A stretch of 64,000 nucleotides of DNA, from contig JAFDYU010000019.1 of assembly GCA_018267285.1 (NCBI GenBank), positions 85,959 to 149,958 of the forward strand, in the 5' to 3' direction. Numbering within the stretch: position 1 is the first letter of the stretch; the number at the start of each line of letters is the position of its first letter. Positions 1-64,000 of the stretch are shown here, one piece after another. The notes under the pieces were generated by a model. The model was not told the DNA's origin and ran no database searches. It saw only the letters and a program-made list of their open reading frames with translations. The translations under genes and the position numbers were made by a program. Source of the stretch: Bacteroidota bacterium (GTDB taxonomy: Bacteria > Bacteroidota > Bacteroidia > Cytophagales > Cyclobacteriaceae).

Positions 1-107
1 CAACGATACCCAACAAAAGTGTCTTGCCAATTTTATGGTGTTCTAAATAATTCAGTATTCCCGGAAGGGAAAGTGAGATTAAGGCCTCGCATAGAATTAC
101 ATAAATT
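1..107. other. window edge, no gene called
   Basis: These bases lie downstream of the membrane protease gene. The minus strand is open in one frame from just after the protease stop to the window edge, but I see no ATG, GTG or TTG start near its beginning, so I do not call a gene. It could be the start of a gene with an unusual start codon, or plain intergenic DNA. Confidence 0.4.
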
Positions 108-1337
108 TTAAGTAAGTGCTTTTAATCGGGAGAGCAAAGGCGGATGTGAGTAATGAAAGAAAACGTACCAAGGATGAGGGAATAAATTGCTGAGCGAATC
201 TACCGAAAGCTTTTTCAGCGCAGCAGAAAGTGCCTGCCCGTTGTAATTTCCTTTTGCATAGGCATCGGCTTCAAACTCATTTTTTCGGCTTAACAGATTC
301 ATCAAAAGGCCGGTTACACCGGAGATGGGAGAGTAGAGAATGCCAAAGACGAGCAGGTTTAAATGGATGGCCTGCACGCTGCCCCCCAGCGCTAAAGATA
401 GATTTTGATTGTAGATCAGCAAAGACAAAATGAACAGTGTAAAGAAAATTTGAATAACCGAAATAAGATAGCTCCACACGATATGTTTTTTCTTAAAATG
501 CCCGACTTCGTGAGCCAGCACCGCCACCAACTCCGGAGTGGTGTGGTTTTCAATCAGCGTATCGTATAAAACAATTTTCTTTTTTTTGCCGATACCCGAA
601 AAAAATGCATTGGCTTTTTTCGACCGCTTAGAACCATCCATTACAAAAATATTGTCGAGTGGAAAATTCACTTTACGTGCAAAAGCTTCAATTTCGTTTT
701 TGAGTTCACCCTCGTGCAGGGGCGTGAGTTTATTAAAAAGCGGCAAGATCAGTGTGGCGTAGAACATATTCATGAGCAGCACAAACCCTGCCGTAACCAA
801 GCCAAACCAAACCCAAAACAGGGGGCCGATTTGGTTCACCAGAAAGATGAGCAAACACAACAACGCACCGCCAATAATTGCACCCATTACATAACCTTTG
901 ATTTTGTCCATGAAAAAAGTTTTCAATGTGGTTTTGTTGAAACCGAATCGTTCTTCAATTACAAACGTGGAGTACAGTTGAAAAGGAAGATTTAGGAGGT
1001 CTGATGCAAATAGAATTAATCCAAAAAAAGCCAACGCCAGCACAGCCGCATTTGAAACCAACGGGCGAATGAGTTGATCTACCCAGCCGAATCCACCCAA
1101 GAGCAACATTAGAAATGTGGCGATAAAACCTAAGCCGTTTGTTAAAAAGGAGAACCTGGTTTGTGTGTGCAAGTATTCCATCGAACGTTGGTATTTTTCG
1201 GGGTCGTAGAAATCGGCAACTTCACCGGGTATTTCTTTTTTAAAAGCTTTAAGATTAATAAAATCAAGCACCTCATTGAATAAATAAGAAACAACGGTAA
1301 TGCCGATTATGATGATGAGAATGGTTTGGGGTGTCAT
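108..1337 (-). CDS. M48 family (Ste24/CAAX-type) membrane zinc metalloprotease
   Basis: Integral membrane zinc protease of the Ste24/CAAX prenyl protease 1 type, 409 aa. The zinc motif HEVGH is at residues 276-280 and the downstream EFEAD motif near 354-358 supplies the third ligand, as in Ste24. Several hydrophobic segments lie before and after the motif (about 5-22, 65-83, 97-115, 150-195, 288-310, 325-348), matching the multi-spanning family fold. Length is close to the family norm of about 410-430 aa. Bacteria mostly lack prenylated CAAX proteins, so the likely role is membrane protein quality control (inference). It sits 20 bp downstream of argH on the same strand and may be read through from the arginine operon, with no functional link evident. 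Confidence 0.9.
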   Translation of the reverse strand: MTPQTILIIIIGITVVSYLFNEVLDFINLKAFKKEIPGEVADFYDPEKYQRSMEYLHTQTRFSFLTNGLGFIATFLMLLLGGFGWVDQLIRPLVSNAAVLALAFFGLILFASDLLNLPFQLYSTFVIEERFGFNKTTLKTFFMDKIKGYVMGAIIGGALLCLLIFLVNQIGPLFWVWFGLVTAGFVLLMNMFYATLILPLFNKLTPLHEGELKNEIEAFARKVNFPLDNIFVMDGSKRSKKANAFFSGIGKKKKIVLYDTLIENHTTPELVAVLAHEVGHFKKKHIVWSYLISVIQIFFTLFILSLLIYNQNLSLALGGSVQAIHLNLLVFGILYSPISGVTGLLMNLLSRKNEFEADAYAKGNYNGQALSAALKKLSVDSLSNLFPHPWYVFFHYSHPPLLSRLKALT

Positions 1338-1357
1338 TTTATTGATTAAAAAAAATA

Positions 1358-2692
1358 TTAACGTTTGGTTAATTTTTCGATGGCACGATTAGCACTATCA
1401 AAATAAAAAGACTCTACCGTCTTTTGAAAGTTATCGACAATTTCATCGTTACAAAGATTGCCAATGCTCCCTTCGTGGGTATGATGAATTTCCGTTGAAT
1501 AGGTAAAGTTACCCTGTTCAATAGCAAGCCCTATTTTTTTGTACGCATCGCGAAAAGGCATTCCACCCAGCACGAGCTTGTTCACTTCTTCCACGCTGAA
1601 CAAAAATTTATATTTTTCGTCTTCAAGCAAGTGGTCTTTTATTTTAATGTTAGACAACATCAGCGAAGCCATTTTTAAGCAACTTGTTAATGTGGCGAAG
1701 GCAGGAAAAATTTTTTCTTTCAATAATTGAAAATCGCGGTGGTAGCCCGAAGGTAAATTGCCGATGAGCAACGTAATTTCACCCGGCAGAGACTGAAGCG
1801 TATTGCATTTTGCACGGATCAGTTCAAATACATCAGGGTTTTTTTTGTGCGGCATAATGCTGCTGCCCGTAGTCAATTCATCGGGGAAAGAAATGAAATT
1901 GAAATTCTGATTTAAGAAAAGACAAACATCCATCGAAAGTTTGGACAGCGTGGCGGCCACATTCGCGATTGCCTGCGCAACTATTTTTTCTGTTTTTCCT
2001 CTGCCCATCTGCGCATAAACCACATTGTAGTTCAAGTCTTCAAAGCCGAGCAGCTCGGTGGTCATTTTGCGGTTGATGGGGAAAGAAGACCCATAGCCTG
2101 CTGCTGAGCCAAGTGGATTTTTGTTTACCACACGATAGGCCGCCTGAAGGGTTATCAAATCATCGGCCAGGCTTTCGGCATACGCGCCAAACCACAGACC
2201 AAACGAAGAGGGCATGGCAAGCTGCAAATGGGTATAGCCGGGCAGAAGCTTCTCTTTGTTTTCGTTGCTTTTTAAAATCAGCAGATCAAAAAACGATTTT
2301 ATGGCAGAGGTGAGATTTTGAATTTCATGGCGAAGGAATAGTTTGATATCCACCAGCACCTGATCGTTCCGGCTTCGGCCACTGTGTATTTTTTTTCCGG
2401 TGTCGCCAAGTTTTCGGGTCAGCAGCAATTCCACCTGCGAGTGAATGTCTTCCACTCCATCCTCGATTTTAAAATTTCCGGATTCGATTTCCCGATAAAT
2501 GTTTTTCAGCTCGGTACGTAAAACAGTGAAGTCCTCTTGGCTCATTAGGTTGATGGAGCTAAGCATTTGAATGTGCGCCAGCGAACCGAGTACATCGAAG
2601 CGTGCGAGGTGCAAATCCATTTCGAGATCGTTGCCCACCGTAAACTCACTAACCTCTGCCGAGGCGTCTTTGTTTTTTTGCCAGAGTTTCAT
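1358..2692 (-). CDS. argH: argininosuccinate lyase
   Basis: Last step of arginine synthesis: cleaves argininosuccinate to arginine and fumarate. The 444-aa protein carries the fumarase/lyase superfamily signature GSSIMPHKKNPD at residues 276-287, with catalytic Ser278. Other conserved blocks are SGRSRNDQ (104-111) and GYTHLQ (152-157, with His155 the likely base). Length matches the family (about 450-460 aa). It is the most distal arg gene of the operon, and its ATG overlaps the stop of the deacylase gene by 4 nt, implying translational coupling. Confidence 0.95.
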   Translation of the reverse strand: MKLWQKNKDASAEVSEFTVGNDLEMDLHLARFDVLGSLAHIQMLSSINLMSQEDFTVLRTELKNIYREIESGNFKIEDGVEDIHSQVELLLTRKLGDTGKKIHSGRSRNDQVLVDIKLFLRHEIQNLTSAIKSFFDLLILKSNENKEKLLPGYTHLQLAMPSSFGLWFGAYAESLADDLITLQAAYRVVNKNPLGSAAGYGSSFPINRKMTTELLGFEDLNYNVVYAQMGRGKTEKIVAQAIANVAATLSKLSMDVCLFLNQNFNFISFPDELTTGSSIMPHKKNPDVFELIRAKCNTLQSLPGEITLLIGNLPSGYHRDFQLLKEKIFPAFATLTSCLKMASLMLSNIKIKDHLLEDEKYKFLFSVEEVNKLVLGGMPFRDAYKKIGLAIEQGNFTYSTEIHHTHEGSIGNLCNDEIVDNFQKTVESFYFDSANRAIEKLTKR

Positions 2693-3744
2693 AAACCTTC
2701 AATCAAGCGAATATACAATTCAATTCCCTTTTCAATTTCGCTGATGAAAATAAATTCATCTGCGCTGTGCGAGCGGGCCGAATCGCCCGGACCTATTTTT
2801 ACCGAGGGCACCGGTATCAAGGCCTGATCGGAAGTGGTGGGCGAGCCGTACTGAGGCAGTGCTAATTTTTTTCCGGCCTTTACAAGCGGATGGCTTGCTT
2901 CGATGCCCGATGGACGAAGCCGCAGCGAACGCGGTGTTACTTCGCATTTCACGTTTTGCTTTACTTCGCTAAGCACGTCTTCGAGCGAATACGCATCGGT
3001 TACCCGGCAGTCAACCGTAAATTTGCATTCGGGAGGAACCTGGTTGTGTGCTTGCCCGGCATGAACTACAGTTACATTCATTTTCGTTCTCCCCAATACG
3101 GGAGACACTTTGGAAAATTGATGAGAACGGAACCATTCCATATCGCGCATTGCCTCGTAGATGGCGTTCACCCCTTCTTCGCGCGCTGCGTGGCCGGCCT
3201 TTCCGCTGGCCACACAATCGAGAACCAATAATCCTTTTTCGGCAACAGCCATTTCCATTTTTGTAGGCTCTCCAACAATGGCACAATCAATTTTTGGAAG
3301 ATCGTTCCAGATCAACTCAATTCCGCCTGTACCAGAAATTTCTTCTTCGGCTGTGGCAGCCACGATGATATTGTAATTGAGATTTTGTTTTTCGTAAAAA
3401 TAAAAATAGGTGAGGAGTAGGGCCACCAACGGGCCACCCGCATCGTTGCTTCCGAGCCCGAATAATTTTCCATCGATAATATCTGCGGAATAGGGATCGC
3501 GCGTATAGGCCGGATTTGGCCGCACGGTGTCGTGATGCGAATTTAAAAGAAGCGTTGGCTTTGCCGGATTAAAAAATTTATTTATAGACCACACATTGTT
3601 GCCTTTGCGCTTACTTTCCATGCCGTGGTGTTTGAAGAAAATTTCTAACAACGCGGCTGTCTTATCTTCTTCTTTGCTGAAAGAAGGAATGGTTATGAGT
3701 TGCTGAAGCAATTCAATGGCTATATGGCCGAGGTGCTCTTTCAT
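2689..3744 (-). CDS. M20 family N-acyl-ornithine/citrulline deacylase (ArgE-type)
   Basis: Zinc-dependent M20 deacylase of the ArgE/DapE kind, 351 aa. Visible metal ligands are H70-x-D72, D101 in the SNDAGG block, E134/E135 in AEEE, E159 in VGEPT, and a His near the C-terminus (SHSADE). In arginine operons with an acylornithine carbamoyltransferase, this enzyme usually removes the acetyl or succinyl group from N-acylcitrulline rather than N-acylornithine. That fits here because the carbamoyltransferase gene is in the same operon and argJ is absent (inference). It overlaps argB upstream and argH downstream by 4 nt each. Confidence 0.87.
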   Translation of the reverse strand: MKEHLGHIAIELLQQLITIPSFSKEEDKTAALLEIFFKHHGMESKRKGNNVWSINKFFNPAKPTLLLNSHHDTVRPNPAYTRDPYSADIIDGKLFGLGSNDAGGPLVALLLTYFYFYEKQNLNYNIIVAATAEEEISGTGGIELIWNDLPKIDCAIVGEPTKMEMAVAEKGLLVLDCVASGKAGHAAREEGVNAIYEAMRDMEWFRSHQFSKVSPVLGRTKMNVTVVHAGQAHNQVPPECKFTVDCRVTDAYSLEDVLSEVKQNVKCEVTPRSLRLRPSGIEASHPLVKAGKKLALPQYGSPTTSDQALIPVPSVKIGPGDSARSHSADEFIFISEIEKGIELYIRLIEGL

Positions 3745-4532
3745 TGAAGTGTGATTAAAGTGCCTTGAGTGGTATAGCCTGTGTTGGTGAGCAGGTGTGT
3801 ATGGCTGCCAATCAACACTTCTTTAACCCCAGAGCGGATGGCGCTGAACGCATTTTCCAACTTGGGCAGAATTCCGTCATGCAATGCGCCTTCGCTCAAA
3901 AGTTTATTGTACAGGGCCTGGTTCAGGTTGGTGATGACGGAGTTCTCATCGGATATATTTCTTAGCACACCCGGTTTTTCAAAACAGAAAATTAAGCGGG
4001 TATCGAAGTGCTTGCTCAGGGCGATGGCGAGCACCGATGCAATGGTATCGGCATTGGTGTTGAGCATTTCGCCCTGCGCATGTGTAAGCGGTGCAAAAAC
4101 AGGAACTACATTTTGTTTTAAAAGAAAATAAAGGAACGATGAATTGATATTTTCGGGTGCGATGTCGCCCACAAACCCATAATCAATTTTGCCCACTTCT
4201 CTTTTTACGGCTTTAATGAGATTGCCATCGGCACCAGTCACTCCAATGGCATTGCAGTGCAAGAATTGTAAGTGCGCGGTAATCTGCTTGTTGATGAGCC
4301 CGCCATAAACCATGGTTACGAGGTCTCGAGTTGGCTTATCGGTTATCCTGCGCCCATCAACATATTTCGATTCGATGCCGAGTTTATCTCCGATAGCCGT
4401 AGCGATTTTGCCACCGCCATGAATTAATATTTTTGGAGATTGGATGGAGGCAAAATCGTTTAGGAATTTCCCCAACGACTTTTCATCGTCCAACACATTG
4501 CCGCCAATTTTTATGATGTACAGTTTATTCAT
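3741..4532 (-). CDS. argB: acetylglutamate kinase
   Basis: Phosphorylates N-acyl-L-glutamate at the gamma carboxylate, the second step of ornithine synthesis. The 263-aa sequence has the amino-acid kinase N-terminal KIGGNVLDD block (residues 8-16), the IHGGGKIA nucleotide/phosphate loop near 38-45, and a GADGNLIKA stretch near 120, all typical of ArgB. Length matches the short form, which lacks the N-terminal helix of arginine-inhibited enzymes, so direct arginine feedback is less likely (inference). Some Bacteroidota use succinyl rather than acetyl intermediates, and the sequence alone does not settle which is used here. Confidence 0.92.
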   Translation of the reverse strand: MNKLYIIKIGGNVLDDEKSLGKFLNDFASIQSPKILIHGGGKIATAIGDKLGIESKYVDGRRITDKPTRDLVTMVYGGLINKQITAHLQFLHCNAIGVTGADGNLIKAVKREVGKIDYGFVGDIAPENINSSFLYFLLKQNVVPVFAPLTHAQGEMLNTNADTIASVLAIALSKHFDTRLIFCFEKPGVLRNISDENSVITNLNQALYNKLLSEGALHDGILPKLENAFSAIRSGVKEVLIGSHTHLLTNTGYTTQGTLITLQ

Positions 4533-4555
4533 TACGCTTGATAACTAAGATTATT

Positions 4556-5512
4556 TTACTTCAACTCTTTTATTATTTCTTGCAAAACCGATTGAGCTGC
4601 CCACACCCGGTTGCCGGCTTGCTGTGTAACTAAACTTTGCGCACCATCGAGCACTTCATTGCTTAGTTCGATATTTCTTCGCACGGGCAGACAGTGCATT
4701 ATTTTTGCCTTTCTGGTTTCTTCTAATTTTGTTTGGGTCAACATCCAGTTCGGATCGCTGGTGTAAACTTTTCCGTAATCGTGGTAAGCACTCCAGTTTT
4801 TTACATACACAAAATCCGCATCTTTTAGTGCTTCTTTTTGATCGTATAAAATAGCAGCACCATCGGTAAATTGTTTGTCGAGTTCATAATTCTCGGGATG
4901 TGTAATTACAAACTCGGCCTGCCCCCAGGCATTGATCCATTGGGCAAAGCTGTTGGCCACACATTGAGGCAATGCTTTAACGTGCGGTGCCCAGGTTAAA
5001 ACTATTTTTGGTTTTCTTTTTTCCAGAAATGTTTCGGTGATGGTAATGAGGTCGGCTAGACTTTGTAGCGGATGAAGCGTAGCGCTTTCGAGGCTCACCA
5101 CGGGCAGCCCGGAATATTTGATAAACTGCTGAAGGAAAAACTCACAGTAATCTTTGGCTTTGTCGTGCAGAGAAGGGAACGTGCGGATGCCAAGTATATC
5201 AAAATATTTTCCGAGCACGGGTGCAGCGTCTTTCACGTGCTCCACTGAAGTGCCGCTCATTATTACTTCCTCTTCAAACTCAAGAGCCCACCCTTCGCTA
5301 CCCACGTTAAAGACGATTACTTCCATACCCAGATTTTTTGCAGCGAGTTGCGTGCTGATGCGCGTGCGCAAGCTTGGATTTAAAAAAAGTAAGCCCATCG
5401 TTTTATTTGCCCCTAGATGTTTGTCTTTAAATGGGTTTGCTTTGTAGGCCAACGCTTTTTCTATCAAGTCCGGGATGGAAGGAACATCAAATACAGAAGT
5501 AAATTTTTTCAT
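4556..5512 (-). CDS. argF': N-acylornithine carbamoyltransferase (acetyl- or succinyl-)
   Basis: Transfers a carbamoyl group to the acylated ornithine. The start is taken as the ATG at 5512 (MKKFTS), which overlaps the argD stop as ATGA; a GTG 12 nt upstream is the alternative. The carbamoyl-phosphate site appears as NPSLRTR (not the STRTR of plain OTCase), with HPLQSLAD in mid-protein and HCLPVRRN near the C-terminus. These features and the 318-aa length fit the acetyl/succinyl-ornithine transcarbamylase branch. Acetyl versus succinyl preference is known to depend on one residue in the loop before EHVKD; here that loop reads GTSVEHVKD, which I cannot assign with certainty. Confidence 0.88.
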   Translation of the reverse strand: MKKFTSVFDVPSIPDLIEKALAYKANPFKDKHLGANKTMGLLFLNPSLRTRISTQLAAKNLGMEVIVFNVGSEGWALEFEEEVIMSGTSVEHVKDAAPVLGKYFDILGIRTFPSLHDKAKDYCEFFLQQFIKYSGLPVVSLESATLHPLQSLADLITITETFLEKRKPKIVLTWAPHVKALPQCVANSFAQWINAWGQAEFVITHPENYELDKQFTDGAAILYDQKEALKDADFVYVKNWSAYHDYGKVYTSDPNWMLTQTKLEETRKAKIMHCLPVRRNIELSNEVLDGAQSLVTQQAGNRVWAAQSVLQEIIKELK

Positions 5513-6645
5513 ACGTGTGCCCACTTATTAAATTCGACCGATAACGCCTCGATTAGAATTTCGACTTCCGATTTTTTTAAAGCAAGCGAAGGTAGCAATC
5601 GCACGGTGTTTGGTTTGGCTTCACCGGTAAAAATATGGTGTTTGAAAAGCAAATCTTTGCGTAAAGAAGTTTGCGACTCGGGCAAATCGAAACCGATCAT
5701 CAGCCCTGTGCCGCGCACATCTTTTACCATTTCAAATTTTTTCAATTCTGTTTTGCAAAAACTTCCTACAACAGATGCATTGGTCATCAGGTCTTCCTGT
5801 TCGATCACCTCCAGTACGGCAAGCGCTACCGCGCAAGCCAGATAATTTCCGCCAAAAGTAGTGCCGAGCATTCCGCTCCAGGGTTTTATTGCCGGGTGGA
5901 TCAGCACTCCGCCAATCGGGAAACCATTGCCCATGCCTTTGGCTGTTGTAATTAAATCGGGCTTTATGGCAGAATGCTGATGGGCGAAAAACTTGCCCGA
6001 ACGTCCGTAGCCCGATTGTATCTCATCGAGGATTAACAGTGCGCCAACTTGTTGGCATTTTTTCGAAAGCAATTCCAGAAAATCATTCGTAGCAACATGG
6101 ATTCCGCCTACGCCTTGAATTCCTTCCACAATTACCGCGGCCGCCTCCGAATCAATTTTTTCTTCTAATGGTTTTAACTCATTAAACGGCAAAAATTCTA
6201 TTTGGTGGCCGGCATTAAAAGGGGCAACGATTTTTGGGTTATCGGTGGCTGCCACCGCCCCCGATGTTCTTCCGTGAAACGCCCCGGTAAAGGCTATTAT
6301 TTTTTTTCTGCCGGTTACAAAGGAAGCGAGCTTCAATGCGTTTTCATTGGCCTCCGCGCCTGAATTGCACAAGAACATCTGATAGTTGGTGTAGTCCGAC
6401 ACGTGCCCTATTTTTTCGGCAAGCTGCTCTTGCAACGAATTTTTTACACTGTTGGAGTAAAAAGAAATTTTATGGAGCTGATCTTTCAGCCGATCAACGT
6501 AATGCGGATGATTGTGCCCAATCGAAATCACCGCATGGCCACCGTACAGATCTAAATATTTTTTTCCTTCCGTGTCCCACAGCCAGGAGCCTTCCGCTTT
6601 TACGGGCTCGATGGGGAAGAGCGGATAAACGTCAAAGAGTTTCAT
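5509..6645 (-). CDS. argD: acetylornithine aminotransferase
   Basis: Class III PLP aminotransferase converting N-acyl-glutamate semialdehyde to N-acylornithine. In the 378-aa protein, the PLP lysine is K236 in TTAKGMGNG. D207 in ILDEIQSGYGR contacts the pyridine nitrogen, and CNSGAEANENALK (93-105) binds the phosphate. Length and motifs match ArgD. The gene lies 8 bp after proC and overlaps the carbamoyltransferase start by 4 nt. A shared role in acetyl- and succinyl-ornithine chemistry is possible, as in enzymes of the AstC/ArgD group. Confidence 0.93.
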   Translation of the reverse strand: MKLFDVYPLFPIEPVKAEGSWLWDTEGKKYLDLYGGHAVISIGHNHPHYVDRLKDQLHKISFYSNSVKNSLQEQLAEKIGHVSDYTNYQMFLCNSGAEANENALKLASFVTGRKKIIAFTGAFHGRTSGAVAATDNPKIVAPFNAGHQIEFLPFNELKPLEEKIDSEAAAVIVEGIQGVGGIHVATNDFLELLSKKCQQVGALLILDEIQSGYGRSGKFFAHQHSAIKPDLITTAKGMGNGFPIGGVLIHPAIKPWSGMLGTTFGGNYLACAVALAVLEVIEQEDLMTNASVVGSFCKTELKKFEMVKDVRGTGLMIGFDLPESQTSLRKDLLFKHHIFTGEAKPNTVRLLPSLALKKSEVEILIEALSVEFNKWAHV

Positions 6646-6653
6646 TTCTGTCT

Positions 6654-7451
6654 TTACTTTTTTATTCCATTAATTTTTTCGAAAGAAGTCATGATCCCAC
6701 GTATCAAAGCCGAACTTAGCCCTTGATGTTCCATTTCGTTTAGCCCCGCAATGGTGCAGCCTTCGGGGGTTGTTACTTTATCGATTTCAAGTTCGGGGTG
6801 CGATTCGCTGGAGAGCAAAAGAGTGGCCGCGCCTTGAGCCGTTTGTGCCGCCATCAGTTGGGCTTCTTCGGCATCGAAGCCCATTTGAATTCCGCCCTGA
6901 GTAGCAGCGCGCACATAGCGCATAAAAAAAGCAATACCGCTGGCCGCAAGCACGGTGGCTGCTTTCATCAGGCGTTCTTCAATAATCAGCGTTGTGCCCA
7001 GGCCGTCAAAAAGTCTTTTTACATCAGCCAGTTGTTTAGCACTCGCGTCTTTTGAGCAGAGGCACGTCATCGATTGACCTATTGCAATCGCTGTGTTGGG
7101 CATGGCACGGATGATTGCGGTTTTCTTTTTCAGGTACGATGAAATTTCTTCGGTCGAAATTCCGGTGATGGTAGAAACCAAGACTTGCTTGCGGTGAACA
7201 GAAGAACCAACCTCTGACAAGACCGATGCAAGTTGCTTGGGCTGCACACAAAGAATAACCAATGAAGCGTTTTTTACTGCTTCGTTATTGTTGTTGTTCA
7301 TTCGAAACCCTTCTTTCTTCAAATGGTTTATCTTCGAAAGATTTCTGCGGGTGATTGTAATGTCTGTGGCTTTGGCAAGTTTAGATTTTACGAGGCCTAA
7401 TGCTATGGCACTGCCCAGATTGCCGCCACCGATAATGGTAATTTTTTTCAC
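6654..7451 (-). CDS. proC: pyrroline-5-carboxylate reductase
   Basis: Reduces pyrroline-5-carboxylate to proline with NAD(P)H. The 265-aa protein starts with the Rossmann loop IIGGGNLGSA (residues 6-15). It has the ProC blocks RAMPNTAIAIG near 114-124 and AASGIAFFM near 170, and the C-terminal TTPEGCTIAGLNEME region typical of the family. It lies inside the arginine operon, 1 bp from argC and 8 bp from argD. This suggests proline and arginine synthesis from glutamate are co-controlled here, though no proA or proB is in the window. Confidence 0.93.
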   Translation of the reverse strand: MKKITIIGGGNLGSAIALGLVKSKLAKATDITITRRNLSKINHLKKEGFRMNNNNNEAVKNASLVILCVQPKQLASVLSEVGSSVHRKQVLVSTITGISTEEISSYLKKKTAIIRAMPNTAIAIGQSMTCLCSKDASAKQLADVKRLFDGLGTTLIIEERLMKAATVLAASGIAFFMRYVRAATQGGIQMGFDAEEAQLMAAQTAQGAATLLLSSESHPELEIDKVTTPEGCTIAGLNEMEHQGLSSALIRGIMTSFEKINGIKK

Positions 7452-7452
7452 T

Positions 7453-8430
7453 TTAAAAACTTGTCGATTTTAATTTTAGTCCTGTTGTTTCTTCAAGGCC
7501 AAACATCAAATTCATATTTTGAACCGCTTGCCCGCTGGCGCCTTTCAATAAATTATCAAGGGCCGTGTGCACCACCAGTTTGTTGCCTTCTTTTTCAAGA
7601 TGCACCAGACATTTGTTGGTGTTTACTACTTGTTTGAGATCAATCGTAGAATCGGCCACGTGCGTAAAAGGATGTGTTGAATAGAAATCGCTATAGAGTT
7701 GGTTCAACTCCGAAAGCGATTTTTCCGATTCAACGATTGAACTCACAAAAATGCCCCGTGTAAAATCTCCGCGCCACGGAATAAAATTTACATCCGATTG
7801 GTAATTTGGCTGAAGCGATTTCAAGGTTTGACTTATTTCGCTTAGGTGCTGATGCTTCAAAGTTTTGTATGCAGAGATGTTGTTGGCACGCCATGAAAAG
7901 TGCGTAGTGTCTTGCAGTTTCTGCCCCGCACCAGTTGAGCCGGTAATGCCGGTTGCATAGACTTCGCCCAGTAGGCCGGCCTTAGCAAGTGGCAATAAGC
8001 CTAATTGAATGGTTGTGGCAAAGCAGCCCGGGTTGGCGATGTTGTCGGCCATTTTAATTTTATCGCGCTGAAGTTCGGGTAGGCCATAAACAAAATTTCT
8101 TCCGGTTATCGAATCACCTAAACGAAAATCATTTCCAAGGTCGATAATCTTCGTTGTTGAGCGAAAAGTATTTTCTGTTAAAAATTTTTTACTCTCCCCA
8201 TGGCTCATGCAGAGGAAGACCACATCAACCTCTTTATCGAATGAAGAGGTGAATTTCAGTACTGTATCGCCTTGCAAGTCGGTGTGGACTTCGTGTAGAA
8301 ATTTTCCTTCCTGGCTTCTGCTTTGTACAAAAGTTAATTCAACGTTGGGGTGATGCAACAGCAAACGAACCGTTTCGCCACCGGTATAACCGGCACCGCC
8401 AATAATCCCTGCTCTGATTTTGTTTGCCAT
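7453..8430 (-). CDS. argC: N-acetyl-gamma-glutamyl-phosphate reductase
   Basis: NADPH-dependent reduction of N-acyl-glutamyl phosphate to the semialdehyde. Of 325 aa, the N-terminus shows the dinucleotide loop GIIGGAGYTGGE (8-19), and the catalytic cysteine is C136 in ANPGCFATT. The SHGES segment near 76-80 and GSTGAGQ near 166 also match ArgC (type 1). Length is normal. It follows argG by 14 bp on the same strand. Confidence 0.95.
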   Translation of the reverse strand: MANKIRAGIIGGAGYTGGETVRLLLHHPNVELTFVQSRSQEGKFLHEVHTDLQGDTVLKFTSSFDKEVDVVFLCMSHGESKKFLTENTFRSTTKIIDLGNDFRLGDSITGRNFVYGLPELQRDKIKMADNIANPGCFATTIQLGLLPLAKAGLLGEVYATGITGSTGAGQKLQDTTHFSWRANNISAYKTLKHQHLSEISQTLKSLQPNYQSDVNFIPWRGDFTRGIFVSSIVESEKSLSELNQLYSDFYSTHPFTHVADSTIDLKQVVNTNKCLVHLEKEGNKLVVHTALDNLLKGASGQAVQNMNLMFGLEETTGLKLKSTSF

Positions 8431-8444
8431 AATTTTTATGGATG

Positions 8445-9653
8445 TTATTTTTTCTCTTCTACTACACTTTCCTTCACGCGGTGATAAATAGCCACTTGGT
8501 TTCCAAAAATTTTTGTAAAACCTTTTACGTCTTCCCCCGACCAGCCCAAATTCATTTCGCCATACTTACCAAACTTGGATGACATCAGATCAAACTTAGA
8601 TTCGACACCATTGATTTGAAAGCGATAGGGGAAAAGCGTAAGCGAAACGTTGCCGGATACATTTTGCTGCGAATTGGTGAAGAATGATTCTACATCGCGC
8701 ATCACCGGATCGAGGTATTGGCCTTCGTGCAACCAGTTTCCATAAAATTGCGCAAGCTGATCTTTCCAGCTTAGTTGCCATTTGGTAAGCACATGTTTTT
8801 CTAATGCGTGATGGGCTTTAATAATCAATACAGGCGCAGCAGCTTCGAAACCAACGCGGCCTTTAATTCCGATAATCGTGTCGCCCACATGAATATCGCG
8901 GCCAATGCCGTAAGCCCCTGCTATTTCCTGAAGGTGCTGAATTGCTTCAACCGGGTGCGAAAACTTTTTTCCATTTACCGAAATCAGCTCACCTTTTTCA
9001 AAACCAAGCAGCACATCTTCCCGGCTGTTTGTTTTGGTAACCTGAGTTGGCCATGCTTCTTCGGGCAACATGCCAAGCGAATTCAAAGTTTCTTTGCCGC
9101 CTACCGAAGTTCCCCAAATACCTTTGTTGATGGAGTATTTCGCTTTTTCAAAATTTATTTCAACCCCATTCTTTTTCAAGTATTCTATTTCGGCTTCGCG
9201 GCTTAATTTCTTATCACGTATAGGTGTGATGATTTCTACGCTGGGTGCAAGAACTTGAATGACCATGTCGAACCGAACCTGATCGTTGCCGGCCCCGGTG
9301 CTGCCGTGTGCCACCGCATCGGCCTTAATTTCGCGGGCGTAGTTGGCAGCCGCCAAGGCCTGCGACATGCGTTCGGCACTCACGCTGAGCGGGTACGTTG
9401 CATTTTTTAAGACGTTGCCAAAAACCAGGTACTTGATTACCTTATCGTAGTAGTTTTTTGTTTCGTCAATAGTCTTGTGCGACTTCGCACCGAGGCTCAG
9501 TGCCCGATGTTCAATTTCACCGATTTCTTTTTCTGAGAAGCCTCCGGTGTTTACGGTTAACGTGTGCACTTCATAACCCAGCTCTTGGGTGAGATATATG
9601 GCGCAGTAGGAGGTATCTAATCCTCCGCTAAAGGCCAGTACAACTTTCTTCAT
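8445..9653 (-). CDS. argG: argininosuccinate synthase
   Basis: Joins citrulline and aspartate with ATP to make argininosuccinate. The start is set at the ATG at 9653, which gives the family-standard N-terminus MKKVVLAFSGGLDTS with the PP-loop at residues 7-15. An in-frame upstream start would overlap the acetyltransferase gene and add unrelated residues. The GSTGAGNDQVRF block and a C-terminal GEMNLGWSGEDV are characteristic. At 402 aa it is the usual size. It is the second gene of the operon, 44 bp after the acetyltransferase. Confidence 0.95.
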   Translation of the reverse strand: MKKVVLAFSGGLDTSYCAIYLTQELGYEVHTLTVNTGGFSEKEIGEIEHRALSLGAKSHKTIDETKNYYDKVIKYLVFGNVLKNATYPLSVSAERMSQALAAANYAREIKADAVAHGSTGAGNDQVRFDMVIQVLAPSVEIITPIRDKKLSREAEIEYLKKNGVEINFEKAKYSINKGIWGTSVGGKETLNSLGMLPEEAWPTQVTKTNSREDVLLGFEKGELISVNGKKFSHPVEAIQHLQEIAGAYGIGRDIHVGDTIIGIKGRVGFEAAAPVLIIKAHHALEKHVLTKWQLSWKDQLAQFYGNWLHEGQYLDPVMRDVESFFTNSQQNVSGNVSLTLFPYRFQINGVESKFDLMSSKFGKYGEMNLGWSGEDVKGFTKIFGNQVAIYHRVKESVVEEKK

Positions 9654-9697
9654 TGATAAAAATTGGAGTTTATATTTAGTTCGTGTAATAAAGGCGC

Positions 9698-10438
9698 CTA
9701 CCAAAATAAAAATATATTGGACGTCCGTTTTTCTTCTCCCGCATTTTTGCGCCAGCCCTTCAAGAGCATAAATTGTTTCAGGCGCATAAAGCGTTCGTAA
9801 ATTTTGGAATAGACCGCAAACTCTTTTGCCTCGCGTGTAACGGGCATAGGATTAGCTTGAGCCAAGGCTGCTAAGTTGGTGGCTTCATCTTTAGCTTTTT
9901 CTACAGGATCGTACAACATGGCCGTGCACATACAGTTTTTACGCTCCTTGCTTTTTAAAATTTCGTAGTTTACACAGCTCTGGCAGCCTTTCCAAAACTC
10001 TTCATCGGTGGTCAATTCAGAATACGTAACCGGTTCGTATCCGAGGTCTGAATTGATTTTCATTACCGCCAGCCCGGTTGTAAGTCCAAAAATTTTGGCA
10101 TTGGGGTATTTTTTTCGCGACAGTTCGAATATTTTTTTCTTGATGAGGGTGGCTACTCCGCTCTTGCGGAAAGGCGGTGAAACGATCAGCCCGCTGTTGG
10201 CTACAAATTTTTCATGCTCCCACGATTCGATGTAGCAAAAGCCTACCCACTCGCCCGATGGAGTTGTAGCCACTACGGCTTTGCCTTCCTCTATTTTCAT
10301 TTTAACATATTCAGGCGAGCGCTTGGCAATGCCCGTACCGCGGGCTTTGGCCGACTCGGCCATTTCGTTGGTAATTGTTTCGGCAAAACGCACATCGGCA
10401 GCGGTGGCTTCCCGAACAATTAAATTACTATTGTTCAC
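9698..10438 (-). CDS. GNAT acetyltransferase heading the arginine operon, candidate N-acylglutamate synthase
   Basis: GNAT-fold acetyltransferase, 246 aa, with motif A acetyl-CoA loop RKSGVA in PPFRKSGVATL (about residues 88-98). After the GNAT fold it has a cysteine cluster, CxxC then CxC about 20 residues on (GCQSC, NCMC), that could bind a metal, and a Lys/Arg-rich tail. It is the first gene of the arg operon. No argA, argJ or separate N-acetylglutamate synthase is present, so by context it likely makes N-acetyl- (or N-succinyl-) glutamate. The start is GTG at 10438; a short upstream ORF ends just inside the gene. The family assignment is firm, the substrate is inferred. Confidence 0.75.
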   Translation of the reverse strand: MNNSNLIVREATAADVRFAETITNEMAESAKARGTGIAKRSPEYVKMKIEEGKAVVATTPSGEWVGFCYIESWEHEKFVANSGLIVSPPFRKSGVATLIKKKIFELSRKKYPNAKIFGLTTGLAVMKINSDLGYEPVTYSELTTDEEFWKGCQSCVNYEILKSKERKNCMCTAMLYDPVEKAKDEATNLAALAQANPMPVTREAKEFAVYSKIYERFMRLKQFMLLKGWRKNAGEEKRTSNIFLFW

Positions 10439-10514
10439 AATGGATTTGATTTAGAATTAATAAAAAGTAAAAAAGCACAGACAGCGAAATGCCCTCGGCA
10501 CCTCGCTTTTTCAT
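10428..10514 (-). CDS. possible short upstream ORF in the arg leader
   Basis: A 28-codon ATG ORF begins with MKKRGAEG, has a hydrophobic middle (LSVLFYFLLIL) and ends 11 nt inside the acetyltransferase gene. Its coding sequence contains one strong hairpin of the leader RNA. It has only one arginine codon besides the initial KKR, so it is not a classical arginine-rich attenuator peptide. It could couple translation to the next gene or may be chance. Confidence 0.2.
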   Translation of the reverse strand: MKKRGAEGISLSVLFYFLLILNQIHCEQ

Positions 10515-10719
10515 TGAACCAATGATGGGGGTATCAGATTCGGATCCGCCTATGCGGACATCGGCCTGTGCTGACCGATAACGGGTAGGATTTGTTCAGC
10601 CTTGGTTGGCCGAAAAAAGTGCTTGCCGAGAAACGACAGGCTTTTGGGTTTTTGAATTCTTTTTCCAATTCGCGTTAGTGGTTTTGAGTTAGATAAAAGG
10701 CATTCGTAATTTGTTTTCG
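10439..10719 (-). promoter_or_regulatory. structured 5' leader RNA of the arginine operon (candidate riboswitch or attenuator)
   Basis: The minus-strand leader can form five hairpins: 10595-10614 (7 bp), 10560-10579 (7 bp, loop AGCACA), 10545-10558 (5 bp), 10511-10525 (6 bp) and 10484-10506 (10 bp, loop GAG). The loop of the second can pair with 10474-10480, giving AGCACAG/CTGTGCT, directly before a run of six U. Three stems are complete only with G-U pairs on the minus strand; the plus strand would have A-C mismatches, so the structured transcript is the arg leader. Alternative pairings also exist: 10636-10641 with 10564-10569. I recognise no known riboswitch class. Confidence 0.5.
10682..10713 (+). 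promoter_or_regulatory. kdsA promoter, divergent from arg
   Basis: TTTTG (10682-10686), 20 nt, then TAATTTG (10707-10713), one base short of the TAnnTTTG consensus. It is placed back to back with the arg promoter, so the two promoters face away from each other within about 70 bp. The remaining 110 nt to kdsA is an untranslated leader in which I see nothing else. Confidence 0.4.
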
Positions 10720-10752
10720 CAAAATTAAGCGTTAAAATTTTAAATAAGTCAA
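10720..10752 (-). promoter_or_regulatory. arg operon promoter
   Basis: On the minus strand TAATTTTG (10720-10727) is an exact match to the Bacteroidota -7 element TAnnTTTG. A TTG (10750-10752, in TATTGAC) lies 22 nt upstream, slightly more than the usual spacing. It would start a leader of about 275 nt ahead of the acetyltransferase gene. Confidence 0.5.
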
Positions 10753-10830
10753 TACCTTTGCTAAGTTTTTTATTTCCAACCTTTCGTCCGTTAGGCTGGC
10801 GTTTTTTCGAAACTAAAAAATTGAGAAGTT

Positions 10831-11682
10831 ATGAATAAGAAAATAGTAAGGGTAGGTAAAATTGAAGCCGGAGCTGATGAGCTTTTCCTGATCTCAGGCC
10901 CTTGTGTAATTGAAGAGGAAAAAATCATGATGCAAACGGCTGAGAAACTGAAAGAAGTTTCCGAACGCCTGAAAATCAACATTATCTACAAGTCGTCTTT
11001 TCAAAAGGACAACCGCAGCAGCCTGAAATATTACAATGGCCCCGGCCTTGACAAAGGCGTGAAGCTGCTGGCGAAAATCAAAGAACAGTTTGGGTTTCCG
11101 GTGCTCACGGATATTCATTACCCCGATCAGGCAGCCGCAGCCGCCCCGGTGGTAGATGTGCTCCAGATACCTGCTTATCTCTGTATGCAGACCTCGTTGA
11201 TGGTAGCTGCTGCCAAGACAGGTCGTGTTGTTAATATCAAGCATGGGCAGTTCCTTGCCCCTGACAACATGAAGCACCCTGTTACCAAATGCGTGGAGGC
11301 TGGTAATGATCAGATCATCCTTACCGAGCGCGGTTATACATTTGGTTACAACGACTTGATTGTTGACCCCCGTAGCTTTTATCACCTGAACAAAATTGGA
11401 TACCCGGTGGTGTTTGATGTAACCCATGCTATCCGTAAGTACGGAATCCCCAGTGCCGATGCCAAAGGTGGGGCAAGAGAATTTTTGCCCGTTCTGTCGC
11501 GTGCAGGCGTTGCTTCGGGCGTAGATGGGCTTTTCATTGAAACTCACCCCGATCCCGAAAAAGCATTGTGCGATGCCGCCAGCCAGCTTTGTGTCTACGA
11601 TCTCGAAGAGTTTATGAAACCCCTTCTCGAGCTTCACGCAGTTGAAGTTAAATACCGCCAAAGCGATGTGGTATTGAAATAA
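10831..11682 (+). CDS. kdsA: 3-deoxy-8-phosphooctulonate (KDO-8-P) synthase, metal-dependent type
   Basis: Condenses arabinose-5-phosphate and phosphoenolpyruvate to KDO-8-phosphate for lipopolysaccharide. The 283-aa protein matches KdsA over its whole length, with blocks KSSFQKDNRSS, LTDIHYPDQ, KHGQFLAP and FDVTHAIRKYG. Cys25 in SGPCVIEE sits where metal-dependent enzymes have Cys and E. coli KdsA has Asn. The other expected metal ligands (His in DVTHA, Glu in FIETH and the following Asp) are present. It is the first gene of a three-gene KDO operon. Confidence 0.93.
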   Translation: MNKKIVRVGKIEAGADELFLISGPCVIEEEKIMMQTAEKLKEVSERLKINIIYKSSFQKDNRSSLKYYNGPGLDKGVKLLAKIKEQFGFPVLTDIHYPDQAAAAAPVVDVLQIPAYLCMQTSLMVAAAKTGRVVNIKHGQFLAPDNMKHPVTKCVEAGNDQIILTERGYTFGYNDLIVDPRSFYHLNKIGYPVVFDVTHAIRKYGIPSADAKGGAREFLPVLSRAGVASGVDGLFIETHPDPEKALCDAASQLCVYDLEEFMKPLLELHAVEVKYRQSDVVLK

Positions 11683-11690
11683 CTCGTAGC

Positions 11691-11719
11691 TTGAAACTGA
11701 AAATCTAAGTTTACTTTTG
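11691..11719 (+). promoter_or_regulatory. internal promoter before the transaldolase-CBS gene
   Basis: TTG (11691-11693), 18 nt, then TACTTTTG (11712-11719), an exact Bacteroidota -7 match. The gene start is 26 nt downstream, so the transaldolase-CBS gene may be transcribed separately from kdsA. Confidence 0.55.
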
Positions 11720-11744
11720 TAAAACCTAAACAGCAAATTTTTAT

Positions 11745-12758
11745 ATGGAATTATACCTCGATTCTGCCGACCTCAAGGAAATTGAAGATGCCTTTCAACT
11801 GGGGTTTCTTACCGGTCTAACCACCACACCTACCTTTATGCACCGGGGCGGTGTAACCGACATTGACGGGCTCATTGTAAAACTTTCGAAAATTGTACCC
11901 GTGCTTCAAATTGAAGCGTTGGGCGACACGGCAGCAGATGTGTTGAAGGAAGCGAAGCGTCAGCTGGATTTGGGATTAGATCCAAAGAAAACCGTTTTTA
12001 AAATCCCCGTTTCACTGGAAGGCGTTAAGGCCTGCAATCTTTTAAGAAGAGAAGGATTGTTGGTGAACGTTCACCTCATCTACACGTTGCAACAAGCTTA
12101 CATGGCCATGCAAGCCGGGGCAAGTTACGTTTGCCCGTTGGTTGGCCGCCTGCAAGATCAGGGCCACGATGCCCTGGATTTGGTAGAGCAGTGCGTGTTT
12201 GCCGTTAATCATTATGGGTACGATACCAAAGTAATGTTTTCGTCCGTACGCAATGCCGAACATGTGCGCAACGCCCTTAACATTGGCGTGCATACCATCA
12301 CCGTGCCGTGGAAGATTATGAAGGCATTGACGGAAAACAATTTCACCACGTTGGGCACACAGCAATTTATTGAGCACACACGCCTGATGACGGTGCGCGT
12401 AAAAGATGCCATTAACAAAGTTAACCCAATTGTTTCGGCCGACACTTCCCTAACGGACGCCATTGTGAAAATGACCGAGTTCGGGTTTGGAGCGGTAACC
12501 GTAACCAACGGCAGCGGTCAGGTACTGGGCGTGTTTACCGATGGCGACCTACGCAGAAAACTACAACAAGATGGCCGCAATGTGCTCGGGCAAAAAATGG
12601 GCGACTTTAAATACAATGCACCCGTTGCCGTAGATACTAATTCGTTGCTTACCGATGCGGCCGATATTTTTAAAAAATCGAAAGTAGATACCATTTTGGT
12701 GACCGAAAACGGAAAGCCTGCGGGCATGCTTGATATTCAGGATCTGGAGGGAGACTAA
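11745..12758 (+). CDS. transaldolase-family enzyme fused to a KdsD-type CBS pair
   Basis: Residues 1-215 are a TalC/fructose-6-phosphate aldolase type TIM barrel. Catalytic Lys86 (VFKIP), Asp6 and Glu57 align with known transaldolases, but the usual TTNP Asn is Thr28, the conserved Thr after beta-5 is His110, and the SPF/APY motif reads CPL (130-132), so the active site is remodelled. Residues 220-337 are two CBS domains with FTDGDLRR, closely like the C-terminus of arabinose-5-phosphate isomerase KdsD. Lying between kdsA and a KdsC-like gene, with no SIS-domain KdsD in the window, it may supply or control arabinose-5-phosphate. Fold is firm, function is inferred. Confidence 0.85.
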   Translation: MELYLDSADLKEIEDAFQLGFLTGLTTTPTFMHRGGVTDIDGLIVKLSKIVPVLQIEALGDTAADVLKEAKRQLDLGLDPKKTVFKIPVSLEGVKACNLLRREGLLVNVHLIYTLQQAYMAMQAGASYVCPLVGRLQDQGHDALDLVEQCVFAVNHYGYDTKVMFSSVRNAEHVRNALNIGVHTITVPWKIMKALTENNFTTLGTQQFIEHTRLMTVRVKDAINKVNPIVSADTSLTDAIVKMTEFGFGAVTVTNGSGQVLGVFTDGDLRRKLQQDGRNVLGQKMGDFKYNAPVAVDTNSLLTDAADIFKKSKVDTILVTENGKPAGMLDIQDLEGD

Positions 12759-12763
12759 GCCTC

Positions 12764-13459
12764 ATGGACACTGAACTTATTTTTACAGAATTGGGCGGCA
12801 GATTTTGCCGCCCTTTTGCTGAATTCAAAGATCAACTCTCAAAAATCAAGGCTTATGTTTTTGATTGGGACGGGGTGTTCAACGATGGCGTAAAAACCGA
12901 TCAGGGTGGAAGCCCTTTTAGCGAAGTAGATGCCATGGGCACCAACATGCTTCGGTTTGGGCATTGGCTGAAGCACCGATCTCTCCCGACAGTAGCCGTA
13001 ATTACGGGTGAAGAAAATCCTTCCGCCAGGTTTCTGGCTCAGCGCGAACACTATCATGCCGTTTATTTTAAATCGACCAATAAGTTGACGGCTTTCGATC
13101 ATTTCTTAAAAACGAATAACCTTACTGCACACGAGGTTGCTTTTGTTTATGACGATGTACTGGATCTGGGTGTTGCAGAAAAATGCGGCCTGCGTTTTTT
13201 GGTAAAACACCGCGCTGCACCCTTATTTCAAAACTACGCCACTAAAAATAGGGCAACGGATTACATCACCTCTTCCGACAACCATGCTGTGCGCGAAGTT
13301 TGCGAATTGATTTTAGGCACGAATGGAATTTTTAACGAAGCTATTCACAAGAGAAGTCATTTTGATGAAGCGTATCAAAAATATCTTAACGAACGAAATC
13401 AGGTTGCCACAAAATCTTTTTTATTACAGGATGGGATCGTAACCGAGAAGGTTTATTGA
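12764..13459 (+). CDS. KdsC-like HAD phosphatase
   Basis: HAD-superfamily phosphatase of the KdsC kind, 231 aa, expected to remove phosphate from KDO-8-P. Motif I is D34-W-D36-GV (FDWDGVFNDG), motif II has Thr in VITGE, a Lys follows in FKSTNK, and motif IV is the DD of VYDDVLDLG. A 25-residue N-terminal extension precedes the fold, so it is longer than E. coli KdsC (about 188 aa). It starts 5 bp after the transaldolase-CBS gene and ends overlapping the convergent permease gene by 7 bp. A related sugar-phosphate phosphatase is the main alternative. Confidence 0.8.
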   Translation: MDTELIFTELGGRFCRPFAEFKDQLSKIKAYVFDWDGVFNDGVKTDQGGSPFSEVDAMGTNMLRFGHWLKHRSLPTVAVITGEENPSARFLAQREHYHAVYFKSTNKLTAFDHFLKTNNLTAHEVAFVYDDVLDLGVAEKCGLRFLVKHRAAPLFQNYATKNRATDYITSSDNHAVREVCELILGTNGIFNEAIHKRSHFDEAYQKYLNERNQVATKSFLLQDGIVTEKVY

Positions 13460-14868
13460 TTTGCCTTTCTTTTAAAATAAAAATACAAAGGAATCCCCAT
13501 CGCGGTAAGCGCAAGCCCAAACAACGAATTAATTAACGGAGTTGTGCCGTTCAGGTAATTGGAAATATCATTGTACAACGTGATACCCAGAAAAAACAGA
13601 GAGATCGCGATGAATGCAATGGGTACAAATGGGTATCCCCATGTTTTGTAAGGACGTTTGGCATCCGGCATTTTTTTTCGAAGGACGAGTACACCCACCG
13701 CGCTGAGTGCATAAAAGACCCACGAAACAAAAATCAGCATATCGGTTAGCATATCGAACGAGCCACTGAGAATGAGCAGCGAAGTCCAGACGGCATGAAG
13801 CACAAGCGCATTGCCCGGAGTTTTATACTTGCTGTGAACATTGCCGATCGTTTTAAAAAAAATTCTTTCCTGCGCCATGGCAAAAGTAACCCGTGCGGTA
13901 GCAAGCACATTTCCATTGGTGGCACCAAACGTAGATATCATTACCATTAAAGCGATGAGAGCACCGGCACCAAAACCAAATGCACCGGAAGCGGCATCGG
14001 AGGCAACAAATGAAGATGAGGCAATGGCATTAATCGGCAGGGCATAGATGTACGCGAGATTTAATAATAAATAAACCACCACTACAATAAGCAGCCCCGC
14101 CAAGAGGCCAAGCGCAATATTTCGTTGAGGATTTTTAATTTCCCCAGCTACAAAAGTGATGTTATTCCATCCATCATAGCCCCAGAAAGCGCCCGAGGTT
14201 GCGGTAACAACGGCCAAGATCAGTGCCATTCCGGAATAAGGGCCGGGGTGGTTGAAATGTTCAAAAGTTCCTTTCCCGAACAAAAAAATACCGGCCACCA
14301 AAAATAGCATGGAGGCGATCTTCAGAAACGAAAAGAAAATCTGCACTCGATCGGCAGAATGTGTGCTTCGGTAGTTAACGAATGTGAGCAACCAAATCAA
14401 CATAATGGTTAACGATTTTACCCCGATATTTTCTAATGGAAAAATTTTTCCAATGCCGGGTACATGTACATAAAACAGGAGTTCTGTTTCTTTTGGTAAG
14501 CGAGGCAGGCGAACAAAGTATTCTGTGTAAATAGAAAACACATAAGCGATCGAAGCATTACCCGCAGTATTAAAAACAGCGAAGGCGGCCCAACCGTAGA
14601 GAAAGGCGATGAAGCTGCCGAACATTTTTTTGAAGAATATATATTGACCACCCGTCTCGGGCATCATGGCGGCAGCTTCGGCATTGGTAAGTGCACCAAG
14701 AAAAGTAATGCCTCCCGCAATGGCCCAAACTAAAACCAACAGCCAGGGCGAACCCAACTGCGAAGCCATCAATGCAGGCTTCATAAAAATAGCAGAGCCG
14801 ATGATGCCGCCCACCACCAGCGAGATGGTGGAAGTAAGCCCCAGCGTGCGATTTAATTTTTCTGCCAT
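13453..14868 (-). CDS. APC-superfamily amino-acid permease
   Basis: Amino acid-polyamine-organocation family transporter of 471 aa with about 12 hydrophobic segments. The N-terminal VVGGIIGSAIFMKP block (about 18-31) is the APC substrate-binding motif of helix 1 (GSGIF-like). The sequence resembles the LAT/SteT-like subgroup (GALTNAEAAAMMPETGGQYIFF region). It probably exchanges or imports neutral amino acids, but the substrate cannot be read from sequence. It converges with the KDO operon, sharing 7 bp at the stops. Confidence 0.85.
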   Translation of the reverse strand: MAEKLNRTLGLTSTISLVVGGIIGSAIFMKPALMASQLGSPWLLVLVWAIAGGITFLGALTNAEAAAMMPETGGQYIFFKKMFGSFIAFLYGWAAFAVFNTAGNASIAYVFSIYTEYFVRLPRLPKETELLFYVHVPGIGKIFPLENIGVKSLTIMLIWLLTFVNYRSTHSADRVQIFFSFLKIASMLFLVAGIFLFGKGTFEHFNHPGPYSGMALILAVVTATSGAFWGYDGWNNITFVAGEIKNPQRNIALGLLAGLLIVVVVYLLLNLAYIYALPINAIASSSFVASDAASGAFGFGAGALIALMVMISTFGATNGNVLATARVTFAMAQERIFFKTIGNVHSKYKTPGNALVLHAVWTSLLILSGSFDMLTDMLIFVSWVFYALSAVGVLVLRKKMPDAKRPYKTWGYPFVPIAFIAISLFFLGITLYNDISNYLNGTTPLINSLFGLALTAMGIPLYFYFKRKANQ

Positions 14869-14953
14869 TTACAAGTTTAAAGATTTGGGTTTATACTTCA
14901 ATATTTGCCAGCTCAATCATTTTGAGTATTTTAAGTACTTGAATTTGTATTTT

Positions 14954-16072
14954 ATGAACCGTTTGCCAATCACCGCTATCTTCTTATTCACAGTATTTTG
15001 TATCAAAGCACAATCAATAAAAGAAGCAAATGATTTAATCGGAACGTATCAGTTTGAAAAAGCATTGGAAATTTTATCGCAGCTCAACGATACAACGGAT
15101 ATTCAAATCCCTCTGCAACGAGGTTTTTGTTACTCCAGACTCGGAAGTTTCAAGAAAGCCATTACAAGCTACTTAAGTGCTGTTGAAATGGATTCAACCA
15201 ACCGCACTGCGTTGGTTCAGTTGGCACAACTGTATTCGCGAAACATGGAGATTGAAAAATCAGAAAATTGCTATGAAAGATTGATCTCTATAGATTCTAC
15301 AAACAGCTATTATTTTAAACAATATGCTTCCCTCGTGTCGGGAGTGAAGATGGACTCGTTGGCCATACAATTGTATTTAAAGGCTTTATCTCTCAACCCA
15401 AGAGATGTGGAATCGTACGCTGCATTGGGAAATTTATTATTGGAATCCGAACAGTATCCGTTACTGGATTCAATAGTTGGTCGGGCAGTAGACACCGACA
15501 GCACGGAATCTGTTTTTTTGTTATTGAAAGGAAAATCAGAATTAGCCCAACACCAATACAAAAATGTGATTGCCACCGGAAATATTTTTTTAAGGTGGAA
15601 TCAACCACAACCTGCTCTCGTTCGGTTACTCGGCATTGCCTATTTCCAGATGGATGAGTATTCAAAAGCGATTGAGTGCATGAATTACCTCTTGATGTCG
15701 AACGTAAAAAGCGAATGGGTGTACTATTATCTTGGGGTTTCGTATCGAGAATTGGGCAATATACCTAAGTCGATTGAGATGATGACCAAAGCGATAGACG
15801 AAGGTATTACTGAAAACATCGGCACATACTATTCTCAATTGGCAAGAGCTTATGAAGACAATAAAGATTACAAAAATGCCATTCACTATTATCAGGCAGC
15901 CTACAAAAAATCGAAGTCAAAAATTTTACTGTACCATCTGGCTCGCAACTACGATATTTATTTCAAGGATAAATCATCGGCTATTGCCTATTACAAACGC
16001 TATCTCGCCTCGGACGATACCATCCGGTTGGCGAGAGAATTTTCAAAACGCAGGCTTGATGTGCTCGAATAA
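14954..16072 (+). CDS. exported TPR-repeat protein
   Basis: 372 aa if started at ATG 14954 (MNRLPIT), which yields a signal peptide of about 20 residues (hydrophobic FLFTVFC, cut before or near QS). A longer frame runs upstream but overlaps the permease gene antisense and has no signal. The rest is a series of tetratricopeptide repeats, about eight, with the alternating small and aromatic pattern (for example YLGVSYRELGNIPKSIEM and LARAYEDNKDYKNAI). Probably a periplasmic or outer-membrane scaffold. No enzymatic domain is visible. Confidence 0.8.
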   Translation: MNRLPITAIFLFTVFCIKAQSIKEANDLIGTYQFEKALEILSQLNDTTDIQIPLQRGFCYSRLGSFKKAITSYLSAVEMDSTNRTALVQLAQLYSRNMEIEKSENCYERLISIDSTNSYYFKQYASLVSGVKMDSLAIQLYLKALSLNPRDVESYAALGNLLLESEQYPLLDSIVGRAVDTDSTESVFLLLKGKSELAQHQYKNVIATGNIFLRWNQPQPALVRLLGIAYFQMDEYSKAIECMNYLLMSNVKSEWVYYYLGVSYRELGNIPKSIEMMTKAIDEGITENIGTYYSQLARAYEDNKDYKNAIHYYQAAYKKSKSKILLYHLARNYDIYFKDKSSAIAYYKRYLASDDTIRLAREFSKRRLDVLE

Positions 16073-16101
16073 TTTTTAAAAGGATCTTCTGCAATACACG
16101 A

Positions 16102-16527
16102 ATGGATGAAATTCATATAAATCGGTTGATGCAAAAAAGAGTTTATACGGTCAATAAAAAAGGTAAAGAAGTTATGATCGTAGATTACTCAGGCTGCCGC
16201 GAAGAGGAAATGATACAGATCGTTTTAGTGTTGAAAGATCGGCTGATAGCCGAAAACAAACATCGGCTGCTTCTTTCAATCTACGGTGAGGGAACCCGGA
16301 TAACCACCAAGTTTATGGATTATGTGCGCGAAGGGACTCCGTCCGTTTTGCCGTTGCTCGATAAGCAGGCCATTGTTGGCCTTAATTTGGTGAAACGAAT
16401 GATATTGAAAGGTTACAATTTTCTTTTTAAAAGAAATATTCGTGATTTTGATACCGTTGAAGAGGCCATTGATTTTTTGGTGAGCGATGAAACCACCGAC
16501 CGCGATATACCTGACTATATGAACTAA
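16102..16527 (+). CDS. STAS/SpoIIAA-like domain protein
   Basis: 141-aa cytoplasmic protein with no signal or membrane helix. The order of beta and alpha segments (VMIVDYSGCREEEMIQIV, then KHRLLLSIYGEG, then an alpha-rich second half with DKQAIVGLN) resembles STAS/SpoIIAA-like folds used in anti-anti-sigma switches and membrane association. No catalytic motif is seen. It lies 29 bp downstream of the TPR gene and just upstream of rlmN, which has its own promoter. Function unknown. Confidence 0.6.
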   Translation: MDEIHINRLMQKRVYTVNKKGKEVMIVDYSGCREEEMIQIVLVLKDRLIAENKHRLLLSIYGEGTRITTKFMDYVREGTPSVLPLLDKQAIVGLNLVKRMILKGYNFLFKRNIRDFDTVEEAIDFLVSDETTDRDIPDYMN

Positions 16528-16535
16528 CATCTTCT

Positions 16536-16543
16536 TACCTTTG
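16536..16543 (+). promoter_or_regulatory. rlmN -7 promoter element
   Basis: TACCTTTG is an exact TAnnTTTG match and ends only 4 nt before the rlmN ATG, so the transcript would be leaderless or nearly so. No clear TTG is visible at the -33 position. Confidence 0.5.
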
Positions 16544-16547
16544 TGCG

Positions 16548-17597
16548 ATGTTAGCTGCAGAAACGCTTTCAAAGCGCGATATCCGAAAACTTAAGGCCGA
16601 AGAATTAAAGAAATTTTTCATCGATCATGGCGATAAACCTTTTCGTGCCACCCAGGTAGATGAATGGCTCTGGAAAAAATCAGCCAAGAGCTTCGATCAA
16701 ATGACCAACCTTTCGGTAGCCACCCGTGCGTTGTTGAAAGAACATTTTGTAATCAACCACATACACGTTGACAAGATGCAACGCAGTGCCGATGGCACTA
16801 TAAAAAATGCCGTAAAGCTGCACGATGGATTAATTGTGGAGTCGGTGCTGATACCGGCTGAGAAAAGAATAACAGCTTGTGTGTCATCGCAGGTGGGCTG
16901 CTCGCTGGCGTGCAAGTTCTGTGCAACGGCAAAATTAAAACGGCAGCGCAACCTGAGTTCGGACGAAATTTACGATCAGGTGGTAGCCATTAAAGAACAA
17001 GCTGAATTGTTTTTTAACCGGCCACTTACCAACATCGTGTTCATGGGCATGGGAGAGCCGTTGTTGAATTATAGCAATGTAACGGCTGCCATCGAAAAAA
17101 TCACTTCGCAAAAAGGGCTGGGCATGGCTATGAAGCGGATAACAGTTTCTACGGTTGGCATTGCCAAGATGATCGTTAAGATGGCTGATGATGATGTGAA
17201 ATTTAATTTGGCCGTTTCCCTTCACGATGCCATTGACGAAACGAGGTCATCGATCATGCCCATCAACGATTCCAACCCGCTTAGCGAGCTTGGAGCAGCC
17301 CTGCGATACTGGTACCAAAAAACAAAACGAAAAGTTACCTACGAGTATGTGGTGTGGAAAGGAATCAACGATACCGAAGAGCACGTTCGAGCACTACTGA
17401 AATTCTGCAAAATTATCCCCTCTAAAGTAAACCTGATTGAGTACAACCCCATTGGCGATGGCGAGTTCCGGCAGGCAGCCGATGAAGTATTGAATATGTA
17501 CATGGATTTGCTAGAAAGAAACGGCATAACCACCCGAATACGCAAAAGCCGCGGGAAAGACATCGATGCGGCTTGCGGTCAGTTGGCCAATAAATAA
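16548..17597 (+). CDS. rlmN: dual-specificity 23S rRNA/tRNA m2A methyltransferase
   Basis: Radical-SAM methyltransferase that methylates A2503 of 23S rRNA and A37 of some tRNAs. The 349-aa protein has the CxxxCxxC iron-sulfur motif in GCSLACKFCATAK (residues ~122-134). It also has the GMGEPLLNY block and the C-terminal AACGQLA cysteine that carries the methyl intermediate. N-terminal KKFFIDHGDKPFRATQVDEWLW is typical. It is a standard housekeeping gene, isolated here with its own promoter. Confidence 0.96.
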   Translation: MLAAETLSKRDIRKLKAEELKKFFIDHGDKPFRATQVDEWLWKKSAKSFDQMTNLSVATRALLKEHFVINHIHVDKMQRSADGTIKNAVKLHDGLIVESVLIPAEKRITACVSSQVGCSLACKFCATAKLKRQRNLSSDEIYDQVVAIKEQAELFFNRPLTNIVFMGMGEPLLNYSNVTAAIEKITSQKGLGMAMKRITVSTVGIAKMIVKMADDDVKFNLAVSLHDAIDETRSSIMPINDSNPLSELGAALRYWYQKTKRKVTYEYVVWKGINDTEEHVRALLKFCKIIPSKVNLIEYNPIGDGEFRQAADEVLNMYMDLLERNGITTRIRKSRGKDIDAACGQLANK

Positions 17598-17660
17598 GGC
17601 ATAATTTTTGAAACTTTTTGGGATTTGAAATTCATCTGATAGGAGTATATTGCGCGATTG

Positions 17661-18368
17661 ATGAGGCGGAAGATTTTATTTTTTATAGTTGCGGTTGTTA
17701 TTTGTTTTTCGGCTTCGGCTCAGAAACTGTTGAAAGGTATTGTGGTTGACTCGGCCACACTTAATGCCGTGCCAAGTGCCTCCGTGCGCATAAAAGGCGC
17801 AAACTGGGGTACGCTTACCGATGCCGGTGGTGTGTTTTTCATTAAAGTGAAACCCACCGATACGCTTATTTTTTCCAGCGTGGGTTACTTTCGAACTGAG
17901 CTTCCGGTTTATGTGGATGACGAAGTGATGTTTGTACGACTGGTGCAAGACGTAACCCTGCTGAAAGAAGTTGTTGTAACCGGCCGACCCGAAGCCCAAA
18001 AAATTGAATCCCCAACCTTAAAATTGAAAAACAAATTCATGCCGTGGGGTGGGGCCGTACCGAGCGGTGGTGGTGCAGCCGTAAATCTTGATTTCTTTTC
18101 GAAACGCGAGCGCGAGAAACGTAAACTCGAAAAACTAAAATCAGAGCTTTCTAAAACACAAACTTATGTGGATATTGTTACAAACCCTGATGTAAAACAA
18201 GAACTGATGGATCGCTTTTCGCTGAGCGATACTACCTTTTACAAAATACTTACTCACTTCAACGAACAACACATAGAGATCACACACTCCGGTAGTCAAT
18301 CGTACATTCTCAATTCTTTATTTTCTTTTTTCGAAGCCGAAGTCAGGTTGAGGCGCTACCATCATTAA
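17661..18368 (+). CDS. exported carboxypeptidase-regulatory-like domain protein
   Basis: 235 aa from ATG 17661 (a TTG directly before is the alternative). A signal peptide (ILFFIVAVVICFSASA) is followed by a CarboxypepD_reg-like beta-sandwich near 25-100, with the GTLTDAGGVFFIKV and DTLIFSSVGYF strands as in TonB-dependent receptor N-terminal extensions. The C-terminal part is charged and helical, with no receptor barrel. Likely a periplasmic envelope protein of a type common in Bacteroidota; the role is not known. Confidence 0.75.
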   Translation: MRRKILFFIVAVVICFSASAQKLLKGIVVDSATLNAVPSASVRIKGANWGTLTDAGGVFFIKVKPTDTLIFSSVGYFRTELPVYVDDEVMFVRLVQDVTLLKEVVVTGRPEAQKIESPTLKLKNKFMPWGGAVPSGGGAAVNLDFFSKREREKRKLEKLKSELSKTQTYVDIVTNPDVKQELMDRFSLSDTTFYKILTHFNEQHIEITHSGSQSYILNSLFSFFEAEVRLRRYHH

Positions 18369-18407
18369 TTCGTTTTTTTTATTTCATCAAACCCGTAGCT
18401 TCGTAGC

Positions 18408-19088
18408 ATGGAGGAAAAACATTTTAAGTCATCGGATAAGGTGCGCGACTTTGTCATTGGTATGAGCGATGGGCTCACAGTTCCGTTTGCTCTGGCAGCG
18501 GGGCTGAGCGGAGCCGTAGACAACACCGGCATCATTGTAACAGCAGGTCTTGCAGAGATAGCAGCCGGCTCTATTGCCATGGGGTTGGGCGGATATTTGG
18601 CCGGCCGCACGGAGATCGAACACTACGATGCCGAAGAAAAAAGAGAGTACGAAGAAATTGAAAAGCTTCACGAAGTTGAAATTCGGGAAACTAAAGAAAT
18701 ATTTGCACAATACGGCCTCGATGAAAACCTTCAGGAAACCATTGCCCGCGAAATGGCAAAAAAGCCTAAACAATGGGTTGATTTTATGATGCGGTTTGAA
18801 CTGGGGTTGGAGCGACCCAACAAAAACCGAGCTCATGAAAGTGCATTCATTATTGGTGTTTCCTACATCATCGGAGGGCTGATTCCACTGAGCACGTACT
18901 TCACCACCGACTCGGTTACCCAAGGATTGGAAACCTCCATAATCGTTACGCTGCTCTGTCTTGTTGTTTTTGGAATTGTGAAAAGCAAACTTACCGGCCA
19001 ACCTTTATTAAAGGGTGCGTTGCGCGTAACTCTGGTTGGTGCTTTGGCTGCTGCGGCTGCATTCGGCATTGCAAAATTGATTGTTTGA
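18408..19088 (+). CDS. VIT1/CCC1-family Fe2+/Mn2+ transporter
   Basis: 226-aa integral membrane protein of the vacuolar iron transporter family. The N-terminus has the DFVIGMSDGLTVPFALAAGL motif (14-33). A charged cytoplasmic section rich in Glu and His (about 68-100) corresponds to the family's metal-binding domain between helices 2 and 3. Three further helices follow at 146-165, 175-192 and 205-223. It probably exports or sequesters ferrous iron or manganese; the direction is not deducible. Confidence 0.9.
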   Translation: MEEKHFKSSDKVRDFVIGMSDGLTVPFALAAGLSGAVDNTGIIVTAGLAEIAAGSIAMGLGGYLAGRTEIEHYDAEEKREYEEIEKLHEVEIRETKEIFAQYGLDENLQETIAREMAKKPKQWVDFMMRFELGLERPNKNRAHESAFIIGVSYIIGGLIPLSTYFTTDSVTQGLETSIIVTLLCLVVFGIVKSKLTGQPLLKGALRVTLVGALAAAAAFGIAKLIV

Positions 19089-19094
19089 TTCGCA

Positions 19095-19595
19095 ATGAAG
19101 ATTTCCATTATTGCAGCGGTTGCCCAAAACAGAACAATCGGAAAAGCCAACGACTTGCCCTGGCGATTGCCGGACGACATGAAATATTTTATGCAAACAA
19201 CACAAGGCCATCATGTGGTGATGGGTCGTAAAAATTACCAATCGCTTCCCGAAAAGTTTAAACCGCTCCCCAATCGTACGAATATTGTAATCAGCAGGCA
19301 AAAGAATTTCTCGGCTCAGGGATGCATCGTTGTGAACGACCTCCCAACGGCTGTGAGCCTTTCTAAACAAAATAACGAAACCGAATTGTTTATTATTGGC
19401 GGAGCGGAAATCTATTCTCTTGCTTTACCGATCACCGATAAACTATTCCTTACCGAAATCAAAGCTGAAATTGAAGGAGACACATTTTTTCCTGCTTTTG
19501 AAAAAAATGCATGGCAGGAAATTTCGCGGGTGCATCATCCGGTTGATGCAAAGCATAGCTTTGAGTTTGACTTTGTAATTTATCAGCGAATGTAA
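19095..19595 (+). CDS. folA: dihydrofolate reductase
   Basis: Reduces dihydrofolate to tetrahydrofolate with NADPH. The 166-aa protein has the family's N-terminal [21 protein letters not shown] (residues 3-23), the catalytic acid region RLPDDMKYF, the [11 protein letters not shown] nucleotide block near 42-52, and [10 protein letters not shown] near 102-111. It starts 6 bp after the metal-transporter stop and ends directly against the SDR gene, suggesting one transcript. Confidence 0.96.
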
Positions 19596-20408
19596 ATGGC
19601 GTACATCAACAATAAAGTAATATGGGTAACGGGAGCTTCGAGCGGTATCGGTGAGGCACTCACCTACGAGCTCGCAAAAAAAGATAATGTCCGGCTCATT
19701 ATTTCTTCCAGAAGAAAAGAAGAGTTGGAACGCGTGAAAGGAAATTGTCCGCAGTCTGCACAGGCAAACATTCGTATTTTGCCACTTGATCTTTCACAAC
19801 AGGAAACGCTCAAACTTTCAACCGAAGCTGCAGTTCAGTTTTTTGGAACCGTAGATATTCTGATCAACAACGGAGGCATTGCGCAACGCAGCCTGGCTAA
19901 AGACACGTTGATTTCAGTTGATCGGCAGATTATGGAAGTTGATTTCTTCGGCACAATCGCCTTGACAAAATTTTTGCTGCCACATTTTCTTGAAAAGAAA
20001 TCGGGTCATTTTGTTACCGTAAGTAGCGTAATGGGATTAATCGGTACGCCTTACCGATCGGGCTATGCCGCTGCTAAACATGCCCTTCATGGATTTTTTG
20101 ATTCGCTTCGCGCAGAACTTTGGAAAGAACACAAAACTATTTTTGTCACCTTGATTTGCCCCGGATGGGTTCGCACCAACGTAACCCTAAACGCGTTGGT
20201 AGGCGATGGGTCAACGCTAAATAAAATGGATCGAACCACAGACCATGGATTATCGCCAAAAGTTTGTGCTGAAAAAATAATTAAAGCCATCGAACAACAG
20301 AAAAACGAAGTGTACATAGGTGGAGCAAAAGAAGTTTTTGCTGTTTATCTAAAACGATTTTTTCCGGCTTTGTTTGCCCGTGCCGTACGAAAATTAAGTG
20401 TGCGGTAA
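19596..20408 (+). CDS. short-chain dehydrogenase/reductase
   Basis: Classical SDR of 270 aa. The Rossmann glycine motif is TGASSGIGEA near 12-21, NNGG lies near 90, the catalytic Ser is in VSSVMG, and the catalytic YxxxK is YAAAK in SGYAAAKHALHG. The C-terminal third (ICPGWVRTNVT and so on) resembles DHRS7/short-chain ketoreductases acting on lipids or steroids, but the substrate cannot be assigned. Its ATG immediately follows the folA stop. NAD(P) preference is not resolved. Confidence 0.9.
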   Translation: MAYINNKVIWVTGASSGIGEALTYELAKKDNVRLIISSRRKEELERVKGNCPQSAQANIRILPLDLSQQETLKLSTEAAVQFFGTVDILINNGGIAQRSLAKDTLISVDRQIMEVDFFGTIALTKFLLPHFLEKKSGHFVTVSSVMGLIGTPYRSGYAAAKHALHGFFDSLRAELWKEHKTIFVTLICPGWVRTNVTLNALVGDGSTLNKMDRTTDHGLSPKVCAEKIIKAIEQQKNEVYIGGAKEVFAVYLKRFFPALFARAVRKLSVR

Positions 20409-20458
20409 AACCGTTATTTTTTTGATTTGTATATTCGCAGCCACAATAAAAATCAGAT

Positions 20459-21187
20459 ATGAAAAATATTTTTGTTTTAATACTACTGTTGAGCTCAGTG
20501 CTACTATCGGCTCAATCAAAAAAAGAATTGGAGGCTCAAATCAAAAATCTTCAAACCGAAATAGAAAATTTAAAAAAACCCAAAGAAATAGACTTGGGCG
20601 GCAAATATGCCAGAGCCGGTTACGGCATGGGAGTTTTGATCGCCAACAATATCCGATCGCAAGGAGGTGATTCACTCGATGTAGAAGCCATAGTAGCGGC
20701 CGTTCGAGATGTGTTTGCAAAAAACAATTTAAAGATTCAGCAGCAAGAATGTTTGCCCATTGTTCAGGAATTTATGAAGGAGGCGGCCGACCGTAAAAAT
20801 AGTTTGGCAAAAGAAGAGGGGCAAAATTTTTTAGCGAACAATAAAAAACAAGAAGGTGTAAAAGTAACGGCCAGTGGGTTACAGTATAAAGTAATTACCA
20901 GCGGCTCAGGAAAAACGCCTGCCGTTAGCAACAAGGTAACCGTTCACTACACGGGCAAACTTATAGACGGCACTGAGTTCGACAGCTCGGTTAAACGCGG
21001 AACGCCTGCGGAGTTTGGTTTGACGCAGGTTATCAGCGGCTGGACCGAAGTACTTCAGTTGATGAAAGAAGGCGATAAGTGGATGGTGTACATTCCGTAC
21101 GATCTGGCCTATGGCGAACGAGGCAGGGTGCCCATTCCACCTTATGCCGCTTTGATTTTTGAGCTGGAACTAATTAAAGTGAATTAA
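20459..21187 (+). CDS. FKBP-type peptidyl-prolyl isomerase (Mip/FkpA-like), exported
   Basis: 242 aa. A signal peptide (FVLILLLSSVLLSAQ) is followed by a coiled/helical FKBP_N dimerisation domain (about 22-125) and a C-terminal FKBP domain (about 135-242). The FKBP core carries VTVHYTGKLIDGTEFDSS and VISGWTEVLQLMKEGDKW plus the AYGERG and IPPYAAL loops, so it looks catalytically complete. This arrangement is typical of periplasmic folding helpers Mip and FkpA. Confidence 0.92.
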   Translation: MKNIFVLILLLSSVLLSAQSKKELEAQIKNLQTEIENLKKPKEIDLGGKYARAGYGMGVLIANNIRSQGGDSLDVEAIVAAVRDVFAKNNLKIQQQECLPIVQEFMKEAADRKNSLAKEEGQNFLANNKKQEGVKVTASGLQYKVITSGSGKTPAVSNKVTVHYTGKLIDGTEFDSSVKRGTPAEFGLTQVISGWTEVLQLMKEGDKWMVYIPYDLAYGERGRVPIPPYAALIFELELIKVN

Positions 21188-21214
21188 GCTGACTTAACTG
21201 ATGTATAGTTTGGT

Positions 21215-21280
21215 GTCAGGTTGAGTTTATCGAAACCTGATTTTGATGCTCGAAAACTCCTTCGACATGCTCAGGCTGAC
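21215..21280. repeat. REP-like imperfect inverted repeat
   Basis: The unit begins GTCAGGTTGAG and ends GCTCAGGCTGAC, with TCGAA near both inner ends. This is the palindrome family often seen dispersed between genes in Bacteroidota and other bacteria (GTCAGCCTGAGC...GTCGAAGG in its usual form). Here it lies in the 229-bp gap between the FKBP gene and the AT-rich insert, in which I see no gene. Only one copy was noticed in the window. Confidence 0.55.
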
Positions 21281-21416
21281 CAGTTGCGACATGTCCTGCG
21301 ACACAATGTAGATAAAGAAACCCGTGGCGTTCACCATCCCTTAATTCGGAGACTACTTTTTTGTCTACCTTGGTGTCCATACCATGTTATCGACTGGGTA
21401 TGTGCCTTTAGTAATT

Positions 21417-21803
21417 TTAACTAATGTCGGTCAATCTAATTATTTTATCACCGTCAAACTCAAAAATAGATTTACCTGAAAGATTTAGCTCTTGTCCTTT
21501 TTTTAATCCATTAGGAAAATCCATTGCTGAAATCGCCCTGTAACCAATTTCTATTTCACTGTGATTGTGCATGTGATTGAATGATTTAATTGTTTGAGTC
21601 CTCTCAGAAAAATATGCTTTTGCTTGTTCCGCTTGTTGTTTAACCGCTGTCAAACCCACTAGTGACATATTTGTCTCACCGTTCTGAATGTTTTCAAAAA
21701 TTATGTTGTCGTCAAAGTCAGCCACCATATTAGCTATATCAAACCTATTGTAGCTATCAATATATTTTCTAATAATCATTTCCCTATTTGTGATATTCGT
21801 CAT
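21417..21803 (-). CDS. SnoaL-like / nuclear transport factor 2 fold protein
   Basis: 128 aa with the NTF2/SnoaL-like pattern: an N-terminal helix (MIIRKYIDSYNRFDIANMVADF), a beta strand and long curved sheet (FENIQNG, LTAVKQQAEQ, then NHSEIEIGYRAIS) and a last strand GKSIFEFDGDKIIRLTDI. Such proteins act as small-molecule binders or isomerases; no catalytic residue can be fixed. The coding region is clearly more AT-rich than its neighbours, suggesting recent arrival. It lies 23 bp downstream of a small ORF on the same strand. Confidence 0.65.
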   Translation of the reverse strand: MTNITNREMIIRKYIDSYNRFDIANMVADFDDNIIFENIQNGETNMSLVGLTAVKQQAEQAKAYFSERTQTIKSFNHMHNHSEIEIGYRAISAMDFPNGLKKGQELNLSGKSIFEFDGDKIIRLTDIS

Positions 21804-21826
21804 TTTTAATTAGTTGTTAAGGTAAT

Positions 21827-21970
21827 TTATGGTCTTGGATAAGTCTTCCTCAAATTGCCGACTTCTTGATATTGTTCGATACTCCAATGATAAATTACTT
21901 TTAAGTCCCCGGTGGCTAAGTCGTCATTGTCCCAGCCACATTTCCACCAACTGAATGGTTTGCGTAACAT
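21827..21970 (-). CDS. small tryptophan-rich ORF, function unknown
   Basis: 47-codon ORF from ATG 21970, beginning MLRKPFSWWKCGWDND and ending at a TAA at 21827. It has three Trp and one Cys near the N-terminus and a mixed charged/aromatic composition unlike random translation. It starts 9 nt downstream of gltD and ends 23 bp before the SnoaL-like gene. Could be a real small protein or a gene remnant; no family recognised. Confidence 0.35.
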   Translation of the reverse strand: MLRKPFSWWKCGWDNDDLATGDLKVIYHWSIEQYQEVGNLRKTYPRP

Positions 21971-21978
21971 CAAGTGGA

Positions 21979-23445
21979 TTAAATTATCGGAGGACTTAAA
22001 GTTAAAGCCCCTTTTTCTTTTTCAGCCAGCAAAGACGAACCCATCAAATAGTCATCAATTGCCCGTGCTGCTTCGCGCCCCTCGCTGATCGCCCATACCA
22101 CCAACGACTGCCCTCTGCGCGCATCGCCTGCTGCAAAGATTTTTTCGTTTGAAGTTTGATGGCGGTTGCATTTTATGTTCCCTCGGTCATCGTAGGCAAC
22201 TTTTAAATTGTTGAGCAGACCCTGGTGTTGTGGGCTTAAAAAACCCAGTGCCAACAACACCAACTCACAAGGAATATCGCGCTCACTTCCCGATATTTCT
22301 TTAAATGAAGCCTTGTTGGTTTCCCACTCGATCTCTGCCACCCGCAGCGACTTCACGTTTCCTTTTCCATCGCTAGTAAAAGCTTTGGTAACAATGGACC
22401 AATGGCGCTCACAACCTTCTTCGTGCGAAGTTGACGTGCGTAAAATCATGGGCCAATTGGGCCAGGGCGTGTTTTCGTTTCTTTCTTTTGGTGGTTTTGA
22501 AAGAATCTCGATTTGCGTAACCGAGCTTGCGCCTTGCCTATTGGAAGTACCCACGCAGTCGGAGCCGGTATCTCCGCCTCCTATAACAATTACATTTTTG
22601 TCGGTTGCCCAAATTTCTTTTTCATGAATTTCTTTACCGCTTACCCTTCTGTTTTGCTGAGTAAGAAAATTCATGGCAAAGTGAATTCCGTTCAGCGATC
22701 TTCCTTCGATGGGCAAATCGCGGGGCACCGATGAACCACAACAAAGAAGTACGGCATCGAAAGTTTCTGTCAAGGTCTCTGCAGAAAGGTCAGCGCCCAC
22801 GTTGGTGTTGGTCATAAATTTTATTCCTTCTTCGGCCATCAAGCCAATTCTGCGATCAAGAATTTTTTTGCTGAGTTTAAAATCGGGTATGCCATACCGG
22901 AGAAGCCCTCCAATTTCGTCTGCTTTTTCGAAAACAGTAACATCGTGGCCTACTGAATTTAATTGTGCTGCCGCGGCAAGCCCTGCGGGGCCCGAACCAA
23001 TAATTGCAATTTTTTTTCCGGTACGATGTGCTGGAATGTTGGGTGAGATGTAACCTTCTTCAAAAGCTTTTTCAATAATCGTTTTTTCAATGTACTCGAT
23101 CGTTACGGCAGGTTTGTTGATACCCAGCACACACGAAGCTTCGCAGGGGGCAGGGCAAATCCTTCCCGTGAATTCAGGGAAATTATTGGTGTGCGAAAGA
23201 ATTTCGTAGGCGAGTTTCCAATTTTGTTGGTACACCGCATCGTTAAACTCCGGAATGATATTTCCCAGCGGGCATCCGTGATGGCAAAACGGAATACCAC
23301 AGTCCATGCAGCGCGATGCTTGTTTTAGGGTGAGCGCAGCATCTACCGATCCTTCTACCTCAAAATAATCTTTGATGCGTTCGCGCACTTCTCTTTTGGA
23401 TGGCAGTTGCCGATTTACCTCAAGAAACCCCGATATTTTTCCCAT
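21979..23445 (-). CDS. gltD: glutamate synthase (NADPH) small subunit
   Basis: Supplies electrons from NADPH through FAD to the large subunit. The N-terminal cysteine cluster CMDCGIPFCHHGCPLGN (42-58) binds [4Fe-4S] clusters. The FAD loop is IIGSGPAGLAAAA, and the NADPH loop is VIGGGDTGSDC, as in GltD. Length (488 aa) is standard. It starts 3 bp downstream of gltB on the same strand. Confidence 0.96.
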   Translation of the reverse strand: MGKISGFLEVNRQLPSKREVRERIKDYFEVEGSVDAALTLKQASRCMDCGIPFCHHGCPLGNIIPEFNDAVYQQNWKLAYEILSHTNNFPEFTGRICPAPCEASCVLGINKPAVTIEYIEKTIIEKAFEEGYISPNIPAHRTGKKIAIIGSGPAGLAAAAQLNSVGHDVTVFEKADEIGGLLRYGIPDFKLSKKILDRRIGLMAEEGIKFMTNTNVGADLSAETLTETFDAVLLCCGSSVPRDLPIEGRSLNGIHFAMNFLTQQNRRVSGKEIHEKEIWATDKNVIVIGGGDTGSDCVGTSNRQGASSVTQIEILSKPPKERNENTPWPNWPMILRTSTSHEEGCERHWSIVTKAFTSDGKGNVKSLRVAEIEWETNKASFKEISGSERDIPCELVLLALGFLSPQHQGLLNNLKVAYDDRGNIKCNRHQTSNEKIFAAGDARRGQSLVVWAISEGREAARAIDDYLMGSSLLAEKEKGALTLSPPII

Positions 23446-23448
23446 GTT

Positions 23449-26400
23449 TTAAATAATGTTGGCTTTAATTTTTCTTTTTTCTATAACCGCCTTGTAGTCT
23501 ACCGGCATCACCTTGATAAAATCATGAACCGACTTACTCCAGGAATTAAGAAGTTGTGCTGCGGTTTCACTTTTTGTGTAACCGATATGTTCTTCGATCA
23601 TTGTTTTCAATAGTTCCAGATCGTCAGTATCTAACGTGTCGAGCAAAACCATTTCCATGTTACAATTTCTTACGAACGATTTATGGGCATCCCACACGTA
23701 GGCAACACCGCCACTCATGCCGGCTGCAAAGTTTCTTCCGGTTTCGCCCAATATCACAACAGTTCCTCCGGTCATGTATTCACAACCGTGGTCGCCTACG
23801 CCCTCTACCACCACCTTCACACCTGAATTACGAACAGCAAACCGCTCGCCCGCCATGCCTTTGATGAATACCTTACCCGAAGTAGCACCGTATAAGGCAA
23901 CGTTACCTACGATCATGTTTGTGGAAGCGTTGAATTTACTCTGGGCAGGCGGATATAAAATCAAGTTTGCGCCCGATAGACCCTTGCCAAAGTAATCGTT
24001 GGCATCGCCTTCAAGTTCGAAGGTCAACCCTTTTGCGGCAAAGGCGGCAAAGCTTTGACCCGCGGTGCCCTCGAACTTAAAGTGAATCGTATTTGCCGGA
24101 AGGCCTTCGGCTAAAAATAGTTTAGAAACCTCGTTCGAAAGCATGGTGCCCGTAGCGCGGTCTTGGTTGGAAATAGGAAATACGGCCGAAACATTTTCTG
24201 CTTTTGTTAGTGCAGGCTCTGCAATCTGTAGGAGTTTCCGGTCGAGTACCGTTTCAATTCCGTGATCTTGTTCTTCCTGTTTGTAAAGCGGAGTATCTAA
24301 ACTCATGGCCTCTTTGTGGAGGATGACGTTGAGATTCAGATTTTTGTATTTCCAATGAGCATCGGTATTTCTTACCTCGAGCCGATCGGTTTGGCCAACC
24401 ATTTCGTTAACGGTGCGGAAACCTAGCTCGGCCATCACCTCGCGGAGTTCCTGAGCCAGAAAATGGAAAAGATTTACCACGTACTCAGGTTTACCGGTAA
24501 ACAAAGCCCGCAGTTCTTTGTTTTGAGTAGCCACACCCACGGGGCAAGTGTTGAGATGACACTTGCGCATCATAATACACCCGGCAGTTACAAGGGCTGC
24601 GGTGGCCACGCCCCATTCTTCAGCACCAAGCAAGGCGGCAATAGCCAAGTCGCGGCCGGTTCGTATTTGTCCATCGGTTTGAAGGGTTACCCTTCCACGT
24701 AGTTTATTGCGCACGAGCGTCTGGTGTGCTTCGGCCAACCCCAGTTCCCAAGGCAAGCCGGCATGGCGAATAGAACTCAGTGGCGAAGCACCCGTTCCTC
24801 CGTCATGCCCCGAAATCAAGATTACATCGGCATGAGCTTTGGCAACACCCGAAGCAATAGTTCCTACGCCTGCCTCCGAAACCAGCTTCACGTTGATGCG
24901 CGCTTTTTGATTGGCATTCTTTAAATCGAAGATAAGTTGGGCAAGATCTTCAATAGAATAAATATCGTGATGGGGTGGAGGTGAAATTAAGCCCACACCC
25001 GGTGTGGAATGGCGAACGCGGCCGATCCAATCGTCCACCTTGTGCCCGGGTAATTGCCCGCCTTCTCCGGGCTTGGCACCTTGAGCCATTTTTATTTGTA
25101 ACTCACTTGCGTTGGTAAGATAATAGCTGGTTACCCCAAATCGGCCCGAGGCAACTTGCTTGATCGCAGAGTTCTCCCAATCGCCATTTTCTTTTTTATG
25201 AAAACGAATTTCGTCTTCACCACCTTCACCACTGTTGCTCTTTCCGCCAATGCGGTTCATGGCAATGGCCAGCGTGCTGTGTGCCTCGTACGAAATAGAC
25301 CCAAAGGACATGGCGCCCGTTGCAAATCGTTTGAAGATGTTTTCAATCGGCTCTACTTCATCAATGGAAATGGATTGACTCCGTTTAAATTTTAATAAAC
25401 TCCGTAAGGTGATTGCTTTCTCGCTTTGCGCGTTGATCAGCGCTGAATATTTCTTGAATACATCGTAGTTATTTGTTTGGGTGGAGTGCTGCAGCAAATG
25501 AATTGTTTGCGGGGTGAACAAGTGAGATTCCCCACTCATTTTCCATTGGTACACGCCCCCAACAGGCAAATAAGGTTGCAGGTTAGAAGTTTTCGGAAAC
25601 GCCAGGCGGTGCTTAGCCAAAGCTTCGCGGGCAATATCATCTAAGGTTAAACCACCGATGCGTGAAACGGTGCCCGAGAAATACCGATCGATCACTTCGC
25701 TGCCGATACCCAATGCTTCAAATATTTGTGCGCCATGGTACGACTGCAGCGTGCTGATACCCATCTTGCTCATGATCTTCAGCAATTCGCCCGCTACCGC
25801 TTTTTTGTAATTGTATATTGCCTTTTCTTCGGTAAGTCCTTCGCTGAGTTGGTTTTTCTTTTTAAGATCGTGGATCGTTTGGTAAACCAGATACGGGTTT
25901 ATACCGGAGGCTCCGTAGCCAAGCAGGGTGGCGAAATGATGTGTTTCCCACACATCTCCGGCTTCTATCAATAGTCCAACTTTTCCGCGAATGCCCTTGC
26001 GTATTAGATCGTGGTGAACGGCAGCTACCGCAAGCAACGAGGGGATTTGGGTGTGCCCGCTGTCAAAACTCCGGTCCGATAAAATGATGATGGTGAACCC
26101 GTCTTCAACGGCATCGGTTACGTATTGGCAAACCCGGCTCAACCCTTTTTCCAGAGCGCCCGCACTTCCATCTGCTTTAAAATAAGTGTAGATAGTTTTT
26201 GTTTGAAGATGGCGGTGGTCGATGTACCTGATTTTTTCAAGTTCAGCATTAGAAAGTACAGGTGTTGGCAGTTCAAGTGTTAGGCAGTGCTGTGGCGACT
26301 CCTCAAGCAAATTAAGTGAGCCCCCAACGTGCGATGCGAGCGACATAATCATCCGCTCCCGAATCGGATCGATGGGCGGATTGGTGACCTGCGCAAAGAG

Positions 26401-27966
26401 CTGCTTGAAATAATTAGAGAAATGTTGTGCTTGTTGCGAGAGCACGGCCAGGGGAGTGTCGTTCCCCATTGAGCCGAGTGCTTCTTTTCCGGTTTCGCAC
26501 ATCTGGGCAACAATTATTCGCAAATCTTCGGATGTAATGCCAAAAGAAATTTGCCGTTTCAAAAAAGTGACCGGGTCGTATTTATGAAAACTTCCCCCCG
26601 GCTCGGGCAGGTCTTGTAACCGAACTTTATTTTCTTTTACCCACTTCCCGTATGGCTGCAGGGTACATATTTTCTTTTTCAGCTCGTCATCGCTGATGAT
26701 TCGTCCTTGCTCCATGTCGACCACAAACATTTTGCCCGGCTGCAGCCTGCCTTTGGAAACAACTTTTGCCGGATCGACATCGAGCACGCCTACTTCGCTG
26801 GCCATGATAACGGTGTCGTCATTGGTGACCACAAAACGCGATGGCCGAAGTCCATTTCTGTCGAGTGTGGCCCCTACAATCTTTCCATCGGTAAACGTGA
26901 TTGAAGCGGGGCCATCCCACGGCTCCATGATGTTGGCGTGGTATTCATAAAAATCTTTCTTCTTGGGGTCCATGTTGTCGTTGCCATCCCAGGCTTCGGG
27001 AATCAGCATCATCATTACATGTGGCAAAGAACGCCCGGCATGAACCAACAACTCAATGGCATTATCGAGATTTGAAGAATCGGATTGAACCGGGTTGCAC
27101 ACCGGAAGAATCATGTCCAACTCTTCGCGACTGAAATACTTTGACGAAAAAAAAGCCTCTTTCGACTTCAACCAATTGATATTTCCTTTAACCGTATTTA
27201 TTTCGCCATTATGAGCGATGAACCGAAAAGGCTGGGCAAGCCGCCAGGACGGAAACGTGTTGGTAGAAAACCGTGAATGAATAACCGCTAACGCAGAAGT
27301 GACATCTTCGTTTTCAAGATCCGCAAAATAAGGACGTAGCTGATGAGACGTGAGCATGCCCTTGTAGGCGATAGTTTTGTATGATAGCGATGAAAAATAG
27401 AATTGGTTGTCAACGCCTTTAACCAGGTCTGTTATTAGCTTAGTGGTATATTTTCTGAGGATGAAAAGCTTCCGCTCAAAATCATCGGCCGGTTGGGTGG
27501 AATCCGTTTTCTGTACAAAAATCTGCTCCATCACCGGCTCGGTGTTTATGGCCGATTCGCCCACCTCATTATTGAACACAGGCATTGCACGGTAACCCAA
27601 GAGCTTCATTTTCATTTTTTTCACCTGGCGATTGAGCACCGTGCGGCATTCTTCACGCACGTTTGGGTCGCGAGGAAAAAACACGAGGCCTACTCCATAT
27701 TCGCCAAAAGCAGGCAGCTTGAATCCAAGTTTGCTGCACTCGGTTAAAAAGAATTCATGAGGAATTTGAATGAGGATGCCGGCTCCATCACCCGTATTGG
27801 GTTCACAGCCACACGCGCCACGGTGGCTCATGCGCTCCAGCATGGTGAGCGCGTCTGTAACTAGTTGATGCGACTTTCTGCCTTTAATGTTGGCCACGAA
27901 CCCCACTCCGCATGAGTCGTGTTCGAAGGCGGGGTGATACAATCCGCTTTGTTGTTGCTCTTTCAA
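23449..27966 (-). CDS. gltB: glutamate synthase (NADPH) large subunit
   Basis: Converts glutamine and 2-oxoglutarate to two glutamates. The 1505-aa protein begins with a class II glutaminase whose nucleophile is Cys19 (HDSCGVGF), after an 18-residue propeptide-like stretch. The FMN/3Fe-4S synthase core follows, with TGASPLSSIRHAGLPWELG and the cluster motif CIMMRKCHLNTCPVG, then the C-terminal GXGXG beta-helix. The only consistent start is TTG at 27966; upstream reading hits a stop 4 codons before. Forms an operon with gltD. Confidence 0.96.
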   Translation of the reverse strand: MKEQQQSGLYHPAFEHDSCGVGFVANIKGRKSHQLVTDALTMLERMSHRGACGCEPNTGDGAGILIQIPHEFFLTECSKLGFKLPAFGEYGVGLVFFPRDPNVREECRTVLNRQVKKMKMKLLGYRAMPVFNNEVGESAINTEPVMEQIFVQKTDSTQPADDFERKLFILRKYTTKLITDLVKGVDNQFYFSSLSYKTIAYKGMLTSHQLRPYFADLENEDVTSALAVIHSRFSTNTFPSWRLAQPFRFIAHNGEINTVKGNINWLKSKEAFFSSKYFSREELDMILPVCNPVQSDSSNLDNAIELLVHAGRSLPHVMMMLIPEAWDGNDNMDPKKKDFYEYHANIMEPWDGPASITFTDGKIVGATLDRNGLRPSRFVVTNDDTVIMASEVGVLDVDPAKVVSKGRLQPGKMFVVDMEQGRIISDDELKKKICTLQPYGKWVKENKVRLQDLPEPGGSFHKYDPVTFLKRQISFGITSEDLRIIVAQMCETGKEALGSMGNDTPLAVLSQQAQHFSNYFKQLFAQVTNPPIDPIRERMIMSLASHVGGSLNLLEESPQHCLTLELPTPVLSNAELEKIRYIDHRHLQTKTIYTYFKADGSAGALEKGLSRVCQYVTDAVEDGFTIIILSDRSFDSGHTQIPSLLAVAAVHHDLIRKGIRGKVGLLIEAGDVWETHHFATLLGYGASGINPYLVYQTIHDLKKKNQLSEGLTEEKAIYNYKKAVAGELLKIMSKMGISTLQSYHGAQIFEALGIGSEVIDRYFSGTVSRIGGLTLDDIAREALAKHRLAFPKTSNLQPYLPVGGVYQWKMSGESHLFTPQTIHLLQHSTQTNNYDVFKKYSALINAQSEKAITLRSLLKFKRSQSISIDEVEPIENIFKRFATGAMSFGSISYEAHSTLAIAMNRIGGKSNSGEGGEDEIRFHKKENGDWENSAIKQVASGRFGVTSYYLTNASELQIKMAQGAKPGEGGQLPGHKVDDWIGRVRHSTPGVGLISPPPHHDIYSIEDLAQLIFDLKNANQKARINVKLVSEAGVGTIASGVAKAHADVILISGHDGGTGASPLSSIRHAGLPWELGLAEAHQTLVRNKLRGRVTLQTDGQIRTGRDLAIAALLGAEEWGVATAALVTAGCIMMRKCHLNTCPVGVATQNKELRALFTGKPEYVVNLFHFLAQELREVMAELGFRTVNEMVGQTDRLEVRNTDAHWKYKNLNLNVILHKEAMSLDTPLYKQEEQDHGIETVLDRKLLQIAEPALTKAENVSAVFPISNQDRATGTMLSNEVSKLFLAEGLPANTIHFKFEGTAGQSFAAFAAKGLTFELEGDANDYFGKGLSGANLILYPPAQSKFNASTNMIVGNVALYGATSGKVFIKGMAGERFAVRNSGVKVVVEGVGDHGCEYMTGGTVVILGETGRNFAAGMSGGVAYVWDAHKSFVRNCNMEMVLLDTLDTDDLELLKTMIEEHIGYTKSETAAQLLNSWSKSVHDFIKVMPVDYKAVIEKRKIKANII

Positions 27967-28063
27967 ATTTAGTTGTCATAAAAAGGTGAGCAATAAAAAT
28001 AGGTGATGAAAAATGTAAAAAGAAAAATGTGAACAAAAAATAATAAATATTTTAGCCACCCAA

Positions 28064-28095
28064 ACTAACAGTCATTAGCGAAATCGTTTGTTAGT
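28064..28095. promoter_or_regulatory. inverted repeat upstream of gltB
   Basis: ACTAACA (28064-28070) and TGTTAGT (28089-28095) are perfect inverted arms with an 18-nt spacer, about 100 nt upstream of gltB. The 215-bp gap holds this repeat and the secDF terminator. I saw no clear -7 element. It could be an operator or a chance palindrome. Confidence 0.25.
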
Positions 28096-28124
28096 CTATC
28101 GGTTTAGTCGCTTTAATTTTTTTG

Positions 28125-28156
28125 TAAAAAAAAACAGGCAGGATTTCTCCTGCCTG
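28125..28156 (-). terminator. intrinsic terminator of secDF
   Basis: On the minus strand, a 9-bp perfect stem (CAGGCAGGA/TCCTGCCTG, arms 28135-28143 and 28148-28156, loop GAAA) is followed by a run of T. This is a textbook Rho-independent terminator 26 bp after the secDF stop. Confidence 0.9.
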
Positions 28157-28181
28157 CGAGTTATTCTTTTATGTAACGTTG

Positions 28182-31100
28182 TTAAGCAATAACCTTGGAT
28201 TGGGATTTTTCTTCCTTGGCGTATTCTCTATCGAAGTCGAGCACGATGGGAGATGCAATGAAGATGGAAGAATAGGTACCTATCAACATACCCACCACCA
28301 ACGCAAACGAGAAACCTCTCAATACTTCTCCTCCAAAAATGAGGAGCACGATCACCACTATCAAAACAGTGCCGGAGGTGATGAGTGTACGGCTGAGGGT
28401 ACTGTTAATGGCATCGTTGAAAACTTTTGCATGATTATGGTTAGCCCCGAAACTCAGATACTCCCGGATTCGGTCGAAAATGATTACCGTATCGTTGATG
28501 GAGTAACCAATGATGGTTAAAATGGCAGCTACAAAAATCTGGTCGATCTCAAACGAAAGCCCAAAAGCGTGGGCAATGCCAAATGCGGCAATTACAAATA
28601 GTGCATCGTGGGCGGTGGCAACAATAGCTCCGGTGCTGAACTGCCACTTTTTAAAACGGATCAGGATATAAACAAAAATCACAATGAGGGAGTAGATGCT
28701 GGCCTTGAAAGCCGAAGATTTGATGTCTTCGGCAATAGTGGCATCTACTTTTAGCGACTTGCCGATGGTGAAATGATCGTTATCGAGTTGAGCATCGTTT
28801 TCCGAGTGCTTGATGCCGCTAAATTTCTCGATGGCTTCAATCAGTGCGGTTCTTACTTTTTCGTCTGCATTATCAGAGGGGTCATCTATCAGGTAAGAGG
28901 TAGTTACCTGCATCACATCGTTGCTGCCGTAGTTTTTTACTTCGGTACTCGAGTTTTTGAAACTCTCGCTCAACGCTACCTTCATGTCTGTTGCCACAAC
29001 CGGCTTGCTGAAGGCTACCACATACGAGCGCCCACCTTTGAAGTCGACACCCATATTCAATCCCTGAATGGCAATAAGTATGAATCCGATAACCATTATC
29101 GATCCGGAGAATGCGTAGGCTTTATAGCGGTTGCCAATAAAGTTGAATTCTCCGCGCTTCCGAACGAGCGCAGCCAAAGGCGATTCAAACGATACGTTCG
29201 CATCGTCTCCTTTGCGAGTCATAAATTCAATAATCACACGTGAGATGTAAACAGCAGAAAAGAAGGAAGTGACAATACCGATCATCAAAACGATGGCAAA
29301 ACCTTTTAAGGGGCCTTGTCCAAATACAAAAAGGAATGCGCCCGTCATGAACGTAGTAAAGTTCGAGTCGAAGATGGTGGTAAATGCACGTTCGTATCCT
29401 TTTTTAATAGCATCGCGAAGTTTGCGCCCCATTTTCAATTCTTCTTTCACTCGCTCGTAAATCACCACGTTGGCATCAACCGCCATAGCCATAGTGAGCA
29501 CAATACCTGCAATGCCCGGCAGGGTGAGGGCGGCATTAAGTTGAGCTAAAATTCCAAGGATGAAGAAAATATTGAAAAGCAGCGCAAGATTGGCTACCCA
29601 TCCGCCTTTCGAGTAATAGGTAATCATAAAGATTACAATCAAGGCAAGACCACAAGCCATAGAAACGAGGCCTTGGCTTTGTGCGGTTTGCCCTAACGAT
29701 GATCCAACAATGGCTTGTTCAACAATTCTTGTAGGTGCAGGAAGCGATCCGGCTTTAAGCACTAGGGCCAAATCCTTGGCTTCTTCGGTAGTGAAATTGC
29801 CTGTAATTTGCGAGTTCCCATTTGGAATTTCGCCTTGCACGGTTGGCGCGGTGTAAACGTAGTTGTCAAGAACGATAGCCACACGACCTTGTTGCGGTGA
29901 TTTGGCGGCTTCGGCAGCGGTAATTTTCGCCCAGGCACGCGCGCCACTTGCATTCATCGTCATACTTACCGAAGGACGCGCAAACTGATCGAAGTCTGAG
30001 CGGGCGTCCGTAATCACTTCTCCGGTGAGCAGCGGTCGGCCGCTGCGTCCCAGGTTCACAAAATTTAAATGAATGTCATCCACTCCTTTGGTGATGTCGG
30101 GGTTCGACTTTACATCCCAAAAGAAGCCTATGCTACGAGGCAGAAGAGCCCGAACATCTTCACGTTTGAAAATACTATTGATGGTAGCCGTGTCTTTGGT
30201 AGAATACAAAAACGCACCGGGCTGTGTGCTCAGCGAAAGGAGCGGAGAGGAGGTTGCGGAGCGCAAAGAGTCAAGCGATGATTTGGTACTGTCTGTACCG
30301 GTTTTTGCTAATTGTTTTTCAAGGGCAGATTTAATTGTGTCTGTTTTTACTACTGGGCTGGAGGGTACGTCTTCGATTTTGGCTTCTGTCTTTGCTACGG
30401 CTTTTTTGGCGTTTTGCTCCCTCAGCAATAATTGATTTATCGCCATTAACGATTGACTAAGCTGAGGGTCATACGTTTCCACAACTTCCCAAAACTCAAG
30501 GCGTGCAACTCCCTGTAAGAGCTTGCGCACACGCTGTGGGTTGTCGGCACCCGGAATTTCAATTTGAATACGGTTGGAACCTTGAAGCCGCTGAATGTTG
30601 GGTTGGGAAGTTCCAAACTGGTCGATACGTGTTTTTAAAATTGTAAAAGAACGATCGATAGCATCTTTAATTTCTTTGCCTAAAAACTTCATTACGGCAT
30701 CATCGCTGTCGGTAAGTTTTACTTTGTCTTTATTGGCCGTGGAGGTGAAAAGCGAAGCCAACGTACGGTCCGGATTTGCTTCTTTAAACGATTTGTAGAA
30801 AAGTTGTAAAAGATTTCCGTTCGTGGCTTTTTCTTGTTGTATTGCTTTTTGCAGCGCAGCAATAAACGCGGGGTCCTGATTATTTCCGCTTAAACCACGG
30901 ATAATATCTGCAGGAGAAATTTCAAGCACCACGTGCATGCCACCCTGCAAGTCGAGTCCAAGACTTAATTCGTTGTCTTTAACATCTTTGTACGTGTACT
31001 CCATCCCAAAAATGTTGTAAACCGGTTTGTTCCAGAGCGAGTCGAGATATCGTTGTTTTTTATCGAGGTCGATCGAACCGTTTTTGTCGGTTGCTTGTGC

Positions 31101-31208
31101 GATGGCATCTTGCTGCACATTTCTGCTCACCAGTGTAAACGACAGATAATACAGACACAGGGCTGTAATCACTATCGTGAGCACCACCACTACTCCTTTG
31201 TTTTGCAT
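28182..31208 (-). CDS. secDF: protein translocase SecDF (fused SecD and SecF)
   Basis: 1008 aa, SecD and SecF joined in one chain as usual in Bacteroidota. SecDF uses proton motive force to pull exported proteins out of the Sec channel. The N-terminal helix (near 5-25) is followed by the P1 periplasmic region, LGLDLQGGMHVVLEIS (84-99, the D1 block), and the SecD helices with AMAVDANVVIYER. In the SecF half, MGVDFKGGRSYVV and TIIGYSINDTVIIFDRIRE are the family signatures. Transcribed alone and ended by the intrinsic terminator. Confidence 0.96.
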   Translation of the reverse strand: MQNKGVVVVLTIVITALCLYYLSFTLVSRNVQQDAIAQATDKNGSIDLDKKQRYLDSLWNKPVYNIFGMEYTYKDVKDNELSLGLDLQGGMHVVLEISPADIIRGLSGNNQDPAFIAALQKAIQQEKATNGNLLQLFYKSFKEANPDRTLASLFTSTANKDKVKLTDSDDAVMKFLGKEIKDAIDRSFTILKTRIDQFGTSQPNIQRLQGSNRIQIEIPGADNPQRVRKLLQGVARLEFWEVVETYDPQLSQSLMAINQLLLREQNAKKAVAKTEAKIEDVPSSPVVKTDTIKSALEKQLAKTGTDSTKSSLDSLRSATSSPLLSLSTQPGAFLYSTKDTATINSIFKREDVRALLPRSIGFFWDVKSNPDITKGVDDIHLNFVNLGRSGRPLLTGEVITDARSDFDQFARPSVSMTMNASGARAWAKITAAEAAKSPQQGRVAIVLDNYVYTAPTVQGEIPNGNSQITGNFTTEEAKDLALVLKAGSLPAPTRIVEQAIVGSSLGQTAQSQGLVSMACGLALIVIFMITYYSKGGWVANLALLFNIFFILGILAQLNAALTLPGIAGIVLTMAMAVDANVVIYERVKEELKMGRKLRDAIKKGYERAFTTIFDSNFTTFMTGAFLFVFGQGPLKGFAIVLMIGIVTSFFSAVYISRVIIEFMTRKGDDANVSFESPLAALVRKRGEFNFIGNRYKAYAFSGSIMVIGFILIAIQGLNMGVDFKGGRSYVVAFSKPVVATDMKVALSESFKNSSTEVKNYGSNDVMQVTTSYLIDDPSDNADEKVRTALIEAIEKFSGIKHSENDAQLDNDHFTIGKSLKVDATIAEDIKSSAFKASIYSLIVIFVYILIRFKKWQFSTGAIVATAHDALFVIAAFGIAHAFGLSFEIDQIFVAAILTIIGYSINDTVIIFDRIREYLSFGANHNHAKVFNDAINSTLSRTLITSGTVLIVVIVLLIFGGEVLRGFSFALVVGMLIGTYSSIFIASPIVLDFDREYAKEEKSQSKVIA

Positions 31209-31312
31209 AACTACTTAATTTGAAATTTGAGGATAATTATTTGAAAATTTTGAAATACGAATAGTCGATCGTTTCTACGATTAACCATGAACGAACAACG
31301 GATAACTAATAT

Positions 31313-31645
31313 TTAGGGGGCGTTGGGCGAGATGATAACCCGGAACAGTGTTTTTAAAAACTTGATTGTTGTCTTTTGAACAAAAACAAGCTTTTCATTT
31401 TTATTGGATGAATCGCTGATTTCTTCAAGAAGAGAGGATTGTTGTTGTTGATTCAATTCAACCGACTGGCCTTGAGCCGTTACATCGGAGGGGGCGTGGA
31501 TTGTAACTTCTTTTTTGTCTTTTGATTTTCCAGCCTTGGCTTTAGTTAAATCTGCTTGATAGAAAGAATGCGAAAGCAAAATCACTGCTACCGTGCAGAC
31601 ACCCGCAGCCACCAGAATAAACCGTTGAAGTGATTTTAGTTTCAT
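31313..31645 (-). CDS. small single-pass membrane or secreted protein, unknown
   Basis: 110 aa from ATG 31645. One hydrophobic segment (FILVAAGVCTVAVILLSHSF) is followed by a charged, Gln/Ser-rich section of about 60 residues and a more hydrophobic C-terminal IKFLKTLFRVIIS segment. No domain was recognised. It is 104 bp upstream of secDF on the same strand, with its own promoter, and may be co-transcribed; whether it has a role in export is unknown. Confidence 0.6.
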   Translation of the reverse strand: MKLKSLQRFILVAAGVCTVAVILLSHSFYQADLTKAKAGKSKDKKEVTIHAPSDVTAQGQSVELNQQQQSSLLEEISDSSNKNEKLVFVQKTTIKFLKTLFRVIISPNAP

Positions 31646-31654
31646 TGGAAGGCA

Positions 31655-31684
31655 CAAAAGTAAGGATTAGAATGGATTTTACAA
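31655..31684 (-). promoter_or_regulatory. promoter of the small membrane protein gene
   Basis: On the minus strand: TTG (31682-31684), 19 nt, then TACTTTTG (31655-31662), a full match to the Bacteroidota consensus and spacing. The ATG at 31645 is 9 nt after the -7 element, so the transcript has almost no leader. Confidence 0.65.
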
Positions 31685-31735
31685 TATGCCAATGGCCGTA
31701 CAAAGTGCATTGCCATTGGCTATTGAAAACTGAAT

Positions 31736-34624
31736 TTAAGCCGTAGCTTCTTCTTTGGTATATAGTTCTATCGGCAGGCAACTGCACACTAAATTTCTGT
31801 CGCCATGCGCGTTGTCCACCCGGCTTACGGATGGCCAAAATTTACCTTCTTTCACGAAAGCCAACGGGTAAGCAGCCTTCTGCCTGCTGTACGGCAAAGA
31901 CCAATTGTCGGCTGTGATAACCGCGGCCGTGTGTGGCGCGTTTTTCAATACATTATTCATTTTGTCGGCTTGGCCTTCTTCCACTTCGCGAATTTCTTTT
32001 CTTATTTCGATAAGGGTATCGACAAATCGATCCAGTTCTTCTTTGGGTTCGCTCTCGGTGGGCTCGATCATCAGCGTGCCGGCAACCGGAAAAGAAACCG
32101 TGGGCGCATGAAAACCGTAATCCATCAATCGCTTGGCAATATCTTCTACTTCAATTCCCGATTTTTTAAAGTCGCGGCAATCCACAATCATTTCGTGAGC
32201 GCACCGTCCGTTGGCTCCGGTATATAAAATTTTGTAATGCCCGCTCAATCGTTCTTTAATATAATTGGCGTTGAGTATGGCGAGTTTTGTTGCGTTGGTT
32301 AAGCCTTCGCCTCCCATCATGGCAATGTATGCGTACGAAATAGCGAGGATACTTGCGCTTCCGTACGGAGCGGCCGATACCGCGTGAATGGCTTTTTCGC
32401 CTCCGGTTTTTACCACCGGATGGCCGGGTAAGAAGGGTTTCAATTTATCGTTCACACAAATCGGGCCCATGCCCGGGCCACCACCACCGTGGGGAATGCA
32501 AAATGTTTTATGGAGGTTGAGGTGGCAAACATCGGCACCAATATTGGCTGGCGATGTTAAGCCTACTTGTGCGTTCATATTCGCACCATCCATATACACA
32601 AGCCCACCGTTTTTATGAATGGTCTCGCAAATGTCAACAATCGATTCTTCAAACACTCCGTGTGTTGACGGATACGTTACCATCAAACAAGAAAGATCGG
32701 CTTGGTGTTGCTCTGCTTTTGCTTTAAGGTCTGCAACATCAATTTTTCCTTCGGCATCCGATTTCACCACCACCACGTTCATGCCCGCCATTACTGCGCT
32801 GGCCGGATTCGTGCCGTGTGCCGATGCGGGTATCAATGCCACGTTTCTTTTTCCCTCGCCCCGGCTTTCATGATAGGCACGAATAGTGAGAAGGCCTGCG
32901 TATTCACCTTGCGCACCGCTGTTGGGTTGCAAGGAAACGCCCGTGAAACCGGTAATTTCTTTCAACCAGTTTTCCAGGTTGGTAATCAGTTCTTGATAGC
33001 CTTCCGTTTGATTGCTTGGCGCGAACGGATGCATTTGGCCGAGCTCAGGCCAGGTTACCGGTATCATTTCGGTGGTTGCATTCAGTTTCATGGTGCACGA
33101 ACCGAGAGAGATCATAGAATGCACCATCGAAAGGTCTTTGTTTTCCAAACGCTTGATGTAGCGCAACATCTCATGTTCGGAGTGATGCGAGTTGAAAACC
33201 GGGTGGGTTAGTACCTGCGATTGCCGTATGAGTGACGAAGGCCAGCTTAGTTCGAACATACCATTTTGGTCATTCTGATTGGTAGAACTCTTTCCGCATG
33301 CTTGGGCAAAAACCGATAAAATATTTTTTACATCGCTATGCGAAGTAGTTTCATCCACCGAAATTCCGATTGTGCCATCGCCAAAGTAACGGAAGTTCAT
33401 TCTGTTGTTTTCGGCAAGCGTCTTTAGTTTTGAAGAATCGGCTCCAGAAATTTTCAGCGTATCGAAATAATTTTCATTTTGTTGCTTCAATCCCAATGCT
33501 TCAACCCCAGCCGATAGCATTTTGGTGAGCCCGTGAATTCTTCCGGCAATTTTTTTCAAACCTTCCGGGCCGTGATAGACGGCATACATACTGGCCATTA
33601 CCGAAAGCAGGACTTGTGCCGTACAAATATTGGAAGTTGCTTTTTCCCTACGAATGTGTTGCTCGCGTGTTTGGAGTGCCATGCGATAAGCCGGGTTTCC
33701 GCTTGCGTCAACGGAAACACCGATGATGCGGCCCGGCATTTGGCGCTTGAACTCATCTTTTGTGGCGAAGAAAGCTGCGTGCGGCCCGCCAAAGCCCATG
33801 GGCACGCCAAACCGCTGCGATGAACCCACCACCACATCGGCACCCATTTCTCCGGGCGATTTAAGGAGCAACAAACTCATTAAATCGGCACCGACTACAA
33901 CAAAAATATTTTTTTCGTGTGCCGCAGCAATAAACGATGAGTAATCTTTAACCGCCCCGTTGTTGTCGGGGTTTTGAAGATATACTCCAAACAAAGTATC
34001 GTCTGTAATATCTACTTTAGAAATATTGCCAATCACCAATTCCACCTCCAGGGGTGCCGATCTTGTTTTTAAAAGATCAATGACCTGCGGAAAAACATTT
34101 TCATCTACAAAAAATTTGCTTGCATTTTTTTTCACGGGCTTGCGCGAAGCTAATAGTAGATGCAATGCTTCGGCTGCTGCGGTTGCTTCGTCCAGCAGCG
34201 AAGCGTTGGCAATTTCCATCCCGCACAAATCCATGATTAGGGTTTGGTAATTGATCAGCGCCTCCATGCGGCCTTGAGCAATTTCGGCTTGATAAGGTGT
34301 ATAAGCCGTGTACCATCCGGGGTTTTCTAAAATGTTTCTTAAAATAACCCCCGGTGTTATGCAGTTGTAGTAGCCCGTGCCGATGTACGATTTGAAGATT
34401 TTATTTTTGGATACGCTACTTTTAAATCCATTGAGAAAATCATACTCAGATTGTGCGGCCGGCAGATTCAATGGCTTCTTCAGGCGAATGGCCGAGGGTA
34501 TGGTTTGGCCGATAAGTTCGTCTACCGATTTTGCATTTACGGTTTTCAGCATCGCGGCAATCTGATTTGCATCCGGTGCATTGTGGCGGCTTTCAAATTT
34601 TTCGGAGTAGGCAGGGTCTATCAT
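31736..34624 (-). CDS. gcvP: glycine dehydrogenase (P protein of the glycine cleavage system)
   Basis: PLP enzyme that decarboxylates glycine and passes the aminomethyl group to the lipoyl H protein. The 962-aa chain has both halves (P1 and P2 fused). The PLP lysine is in [17 protein letters not shown], and the glycine-rich loop follows; [11 protein letters not shown] is another signature. Length and motifs match the single-chain homodimeric form. Other gcv genes are not in the window. Confidence 0.95.
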
Positions 34625-34638
34625 TCGTTTATCTTTTC

Positions 34639-34710
34639 GTTGATGGTTGATGGTTGTTCGTTATTGGTTAAAGGTTCGATTAACGATCAACCAACAACTA
34701 ACAACGAATT
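34639..34710. repeat. degenerate inverted element between ndk and gcvP
   Basis: Contains GGTTG/CGTTA (34652-34663) and TAACG/CAACC (34681-34692), which pair with a 2-nt bulge and a 17-nt loop. The flanks repeat TTGATGG/TTGTTCG. A related 32-nt sequence (about 25 matches) lies at 31280-31311, on the other side of gcvP. No U-run follows, so it is not a clear terminator. Confidence 0.4.
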
Positions 34711-34713
34711 ATT

Positions 34714-35133
34714 CTATAATCGTTCAAATTGTGAAAAGAAGAAACTTCCTTCAATCTCCGCATTGGCATCCGAGTCTGAGCCATGAATAGCGTTGGCGTC
34801 AATGGATTTTGCAAATAAAGCACGGATGGTTCCCTCGGCAGCTTTTTTGGGGTCGGTGGCGCCAATCAGTTTCCTGAAATCTTCAACGGCATTTTCTTTT
34901 TCTAAAATCATGGGTACAATGGCACCGCTGCTCATGTAGGTACAAAGTTCACCGTAAAAAGGTCTTTCTTTATGGATTTCGTAAAATTTACCCGCAAGCT
35001 CTGTGCTTAGCCTTGTCTTTTTCATTGCAATAATGCGGAAACCTGCTTCTTCGATCATCTTGGTGATTGCACCGGTATTGCCTGCACCCACGGCATCAGG
35101 CTTAATCATAGTAAACGTTCTGTTGGTAGCCAT
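34714..35133 (-). CDS. ndk: nucleoside diphosphate kinase
   Basis: Balances NTP pools by transferring the gamma-phosphate through a phospho-histidine. Start at ATG 35133 gives [15 protein letters not shown], the family N-terminus; an upstream in-frame start adds an unrelated stretch. The TMIKPDAV block and the active-site histidine in ANAIHGSDS are clear, and length (139 aa) is normal. Has its own promoter-like -7 element. Confidence 0.96.
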
Positions 35134-35163
35134 TAGTAATTGGTTAGAATTGATATTTGGCCG

Positions 35164-35171
35164 CAAAAGTA
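35164..35171 (-). promoter_or_regulatory. ndk -7 promoter element
   Basis: TACTTTTG on the minus strand, 30 nt before the ndk ATG. It matches TAnnTTTG exactly; no well-spaced TTG was found upstream. Confidence 0.4.
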
Positions 35172-35248
35172 TCAAAAGGATTACAAATTACTTATTACAA
35201 AGATCAGATTTCCCTACTCTTAAATTTGACATCAATCTGGAACTTAAA

Positions 35249-35279
35249 TTTTGAATCTGTGATAGTAGCGTTATTTTTG
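35249..35279 (+). promoter_or_regulatory. promoter of the nrnA-like gene
   Basis: TTTTG (35249-35253), 18 nt, then TATTTTTG (35272-35279), matching TTTG and TAnnTTTG. The start codon is 10 nt further on. Confidence 0.6.
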
Positions 35280-35289
35280 CCCTCTTCTC

Positions 35290-36312
35290 ATGAAAGATTT
35301 GTCTGAATTAAAGTCCTTGCTTGCAGCACCGAAACGGGTGGCTATTGTTATGCACTTTAAACCCGATGCCGATGCCCTGGGTTCTTCACTGGGTCTTGCG
35401 GGTTTCTTAAAAAAGAAAGGCCACCAGGTTGAGGTGGTTTCCCCGAGCGATTTTCCCGAATTTCTTTCCTGGATGAAAGGTTCGGAAAACGTAACAGCCC
35501 TTTCAAAGAAATCGAATGAGCCCTTTGCCAAAGCTTCAAAAATATTTGCCGAAGCCGACATTATTTTCTGTTTAGACTTTTCCAGCTTAGGTAGGATAAA
35601 GGAATTAGGCGAGGAAGTAAAAAAATCCGGTGCCGTAAAAGTGATGGTCGATCACCACCTGGAGCCCGAGGATTTTGCCGATTTCAGAAAATGGGATGTA
35701 ACGGCAGCTTCCACCGCTCAATTGGTATTTGAATTTATTGAGGAGATAGGTGAAAAAAATTTGATCGACAGTTCAATAGCCGATTGCCTGTACGCAGGCT
35801 TGATGACCGACACGGGCAGTTTCAGGCACAACAACACTACCGCGCGCGAGTTTAGGGTGGCGCAAGAGGTGGTTGCCCTGGGTGCGAATCCAAGCGAAGT
35901 TGCCCGGCTTGTTTACGACACGAATTCGCTCTCGCGCCTGAGGCTCATTGGGTTTGCATTAAGCCAGCGCCTTACCGTGCTGCCCGAATTTTGTGTAGCG
36001 TACATCGCCCTTTCGCAAGAAGATTTAAAAAAACTGGACGCACAGACGGGCGATACCGAAGGGCTGGTTAACTACGGGCTGTCGATAAAAGGTGTCCAAA
36101 TGGCAGTTTTGATGTACGACCGAGGCGAAGAAATCAAAATTTCTTTCCGATCTTTGGGGGCTTTTTCAGTGAACGACTTTGCCCGTAAGCACTTTGAAGG
36201 CGGGGGGCACAGTAATGCTGCAGGCGGATCGTCTAAACAAAACCTGAAGCAGACACTTGAAAAGTTTTTATCACTACTGCCTGAATATAAAGAACGATTA
36301 ATCAACAACTAA
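35290..36312 (+). CDS. nrnA: DHH/DHHA1 phosphoesterase, NrnA-type oligoribonuclease/pAp phosphatase
   Basis: DHH-superfamily phosphoesterase, 340 aa. Motif I HFKPDADALGSS near 19-30, the CLDF block near 95, the DHH triad VDHHLEP near 118-124, and the DHHA1 RNA-binding tail with GGGHSNAAGG (about 302-311) are all present. Family members hydrolyse short RNAs and the sulfur by-product pAp, and some also cleave cyclic-di-AMP. Which substrate dominates here is not readable from sequence. It heads a run of FKBP lipoprotein genes. Confidence 0.85.
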   Translation: MKDLSELKSLLAAPKRVAIVMHFKPDADALGSSLGLAGFLKKKGHQVEVVSPSDFPEFLSWMKGSENVTALSKKSNEPFAKASKIFAEADIIFCLDFSSLGRIKELGEEVKKSGAVKVMVDHHLEPEDFADFRKWDVTAASTAQLVFEFIEEIGEKNLIDSSIADCLYAGLMTDTGSFRHNNTTAREFRVAQEVVALGANPSEVARLVYDTNSLSRLRLIGFALSQRLTVLPEFCVAYIALSQEDLKKLDAQTGDTEGLVNYGLSIKGVQMAVLMYDRGEEIKISFRSLGAFSVNDFARKHFEGGGHSNAAGGSSKQNLKQTLEKFLSLLPEYKERLINN

Positions 36313-36328
36313 CCATTTCAATTTACTC

Positions 36329-37252
36329 ATGAAAAATTCATTGTTTGTTTTTCTGTCATTATTAATCATATCGGTTTCATGCTCCAATCAACGCGAAACG
36401 GCTTCCGGTCAAAAATTCACCGTTATCAAAAAAGGCGATGGTAAGGAAGTGGATAAAAATAAAATACTGGTGCTTAGTTTTTTGATGAAAGATTCGAAAG
36501 ACTCGGTTTGGAACGACTCGAAAAAAACCGGGTATCCGTGGCTGGTGCAGAAGAAAGCTATTGCAAAAGAGCAAGGCAAACTTTTTGAAGTGATTACCAT
36601 GCTTACCCAAGGCGATAGCGCCACCTTCAGCATGTCGGCTGTAGATTTTTTTGTAAACTCCTTTCATCAGATAATCCCTCCAAAAGTTGATTCTGCTTCG
36701 TTGTTCACGTTTTATTTTTCGTTGAACAATGCACTCGACAGTGGCGAACAGGTACAAAAATTTCAGGAAGCACTGGTGGCCAAGCAGAATGAAAAAATGC
36801 AGAAGCAGCTGCAAGAGCAGTTGGGCAAAGACACGATTGCCATTGATGATTATCTGAAAGAGAAAAATATTGTTGCTCTAAAAACGAAATCCGGATTGCG
36901 GTATGTGGTGACCAAGCCCGGTGCAGGTGCGATGGCAAAAGCCGGGCAGACGGTAAAGGTGGACTATGCCGGACATGTGTTGAATGGAAAATATTTCGAC
37001 ACCAGCATTGAATCGGTAGCCAAAAAAGAAAACCTTCATCAAGAGGGCAGAACATATTCTCCGTATGAATTTGTGCTCGGTCGTGGAGGGGTAATCCGCG
37101 GGTGGGATGAAGTATTGCAGTTGATGAACAAAGGAGAGAAAATAACCGTGTACATCCCTTCTCCGTTAGGCTACGGCAGCATGAGGCGCAGCGATGTGAT
37201 TGTAGAGAATTCTATTTTGGTCTTTGATATGGAATTGATGAACGTGAAGTGA
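36329..37252 (+). CDS. FKBP-type lipoprotein peptidyl-prolyl isomerase
   Basis: 307 aa. A lipoprotein signal with Cys at the end of LIISVSC anchors the protein in the membrane. The N-terminal half (about 25-160) is a degenerate FKBP-like domain. The C-terminal half (about 185-307) is a standard FKBP with VKVDYAGHVLNGKYFDTS and VIRGWDEVLQLMNKGEKI plus PLGYGS. Therefore one active isomerase module and one likely structural module. First of three tandem genes of this type; the next overlaps it as TGATG. Confidence 0.88.
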   Translation: MKNSLFVFLSLLIISVSCSNQRETASGQKFTVIKKGDGKEVDKNKILVLSFLMKDSKDSVWNDSKKTGYPWLVQKKAIAKEQGKLFEVITMLTQGDSATFSMSAVDFFVNSFHQIIPPKVDSASLFTFYFSLNNALDSGEQVQKFQEALVAKQNEKMQKQLQEQLGKDTIAIDDYLKEKNIVALKTKSGLRYVVTKPGAGAMAKAGQTVKVDYAGHVLNGKYFDTSIESVAKKENLHQEGRTYSPYEFVLGRGGVIRGWDEVLQLMNKGEKITVYIPSPLGYGSMRRSDVIVENSILVFDMELMNVK

Positions 37253-38115
37253 TGAAAAACACCTTACTCTTAATTATTGTACTTGCCGGCCTGTTTATCT
37301 CTTGTGCCCGGCATTTGGATAACCCTGCATTCACCCAATATCAATTAGACACGGCCAGTATTAGCTCCTACATCCGGAAAAATAATATCATTGCTACAAA
37401 ACTCAACTCAGGAGTTTGGTTTGCGGTAGATTCCGCAACCGTGGGCACAAGGGCTACATTTACTGATTCTGTGATGGTAACCTATAAAATGAAACTGCTA
37501 CCAAATGAAACCGTGGTAGACGAATCTTCCAACATAGTAACCTTTGGACTTGCCAACCTGATTGGAGGCATACAACTGGCAATGCCTTATTATCAATTAG
37601 GCAGCAAGGGCAGGATTTTTATTCCTTCTTACTACGGTTATCAGGATGTTTCTATGGGAAGCATCCCGGCAAACTCCAATCTGATTTTTGAATTTAAACT
37701 GTCGGGTATAAAAGATTATAAATTGACTTCGGACATTTCTTCTATCGATAATTATATTAAAAATAATTCTTTTACAAATGTAATTTCAGATCCAAGTGGC
37801 CTTCGTTACAAGGTTGACTCTGTCGGCTCCGGATCACTAATTCCGATGTTGTCGGATTCGGTAATTGTCAATTATTCCTTGTCGCTGCTGAGTGGAGAAG
37901 TAGTTCAACCATTCACCAAACAGCCTATAAAATATTTACTTGAAGATCAGGTTTTAGCCTGGAAAATAGGGTTGCCGGAAGTGCCCGAGGGGAGTTATGT
38001 TACATTATTTGTTCCTTCGAGCCTTGGGTTTGGCTCGGGTGTGGTGGGGAACAATGGCGCCAGATATGCTAACCTAATTTACCATATTAAACTGTTGAAA
38101 GTTAACCGACATTAA
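37252..38115 (+). CDS. FKBP-like lipoprotein with two divergent domains
   Basis: 287 aa from ATG 37252. The lipobox is LAGLFISC. Two FKBP-like segments (about 50-150 and 170-287) can be traced through VMVTYKMKLLPNETVVDES, GGIQLAMPYYQLGSKGR and VIVNYSLSLLSGEVVQ, ending with the ANLIYHIKLLKV strand. Both lack several of the aromatic residues of active FKBPs, so catalysis is doubtful. Likely a periplasmic or outer-membrane chaperone-type protein. Confidence 0.8.
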   Translation: MKNTLLLIIVLAGLFISCARHLDNPAFTQYQLDTASISSYIRKNNIIATKLNSGVWFAVDSATVGTRATFTDSVMVTYKMKLLPNETVVDESSNIVTFGLANLIGGIQLAMPYYQLGSKGRIFIPSYYGYQDVSMGSIPANSNLIFEFKLSGIKDYKLTSDISSIDNYIKNNSFTNVISDPSGLRYKVDSVGSGSLIPMLSDSVIVNYSLSLLSGEVVQPFTKQPIKYLLEDQVLAWKIGLPEVPEGSYVTLFVPSSLGFGSGVVGNNGARYANLIYHIKLLKVNRH

Positions 38116-38137
38116 CACCGCGATTGAGGAACAGCTA

Positions 38138-39037
38138 ATGAGATTTGATTTTACAAACCGAATTTCACCAATCCTCTTGTCTGTGGGCTTACTATTAGGA
38201 GCATGCCAGAGCGATAGCCTCATCAGCTCCAAGGCTCAGTTTAAAATAGACACTACTTCAATAGGTTCATTTTTACAACAGCAAGGGATCGCTGCCACAA
38301 AAATACAGGAAGGGATGTGGTTTATTATCGACTCCGCGGCACTCGGTGTTTATCCGGTGCCATCAGACTCTGTAACGTTTTCGTACACGGCACAACTGAT
38401 CCCCTCGCTTTCTTTGATTGATTCGGCAACCGAAACGGAGTTGCTCTCCACCATCATTGCCGGGTGGCAACTGGGGCTGGCGCGGTTTCCCTCCGGTAGC
38501 AAAGGTAGGCTGTTTGTTCCTTCGGGTTTGGCGTTTGGCACATCGGCACATCGGGGCATTCCACCCAACTCAAATTTAATTTACAACGTAAAATCGTTTC
38601 GGGTGGTGCCGGTTACCGGAGATCACCTCGCAACGGATATGCAAACCATAGCCGGCTACATCAGCAGCATTTCAGATTCTTTGGTTGCCAAAAAGATTAA
38701 AGTGGTCAACGATGGTTCGGATATACTGTATGCTTTGGTTGACAGTGCAGCTACGCTGGGCAACAAACCTACGCTGGATGACTCGGTTCAGGTTACGTAC
38801 AATGTGAGATACCTTAAAGCGGATACAATATTCTATACAGCCACTTCAAAACTTCTATTAAAAGATCAAAACACATCCTGGAAGATTACACTTCCAAAAA
38901 TACGCGAAGGCTATCAGTTTACCATGTACGTACCCTCGGGCTATGCGTATGGAAATCTGGCCACTTCTTTAGGTGGTGTAAAAATACCTGCCAATTCCAA
39001 TCTGCAGTACCAAATTATACTCACTAAAGTTTACTGA
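38138..39037 (+). CDS. FKBP-like lipoprotein with two divergent domains
   Basis: 299 aa, third of the tandem set, sharing layout with the preceding gene: lipobox GLLLGAC, then two FKBP-like halves (about 55-150 and 180-299), with AGWQLGLARFPSGSKGR and IPPNSNLIYNV in the first, and VQVTYNVRYLKADTIF and IPANSNLQYQIILTKV in the second. Catalytic aromatics are largely missing. The rdgB start overlaps its stop by one base (TGATG). Confidence 0.8.
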   Translation: MRFDFTNRISPILLSVGLLLGACQSDSLISSKAQFKIDTTSIGSFLQQQGIAATKIQEGMWFIIDSAALGVYPVPSDSVTFSYTAQLIPSLSLIDSATETELLSTIIAGWQLGLARFPSGSKGRLFVPSGLAFGTSAHRGIPPNSNLIYNVKSFRVVPVTGDHLATDMQTIAGYISSISDSLVAKKIKVVNDGSDILYALVDSAATLGNKPTLDDSVQVTYNVRYLKADTIFYTATSKLLLKDQNTSWKITLPKIREGYQFTMYVPSGYAYGNLATSLGGVKIPANSNLQYQIILTKVY

Positions 39038-39618
39038 TGAAACTTTGTTTCGCCACCAACAATACACACAAGCTTGATGAGGTGAGTAGCCTGCTTGGTG
39101 TGAAAATGGGATTGCTCAGCTTGAAAGACATCGGATGCACGGAGGAGCTCGAAGAAAGCACCGGAACCATCAGCGGTAACTCCCGGCAAAAAGCGGAATA
39201 TGTTTTTAAGAAATACAAGGTGAGTTGTTTTGCAGACGACTCGGGTTTGGAAGTGGAAGCGCTTAACGGAGCACCCGGGGTTGACTCAGCTATCTATGCC
39301 GGCCCACAGCGAAGCCACGAGGACAATATTAATTTGTTACTGAAAAACCTTGCCGGAGTTATTAATCGAAAAGCCAGATTCATCACCATTATTACACTTG
39401 TTACGCCCGGTTTAGTTAAGCAGTTTAAAGGTACAGTTGAAGGGGAAATCCTTCATGCGAAAACAGGCAGTGCCGGTTTTGGTTACGATCCTGTTTTTAA
39501 ACCCAACGGCTTTTCGAAAACGCTTGCACAAATGACGATGGATGAAAAAAATAAAATCAGCCATCGTGCCCGAGCGATGACTGAACTGATAAATTTTTTA
39601 ACTTCCCATCCGATTTGA
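39037..39618 (+). CDS. rdgB: XTP/dITP pyrophosphatase (non-canonical purine NTPase)
   Basis: Removes inosine and xanthosine triphosphates from the nucleotide pool. The 193-aa sequence shows the HAM1/RdgB blocks FATNNTHKLDEV at 4-15, FADDSGLEVEALNGAPGV near 67-84, and GFGYDPVF near 148-155. Length is normal. It overlaps the preceding gene by one base and is followed 2 bp later by udk. Confidence 0.94.
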   Translation: MKLCFATNNTHKLDEVSSLLGVKMGLLSLKDIGCTEELEESTGTISGNSRQKAEYVFKKYKVSCFADDSGLEVEALNGAPGVDSAIYAGPQRSHEDNINLLLKNLAGVINRKARFITIITLVTPGLVKQFKGTVEGEILHAKTGSAGFGYDPVFKPNGFSKTLAQMTMDEKNKISHRARAMTELINFLTSHPI

Positions 39619-39620
39619 GC

Positions 39621-40238
39621 ATGAAGAAACCTTTTACCATCGGGATAACGGGCGGGAGCGGATCGGGCAAGACCTTTTTCTTGCAGGGGCTTTCCACTCA
39701 TTTCAAACCAAGTGAAATGTGTCTGATTTCGCAAGACAACTATTACAAACCCCGCGATCAGCAGCCGATTGATGAAAATGGAGTTAAGAATTTCGACCTC
39801 CCCGTTTCTATCGACCGCGAAACTTTTCTAAAGGATTTATTGCTCTTGAAATCCGGTCAGAATGTAATTAAAAAAGAATACACCTTTAACAACCCTTCGG
39901 CCACCCCCAAACAACTGGAGTTTAAAACAGCTCCCATTCTTATTGTGGAAGGCTTGTTTGTTCAGTACTTCGAAGAGATTGCCAACGAGTTGGATTTAAA
40001 AATTTTTATTGAGGCAAAAGACCACATCAAGTTGGGCAGGCGCATCAAACGCGATCAGGTGGAGCGCGGTTACGATATTGACGATGTGCTCTATCGCTAT
40101 CAATACCATGTTATGCCAATCTACGAATCGCAGATAGAACCACTCAAGCACTATGCCGACCTGGTTATCCCCAACAATAGTAATTTCGATAAAGCGCTTG
40201 AAGTTTTGAAAGGCTATCTTGCTACGCTGCTGCGTTGA
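39621..40238 (+). CDS. udk: uridine kinase
   Basis: P-loop kinase phosphorylating uridine/cytidine. Start ATG 39621 is chosen (a TTG 6 nt upstream is the alternative), giving MKKPFTIGITGGSGSGKT with the Walker A motif at 10-17. The SQDNYYKP block (about 34-41) and RRIKRDQVERG lid near 143 match Udk. Length (205 aa) is usual. It continues the rdgB transcription unit. Confidence 0.9.
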   Translation: MKKPFTIGITGGSGSGKTFFLQGLSTHFKPSEMCLISQDNYYKPRDQQPIDENGVKNFDLPVSIDRETFLKDLLLLKSGQNVIKKEYTFNNPSATPKQLEFKTAPILIVEGLFVQYFEEIANELDLKIFIEAKDHIKLGRRIKRDQVERGYDIDDVLYRYQYHVMPIYESQIEPLKHYADLVIPNNSNFDKALEVLKGYLATLLR

Positions 40239-40245
40239 CTTCAGT

Positions 40246-41559
40246 ATGTTGAAGAAAGTTTTAATCATAACCTACTATTGGCCACCGGCCGGAGGCATCG
40301 CTGTTCAGCGCTGGGTTAAGTTTGCAAAATACTTACGCGAATATGATTGGGAACCCGTGATCTATACGGTTAGCAATGGAAATTATCGGCTACTGGATCA
40401 CTCTAAATCGAATGAAACCCCGGCAGGCACACAAATAATCAAACGCCCTATTTGGGAACCTCATCATCTATACCATTTTTTTTCGCGTACAAAGCATAGC
40501 TCGGGCGGGCGTGATTATATTAAATCAAAAGAAACGATTTCGTTTATTCAAAGGGTATCTATTTGGTTTCGCGGAAATTTTTTTATTCCCGATGCACGGG
40601 CTATGTGGATAAAACCCTCGATTAAATTTTTATCGAAATATTTAACTGAAAACTCCGTTGATGCGATTGTTTCTACCGGCCCACCTCACAGCATGCACCG
40701 TATTGCCTATGGCTTGAAAAAAAAATTGAACTTACCCTGGCTTGCTGATTTCAGAGACCCGTGGACGACCATGGACTATTACAAAGATCTTATGCTGACA
40801 TCGTGGGCAAACCGCAGACACCATAAATTAGAACTGGAAGTGTTGCAAACTGCAGACGCTGTTGTAGTGGTTGGTAATTCGATGAAAAAAGAATTTGAAG
40901 CGAAGCGAAAAAGCCCGGTTAATTTAATTACAAACGGTTACGATGAATCTGATTTTGCAAACCATAAAACTATAAAACCGGATGCCGAATTTTCCATAGT
41001 ACACATCGGCTCGCTTTACCAACGAAGAAACCCCGTGGCGCTCTGGCGCGCAATGGCCGAACTAAAAAAAGAAAACCACCGCTGTATGGATTTTCTGAAA
41101 GTAAAACTGATTGGCAAGGTAGATCCGGATATTCTCGACCATGTCCGTTCGGTTGGGTTGGAGTCCTATATCGAATGGATAGATCATCTTCCGCACCAAG
41201 AAGCAGTTGCCGCGATGATGTCGGCTCGGGTTTTACTTCTGCCCATCGATAATTTTGATGGAGCACAGTGGGTGCTCACCGGAAAATTATTCGAATATCT
41301 CGCTGCCGCCCGCCCGATCCTCTGCATAGGCCCGGTTGATGGCGATGCCGCACAAGTGATTAAAAGTGCCAACGCAGGGGCCACCTTTAATTTTAACGAT
41401 GCCCGCGGAATTAAAAATTATTTAATCGAATTGTATTTGCGGTTTCAACAAAATGAATTACAGCTTACTGCGGGCACTAATCAAATGTATTCGCACCGGA
41501 ATTTAACAAGGCAAGTAGCAGTGATCCTGAATCGAATTACTCAAAAGCAACACGCATAA
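40246..41559 (+). CDS. glycosyltransferase (GT4-like)
   Basis: 437 aa from ATG 40246 (a longer frame begins 27 nt upstream inside udk). The N-terminal YYWPPAGGIAVQRW motif is seen in surface-polysaccharide GT-B enzymes, and the C-terminal ARPILCIGPVDGDA near 370 matches donor-sugar binding in group 1 transferases. Probably adds a sugar to a cell-surface glycan; donor and acceptor are unknown. First gene of the glycan cluster. Confidence 0.85.
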   Translation: MLKKVLIITYYWPPAGGIAVQRWVKFAKYLREYDWEPVIYTVSNGNYRLLDHSKSNETPAGTQIIKRPIWEPHHLYHFFSRTKHSSGGRDYIKSKETISFIQRVSIWFRGNFFIPDARAMWIKPSIKFLSKYLTENSVDAIVSTGPPHSMHRIAYGLKKKLNLPWLADFRDPWTTMDYYKDLMLTSWANRRHHKLELEVLQTADAVVVVGNSMKKEFEAKRKSPVNLITNGYDESDFANHKTIKPDAEFSIVHIGSLYQRRNPVALWRAMAELKKENHRCMDFLKVKLIGKVDPDILDHVRSVGLESYIEWIDHLPHQEAVAAMMSARVLLLPIDNFDGAQWVLTGKLFEYLAAARPILCIGPVDGDAAQVIKSANAGATFNFNDARGIKNYLIELYLRFQQNELQLTAGTNQMYSHRNLTRQVAVILNRITQKQHA

Positions 41560-41605
41560 AAGTTTAAAAAAGTTATTGCATTTTTGCAGACTTAAATTTC
41601 AAGCT

Positions 41606-42766
41606 ATGATCAAAGTCCTCACCGTAGTGGGCGCACGCCCACAATTTATTAAAGCGGCTGCTATTAGCCGGGCTATCCGTCAAGAATATAGTTCTCGAAT
41701 AAACGAAGTTTTGCTGCATACCGGGCAACACTACGATCCGGAGATGAATCAGGTTTTTTTTGAAGAACTGGGGTTACCCCAAGAAGATTACAACCTAAAC
41801 GTAGGTTCGGGCACACACGCAGTTCAGACGGCCGCCATCATGGTGGGGATTGAAGAAATTTTACTTAAAGAAAAACCCGATTGCCTTTTGCTCTATGGCG
41901 ACACCAATTCCACACTGGCAGGTGCCGTAGCGGCATCGAAGTTGCACATACCCATTGTGCACGTTGAGGGCGGTGTGCGATCGTATAATAAAGGAATGCC
42001 CGAAGAAGTTAATCGGGTAATGTGCGATCACTTGTCAACTTTGATTTTCGTTCCTACCAAAAGTGGTATGGAAAGTTTGCGGCACGAAGGTTTTAAAGAA
42101 CTCAACCAGCCTCCCTTTACGCCCGATAACCCAAAGGTCTATCATTGCGGAGACATCATGTACGATAACAGTTTATTGTTGGCCGAAGTTGCCAAACGGA
42201 AATCAACTATTCTTGATTTGCACAACCTCCGAAACAAAAAATTTGCATTAGTAACGATGCACCGCCCGGAAAATGTGGACGACCGCGAAACACTGGGCAA
42301 CTTATTCCGGACGTTCAACGATATTTCAATCGAAGAAAAGATTGAGGTAATTGTGCCGCTTCATCCGCGCACCAAAAAAGTATTTGATGAATCGGTTTCC
42401 AATGAAATTAAAGACAAAGTTCGTTCGAACCCTTTGCTGAAAATTATTCCACCCGTTTCGTTTTTGGATATCACCGCTCTGGAGATGGAAGCCGAGATTG
42501 TGCTTACCGACTCAGGCGGAGTGCAAAAAGAAGCTTACTATTTTAAGAAGCCGTGTGTGATCATGATGAAAAAAACAGCTTGGGTGGAGTTGGAACAAAG
42601 CGGCACGGCCGTGGTTACAAGCAATCAACCCGAAAAAATCAGGACGGCTTTTAAATCGCTGATGGCGAAAAAAAATAAAATGACTTTCCCTGAAATTTTT
42701 GGTGACGGCAAAGCTTCTGCATTCATTTGCGAACGAATGATTGAAAATTTCTCAACTACGAAGTGA
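41606..42766 (+). CDS. wecB: UDP-N-acetylglucosamine 2-epimerase (non-hydrolysing)
   Basis: Converts UDP-GlcNAc to UDP-ManNAc. Start ATG 41606 gives MIKVLTVVGARPQFIKAAA, the usual N-terminus. GDTNSTLAG near 93-101, HVEGGVRSYNKGMPEE and TDSGGVQKEAY near 303-313 are signature blocks. The length (386 aa) fits the bacterial enzyme. UDP-ManNAc would feed surface polysaccharide assembled by the neighbouring genes. Overlaps the flippase gene by 4 nt (GTGA). Confidence 0.94.
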   Translation: MIKVLTVVGARPQFIKAAAISRAIRQEYSSRINEVLLHTGQHYDPEMNQVFFEELGLPQEDYNLNVGSGTHAVQTAAIMVGIEEILLKEKPDCLLLYGDTNSTLAGAVAASKLHIPIVHVEGGVRSYNKGMPEEVNRVMCDHLSTLIFVPTKSGMESLRHEGFKELNQPPFTPDNPKVYHCGDIMYDNSLLLAEVAKRKSTILDLHNLRNKKFALVTMHRPENVDDRETLGNLFRTFNDISIEEKIEVIVPLHPRTKKVFDESVSNEIKDKVRSNPLLKIIPPVSFLDITALEMEAEIVLTDSGGVQKEAYYFKKPCVIMMKKTAWVELEQSGTAVVTSNQPEKIRTAFKSLMAKKNKMTFPEIFGDGKASAFICERMIENFSTTK

Positions 42767-44208
42767 TTACTAAAAAATTTGTAAGAAACTCACTTATTTA
42801 TACGGTGGCGGGTTCGCTGCCGATGGCCAGTGCTATTATTCTGTTGCCTTTTTACACCAATTATCTTTCTACTTCGCTTTACGGTGCGCTCGCTATTTAT
42901 ACCAGCTTTTCACTGTTGGTTCAAATTTTAATCACGTATAGTTTTGATACGGCTGTTTATATTTATTTTCACGACTTTAAGCACGACAAACAAAAGTTAG
43001 CAACGTACATCAGTTCTGCTTTTGGGTTTATGCTATTGGTTAGCGCTGCAGTGCTGCTTGTTTCTTTTCCGTTTGGCAATTTTATTTTAAAACTCATCCC
43101 TTCCCACTCAGCCATGCAGTTTTATCCGTATGGATTGATCTCCGTTGGTTCGGGCATTTTTCAGGGAATCATTAAAGTAAACAGCAGCTTGTTGCAAACG
43201 CAGGAAAGGGCAGGGACGTTTTTTAAAATTAATTTATTTTCATTTTCGTTCATCGCGCTCTTCACCCTACTTGGATTGATTTTTTTCCCCGACAATTTAA
43301 TCGGCCCAATTCTTGGCAGGCTGATTGGTGTTGGCTTAGTGGGCGGGTGGGTTTTATTCAGTGTGTACACAGAATTTGGTTTTCATTTTGATTTTCAGTT
43401 GTTAAAGCAAACTATCGGATTTAATAATCCTTCCCTGCTGTACCAACTGATACAGTGGTTTAACAATTATTACGACCGGGTTCTGCTTTTGTTTTTTTTG
43501 CCGCTCTCACAAATTGGTATTTACGACCTGGCCGTGAAGTGCCTGCTATCGGTAGAATTTGTTCTTACCGGGTTTTACAATTCCTTTTACCCCAAAGTGT
43601 TGGGTATGCTTGCGTTGCAACCAGAAAAAAAATCAACCGTTGAGATTAACCGATACTACAACGGTCTTACGGCTGTAACGGTGCTTTTGGTAACTTTTGG
43701 AATCTTCGCACTGCCCATAGCCATTCAATGGTTTGTAAATAAACCAGGCTACCTGGCTTCGATTCCGTTGTTGCCACTCATTGCCATAACGTATTTGTTT
43801 CGGGTGCTGCGGCTGTACATGGCTATGCCTTATGCGGCTGTAAAATTTTACAAACCCTTACCAATTTATTATTTAATTATCGTGTCAATAAAAATTGCCG
43901 GAATGTTTTTGTTGATTCCACAATTTGGTTTGCGCGGAGCTGTATTCGCAACCTGGATTGGTTATGCGGCAGAGATCATAATCCTTTATTTTGGAATACG
44001 AAGTAAGTTCCTTTTTGAGTTTAATGCACTTAAATTGATTTTGATACCCGTAGTTATAGCAACTATAATCTTATTGGTGGAACAGACTTTTGGAAGCCAA
44101 TTACCTCTGCTCACGCACACTGCGTACATAATTTTTGGAATGGCTTTACTGGCTTGGGGGTATCGGAATGAATTAAAAGTTTTTACCTGGACAAAGATTT
44201 TAAAATGA
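42763..44208 (+). CDS. Wzx-like oligosaccharide flippase
   Basis: 481-aa membrane protein of the polysaccharide biosynthesis/MATE-like (Wzx) superfamily, with about 14 hydrophobic segments. It begins at GTG 42763, overlapping wecB. It is expected to flip lipid-linked glycan units across the inner membrane. No substrate-specific residue is known. It is followed by an overlapping methyltransferase gene. Confidence 0.85.
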   Translation: MITKKFVRNSLIYTVAGSLPMASAIILLPFYTNYLSTSLYGALAIYTSFSLLVQILITYSFDTAVYIYFHDFKHDKQKLATYISSAFGFMLLVSAAVLLVSFPFGNFILKLIPSHSAMQFYPYGLISVGSGIFQGIIKVNSSLLQTQERAGTFFKINLFSFSFIALFTLLGLIFFPDNLIGPILGRLIGVGLVGGWVLFSVYTEFGFHFDFQLLKQTIGFNNPSLLYQLIQWFNNYYDRVLLLFFLPLSQIGIYDLAVKCLLSVEFVLTGFYNSFYPKVLGMLALQPEKKSTVEINRYYNGLTAVTVLLVTFGIFALPIAIQWFVNKPGYLASIPLLPLIAITYLFRVLRLYMAMPYAAVKFYKPLPIYYLIIVSIKIAGMFLLIPQFGLRGAVFATWIGYAAEIIILYFGIRSKFLFEFNALKLILIPVVIATIILLVEQTFGSQLPLLTHTAYIIFGMALLAWGYRNELKVFTWTKILK

Positions 44209-45080
44209 GCAGTTTTCTACCAACACTTTTCAGATCGCTCAACGCACATCTCATCACCACGCGCTACGAATGGGTGCGAAAGCCGCTTAAAGTACATTTG
44301 CTGCTTTCCCGATGGATGGGAAAAAGGTCTCTAAAAAAAATAATTTCTACCGATTGGGTTGTGATTCACAATTTTGATCACAACCTGAAATTGAAATTAG
44401 ACCGATCGCGCGTTATGGGCTCTGCGCTTTACTGGTCGGGGCTTCACGAAGTACGCGAGTTTATTTACCTCCATCGTTTTTTAAAAAAAGATATGGTAGC
44501 CATTGATGTGGGTGCTAACCTGGGCGAGTACACCGTGTTTATGGCAAAACGCCTTGGCGAGGGCAGTGTCTATTCGTTCGAACCCATGAGCTCCACCCGG
44601 CAACAGTTGGAAGAAAATATTAAACTCAATCAATTTAAAAATGTAGTTGTTGTTGGCCATGGTTTGTCGGACCGTGAACATCAGTTGCAAATTCACGAAG
44701 TAGACGATGCCCACGAAGGCCTGGCAACTTTTTATCTGGGCGATCGAAAAGTGAAAAATTCGTTTGAAGTACAACTCAAAAAACTGGATGACGAAATTGA
44801 ATCGCTTGGAATTAAAAAAATAGATTTCATTAAAATTGATGTGGAAGGAAGTGAGCTCCCTGCACTCAAAGGATCTTTGCAGTCTATAAACAAATGGAAG
44901 CCGATAATCTTGGTTGAGGTTAACGAACCTACTTACCGGGCAGCGGGCTATTCGCTCGATGAACTGCAACGTTTCTTCAGCGAGATCAACTACAAGCCTC
45001 ACCAAATTTCAAAAAACGGATCGCTGGTTTCGGTAAACAAATTGCCGGCCTTTGGCAATATTGTATTTGTACCCTCGTGA
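44205..45080 (+). CDS. FkbM-family methyltransferase
   Basis: 291 aa. The SAM-binding motif I is AIDVGANLGEYTVFMAKRL (about 97-115). The later KIDVEGSELPALKG block (about 215-228) is the hallmark of FkbM methyltransferases. These O-methylate sugars in many surface glycan clusters. The ATG overlaps the flippase stop (ATGA), indicating the same operon. Confidence 0.88.
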   Translation: MSSFLPTLFRSLNAHLITTRYEWVRKPLKVHLLLSRWMGKRSLKKIISTDWVVIHNFDHNLKLKLDRSRVMGSALYWSGLHEVREFIYLHRFLKKDMVAIDVGANLGEYTVFMAKRLGEGSVYSFEPMSSTRQQLEENIKLNQFKNVVVVGHGLSDREHQLQIHEVDDAHEGLATFYLGDRKVKNSFEVQLKKLDDEIESLGIKKIDFIKIDVEGSELPALKGSLQSINKWKPIILVEVNEPTYRAAGYSLDELQRFFSEINYKPHQISKNGSLVSVNKLPAFGNIVFVPS

Positions 45081-45094
45081 TTTTTTGGACTGCC

Positions 45095-46210
45095 ATGAAA
45101 CTACTTTTTCTTACACCCTGGTATCCCGATGCGCGAATAAAAAACCACGGAGTGTTTGTGCGCGAGCAAGCCGTTGCCTTGGGAAGTGTACACGAAGTAG
45201 TGGTGATTTCGGCAAAAATAGATTATCAGAATTTCGGTTTGTGCTCGTATCAATTTACGGAATCTGTTTTTGGAAATGTAAAAGAATATCGGTTGGTGAT
45301 TAAACGCTCATTGCCGATTTACAATCAACTCAACTATTTTTTTATCAGCAGAAAAATAGCTTTAAAAATTGCAAAATATTTTCAGCCCGATGTGGTTCAT
45401 GGCAATATCGGCTATCCCGGAGCATTTTGGTCGTGGTTGGTGAGTAACAGACTTCGCAAGCCGTTGGTTATTACGGAGCATACGTTCGTTCAGAATAATT
45501 TCAGAAGCAATGTTCACAAGCAGTTGACTTTATTTTCTCTTCGAAAAGCTAACGCAGTGATTGCGGTGAGCAACAGTTTGGCAAGCACGATTGAAAAATA
45601 TGCGCAGGTAAAAGCACAAGTGATTCCCAATATTGTAGAGGCAAGTCGCTTTTCGATTGAGCCTTTTCCAAAAGGGAAAACAGCAATTGGTTTTGTGGGC
45701 GGACTTTCTTCGCCTAAGCATGTGAAAGGATTAGATACGTTGTTACGGGTTTTGTCGCAAGTAAAAAAAGATTTTGTGCTTCACGTTGCTGGTGACGGTG
45801 CGTTGATGAACGAATATCAAACGAGGGCTCGTGAATTGAGTATGTTTGAGAAATGTAAATTTTACGGCTTTGTAGATTATGAACGGATTCCTTCGTTTAT
45901 GAACCAACTTCATTTTTTTGTAAACACCAGCCGCTTCGAAACTTTTGGTATTTCTATTGTGGAAGCAATGGCTTCGGGCTTGCCCGTAGTTTGTTTTGAT
46001 AACGGAGGTCCAGGCGATTTTGTTAATTCTTCTAATGGAATTTTAGTCGAAAACCAAAACGAAGAAAAACTAAAAGAAGCCATTGAGTGGATGATTGACA
46101 ATTACGAAGGTTTTAATCGTGAAGTAATAAGAAAGGTAATGATTGAAAAATTTTCAAGAGAAGAATTTATTCATAAAATGAATTTATTTCATAAAACTTT
46201 AATCAATTAA
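45095..46210 (+). CDS. glycosyltransferase, GT4 type
   Basis: 371 aa from ATG 45095. A GTG at 45077 that overlaps the previous stop is possible, but the ATG gives the standard MKLLFLTPWYPDARIKNHGVFV start. It has the donor-binding FETFGISIVEAMASGLPVVCFDNGGPGDFV block near 293-322. Likely extends a glycan; sugar unknown. Its end overlaps the convergent glycosyltransferase by 8 bp. Confidence 0.87.
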   Translation: MKLLFLTPWYPDARIKNHGVFVREQAVALGSVHEVVVISAKIDYQNFGLCSYQFTESVFGNVKEYRLVIKRSLPIYNQLNYFFISRKIALKIAKYFQPDVVHGNIGYPGAFWSWLVSNRLRKPLVITEHTFVQNNFRSNVHKQLTLFSLRKANAVIAVSNSLASTIEKYAQVKAQVIPNIVEASRFSIEPFPKGKTAIGFVGGLSSPKHVKGLDTLLRVLSQVKKDFVLHVAGDGALMNEYQTRARELSMFEKCKFYGFVDYERIPSFMNQLHFFVNTSRFETFGISIVEAMASGLPVVCFDNGGPGDFVNSSNGILVENQNEEKLKEAIEWMIDNYEGFNREVIRKVMIEKFSREEFIHKMNLFHKTLIN

Positions 46211-47423
46211 GTCGATGATATAAGTTTACTAATTCTTTCGAAGTTGTTTCCCAATTGTAAGTTCCTTCAAGAGTTGCCTTCAGCCCATTCTTCCCAATTT
46301 CATCGCGCATATCTTTATTGTTGTAAAGTAGCTCAATTTTATCAGCAAAATCTTTGGGGTCTCCTGCTTCAAAAACTAATCCTGCTTTTGTCTCGGTAAT
46401 GATTCTTTTCAACCCATTACAAGAACTAACCACAACGGGATTTCCTGTTAACATATTTTGAAATAATTTGTGAGGAATGCCGTTATCGTTCTGTAAATTC
46501 TTTTGATGAGGAATGATATTGATAGACGCCAAGCTCATATAGCTAAATACTTTTTCAAATGGCTGATGTCCCATTAAAATTACATTTCTTTCTACATCTG
46601 ACTTACGGATAATCTCCTTTAACTGTACTATAAAGTCCGAGCTTCCTCCACCTACAATAACTAAAACTATCTCAGTTTTTGTTTTGAGAAAAGACATTCC
46701 TCGAACAGCAATGTCAATACCCCTCACAGCACCCAGTCCTCCTGTGTAGGCAACAATAAATTTTCCTTTGAGTGAGGAGTAAACTGAATCGTCAACCGAC
46801 TGGTTTCTAAAACTCTTCCATTCAGTATTAGTGATGACGGTGATTTTATTCTCGGGCAGCTTAGGATATTTTTTTAGAAGAAACCCTTTTTGTTCGTCTA
46901 TAATTGAAATAAGCTGATCACACACATTCACAGCCTTTGATTCCCACTTGCTCCATCGTTTTTTATTCATGAATAAAATATTTTTCAACCGCACTATTAT
47001 GTTTTTTTTCCATCCAAACCAAAGCGCCATTGCTTCTGGGTAGTTTTCATGAAAATCTCCGATTACCTTAATATTTTTTTGCTTTTTAAGGCTTAATGCG
47101 GTCCCCACCAATGGTAAGTCATGCACGTGAATTATATTGATGTATTCATCGATAATAATTTTCTTTGCACTTTTTTTGAAAAGCGGATGTGTGAACGTGA
47201 TAGACATAATAACATCCCAAAACGCAAGTTGTTGTTTTGTTTTTCCAGCATCAATCCTTTGTATATGGATTCCTTCAAAATCCTCTTCATACTTCTCGCC
47301 ATTTCTTCTCAGACACAATAGCCAAATTTCAAAACCGACAGCTACTAATGCACTTGTTTCCTTCTTTACTCTGATATCCGCAGGATAAGGAGCGTTTAAC
47401 AACATTAGAATTTTTCTGTTCAC
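46203..47423 (-). CDS. glycosyltransferase, GT4 type
   Basis: 406 aa from GTG 47423. The PYPADIRVKKETSAL start (13-27) and the SIIP/NDNGIPHKLFQNMLTGNPVV region near 318-338 match GT4 enzymes. It is the only glycan gene on the minus strand here, and the DNA is AT-richer than the neighbours, suggesting later insertion or a different origin. Donor and acceptor unknown. Confidence 0.83.
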   Translation of the reverse strand: MNRKILMLLNAPYPADIRVKKETSALVAVGFEIWLLCLRRNGEKYEEDFEGIHIQRIDAGKTKQQLAFWDVIMSITFTHPLFKKSAKKIIIDEYINIIHVHDLPLVGTALSLKKQKNIKVIGDFHENYPEAMALWFGWKKNIIVRLKNILFMNKKRWSKWESKAVNVCDQLISIIDEQKGFLLKKYPKLPENKITVITNTEWKSFRNQSVDDSVYSSLKGKFIVAYTGGLGAVRGIDIAVRGMSFLKTKTEIVLVIVGGGSSDFIVQLKEIIRKSDVERNVILMGHQPFEKVFSYMSLASINIIPHQKNLQNDNGIPHKLFQNMLTGNPVVVSSCNGLKRIITETKAGLVFEAGDPKDFADKIELLYNNKDMRDEIGKNGLKATLEGTYNWETTSKELVNLYHRLN

Positions 47424-47517
47424 TTAGTCCTTTTGTATTTACCGTAAAGAAAAAGAATTTTATAAACTGTTTAAATGTTTTACTGAAATGTGTTTAGCCA
47501 ACAATATAAATCTTTTC

Positions 47518-47525
47518 TAAATTTG
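47518..47525 (+). promoter_or_regulatory. -7 promoter element of the LamG protein gene
   Basis: TAAATTTG matches TAnnTTTG, 24 nt before the chosen ATG. A weak TTTAG lies about 21 nt upstream in place of the TTTG box. Confidence 0.4.
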
Positions 47526-47549
47526 CTGCACATTTTTAGAGAACACAGT

Positions 47550-49376
47550 ATGATAAAATTTTTACTTAGTTTTTTTCTGTTGTTTTTAGGGTTAAATGCT
47601 TATTCTCAAATAGATTATATTGGCTCTGGAAGGTGCATTACCCTTGATGGGATTAACGATTATGTTCAAGTTGGGAACTATAAAAATATCAATTTCCCTT
47701 TAACTATCTCAGCATGGATATATCTTGACCCAAGTGCAATTGGAGCTAATCCCATTCTTGTATCAAATGATGATAATGTTACTTACCACGGTTTTTGGTT
47801 TGTCATTAGTCCAACTGCTTTGGAGTGTGAATTTGGTGATGGCACAGGCGGAAATAATGCTGCATATAGACAAGGTAAGATTGCTTCAGTTAGCAATGTG
47901 TTAGGCAGATGGATACATGTTTGCGCAGTAATGCCATCTATATCACCGAGCGATATGGCATTATACATTAATGGTGTGAACATAGGTGGTAATGCTTCTG
48001 GAGGCTCTGGTTTGCCCATGGCATCAAGCAATACGAACGATAAAGGTAAAATCGGGTATTTACTTTCAAACAACGGTAACGTTACCTATCACTTCAAAGG
48101 TTCAATTGATGAGGTTAGGCTGTACAACAGGGCACTATCGCAAACGGAAGTGCAGCAAACCATGTGCAAAAAACTCGTGGGCAACGAAACTGGTCTAGTT
48201 GGTTATTGGAATTTTAATGAAACAAGCGGTACAACCGCTATTGACAATTCCTCGGCAAAACAAAACGGAACTTTTGTGGGTAACGTGCAGCGCGGTTTCT
48301 CAGGCGCAGCTATTGGCGATGACAGCAAGAATCAATACACATCGAACTGGGCAGGTAATACGTTAAGCTTCCAAGATGGCAATGATAAAATTAATGTAAG
48401 CAACATACAGGGTAATCCGGAAGGTATTCAGATTTATGAAGTGAAAAATTTGCCAAGTCAAACCGGTGGATTGGACACATCTCAAGTAAGCCGGCCTTAC
48501 TTCGGCATATATACGGCAAGTCTTGATGTTGATAATACATTTAACGCAACGTATACGTATCAAGGAACAAATTCTTGCAATATGTTTACACGATCCGATA
48601 ACAGCATTGCTGCCTGGACAAGTTCGGCTAATCCCGTAACAAATGTTTTACAACGAACTGAATTGATTAAAACCAATGGCGTGAGCCCAAAAGTAGATCT
48701 TGGCGCAAATCAAACGTTATGTGCTACAACAACAGCATCAACGGCTATATCTACCGGGTTAGACAACAATCAATTTTCTTTTCATTGGAACACAGGGCAA
48801 ACTACATCTTCAATTACTGTAAATCAATCGGGCGAATACTGGGTAGAAGTAACAAATGCTTGTGGTTCGGCTAAAGACAGTGTAAAAATTTTATTTGATG
48901 AGGCACCGCCACCTACTTTTTCATTGGGAGAAAGCAATGTATCGTGCAAGTTCGACACCGTTTTGTTAAGACCTTTTCTAAATTTATCAAACTATCAATT
49001 TGTGTGGCAAGACAATTCAACCAATTCATTTTTTAAAGCAACAACATTTGGAAAATATTGGGTGACTGTCAAAAACAGCTGCGGAGAATCTTCGGATACC
49101 ATCGCGTTCTTAGAAATGAAAAAACCATTGGGATTGGTGCCTAATGTAATCACGCCCAATGATGGCAATAATTTGAATCAATTTTTTAAAATAGATAATT
49201 CATTGACAGGAGATGTTACGTTTCGGGTCATCAATCGGTGGGGGCGTGAAGTTTACAAGTCATCAGCCTACAATAATGACTGGGACGGTGGCGATCTTGA
49301 TTCGGGTATTTATTATTTTGTGATTTCCGGTGACTGCGTTGAAGAATATAAATCTTGGCTCTCGATTATTCGTTAG
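47550..49376 (+). CDS. LamG-domain surface protein with type B T9SS C-terminal signal
   Basis: 608 aa from ATG 47550 (signal peptide FLLSFFLLFLGLNAYSQ). A concanavalin-like LamG/pentraxin-type sandwich occupies about 30-220 (YVQVGNY, FKGSIDEVRLYNRAL). A middle region follows, then two Ig-like repeats (YWVEVTNACGSAKDS, YWVTVKNSCGESSDT). The last 80 residues (NVITPNDGNNLNQFF, FRVINRWGREVYKS, GIYYFVISG) are the gliding-motility-associated C-terminal domain that directs type IX secretion to the cell surface. The ligand is unknown. Confidence 0.9.
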   Translation: MIKFLLSFFLLFLGLNAYSQIDYIGSGRCITLDGINDYVQVGNYKNINFPLTISAWIYLDPSAIGANPILVSNDDNVTYHGFWFVISPTALECEFGDGTGGNNAAYRQGKIASVSNVLGRWIHVCAVMPSISPSDMALYINGVNIGGNASGGSGLPMASSNTNDKGKIGYLLSNNGNVTYHFKGSIDEVRLYNRALSQTEVQQTMCKKLVGNETGLVGYWNFNETSGTTAIDNSSAKQNGTFVGNVQRGFSGAAIGDDSKNQYTSNWAGNTLSFQDGNDKINVSNIQGNPEGIQIYEVKNLPSQTGGLDTSQVSRPYFGIYTASLDVDNTFNATYTYQGTNSCNMFTRSDNSIAAWTSSANPVTNVLQRTELIKTNGVSPKVDLGANQTLCATTTASTAISTGLDNNQFSFHWNTGQTTSSITVNQSGEYWVEVTNACGSAKDSVKILFDEAPPPTFSLGESNVSCKFDTVLLRPFLNLSNYQFVWQDNSTNSFFKATTFGKYWVTVKNSCGESSDTIAFLEMKKPLGLVPNVITPNDGNNLNQFFKIDNSLTGDVTFRVINRWGREVYKSSAYNNDWDGGDLDSGIYYFVISGDCVEEYKSWLSIIR

Positions 49377-49945
49377 ACAATTTTTATCCGTCTTGGGTTA
49401 TCCTTCAAAAACCCTTCCCATGTTTTTGATTTGGATTTAACCGCCCCATTTTGATAATGATGGCAAACGGCTACGGCAAGCGCATCGGTAGAGTCGAGCA
49501 GGCGCGGCTGTTCTTTAATGGAAAAAATCTGCATCAGCATTTTGGCTACTTGTTCTTTGCTGGCGTTGCCATTGCCCGTAACCGATTGCTTTACTTTTTT
49601 GGGTGCATATTCGGTGATGGGCACTTCGCGGTACAACGCGGCCGACATGGCCACACCCTGTGCGCGACCGAGCTTGAGCATGGATTGCACGTTTTTTCCA
49701 AAGAAGGGGGCTTCCAGGGCAACCTCGTCTGGGTGGTATTTGTCAACCAGCGATAATACTTGCTCAAAAATCTTTTTCAGCTTGAGCGAGTGTTCTCCCT
49801 GCTTGCCCATGCGGATCACCCCAAACTGTATCACAGAAACAACGCTTGACCTAACCAAAATTAATCCGTATCCCATAATGTTGGTGCCCGGATCAAGACC
49901 CAGAATTATTTTTTCTGTCGCTGCTTTTTTCTCTACTTTGCTCAC
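49373..49945 (-). CDS. ruvC: crossover junction endodeoxyribonuclease RuvC
   Basis: Resolves Holliday junctions. GTG start at 49945. The catalytic Asp is in ILGLDPGTNIMGYG (about 14-27), EAPFFGKNVQSM (about 74-85) carries a catalytic Glu, and a His/Asp pair lies near the end (HHYQN and surrounding). Length 190 aa is normal. It overlaps the end of the LamG gene by 4 bp convergently and is a housekeeping gene inside the glycan region. Confidence 0.94.
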   Translation of the reverse strand: MSKVEKKAATEKIILGLDPGTNIMGYGLILVRSSVVSVIQFGVIRMGKQGEHSLKLKKIFEQVLSLVDKYHPDEVALEAPFFGKNVQSMLKLGRAQGVAMSAALYREVPITEYAPKKVKQSVTGNGNASKEQVAKMLMQIFSIKEQPRLLDSTDALAVAVCHHYQNGAVKSKSKTWEGFLKDNPRRIKIV

Positions 49946-49971
49946 GGCTCAAACTTACGCATTCAATCTCA

Positions 49972-51072
49972 ATGATAATCTTTTTAACAACCGTCTTTGC
50001 CCTTTATTTTTTACTGACCTTGGCACTTTTGGTTGGATGGAAAATGGTTACTGGTTACGGACAAAACTCTGTTGCTAAAAATAATTTTGTTTCTGTAATC
50101 GTAGCTATGCGCAACGAGTCAGCCAACCTTGATAAATTATTAACTTCTTTAAAAAATCAAACTTACCCTGAACATAATTTTGAGATAATCCTAGTCGATG
50201 ACCATTCGGATGACACCCCGGCCTCCATGGCGGAAACATGGAAAGGCAAATTGCCAAATCTTCAGGTGCTTACTCTTAACAATAACGAAAATGGGAAAAA
50301 GGCTGCGCTATCGAAAGGGATTGAAAAGGCCAAAGGTGATATAATTGCTACCACAGATGCCGACTGCATTGTGCCACCCTACTGGCTGGAGCAGATCAAC
50401 CGGAAATTTCAAGATGACCACACCAATCTGGTGGTTGGGTTGGTTGCTATCGAACCCACAGAAAATTTATTTTCTCAGTTGCAGGCGTTGGAATTTGCAA
50501 GCGTTATTGGCACCGGTGTGGCCCTGCTTGGACTTGGTTATCCGATTATGTGCAATGGAGCCAATCTTTCTTTTAGAAAAGAAATTTTTGAAAAAGTAAA
50601 AGGGTATCAGGGGAACGAGCACATTGCTTCCGGTGACGATGAATTTTTGATGCGAAAGATTTGTGATGGATTTCCTCAATCTGTTCAAGCACTTTGTACA
50701 AACGACAGTATTGTTTATACTAAGGCTCAACCGTCAGCCCACGATTTCATTCAACAACGATTGCGCTGGGCAAGCAAGTGGAAAGTTAATACTTCTTTTT
50801 GGTCAAAATGCCTTGCGCTATTTATGCTATTCATTCAAATTTCTTTTTTGATGTTGATCCCGTTTGTGTTCATTCATTCCGCGCTGTCATTAATTCTGAT
50901 AATAAAATTGCTGATCGATTTTATTTTCATTTATTCGGTTTCCCGGTTCTTGAAAACAAGATTTAAGTTATTACCCTATTTTGTACTACAATTTGTTTAC
51001 CCGTTTTACGTTTTATACATCGGTATTTTTTCTCAATACAAAACGCACCGATGGAAGGGAAGAAATTATTGA
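49972..51072 (+). CDS. glycosyltransferase family 2, membrane-anchored
   Basis: 366 aa. An N-terminal hydrophobic segment (2-22) is followed by a GT2 catalytic domain with VIVAMRNES near 41, VDDHSDD near 76, TTDADC near 126, and a QxxRW motif as QQRLRW near 263. About two C-terminal helices follow. This layout fits a processive or membrane glycan synthase. It is divergent from ruvC. Confidence 0.87.
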   Translation: MIIFLTTVFALYFLLTLALLVGWKMVTGYGQNSVAKNNFVSVIVAMRNESANLDKLLTSLKNQTYPEHNFEIILVDDHSDDTPASMAETWKGKLPNLQVLTLNNNENGKKAALSKGIEKAKGDIIATTDADCIVPPYWLEQINRKFQDDHTNLVVGLVAIEPTENLFSQLQALEFASVIGTGVALLGLGYPIMCNGANLSFRKEIFEKVKGYQGNEHIASGDDEFLMRKICDGFPQSVQALCTNDSIVYTKAQPSAHDFIQQRLRWASKWKVNTSFWSKCLALFMLFIQISFLMLIPFVFIHSALSLILIIKLLIDFIFIYSVSRFLKTRFKLLPYFVLQFVYPFYVLYIGIFSQYKTHRWKGRNY

Positions 51073-51095
51073 ACTTCTTTAAGTATTTTTGAAAA

Positions 51096-52319
51096 ATGAA
51101 AGAGGAAGCTGATATCGAACTAAAAAAACAGATCAATCGTAAAGAGCTGGAACTCGCGGCATTACTTGAGATCACTCAGGCTATCAATAATAATTTACCG
51201 GAAGAATCGCTGTACAAAATTTTTAATTTCACCTTGCGGTCAAATCTAAATATTAAAAAACTGGTTCTTTTTGTGTTCGATCAAGTTTGGTCGTGTAAGG
51301 TTAGCTTTGGAACACAAAACAATTATTACAAAATAAAGATTGACGATCGGGTGAAGTTGATCAAAAATATTCATCAGATGAGTGAGTTTCGCGAGTGCGA
51401 ATTTGAGGAGTTTGATTTGGTGATCCCCATTTCGCACAAAGCCGACACACTTGCACTGGTATTTGTGGGCGGCATTGAATACCGCTTAGCACACGACCGC
51501 GAAGAAACCATAAAATTTATTCAGGCTTTAAGCAATATCATTGTAGTTGCAATAGAAAACAAGAAATTGGTTCGCCAACAATTGGAGCAGGAGGCTTTTC
51601 GTAAAGAACTGGAGATTGCCAGCGATGTACAGCAGTTTTTGTTTCCTGAAAAACTGCCAAATACCGATCGACTTAAAGTGGAGGCAAGTTACCTGCCGCA
51701 CGACCGCGTGGGAGGCGATTACTACGATTTTATTCCCATCAACCAAAATCAATTCCTGATTTGCGTGGCCGATGTTAGCGGCAAAGGGATTCCGGCAGCT
51801 TTATTGATGAGCAATTTCCAGGCTTCGTTGCACACGTTACTTCGGCAAACGCCTAACCTTACCGAAATTGTTGAGGCACTCAACTATCAAGTGCTTGAAA
51901 GCGCTAAAGGGGAGAAGTTCATCACTTTTTTTGGAGCCATCTACGACCTGAAATTAAAGACGATGGTGTATGTTAATGCCGGACACAACCCTCCGCTGCT
52001 TTGCAATAAAAACGAAATTAAATTATTGGAAGATGGATCTACGGTGCTCGGGGCGATGCACCCGCTTCCTTTTATTAACGAAGGGTTTATCCCCGACCTT
52101 GATGATTTTACGTTGTTTGCCTACACAGACGGCTTAACCGAAACGGTGAACGAAAGCAACGAAGAGTTTGGAATGGAATCGTTGATGAACTATTTTAAGA
52201 ACCATTCAAAAAAAGATTTGAAAACCATCCATCACGATCTCATTGTTGACTTGGATGGGTTTAAAGGAGCCAACGGCTACCGCGATGACATCACCATGTT
52301 GTCTTGCCGCGTGCAATAA
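51096..52319 (+). CDS. PP2C SpoIIE-type serine phosphatase with N-terminal sensor domain
   Basis: 407 aa. The N-terminus (1-170) is a GAF-like or PAS-like region without clear ligand residues. The C-terminus is a SpoIIE/PP2C phosphatase with metal-binding Asp in RVGGDYYDF near 205, VADVSGKG near 224, and GYRDDITML at the end. Such proteins control partner-switching (STAS/anti-sigma) pathways. A STAS-like protein is encoded at 16102-16527, but there is no direct neighbour to link to. Regulation of the glycan region is possible but unproven. Confidence 0.88.
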   Translation: MKEEADIELKKQINRKELELAALLEITQAINNNLPEESLYKIFNFTLRSNLNIKKLVLFVFDQVWSCKVSFGTQNNYYKIKIDDRVKLIKNIHQMSEFRECEFEEFDLVIPISHKADTLALVFVGGIEYRLAHDREETIKFIQALSNIIVVAIENKKLVRQQLEQEAFRKELEIASDVQQFLFPEKLPNTDRLKVEASYLPHDRVGGDYYDFIPINQNQFLICVADVSGKGIPAALLMSNFQASLHTLLRQTPNLTEIVEALNYQVLESAKGEKFITFFGAIYDLKLKTMVYVNAGHNPPLLCNKNEIKLLEDGSTVLGAMHPLPFINEGFIPDLDDFTLFAYTDGLTETVNESNEEFGMESLMNYFKNHSKKDLKTIHHDLIVDLDGFKGANGYRDDITMLSCRVQ

Positions 52320-52359
52320 CCAAAATTTCTGAGGGACAAAGAATCAACGAAGGAATCTG

Positions 52360-52367
52360 TATTTTTG
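52360..52367 (+). promoter_or_regulatory. -7 promoter element of the deacetylase gene
   Basis: TATTTTTG matches TAnnTTTG and lies 21 nt before the TTG start. No well-placed TTG was seen upstream. Confidence 0.35.
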
Positions 52368-52388
52368 AAATTGTAATTCGAAATAACG

Positions 52389-53024
52389 TTGAACCTGTTT
52401 CGCACACCCTTTTTTCTGCCCAGGATTTACCCGTCTTTGCAGTGGCGCATTCCCACAAAAGAGAATGAACTTTTCTTGACTTTTGATGACGGCCCCGTGC
52501 CCGGCCCAACCGAATTTGTTTTAGACGAACTACGAAAAGTAGACGCCAAAGCTACTTTTTTTTGCATAGGCGATAATATCAGGAAACATCCGTCTGTATT
52601 TGAAAAAGTAATTAACGATGGCCATGCCGTTGGCAATCACACCTTTCATCATTTGAAAGGCTGGGGAACTTCATTAGAAAAATATGTAGAAAATATCGAA
52701 CTGTGCAAATTGCAAATTGCAAATCACAAAACGCATATCAACAATTTTTTCCGTCCACCATACGGACGGATCACTTTTCAACAAATTAAAACGGTGCGCG
52801 AAAAATATAAAATTGTAATGTGGGATGTGCTCACACACGATTACCTGAAAAACATCTCTCGCAAAGATGTACTAAGAGGTTCAATTCGTGCAACACGCCC
52901 CGGGTCTATTATTGTTTTTCACGACAGCTTGAAGGCCGAAAGAAATCTTACCTATGTTTTGCCAAAATTTTTAGAGCATTTTTCTTCGCTTGGGTTTACC
53001 TTCAAGTCGTTGCCCAATGTCTAA
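52389..53024 (+). CDS. polysaccharide deacetylase (NodB homology)
   Basis: 211 aa from TTG 52389, the only suitable start. Metal-dependent de-N-acetylase fold with the LTFDDGPVPGP motif (about 29-39) and HTFHH near 85, which supplies the two His ligands. RPPYGR near 117 is the third motif, and IVFHDS near the end holds another. It probably deacetylates surface glycan or peptidoglycan. It overlaps the next glycosyltransferase gene by 8 bp. Confidence 0.88.
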   Translation: MNLFRTPFFLPRIYPSLQWRIPTKENELFLTFDDGPVPGPTEFVLDELRKVDAKATFFCIGDNIRKHPSVFEKVINDGHAVGNHTFHHLKGWGTSLEKYVENIELCKLQIANHKTHINNFFRPPYGRITFQQIKTVREKYKIVMWDVLTHDYLKNISRKDVLRGSIRATRPGSIIVFHDSLKAERNLTYVLPKFLEHFSSLGFTFKSLPNV

Positions 53025-54063
53025 AAAAGTTTTAGTTGCGCCCTTAGATTGGGGGCTGGGCCACGCAACCCGATCTGTTGTACTAATCAATGAATTGATT
53101 AAGCAAGGTTGCGAAGTGCAGATTGCAAGCAGTGGCGATGCATTGATTTTGTTACAACGGGAGTTCCCGGATTTACTATTTCATCGGTTGGTTTCGTATC
53201 GTGCTTCTTATTCTGCCCGACTTCCACTGATGGTGAAGATAGTGTTTCAGTTACCAAAATTTTTAATGGCTATACGAAAAGAACACGATCAAATTAAAAA
53301 TATTATCAAGCTTGAAAAAATTGATCTGGTCCTTTCCGATAACCGTTACGGGTGTTGGTCGGCACAGGTTCCATCGGTGTTGATTACGCATCAGATAAAT
53401 ATTTTGATGAACAGAAACTGGAAATGGCTCGAACGATCGATCAACTACGGTAATTGGAAACAGATAAAAAAATTTACTGAATGTTGGGTTCCCGATTTTC
53501 CAAACGGGATTACTCAACCCATGTCAGAACTCAAAAATGTAAAAGCAAAATTTATAGGAATGCTCTCCCGGTTTGAGAAGATGAATCCATTAAAAAAATA
53601 CGACTTGCTTATTTTACTCTCCGGCCCAGAACCACAGCGAAGCATTTTCGAAACCATAATTAAAGAACAACTTGCCGATACCAACTTCCGTTTTTTTTTA
53701 GTTAGAGGAAAACCATCTGAAGCGAGTCAGGGTACTGAGAATGAGTCAAACCATTTAAGTGCAAAAGAATTGAATGAGCTCATCGAATCGTCTTCGTTGG
53801 TAATCAGCCGCCCTGGCTACACCACTATTATGGATTTGTGGAGACTCGGTAAGAAAGCTATTTTCATTCCGACACCCGGGCAAACCGAGCAAGAATATTT
53901 GGCCGATGAATTAATGAAAAGAAAAATTGCCTTCAGCCAAAATCAGTCGAAGTTTAATCTTAAAACAGCATTGTCCGAATCTGAAAAGTATTCTGGTTTT
54001 GAAGGTTTCGATCGCAACGCTAACTTGTTGCCCGATTCGATTGAAGAATTCCTTAAATTATAA
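53017..54063 (+). CDS. MurG-like glycosyltransferase family 28-type protein
   Basis: 348 aa from ATG 53017. The N-terminal VLVAPLDWGLGHATRS (about 5-20) is the GT28-like acceptor/P-loop-like motif. The C-terminal SRPGYTTIMDLWRLGKKAIFIPTPGQTEQEY block (positions about 264-294) is donor binding as in MurG. It is not the true MurG by context. The substrate is unknown; a UDP-sugar donor is likely. Confidence 0.85.
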   Translation: MSKKVLVAPLDWGLGHATRSVVLINELIKQGCEVQIASSGDALILLQREFPDLLFHRLVSYRASYSARLPLMVKIVFQLPKFLMAIRKEHDQIKNIIKLEKIDLVLSDNRYGCWSAQVPSVLITHQINILMNRNWKWLERSINYGNWKQIKKFTECWVPDFPNGITQPMSELKNVKAKFIGMLSRFEKMNPLKKYDLLILLSGPEPQRSIFETIIKEQLADTNFRFFLVRGKPSEASQGTENESNHLSAKELNELIESSSLVISRPGYTTIMDLWRLGKKAIFIPTPGQTEQEYLADELMKRKIAFSQNQSKFNLKTALSESEKYSGFEGFDRNANLLPDSIEEFLKL

Positions 54064-54071
54064 ACCATCGT

Positions 54072-54845
54072 ATGCCTAGTTGGATTGATACACACGCGCA
54101 TATTTACTTAAATGAATTTGATGTCGACAGGTTGGATATGCTGTCGCGATGCGAAGAAGCCGGTATCACAAAAATTTTTATGCCAAACATCGATCACACC
54201 TCGATCGATACCATGATGGAAGTGGAGAGCAAAAACCCTTCCCGTTATTTTTCTATGATGGGCTTGCATCCCTGTTCCGTTAAAAAAGATTTTGAGAAAG
54301 AACTGTACCGGGTAGAAGATTGGTTGAACAAACGAAAATTTTCTGCGATTGGAGAAATGGGCACCGATTTGTATTGGGATAAAACGTTTTGGCAGCAACA
54401 ACAAGAAGCTTTTAAAACGCAGGTGCAATGGGCAAAAAAATACAATCTGCCTTTGGTAATCCATTGTCGCGAATCAATCGATCAAACTATTGAATTGCTT
54501 CAACCGTTTGCCGATGGTAAACTCACCGGCATATTCCACTGCTTTTCCGGATCGGTAAGTCAGGCAAAAAAAATAACCGATATGAATTTTTATCTCGGGA
54601 TTGGCGGTGTGGTTACGTTTAAGAGTGGAGGGCTCGACAAAGTACTTCCCGAAATCAGCCTGGAACATATCGTAGTGGAAACAGACAGCCCTTATCTCTC
54701 CCCGGTGCCTCATCGCGGAAAGCGAAACGAACCCTCGTATGTTCCGTTGATTGCCAAAAAAATTTGTGAAATAAAAAAAATACCTTTGGAAGAATTGAGT
54801 GAAGTAACAAACCTCAATGCTTCAAAGTTATTTCCCTTGTCTTGA
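54072..54845 (+). CDS. TatD-family DNase/hydrolase
   Basis: 257 aa. The metal-binding HxH is in DTHAHIYL (about 6-13), with further ligands in MGLHP (near 63), CHCFSG and ETDSPY (near 205). TatD proteins are divalent-metal 3'-5' exonucleases or general hydrolases. Length fits. It follows the glycosyltransferase by 8 bp and precedes the asparaginase gene. Confidence 0.9.
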   Translation: MPSWIDTHAHIYLNEFDVDRLDMLSRCEEAGITKIFMPNIDHTSIDTMMEVESKNPSRYFSMMGLHPCSVKKDFEKELYRVEDWLNKRKFSAIGEMGTDLYWDKTFWQQQQEAFKTQVQWAKKYNLPLVIHCRESIDQTIELLQPFADGKLTGIFHCFSGSVSQAKKITDMNFYLGIGGVVTFKSGGLDKVLPEISLEHIVVETDSPYLSPVPHRGKRNEPSYVPLIAKKICEIKKIPLEELSEVTNLNASKLFPLS

Positions 54846-54873
54846 TACTTGTGCCTTAAATAGTAAGCCTTAC

Positions 54874-55926
54874 ATGAAAAGAATAAACATCAATACGGCC
54901 AAGCCCGCACAGCCTCAGACCAAGATCATGATCATCTATACCGGTGGCACGTTTGGTATGGCGCATGATGCAAACGGAGTTTTAGTTCCGTTTGATTTCA
55001 GCTTGATACTTGAACACCTTCCAACACTTAGAAACCTTTCCTTAGACCTCACCGTAATTTCGTTCGATACCCCAATCGACTCATCGAACATTTTGCCTGA
55101 GCATTGGCAACAGATTGCTCAACTGATTTATGAAAATTACGGAGAACAAGATGGTTTTGTGGTGTTGCACGGTACCGATACCATGTCGTACACGGCTTCG
55201 GCCTTGAGTTTTATGTTGCAAGGGCTGAAAAAACCTGTGGTCTTTACCGGGGCTCAATTGCCCATCAGCGAAACAAGGTCGGACGCGCGCGAGAATTTGA
55301 TCACCTCGCTTGAGATAGCCGCTGCAAAAAAAATGGGCAATGCCGTAGTGCCTGAAGTGTGTATTTATTTTGGCGATGAACTTCTTCGTGGCAACCGGAG
55401 CAAGAAAGTAGAAAGCATGCACTTCGATGCGTTTGAGTCTGAGAATTACCCGTCATTGGCGAAAGCAGGTGTGTCGATCGATTTTAACGAGAACGCAATC
55501 CATCGAACGGAAGCAATGTTAACACTCCACAATAAAATCAATTCATCCGTAGCTATTTTAAAACTATTTCCCGGGCTAACGGAAAGCGTGGTCAAGTCGA
55601 TTACAGAAACCCAAGGAGTGCAAGCCATTGTAATGGAAACTTATGGTTCCGGCAACGCACCAACATCCCAGTGGCTGCTTGATCTTTTGAAACAGGCCAT
55701 TGATCGCGGCACAATCATCGTAAACATTTCGCAATGCACCGGAGGTATGGTGGTGCAGGGAAAATACCAGACCAGTAAAAAACTTCAGGAGATTGGCGTA
55801 CTCAGCGGTGGCGATATGACTACCGAAGCAGCAATAACAAAATTAATGGTGTTGCTGGGCGAATACAATTTGAACGAAACGAAAGCAAAAATTGTAAAAT
55901 CTATTGCTGGCGAACTGACGGAGTAA
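54874..55926 (+). CDS. ansA: type I L-asparaginase
   Basis: 350 aa from ATG 54874. The N-terminal YTGGTFGMAHD motif (about 22-32) has the catalytic Thr. VVLHGTDTMSYTASAL (near 97-112) is the second active-site block. The cytoplasmic type I form is inferred from lack of a signal peptide. An in-frame upstream start would overlap tatD and lacks support. Converges with the serine hydrolase gene, 3 bp apart. Confidence 0.92.
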   Translation: MKRININTAKPAQPQTKIMIIYTGGTFGMAHDANGVLVPFDFSLILEHLPTLRNLSLDLTVISFDTPIDSSNILPEHWQQIAQLIYENYGEQDGFVVLHGTDTMSYTASALSFMLQGLKKPVVFTGAQLPISETRSDARENLITSLEIAAAKKMGNAVVPEVCIYFGDELLRGNRSKKVESMHFDAFESENYPSLAKAGVSIDFNENAIHRTEAMLTLHNKINSSVAILKLFPGLTESVVKSITETQGVQAIVMETYGSGNAPTSQWLLDLLKQAIDRGTIIVNISQCTGGMVVQGKYQTSKKLQEIGVLSGGDMTTEAAITKLMVLLGEYNLNETKAKIVKSIAGELTE

Positions 55927-55929
55927 TAA

Positions 55930-57033
55930 TTACTTCCCAATCACAGCATTCAGTTTTCCCCACAGATCATTCTGAAAATTCAACGAAACAAAACCATTGT
56001 CTGCGGTATCATCTCCCATGCGTATAACTACTAAGTTTTTACTGGGCACTACGTTGATGATCTGCCCGTTTTTTCCCATGGCTGCAAACATATCGGCAGG
56101 AGCCTCCGGGGCAAGCGCACCCGGATATACCGTTTGCGACTGAGGAACCATGAACGAACTCTTGCCATTAAGCCAGGTGAGATAGCCGTACGATTGGTTG
56201 AACGTTTGAGAAGAATTAATCATTAGGTTAAAATACGATTCGGGTATAACGGACGAGCCGTTCCAGGAACCTTTGTTCAACAGCAGCAACCCAAACCTTG
56301 CCATTGAGCGGGCGGTACTGTAAAATAAATTGTTTTCTCCGCTCAATATAAAATTTCCGTCCATCCCGATTTTTGAAAACAACTGCGCACTGCCGTAATT
56401 ATTCGTGGTTTGGCCTGTTGCTGCAAGCACCACATCGTCTAACCGGGTATAGGCTCCGGTGTGGTACGCCCAACGTGTGCCTGCATCTGCTTTGTATATC
56501 AGGCAAGCTGTGGTGGGGCATTCGTTGTCTCCGGTGCTTGGTGGGGCGTAGTCGTCAAGCCCGGTAGTCATGGTGAGCTGATGGAGCACCGTAATTTTAT
56601 TTTCCTGATCAACGGTTTCGCTGGTCCAGCCCGTGCCGATGTAGTTCGAAGTTTTTGCGTTCAGGTCGATCTTTCCATTAGCGTTGGCAATACCTACAAT
56701 GGCAGCCGTTAGTGTTTTTCCGGCCGAAGCCCAATACCAATTATTGGTTGCGGTAAATGCCGCACTGGAGCTGAGCTGCGTGCCCATGTATTCTTCAATA
56801 ACGATCTTGCCATCTTTCAGTATGATGAAGGCGCGTGTGCCCACACTGTTGAGGTAGGTAACCAGATCCGGTATGGCCGATTCATCCCAGCCCAGGCTTG
56901 CGGGCGTAACCGATTCCCAAGTTCCTGAAGCAGGTGGAAAATATAAAGCTGAAGTAGGTGTGGGGTCATTTTTTTTGCTGCAGCTAAAAATAATCAGCAA
57001 AGCAATGATGGAGAGCGTAGAAATTTTTTTCAT
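55930..57033 (-). CDS. beta-lactamase-fold serine hydrolase lipoprotein
   Basis: 367 aa. Lipoprotein signal IIALLIIFSC. The serine hydrolase class C/DD-peptidase motif SxxK is SAGK in YWASAGKTL (near residue 108), followed by YHTGAY as the likely YxN-type element. It is probably an outer-membrane or periplasmic esterase or peptidase. It lies downstream of the kinase-like gene, 119 bp apart, with no link apparent. Confidence 0.85.
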   Translation of the reverse strand: MKKISTLSIIALLIIFSCSKKNDPTPTSALYFPPASGTWESVTPASLGWDESAIPDLVTYLNSVGTRAFIILKDGKIVIEEYMGTQLSSSAAFTATNNWYWASAGKTLTAAIVGIANANGKIDLNAKTSNYIGTGWTSETVDQENKITVLHQLTMTTGLDDYAPPSTGDNECPTTACLIYKADAGTRWAYHTGAYTRLDDVVLAATGQTTNNYGSAQLFSKIGMDGNFILSGENNLFYSTARSMARFGLLLLNKGSWNGSSVIPESYFNLMINSSQTFNQSYGYLTWLNGKSSFMVPQSQTVYPGALAPEAPADMFAAMGKNGQIINVVPSKNLVVIRMGDDTADNGFVSLNFQNDLWGKLNAVIGK

Positions 57034-57152
57034 TCAAGTTAAGGGTTTGAAAATAATTGGCGAATTACGAAATATTTCACTCAGACGAGGGATAAGGGAG
57101 AAGGTTTAAAAACTCAAAATTAAAACAAAGAGTCTAATTTGGATGAGTCTTG

Positions 57153-58211
57153 CTACGATTGATTAACATTCGATTTTGAATATTTCCTAAATCTAAGCGT
57201 GAATGAATTTTCACTAAAATCAAACCCATTTAATGTTTCTGATTTTGAGCCACAGACTACAGAGCAGCTTCCCTTATTTAATTCCATCATTTGTTTTATT
57301 CGCCACATACCAATACCGTCTCCATTTTTCATCATCTTCTTAGCAGATGATCCAGAAAATCCTTCCCAAAATATTTGATCTTTTTCTGATGGCTCAATAT
57401 GCGCACTTACCATATTGAATATTACCTTAATATCAGATTCTGATTCTTGAAATTTGATGTAAACTGTTGAATCTCGTCTTGCATACTTAGATGCGTTTTC
57501 AATAAGATGGTAGATCGCGACTTGAATCGTCTCATAGTCAATTAGGACTTTTCCGTAGTAATCTTCAACCTCAACGTAAATTCCATTGTTTGAAAAGTCA
57601 ACAAAAAAGGTGTGGAGAACATTTAATAATACATTTCTAATAGGGTACGATTTAAAATCAAGCCCAACTGTTTCTTCCCTTTCAAGTTTTCTGTAAATCG
57701 AAAACTCCGACTTCATATGAATACTATGTTTGGCTAACCGTAAAAACATCATGGCAGCTTTTTTTGGATGCGATTTCACTTCCTTTTCGATATAATCGAC
57801 TTGTTTTTTCCAGTTAGAAGACAAAACAGATTGGGGAACTAAATCATAAATCTCTTGGATATTATGAGCATTTATTGAAGAAAGATTATGAACAAGTCTG
57901 TTTACTTTTTGCTGTTCGGACTTTTTTGTCTTTTCTTCAATATCTTTTTTCGGAATCACTAAATCTGGGTACGCATAAGAGAGAGCCTCTAATTTTTCTC
58001 TAAATAATTTTGTGGTTTTAGTCGTATCACAACATAAAAAAGTCCTACTCTTTGTAGTACTAATGACTCCGTGTCTTCTTTCTCCACCATATAGAGGGCA
58101 AGGCATCAACTTTCCAATGGTGGAGCATGATGAATAACAGTTGCGACAATCGTTGGTAAGGTTTTCTGCAATTAAATTTCCTTTGACGTCTTCAATATGA
58201 AAATGCTTCAT
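57153..58211 (-). CDS. histidine-kinase-like protein with cysteine-rich N-terminus
   Basis: 352 aa. The N-terminus has six cysteines at 22, 25, 29, 38, 60 and 61, in DCRNCYSSC and LCC, possibly a metal, Fe-S or redox sensor. The DHp-like helix has His108 in RLVHNLSS, and the ATPase domain has an N-box (HLIENASKYA, 235-244) and a G-box GDGIG (297-301). There is no membrane helix. Its start overlaps the receiver stop by 4 nt. The pair is AT-rich. Kinase fold is firm; the signal is unknown. Confidence 0.82.
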   Translation of the reverse strand: MKHFHIEDVKGNLIAENLTNDCRNCYSSCSTIGKLMPCPLYGGERRHGVISTTKSRTFLCCDTTKTTKLFREKLEALSYAYPDLVIPKKDIEEKTKKSEQQKVNRLVHNLSSINAHNIQEIYDLVPQSVLSSNWKKQVDYIEKEVKSHPKKAAMMFLRLAKHSIHMKSEFSIYRKLEREETVGLDFKSYPIRNVLLNVLHTFFVDFSNNGIYVEVEDYYGKVLIDYETIQVAIYHLIENASKYARRDSTVYIKFQESESDIKVIFNMVSAHIEPSEKDQIFWEGFSGSSAKKMMKNGDGIGMWRIKQMMELNKGSCSVVCGSKSETLNGFDFSENSFTLRFRKYSKSNVNQS

Positions 58212-58741
58212 TTATTTTTAATAAAACTTTCTATTAAGTTAATAAACTGATACGGTTCCGCTTCTTTATGCAGACAATCATCAACTTCTCTTAGAGCTTT
58301 ATGGAATCGATCACCGGTGGTTTCTGATGAGTAAATTACAATTTTCTTGCCTCTATATTTCTTTTTGAGAGCTGAAGCCAAGCCCAAACCTTGATCTTGG
58401 AATAAAGTAGTGCCAACTCCATTTATATCAACAAAAATTATTTCAGCTTCAATTACTTTAGGGTCATTCAAATCTGTCACATCCTTTATTGACTTTGTGT
58501 TGATCCAACCAGATTTTTTTAAAATAGATACCATTTTAAAATCTGTATGCTTATCGTCTACAAATAATATTCTAGTTTGATTTTTAGGCAGCTCAGTTTT
58601 TGTATATGAGGTATCGGCAATTTTCAATTGGTTGTTGTCAGAGTTTTTCTTTCGCTTTTTTATTAAATAATTTATTAGCCATACCATAGCAGGTACTCCC
58701 ACGCCACCAAAAATCCATTCTAGGTTATGAGATATGTCCAT
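58208..58741 (-). CDS. membrane-anchored receiver-domain protein
   Basis: 177 aa. One N-terminal hydrophobic helix (about 8-28, WIFGGVGVPAMVWLINYL) and a basic stop-transfer are followed by a full receiver domain: acidic pair D62-D63, phospho-acceptor D105 in IFVDING, Ser138/139 in VIYSSE, and Lys159. No DNA-binding or enzymatic output domain is present. It overlaps the kinase gene and lies 17 bp after the nucleosidase gene. Likely the kinase's partner, acting at the membrane (inference). Confidence 0.8.
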   Translation of the reverse strand: MDISHNLEWIFGGVGVPAMVWLINYLIKKRKKNSDNNQLKIADTSYTKTELPKNQTRILFVDDKHTDFKMVSILKKSGWINTKSIKDVTDLNDPKVIEAEIIFVDINGVGTTLFQDQGLGLASALKKKYRGKKIVIYSSETTGDRFHKALREVDDCLHKEAEPYQFINLIESFIKNK

Positions 58742-58758
58742 AGATACTCTATTTAAAT

Positions 58759-59529
58759 TTAATACTGCAAATGTTTCACCGTCATTCCGTTGTTGATGAG
58801 TTGTTTCAGGGAATCAATCCCGATTTTTACATGCAGATCTACGTAGTTAGAGGTAACAGCCTTATCGCTGGCTTCGGTCTTTATGCCTTCGGCAAACATG
58901 GGCTGATCTGAAACAAGCAGCAAGGCGCCTGCCGGTATCTCGTTGTAAAAAGCAGTTGAAAAGATGGTAGCCGTTTCCATGTCGATGGCCATGGCGCGCA
59001 CTTTCACCAAATACTCTTTAAAGTGTTCATCCCACTCCCACACCCTTCGGTTGGTGGTGTACACCGTTCCGGTCCAGTAGTCGTGGTTGTAATCGCGAAT
59101 GGTAGTTGAGATGGCTTTCTGCAATGCAAAGGCCGGGAGCGAGGGCACTTCAGGCGGAAAATAATCGTTTGAGGTTCCCTCACCACGGATGGCCGCAATG
59201 GGGAGGATCAGATCGCCCAGCGCATTTTTTTTCTTCAACCCCCCGCACTTGCCCAGAAACAAGCAAGCCTTGGGCATGATGGCCGAGAGGCAGTCAATGA
59301 TTGTTGCTGCATTGGGGCTACCCATGCCGAAGTTGATGATGGTGATGCCCTCGGCTGTCGCGCTGAGCATGGCTTTGTCTTCACCCATCACAGGCACATT
59401 ATGCCACTCGGCAAATTTGCGCACGTAATTATCGAAGTTGGTGAGCAAAATATATTTTCCAAAATCTTTGAGAGGCACCCCGGTGTAGCGGGGCAGCCAG
59501 TTGTCAACAATTTCTTTTTTTGTTTTCAT
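58759..59529 (-). CDS. amn: AMP nucleosidase (phosphorylase/nucleosidase fold)
   Basis: 256 aa from ATG 59529 (an upstream TTG is the alternative). Matches the short AMP nucleosidases common in Bacteroidota, of the PNP/UDP phosphorylase superfamily. Visible blocks are INFGMGSPNAATI near 67-79, FLGKCGGLKKKNALGDL near 92-108, and MAIDMETATIFSTAF near 184-198. Such enzymes split AMP to adenine and ribose-5-phosphate. The gene heads an apparent operon with the receiver and kinase genes (17 bp, then a 4-nt overlap). It may be simply housekeeping. Confidence 0.85.
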   Translation of the reverse strand: MKTKKEIVDNWLPRYTGVPLKDFGKYILLTNFDNYVRKFAEWHNVPVMGEDKAMLSATAEGITIINFGMGSPNAATIIDCLSAIMPKACLFLGKCGGLKKKNALGDLILPIAAIRGEGTSNDYFPPEVPSLPAFALQKAISTTIRDYNHDYWTGTVYTTNRRVWEWDEHFKEYLVKVRAMAIDMETATIFSTAFYNEIPAGALLLVSDQPMFAEGIKTEASDKAVTSNYVDLHVKIGIDSLKQLINNGMTVKHLQY

Positions 59530-59534
59530 AAAAT

Positions 59535-59602
59535 AGTTCAAAGTTGAAAGTTAATAGTTATTAGTTCAGCGTGGAAGTACATTTATGACTTAACTTTGAA
59601 CT
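59535..59602. promoter_or_regulatory. inverted repeat between divergent genes (possible operator)
   Basis: AGTTCAAAGTT (59535-59545) and AACTTTGAACT (59592-59602) are perfect 11-bp inverted arms 46 nt apart in the 84-bp gap between the nucleosidase and the HsdR-like gene. Its position between divergent starts suggests a shared operator. Confidence 0.35.
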
Positions 59603-59613
59603 TTTAACTCGTT

Positions 59614-60057
59614 GTGTTCAAACTCAATCTTCCTCAATTCAATCCCACGCTCAAAAAGGAGCAAGGCAAAGTATGGATTTTTGACGGGATAAGAAAAAAA
59701 TACCTGGTGCTAACGCCTGAAGAATGGGTGCGGCAGCATTTTATTAATTATTTGATTATGGAAATGAAATACCCAAAGTCGCTATTTAGAATTGAGGGAA
59801 GCCTCACGTACAATAAACTGCAAAAGCGATCGGATATTTTGATTTTCGACCGAGCCGGGAAACCCTGGATGCTTATCGAATGTAAATCGCCCACCATAAA
59901 ACTAAATCAGAAAGCCTTTAACCAAGTAGCCGTTTACAACATGACATTGGACGCTAAGTACCTCGCAGTTACCAACGGCATGGCACACTTTTGTTTTGAA
60001 AAGGCTTCGGCAGGCAACGAGCCGAAGGCGTTACAACATTTTCCGTTGTTTGAATGA
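59614..60057 (+). CDS. HsdR-N-like nuclease-fold domain protein
   Basis: 147 aa from GTG 59614. Resembles the N-terminal domain of type I restriction HsdR subunits (HSDR_N-like) with a PD-(D/E)xK type core: SDILIFDRAGKPWMLIECKSP, where Asp, Glu and Lys form the nuclease triad (about 87-107). No helicase or methylase partner is adjacent. Stand-alone forms of this domain are widespread in Bacteroidota; the role is unknown. Confidence 0.7.
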   Translation: MFKLNLPQFNPTLKKEQGKVWIFDGIRKKYLVLTPEEWVRQHFINYLIMEMKYPKSLFRIEGSLTYNKLQKRSDILIFDRAGKPWMLIECKSPTIKLNQKAFNQVAVYNMTLDAKYLAVTNGMAHFCFEKASAGNEPKALQHFPLFE

Positions 60058-60119
60058 ATGATTTTGTTGATTGATTCTTATTTGGGCAACATAAGGAATC
60101 AAATCCTGAAACCAGTACT

Positions 60120-62054
60120 ATGACCTCGAAAGAAAACCTTAAACATACCTACCAGCTTCTTCAACTTGAGCGGCAAGCCGATTTAGAACAGTATCGAAAA
60201 AAAGTTTTGATGCGCTCGCTTCACCAACGCACTAAAGAAGGCGTAACCTGGTATCCTGTTCGGCTGCTGCGCGATTTCATCGGTACAGGCGAACGAGTGA
60301 TGATCGAGATTGAGAAAACCAATTCGTTAGATCAACCCCATTCCTTTCAGAGCGGAAAAGTGGTGAGTTTGTTTTGCAATGCCTCGGGTAAACCCGAAAA
60401 GCAACACGTCAACGGGGTGGTCAACTACGTGCGCGAAAATACCATGACCATCACACTTAATGGCGATGATCTGCCCGATTGGATTGATGAGGGGTCGCTG
60501 GGAGTAGATGTAATGTTTGATGAAATGAGTTATCGGGAGATGGAGTATGCACTCAAGAAAGTGACCGAGGCAGAAGAAAACCGACTGGCCTTGTTGCGGG
60601 AAATTCTTTTGGGTGATGAAAAGCTTCAAGCTCCAAACCTCGTGCTTGCAACTTCTAATTCACTGCATCAGACTGCAAGTTTGCTAAATGAAAGTCAGCA
60701 TGAAGCTGTGACAAAAATAGTTCACGCCACCGATGTGGCATTTATCCACGGCCCGCCAGGCACTGGTAAAACAACAACTATAGTTGACGCGATTAAACAG
60801 ACTGTAAAAAACGAAAACCAAGTGTTGGTCTGTGCGCCAAGCAATGCTGCCGTAGATCTGTTGGTTGAAAAATTAACGATACAAGGATTGAACACGCTGC
60901 GTATAGGGCATCCGGCACGTGTTACCGAGCAGTCGCTTGGCCGCACGATGGATGCCCGGATTGCCGAGCACGAGCACTTCAACGAATTGAAATCGTTACG
61001 GAGAAAGATGGAACACCTTCGCCATCAGGCCGAACGCTACAAAAGAAATTTTGGGCATACCGAACGCAAACAACGCAGAATGCTTCGCGATGAAGTAAAA
61101 GCCCTGAAGGCCGATGCCGATCAACTGGAGTTTTATATCATCAATGATTTACTGAATCATGCCCATGCGGTTTGCTGTACGCTGGTGGGCTCATCTCATC
61201 CCTCGTTGAAGGGAAGAAAGTTTACAACCGTTTTTATTGACGAAGCCGGCCAAGCGCTGGAACCCGCGTGTTGGATCCCCATACTGAAATCGCAACGCGT
61301 AATTTTTGCGGGAGATCACTGCCAACTTCCACCCACCATTAAATCGTACGAAGCGGCCAAACAAGGGTTATCGAAAACACTTTTTGAAAAAGGTATTGAG
61401 AAACATACCCCGCTTGCTACGATGTTGCGCGTGCAATACCGGATGCACGAGTCGATCATGGAATTTTCCTCAAATTATTTTTACAAAAATGAATTGATCG
61501 CGCACGAATCGGTGAAACACGAGTTGTTGCGCTCGTACGAACAGCCCATCGAGTTTATGGATACGGCCGGATGCGGTTATGCCGAAAAACAAAACCTGGA
61601 AACACTCAGCCGGTTCAACCCCGAAGAAGCCACCGTGTTAATTCATCAGGTGGAGAGACTGGCCGAGAGCATAGGTATTTCGGCCTGGCTTGATGAAAAA
61701 ATTACGTTAGGAATAATTACACCGTATTCGGCACAAGTCGATCAGCTACTACAACAGGCAGGAGCATCCGAAATTCTCGAACCTTTGCAACGGTTCATTT
61801 CCATTAACACAGTCGATGCTTTTCAAGGACAAGAACGCGATGTAATTGCCATTTCTTTTGTTCGCAGCAACGAAAAGAGCGAAGTCGGATTCTTGTCGGA
61901 CATACGAAGAACAAATGTGGCCATGACACGCGCCCGGAAAAAACTCATCATGGTGGGCGACAGCGCTACGCTGGCATCGGATGCCTTTTATTCCAGTTTG
62001 ATCGAGTTCGTACAAGCGAAAGGATTTTATAAAAGTGCGTATTCGGTATTTTAG
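60120..62054 (+). CDS. SF1 helicase, IGHMBP2/Upf1-like
   Basis: 644 aa. Walker A GPPGTGKTTT at 211-220, motif II DEAG in FIDEAGQALEP, motif III GDHCQLPPT, motif V/VI VDAFQGQERDV and AMTRARKKL. The N-terminal 200 residues carry a beta-barrel-like extension as in IGHMBP2. It is predicted to unwind DNA or RNA 5' to 3' (family knowledge). It lies 63 bp downstream of the HsdR-like gene. Confidence 0.9.
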   Translation: MTSKENLKHTYQLLQLERQADLEQYRKKVLMRSLHQRTKEGVTWYPVRLLRDFIGTGERVMIEIEKTNSLDQPHSFQSGKVVSLFCNASGKPEKQHVNGVVNYVRENTMTITLNGDDLPDWIDEGSLGVDVMFDEMSYREMEYALKKVTEAEENRLALLREILLGDEKLQAPNLVLATSNSLHQTASLLNESQHEAVTKIVHATDVAFIHGPPGTGKTTTIVDAIKQTVKNENQVLVCAPSNAAVDLLVEKLTIQGLNTLRIGHPARVTEQSLGRTMDARIAEHEHFNELKSLRRKMEHLRHQAERYKRNFGHTERKQRRMLRDEVKALKADADQLEFYIINDLLNHAHAVCCTLVGSSHPSLKGRKFTTVFIDEAGQALEPACWIPILKSQRVIFAGDHCQLPPTIKSYEAAKQGLSKTLFEKGIEKHTPLATMLRVQYRMHESIMEFSSNYFYKNELIAHESVKHELLRSYEQPIEFMDTAGCGYAEKQNLETLSRFNPEEATVLIHQVERLAESIGISAWLDEKITLGIITPYSAQVDQLLQQAGASEILEPLQRFISINTVDAFQGQERDVIAISFVRSNEKSEVGFLSDIRRTNVAMTRARKKLIMVGDSATLASDAFYSSLIEFVQAKGFYKSAYSVF

Positions 62055-62056
62055 CA

Positions 62057-62081
62057 TGCAACTAAAATTTAGTTACATTTG
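62057..62081 (+). promoter_or_regulatory. hicAB promoter and palindromic operator
   Basis: TACATTTG (62074-62081) matches TAnnTTTG and ends 6 nt before the hicA ATG. Just upstream, AACTAAA-A-TTTAGTT (62060-62074) is a perfect palindrome, extended by TG/CA at 62057 and 62077. The overlap with the -7 element fits autorepression by HicB. Confidence 0.6.
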
Positions 62082-62087
62082 TTTTTT

Positions 62088-62336
62088 ATGAGTAAATTAC
62101 ACAAGGCTTTAGATAGACTTAAAAGCAGACCCAAGGATTTTAAATGGCAAGAGCTACAAACTATAATGAGGCATTTTGGTTATATTGAACAGAAGAAAGG
62201 CGGATCAGCAAGAAAATTTATTCATCAAGAAAAGAAAGTTTTAATTAGTATTCATGAGCCACATCCAAAACCTATATTGAAAATGTATGCATTAGATATA
62301 ATCATTAATCACTTAAAGGAAGAAGGTTTATTATGA
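62088..62336 (+). CDS. hicA: HicA-type mRNA interferase toxin
   Basis: 82 aa from ATG 62088. Double-stranded RNA-binding-like HicA fold; the active-site His is expected in IHEPHPKPI near 64-72, and KKGGSARKFIH gives the G-S-x-x motif. Family toxins cleave mRNA. The upstream TTG is ignored since it lies in the promoter. It overlaps hicB by 4 nt (ATGA). Confidence 0.85.
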   Translation: MSKLHKALDRLKSRPKDFKWQELQTIMRHFGYIEQKKGGSARKFIHQEKKVLISIHEPHPKPILKMYALDIIINHLKEEGLL

Positions 62337-62665
62337 AAAATGTTTTAGAATACAAAGGGTACAAAGGCTCGGTTGAATTTAGCGCAGAAGACCAGGTTTT
62401 TTTTGGTAAGATTATAGGCATTCGAGATGTTGTTACGTTTGAGGGTGTTACAGTTAAGGAACTAAATTCTTCCTTTAGAAATGCTGTAAATGGTTATTTG
62501 GAAACCTGTTCAAATCTCGGAAAAGATCCGGATAAAGAATTCAAAGGAAGTTTTAATGTGCGTCTTACCGCAAAGCTTCACAGGCTTGCCGCTATAAAAT
62601 CAGCAACCGAGAAAATTTCTCTTAATAAATTTGTTGAAAAAGCAGTTGAAAAAGCAGTATCCTAA
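62333..62665 (+). CDS. hicB: HicB-type antitoxin
   Basis: 110 aa. The N-terminal part is a partial RNase H-like HicB fold (YKGYKGSVEFSAEDQVFFGKIIGI). The C-terminal part, with FNVRLTAKLHRLAAIKSATEKISLNKFVEKAV, is a ribbon-helix-helix DNA-binding element. It would neutralise HicA and repress the pair through the palindrome upstream. Confidence 0.85.
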   Translation: MKNVLEYKGYKGSVEFSAEDQVFFGKIIGIRDVVTFEGVTVKELNSSFRNAVNGYLETCSNLGKDPDKEFKGSFNVRLTAKLHRLAAIKSATEKISLNKFVEKAVEKAVS

Positions 62666-62679
62666 AAAATATAAAAATC

Positions 62680-63027
62680 ATGAAAATAATCCTTGCCTTT
62701 GTAGTTATTCTGAGTTTCGCATTTGCGAACAAACCCGTTCAGTTGTTCAATACATCGCTCACCGTTACCGTGCGCGATGAACTCGGCAACACCGTTGAAG
62801 GAGCCGCTGTTAAAATTTTCTTGAAAGAAGAAGATTACACAAAAGAAAAAAATGCGGTAGAAGAAGGCACAACCGATAAAAAGGGCATCGTTAAATTCAA
62901 AAAACTTAACCCGGTTGCTTACTTTATTCTTTGCCGAAAAGAGGACAAGGACAACTCCGGTGGAGGCGAGCGAGTGGGGACTCTCAAAAAAGGAGAGTTT
63001 AACAAAGTGACAGTAGTTATTCAATAA
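62680..63027 (+). CDS. small secreted protein with a carboxypeptidase-regulatory-like sandwich
   Basis: 115 aa. Signal peptide of about 16-20 residues (IILAFVVILSFAFA) followed by a small beta-sandwich with VTVRDELGNTVEGAAVKIFL and TTDKKGIVKFKKL, the CarboxypepD_reg/CNA-B-like pattern. Function unknown; it sits 14 bp after hicB and 3 bp before the NUDIX gene. Confidence 0.65.
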   Translation: MKIILAFVVILSFAFANKPVQLFNTSLTVTVRDELGNTVEGAAVKIFLKEEDYTKEKNAVEEGTTDKKGIVKFKKLNPVAYFILCRKEDKDNSGGGERVGTLKKGEFNKVTVVIQ

Positions 63028-63030
63028 CGT

Positions 63031-63558
63031 GTGAACCGCCAGTCGTTGGTAGCTGCACTGCAGGCATACCAAACAAATTATACCGAAGAAAGAGAATTTG
63101 TTAAATCATTTCTCGAATTGCTGAGTGATAACGATTGCTACCAGCGCACACATTTGCCCGGTCACGTAACGGGTTCTGCCTGGATTGTTAATGCCGACAA
63201 AACAAAAACGTTGCTGGTGCATCATGGCAAACTGAACCGATGGATGCAGCCGGGTGGCCATGCAGATGGTGATGAAAATATTTTGCACGTATCGTTGAAT
63301 GAAGCCGAAGAAGAAACCGGGTTGAAAAACTTTATATTGCCCGATAAAATTTTTGATATAGATATTCATACCATCCCGGCTCGTAAAGATTTTCCCGAGC
63401 ATTTGCACTACGATATTCGTTTTTTATTGATAGCCGATGAAGATGAAAAAGTAGAAGTGAGCGAAGAATCGCACGATGTAAAATGGATTGAATTGAATGA
63501 TTTAGAGCAACTCACATCCGAACGCTCGGTGCTCCGTATGAAAGAAAAACTCATTTGA
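63031..63558 (+). CDS. NUDIX hydrolase
   Basis: 175 aa from GTG 63031. The NUDIX box lies at about residues 77-99 (GHADGDE ... NEAEEETGL), where the usual Arg before Glu is Asn. The fold is otherwise typical. Substrate (nucleoside diphosphate-X) is not identifiable. It overlaps the next gene by one base (TGATG). Confidence 0.85.
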   Translation: MNRQSLVAALQAYQTNYTEEREFVKSFLELLSDNDCYQRTHLPGHVTGSAWIVNADKTKTLLVHHGKLNRWMQPGGHADGDENILHVSLNEAEEETGLKNFILPDKIFDIDIHTIPARKDFPEHLHYDIRFLLIADEDEKVEVSEESHDVKWIELNDLEQLTSERSVLRMKEKLI

Positions 63559-64000
63559 TGGCGGAAATCGGCAAGGATATCGATAAGGCAAAGTCGCTTT
63601 TAAACGAAGGCAAGTTGGTAGCCATACCCACGGAGACGGTGTACGGGCTGGCCGGAAATGCCCTTGATGCGAGCGCAGTAACAAAAATTTTTACGGTTAA
63701 AAACCGGCCATCGTTCGATCCGTTGATTGTGCATGTCGCTGATTTGGAAACGGCAAAAAATTATGTTGAAGAAATTCCTGTTGAAGCTGCTACGCTTGTT
63801 AAAGAATTTTGGCCGGGACCGCTTACCTTTTTGTTGAACAAAAAAAAGATTATTCCCGACCTTGTAACCTCCGGTCTCGATAGGGTAGGTGTGCGCTGCC
63901 CCAACCACGACCTCACCCATCAACTTTTAAAAACACTCTCATTTCCGCTCGCTGCACCAAGCGCTAATCCGTTTGGGTATGTGAGCCCCACAAAACCACT
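63558..64000 (+). CDS. Sua5/YrdC/YciO threonylcarbamoyladenylate synthase, truncated by window end
   Basis: Makes threonylcarbamoyl-AMP for tRNA t6A37. The visible 147 residues show PTETVYGLAGNA near 24-35, FTVKNRPSFDPLIVHV near 44-59, WPGPLTFLL near 86-94, VGVRCPNH near 110-117 and APSANPFG near 132-139, the full Sua5/YrdC core. The C-terminus lies beyond the window. Start ATG overlaps the NUDIX stop. Confidence 0.9.
   Translation, partial: MAEIGKDIDKAKSLLNEGKLVAIPTETVYGLAGNALDASAVTKIFTVKNRPSFDPLIVHVADLETAKNYVEEIPVEAATLVKEFWPGPLTFLLNKKKIIPDLVTSGLDRVGVRCPNHDLTHQLLKTLSFPLAAPSANPFGYVSPTKP

What the first reader, a model, noticed from the sequence alone, without database searches (positions are those of the whole stretch)
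10439..10719. Densely folded leader RNA of the arginine operon, possible new riboswitch or attenuator
Five hairpins and one loop-tail pairing can be drawn on the minus strand (10595-10614, 10560-10579, 10545-10558, 10511-10525, 10484-10506, and 10566-10572 with 10474-10480), the last next to a run of six U. Three stems need G-U pairs that become A-C mismatches on the other strand, so selection appears to act on the arg transcript. An alternative pairing (10636-10641 with 10564-10569) would break the second hairpin, giving two exclusive states. I recognise no described class, and control of arg genes in Bacteroidota by RNA is not known to me.
Basis: partly seen in the sequence, partly recalled or inferred. 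Interest (0 to 1): 0.8.

Follow-up and report, generated by a model that had tools for sequence, protein, structure and literature searches.

The report
Arginine leader-peptide attenuator, Bacteroidota arg operon
The folded leader is very likely a translation-sensing switch: a hidden 44-residue peptide full of arginine codons sits just before a conserved hairpin, so the cell can gauge its arginine supply before making the arginine-synthesis enzymes.

Summary
Minus strand 10668-10534 encodes a 44-residue leader peptide ending RCPHRRIRI*, between a Bacteroidota-type promoter and the GNAT-arg operon. Many relatives keep Arg-rich leader peptides with diverged sequences (RRPHRRIRI*, RSFRRQIRI*, YLSRRPRI*, RRFRNSFRA*, PRSRRGC*). 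In window-type leaders all six Arg codons occur at one conserved Arg, and AGG and CGA prevail elsewhere. A hairpin after the stop codon (10483-10507) has compensatory changes in 8 of 9 pairs (21 sequences, window included) and 9 of 9 (18 sequences). The window's genome has no ArgR; all ten genomes with a strong ArgR match plus GNAT carry argR just upstream of GNAT. Best explanation: ribosome-mediated, arginine-responsive attenuation. Cautions: no antiterminator was found, the U-tract is offset by 8 nt, and the hairpin did not emerge from two subgroup alignments. A four-codon ORF (MPFI*) precedes the peptide in 44 of 47 leaders of three subgroups, 1 of 15 in two others. Nine literature searches (capped lists) showed no such arginine attenuator.

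The parts
10720..10752 (-). Bacteroidota-type promoter: TTG at 10752-10750 (-33) and TAATTTTG at 10727-10720 (-7)
   Evidence: Sequence. Near-identical block in close relatives such as L002, L006-L009. TAnnTTT[GAC] boxes end 12-37 nt before uORF1 in relatives, one at 1 nt. The consensus is recalled, not from a call; the start site is not mapped.
10689..10703 (-). uORF1, four codons: ATG CCT TTT ATC TAA (MPFI*)
   Evidence: ATG NNN TTY NNN stop in 19/21 (A1), 10/10 (A2), 15/16 (A5) leaders against 0.15, 0.09, 0.13 expected by shuffling; only 1/11 (A3) and 0/4 (A4). Stops in these 45: TAA 28, TGA 15, TAG 2.
10534..10668 (-). uORF2, the arginine leader peptide (TTG start, 44 codons, TGA stop): (M)EKEFKNPKACRFSASTFFGQPRLNKSYPLSVSTGRCPHRRIRI*
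   Evidence: Counterparts in relatives. No Pfam match to the peptide at E <= 1.
10540..10563 (-). Control-codon region: CGA 10563-10561, AGG 10551-10549, CGG 10548-10546, CGA 10542-10540
   Evidence: Codon table of 68 leaders; codon bias.
10595..10614 (-). Hairpin UUCGGCC-AACCAA-GGCUGAA inside uORF2, possibly a pause hairpin
   Evidence: Excess folding of the first part of uORF2 (mean z -1.32 over 62 leaders); column-wise conservation in 20 relatives only 74/134.
10511..10525 (-). Hairpin UCAUUG-GUU-CAAUGA between the leader-peptide stop and the terminator
   Evidence: Excess folding after the stop codon (mean z -1.11 over 55 leaders; -1.55 in the window's subgroup, -0.06 in subgroup A2); column-wise 55/111.
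10483..10507 (-). Terminator-like hairpin AGCGAGGUGCC-GAG-GGCAUUUCGCU
   Evidence: 8 of 9 pairs with changes on both sides in 21 sequences, 9 of 9 in 18 Chryseolinea-type sequences; -15.7 kcal/mol.
10469..10474 (-). U6 tract, 8 nt after the hairpin
   Evidence: Sequence; tails of relatives.
9698..10438 (-). First gene of the operon: GNAT-family protein
   Evidence: Pfam Acetyltransf_1 E 8.2e-4, just under its cut-off; a match in 50/58 genus genomes and 137/148 family genomes.
1358..9704 (-). argG, argC, proC, argD, carbamoyltransferase (argF-type), argB, argE/dapE-type, argH
   Evidence: NCBIfam; argG (TIGR00032), argC, proC, argB and argH exceed a curated cut-off, the other names are by best match below it. 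That these form one operon is inferred from spacing and strand.

Best explanation
The leader is a ribosome-mediated attenuator of the arginine operon. Transcription starts just upstream of a four-codon ORF. Ribosomes then translate a 44-codon leader peptide whose last nine codons include four arginine codons (CGA, AGG, CGG, CGA). When charged Arg-tRNA is plentiful the ribosome reaches the UGA stop, the hairpin at 10483-10507 forms, and RNA polymerase stops before the GNAT gene. When Arg-tRNA is scarce the ribosome stalls on the Arg codons and termination is avoided, so the operon is made. Shown here by comparison: the ORF, its Arg enrichment, its synonymous Arg codon changes, the preference for AGG and CGA, and the covarying hairpin after the stop codon. 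Inferred: the transcription start, translation itself, termination at the hairpin, and the direction of the response. Not identified: what prevents the hairpin from terminating when the ribosome stalls. The confidence is for control of the operon by Arg codons of this leader peptide; the kind of termination is less certain, so the Rho rival overlaps with it.
For: Arg is the strongest outlier among 20 amino acids for clustering in upstream sORFs of 292 distinct leaders: mean maximum per 10 codons 3.52 sense, 2.71 antisense, 2.19 shuffled, z 21.7; next Ala 10.3. In 68 window-type leaders the Arg two before the stop uses all six codons, and the Arg five before it is kept in 66/68. AGG+CGA are 68% of 231 control Arg codons (position -2 excluded) but 21% of 691 Arg codons in 46 window ORFs. 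Covarying terminator-like hairpin: 94.2% of cells paired, covariation 0.649 against 0.257 shuffled, 8/9 and 9/9 pairs with double changes; far the strongest covarying helix in two of three leader alignments. The lowest-energy hairpin lies 16-32 nt after the stop in 55 of 62. No ArgR in the genome; 10 of 10 genomes with a strong ArgR match and GNAT have argR just upstream of GNAT. A covariance model finds 38 of 58 genus genomes, each best hit just upstream of GNAT, 19 of them outside the training set.
Against: No conserved antiterminator: pairing of the hairpin's 5' arm with upstream segments is at chance (mean z 0.08 and -0.08 over 55 leaders; weak -0.68 in 15 Chryseolinea-type leaders). The U-tract does not directly follow the hairpin in the window and many relatives, and the terminator scan did not call it. 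The hairpin did not emerge as a covarying helix in the third alignment (10 A2 leaders), nor in the consensus fold of 12 A3 leaders. The model missed 12 of the 50 GNAT-bearing genus genomes. Single leaders are weak: 101 of 292 reach p <= 0.05 alone, and the antisense strand also exceeds shuffles. Leu passes a simple presence test as often as Arg (70 against 67 of 94). The codon-usage yardstick comes from the window's genome only, the leaders from many species. Many sequences are close relatives, so counts are not independent.
Confidence: 0.86

Rival explanations
1. The leader peptide is a nascent-chain sensor (as recalled for SpeFL or TnaC): its C-terminus binds arginine or ornithine in the ribosome and stalls it at the stop codon, rather than stalling for lack of Arg-tRNA.
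For: Arg-Ile-stop with UGA in all 68 window-type leaders, though I chose the group by that ending and the search pattern required it. Several other leaders end in R + small residue (PRI*, PRV*, PRA*).
Against: Residues before the Arg codons differ widely among groups, and other groups end RRGC*, RRGF* or RRFRNSFRA*. The bias towards AGG and CGA fits tRNA sensing better.
Confidence: 0.1
2. An aptamer riboswitch for arginine, ornithine or another metabolite.
For: Excess folding (z -3.3).
Against: No Rfam match at gathering thresholds, only weak sub-threshold ones. The most conserved block is coding with synonymous changes. The other drawn stems are not kept column by column. Other groups encode Arg-rich peptides in different RNA.
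Confidence: 0.03
3. The leader ORF controls Rho-dependent termination or mRNA decay, as reported for orf34-speF of Salmonella, instead of an intrinsic terminator. This still makes it an arginine-sensing leader ORF, so it overlaps with the best explanation.
For: No antiterminator found; U-tract offset; the orf34-speF precedent with AGG CGG control codons and a hairpin downstream of its stop (passages of PMC6386406).
Against: The post-stop hairpin covaries strongly in two subgroups, and some relatives have a U-run directly after it (for example L003).
Confidence: 0.15
4. Chance ORF: the Arg-rich reading frame is a by-product of a GC-rich conserved RNA.
For: The antisense strand also exceeds the shuffles (2.71 against 2.19), and Ala is a second outlier (z 10.3).
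Against: Arg stays while codons change (all six at one position); diverged leaders keep Arg; Arg is by far the strongest outlier of 20 amino acids (z 21.7).
Confidence: 0.03

Closest known systems
Ribosome-mediated leader-peptide attenuators of amino-acid operons (trp, his, leu, thr, phe; recalled)
   Same: Short ORF with cognate codons, then a hairpin, then the biosynthetic operon.
   Different: Arginine is the amino acid; the lineage is Bacteroidota; UUG start; a four-codon ORF precedes it; no antiterminator recognised.
orf34-speF leader of Salmonella (PMC6386406, passages read)
   Same: Arginine codons in a leader ORF sense arginine; a hairpin lies downstream of the ORF's stop.
   Different: speF is an ornithine decarboxylase gene; there the control is through Rho, mRNA structure and RNase G; the window peptide has no Pfam match.
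carA leader of Pseudomonas aeruginosa (mentioned in PMC4997734, passages read)
   Same: A leader peptide upstream of a gene of arginine metabolism.
   Different: Per those passages arginine acts there at the transcriptional level and attenuation is possibly tied to pyrimidines; different gene and phylum.
Bacteroid-trp RNA, RF01692
   Same: An RNA motif of Bacteroidetes (table row of PMC2864571); that it is a trp attenuator is recalled.
   Different: No match in this genome; the control rang in Bacteroides ihuae.

Membership tests
Leader-peptide attenuator | Short ORF in the leader rich in codons for the operon's end product | tested here: met
Leader-peptide attenuator | Operon makes the same amino acid | tested here: met
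   NCBIfam names for arg genes
Leader-peptide attenuator | Intrinsic terminator between leader ORF and first gene | tested here: inconclusive
   Covarying hairpin after the stop codon, but the U-tract is often offset, the consensus scan misses it, and two subgroup alignments do not show it
Leader-peptide attenuator | Mutually exclusive antiterminator | tested here: inconclusive
   No signal overall, weak in one subgroup; no competing covarying helix of comparable strength
Leader-peptide attenuator | Expression responds to the amino acid | not testable with these tools
   Needs experiments
Known riboswitch or T-box classes | Match to a curated RNA family | tested here: not met
   0 matches at gathering score in the window
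Bacteroid-trp (RF01692) | Covariance-model match | tested here: not met
   0 in own genome
SpeFL/ORF34 (PF10940, number from PMC6386406) | Pfam match of the leader peptide | tested here: not met
   No Pfam family at E <= 1; a 44-residue query is a weak test
ArgR regulon | ArgR gene in the genome | tested here: not met
   0 matches; the control rang in 9 of 14 genomes; assembly 97.7% complete

The most novel reading that the evidence does not exclude
Most of Bacteroidota outside the ArgR-bearing lineages control arginine synthesis through a lineage-wide, fast-evolving arginine leader peptide. In the window's family it works as a tandem-ORF device: a four-codon ORF (MxF[I/T]*) near the 5' end loads or times ribosomes for re-initiation at a UUG leader ORF, and a stalled ribosome prevents termination without a classical antiterminator, for example by contact with RNA polymerase.
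Probability: 0.25. Interest if true: 0.78.

Novelty: new variant of a known kind. Interest (0 to 1): 0.6.

Why it matters
It offers an answer to how ArgR-less Bacteroidota may sense arginine, and makes it directly testable. Leader-peptide attenuation appears here with arginine as the sensed amino acid, in a phylum for which my searches showed little on it. It also suggests a regulator swap: the GNAT-led locus has argR upstream in some genomes and an Arg-rich leader peptide in many others.

Tried and rejected
Riboswitch reading: an Rfam search of the window and a permissive search of the region gave nothing at gathering score; the best sub-threshold match is a snoRNA on the other strand.

Antiterminator: duplex energies of the hairpin's 5' arm with the last 60 nt of the ORF, the post-stop stretch and an earlier ORF stretch were at chance overall (-0.36 and, in the window's subgroup, -0.73 for the earlier stretch). 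A helix-by-helix covariation scan gave the terminator hairpin first in the window's subgroup (21) and in Chryseolinea-type leaders (16, where one hairpin early in the ORF came second); in the third alignment (10 A2 leaders) the hairpin did not stand out and only weak helices were listed.

Long-range loop-tail pairing (10566-10572 with 10474-10480) and the alternative pairing: 74/135 and 45/114 cells paired in 20 relatives, so dropped.

Column-wise proof of the 10595-10614 hairpin failed because the hairpin shifts by a column between subgroups; only the fold z-score supports it.

Second copies of the element: three weak model hits elsewhere in the genus. Two were inspected and by my reading lie inside reading frames; the third (L320) was fetched and not examined.

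Literature: nine searches. Lists were capped at 20, so of those with more hits (28, 37: 101, 62: 378, 63: 25, 81: 76) I saw only the top 20. No listed paper was an arginine leader-peptide attenuator of an arg biosynthetic operon. Passages, never whole papers, were seen of PMC9723704, PMC7366714, PMC1262725, PMC2965389, PMC8632094, PMC4997734, PMC6386406 and PMC2864571. PMC9723704 reports leader-peptide attenuation upstream of amino-acid operons in a Flavobacterium without naming arginine in those passages; its supplement could not be read. Most subscription papers are not held.

Full report
What was reported.

What is there. The minus strand has a Bacteroidota-type promoter (TTG at 10752-10750, TAATTTTG at 10727-10720; consensus recalled), then two small ORFs. 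uORF1 is ATG CCT TTT ATC TAA (10703-10689). uORF2 runs from TTG at 10668 to TGA at 10534, 44 codons, ending GRCPHRRIRI*. Its stop is 95 nt before the GNAT start. The genes that follow are GNAT, argG, argC, proC, argD, an argF-type carbamoyltransferase, argB, an argE/dapE-type deacylase and argH (several names are by best match below the curated cut-off).

Relatives. I collected GNAT upstream regions from the genus (50 of 58 genomes match), family (137 of 148), class (111 of 296) and a named genome collection (80 loci kept of 518 relatives). Not every match was fetched: 317 loci in all, many of them the same site twice, 316 with a usable upstream stretch, 293 distinct. Leader peptides with Arg-rich tails recur with diverged sequences: RRPHRRIRI*, RSFRRQIRI*, TRRPRPTRFVRI* (Chryseolinea sp. 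L069; similar in Ohtaekwangia and Chryseosolibacter), YLSRRPRI* (Chitinophaga), PRSRRGC* (L071, Chitinophagaceae), PLRRFRNSFRA*, SRRRLFIPRV*.

Statistics. For each of 292 leaders I took, for every amino acid, the maximum count in any 10-codon stretch of an upstream sORF. Arg: 3.52 sense, 2.71 antisense, 2.19 in dinucleotide shuffles (z 21.7); next are Ala (10.3) and Pro (4.9); Leu 0.4. At 3 or more Arg: 245 of 292 sense, 167 antisense; at 4 or more: 154 sense, 60 antisense. Individually 101 of 292 reach p <= 0.05. The z assumes independence, which close relatives violate.

Codon evidence. Among 68 leaders of the window's type the Arg two codons before the stop is written with all six Arg codons (CGT 25, AGA 16, CGA 8, AGG 7, CGG 7, CGC 5) and the one five before it is Arg in 66. 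The group was picked by its Arg-Ile-stop ending and the pattern required it, so that ending proves nothing by itself; the codon spread and the other positions do. Of 231 Arg codons in the control region apart from that one, 33% are AGG and 35% CGA, against 7% and 14% of 691 Arg codons in 46 window ORFs. AGG is the rarest Arg codon there. The yardstick is one genome and the leaders come from many. Such a bias is what I would expect of codons that sense tRNA charging.

Structure. The lowest-energy hairpin lies 16-32 nt after the stop codon in 55 of 62 leaders. In the window's subgroup (21 sequences, window included) 8 of 9 pairs show changes on both sides, 94.2% of cells are paired (73.6% when shuffled; 31.7 to 54.0% when slid), and the covariation score is 0.649 against 0.257 shuffled. 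In 18 Chryseolinea-type leaders 9 of 9 pairs do. In a scan of all helices it is far ahead of any other in these two groups (2.34 against 0.15; 1.91 against 0.80), but it does not stand out in 10 A2 leaders and is absent from the consensus fold of 12 A3 leaders. Mean fold z: hairpin stretch -1.92, first part of uORF2 -1.32, post-stop stretch -1.11, last 75 nt of uORF2 -0.13. So the stems drawn over the Arg codons are not supported.

Mechanism and its gap. The layout (cognate control codons near the end of a leader ORF, then a conserved hairpin, then the operon) is that of ribosome-mediated attenuation. Two things do not fit the textbook. Pairing of the hairpin's 5' arm with upstream RNA is no better than chance, except weakly in one subgroup. 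The U-tract sits some nucleotides beyond the hairpin in the window (GUCUGUGC UUUUUU) and in many relatives, though it follows directly in some. I therefore claim arginine-responsive control by this leader peptide with confidence, intrinsic termination as likely, and leave the antitermination step open.

Regulator swap. PF01316 has no match in the window's genome. In 296 genomes of the class 16 match, 14 over the cut-off. Thirteen are strong (E below 1e-17); ten of these also have GNAT, and in all ten argR lies within 1 kb upstream on the same strand (G228, G263, G291, G317, G341, G362, G401, G450, G465, G481). Two weaker matches, G337 (just over the cut-off) and G346 (under it), are in GNAT-bearing genomes but on other contigs. 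Of the 111 GNAT-bearing genomes I scored 104. Of 94 without strong ArgR, 67 pass a simple test (3 or more Arg in 10 codons of an sORF ending 50-220 nt upstream) against 22% of shuffles. Four of the ten ArgR genomes also pass, by frames that appear to overlap argR (my reading), and Leu passes in 70 of 94. Some of the 27 misses have looser Arg tails, for example L169 and L170; for others I see none.

Specificity. A covariance model from 21 leaders finds 38 of 58 genus genomes at E <= 0.1. Every best hit is just upstream of GNAT, and 19 are outside the training set; 12 GNAT-bearing genomes are missed. Three weak extra hits lie elsewhere; two were inspected and by my reading fall inside reading frames.

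uORF1. ATG NNN TTY NNN stop occurs in 19/21, 10/10 and 15/16 leaders of three subgroups (expected 0.15, 0.09, 0.13 by shuffling), but in only 1/11 and 0/4 of two others. Codons 2 and 4 vary and all three stop codons occur. It is probably translated; its role is unknown.

Known or new. Nine literature searches (lists capped at 20) showed no such arginine attenuator. Passages seen: a Flavobacterium transcriptome paper reports leader-peptide attenuation upstream of amino-acid operons without naming arginine there (PMC9723704); a Bacteroides map notes sORFs reminiscent of leader peptides (PMC7366714); Salmonella orf34-speF uses Arg codons (PMC6386406); in Actinobacteria no conserved RNA element was seen upstream of arginine operons, and arginine genes elsewhere are said to be under T-boxes (PMC1262725); a survey of premature terminators states that, to its authors' knowledge, leader peptides had not been shown outside Proteobacteria and Actinobacteria before it, ermC apart (PMC2965389).

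Noticed in passing
window 10689-10703, minus strand: Four-codon ORF MPFI* conserved as MxF[I/T]* with TAA, TGA or TAG stops in three of five subgroups; a possible ribosome-loading or re-initiation element.
   Followed up: partly
L071, L126, L128 and other Chitinophagaceae-type leaders: A different conserved RNA (CUGAUAGG...CCURUCAG) overlaps the stop codon of the Arg leader peptide; its fold and role were not analysed.
   Followed up: no
L273, L298, L302, L308, L310-L314, L317: argR lies directly upstream of the GNAT gene in the ten genomes with a strong ArgR match and GNAT.
   Followed up: yes
window 9698-10438, minus strand: The operon's first gene is a GNAT protein with only sub-cut-off family matches; it may be the N-acyl-glutamate synthase of this pathway (inference).
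   Followed up: no
leaders such as L010, L065, L088, L146: A second small hairpin (GUGC-UUUU-GCAC type, with pair-preserving variants by eye) follows the terminator hairpin (fold z -1.03 for that stretch over 62 leaders); the window has only its 5' half.
   Followed up: partly
window 10831-11682, plus strand: kdsA (3-deoxy-8-phosphooctulonate synthase) is divergently transcribed next to the arg leader.
   Followed up: no
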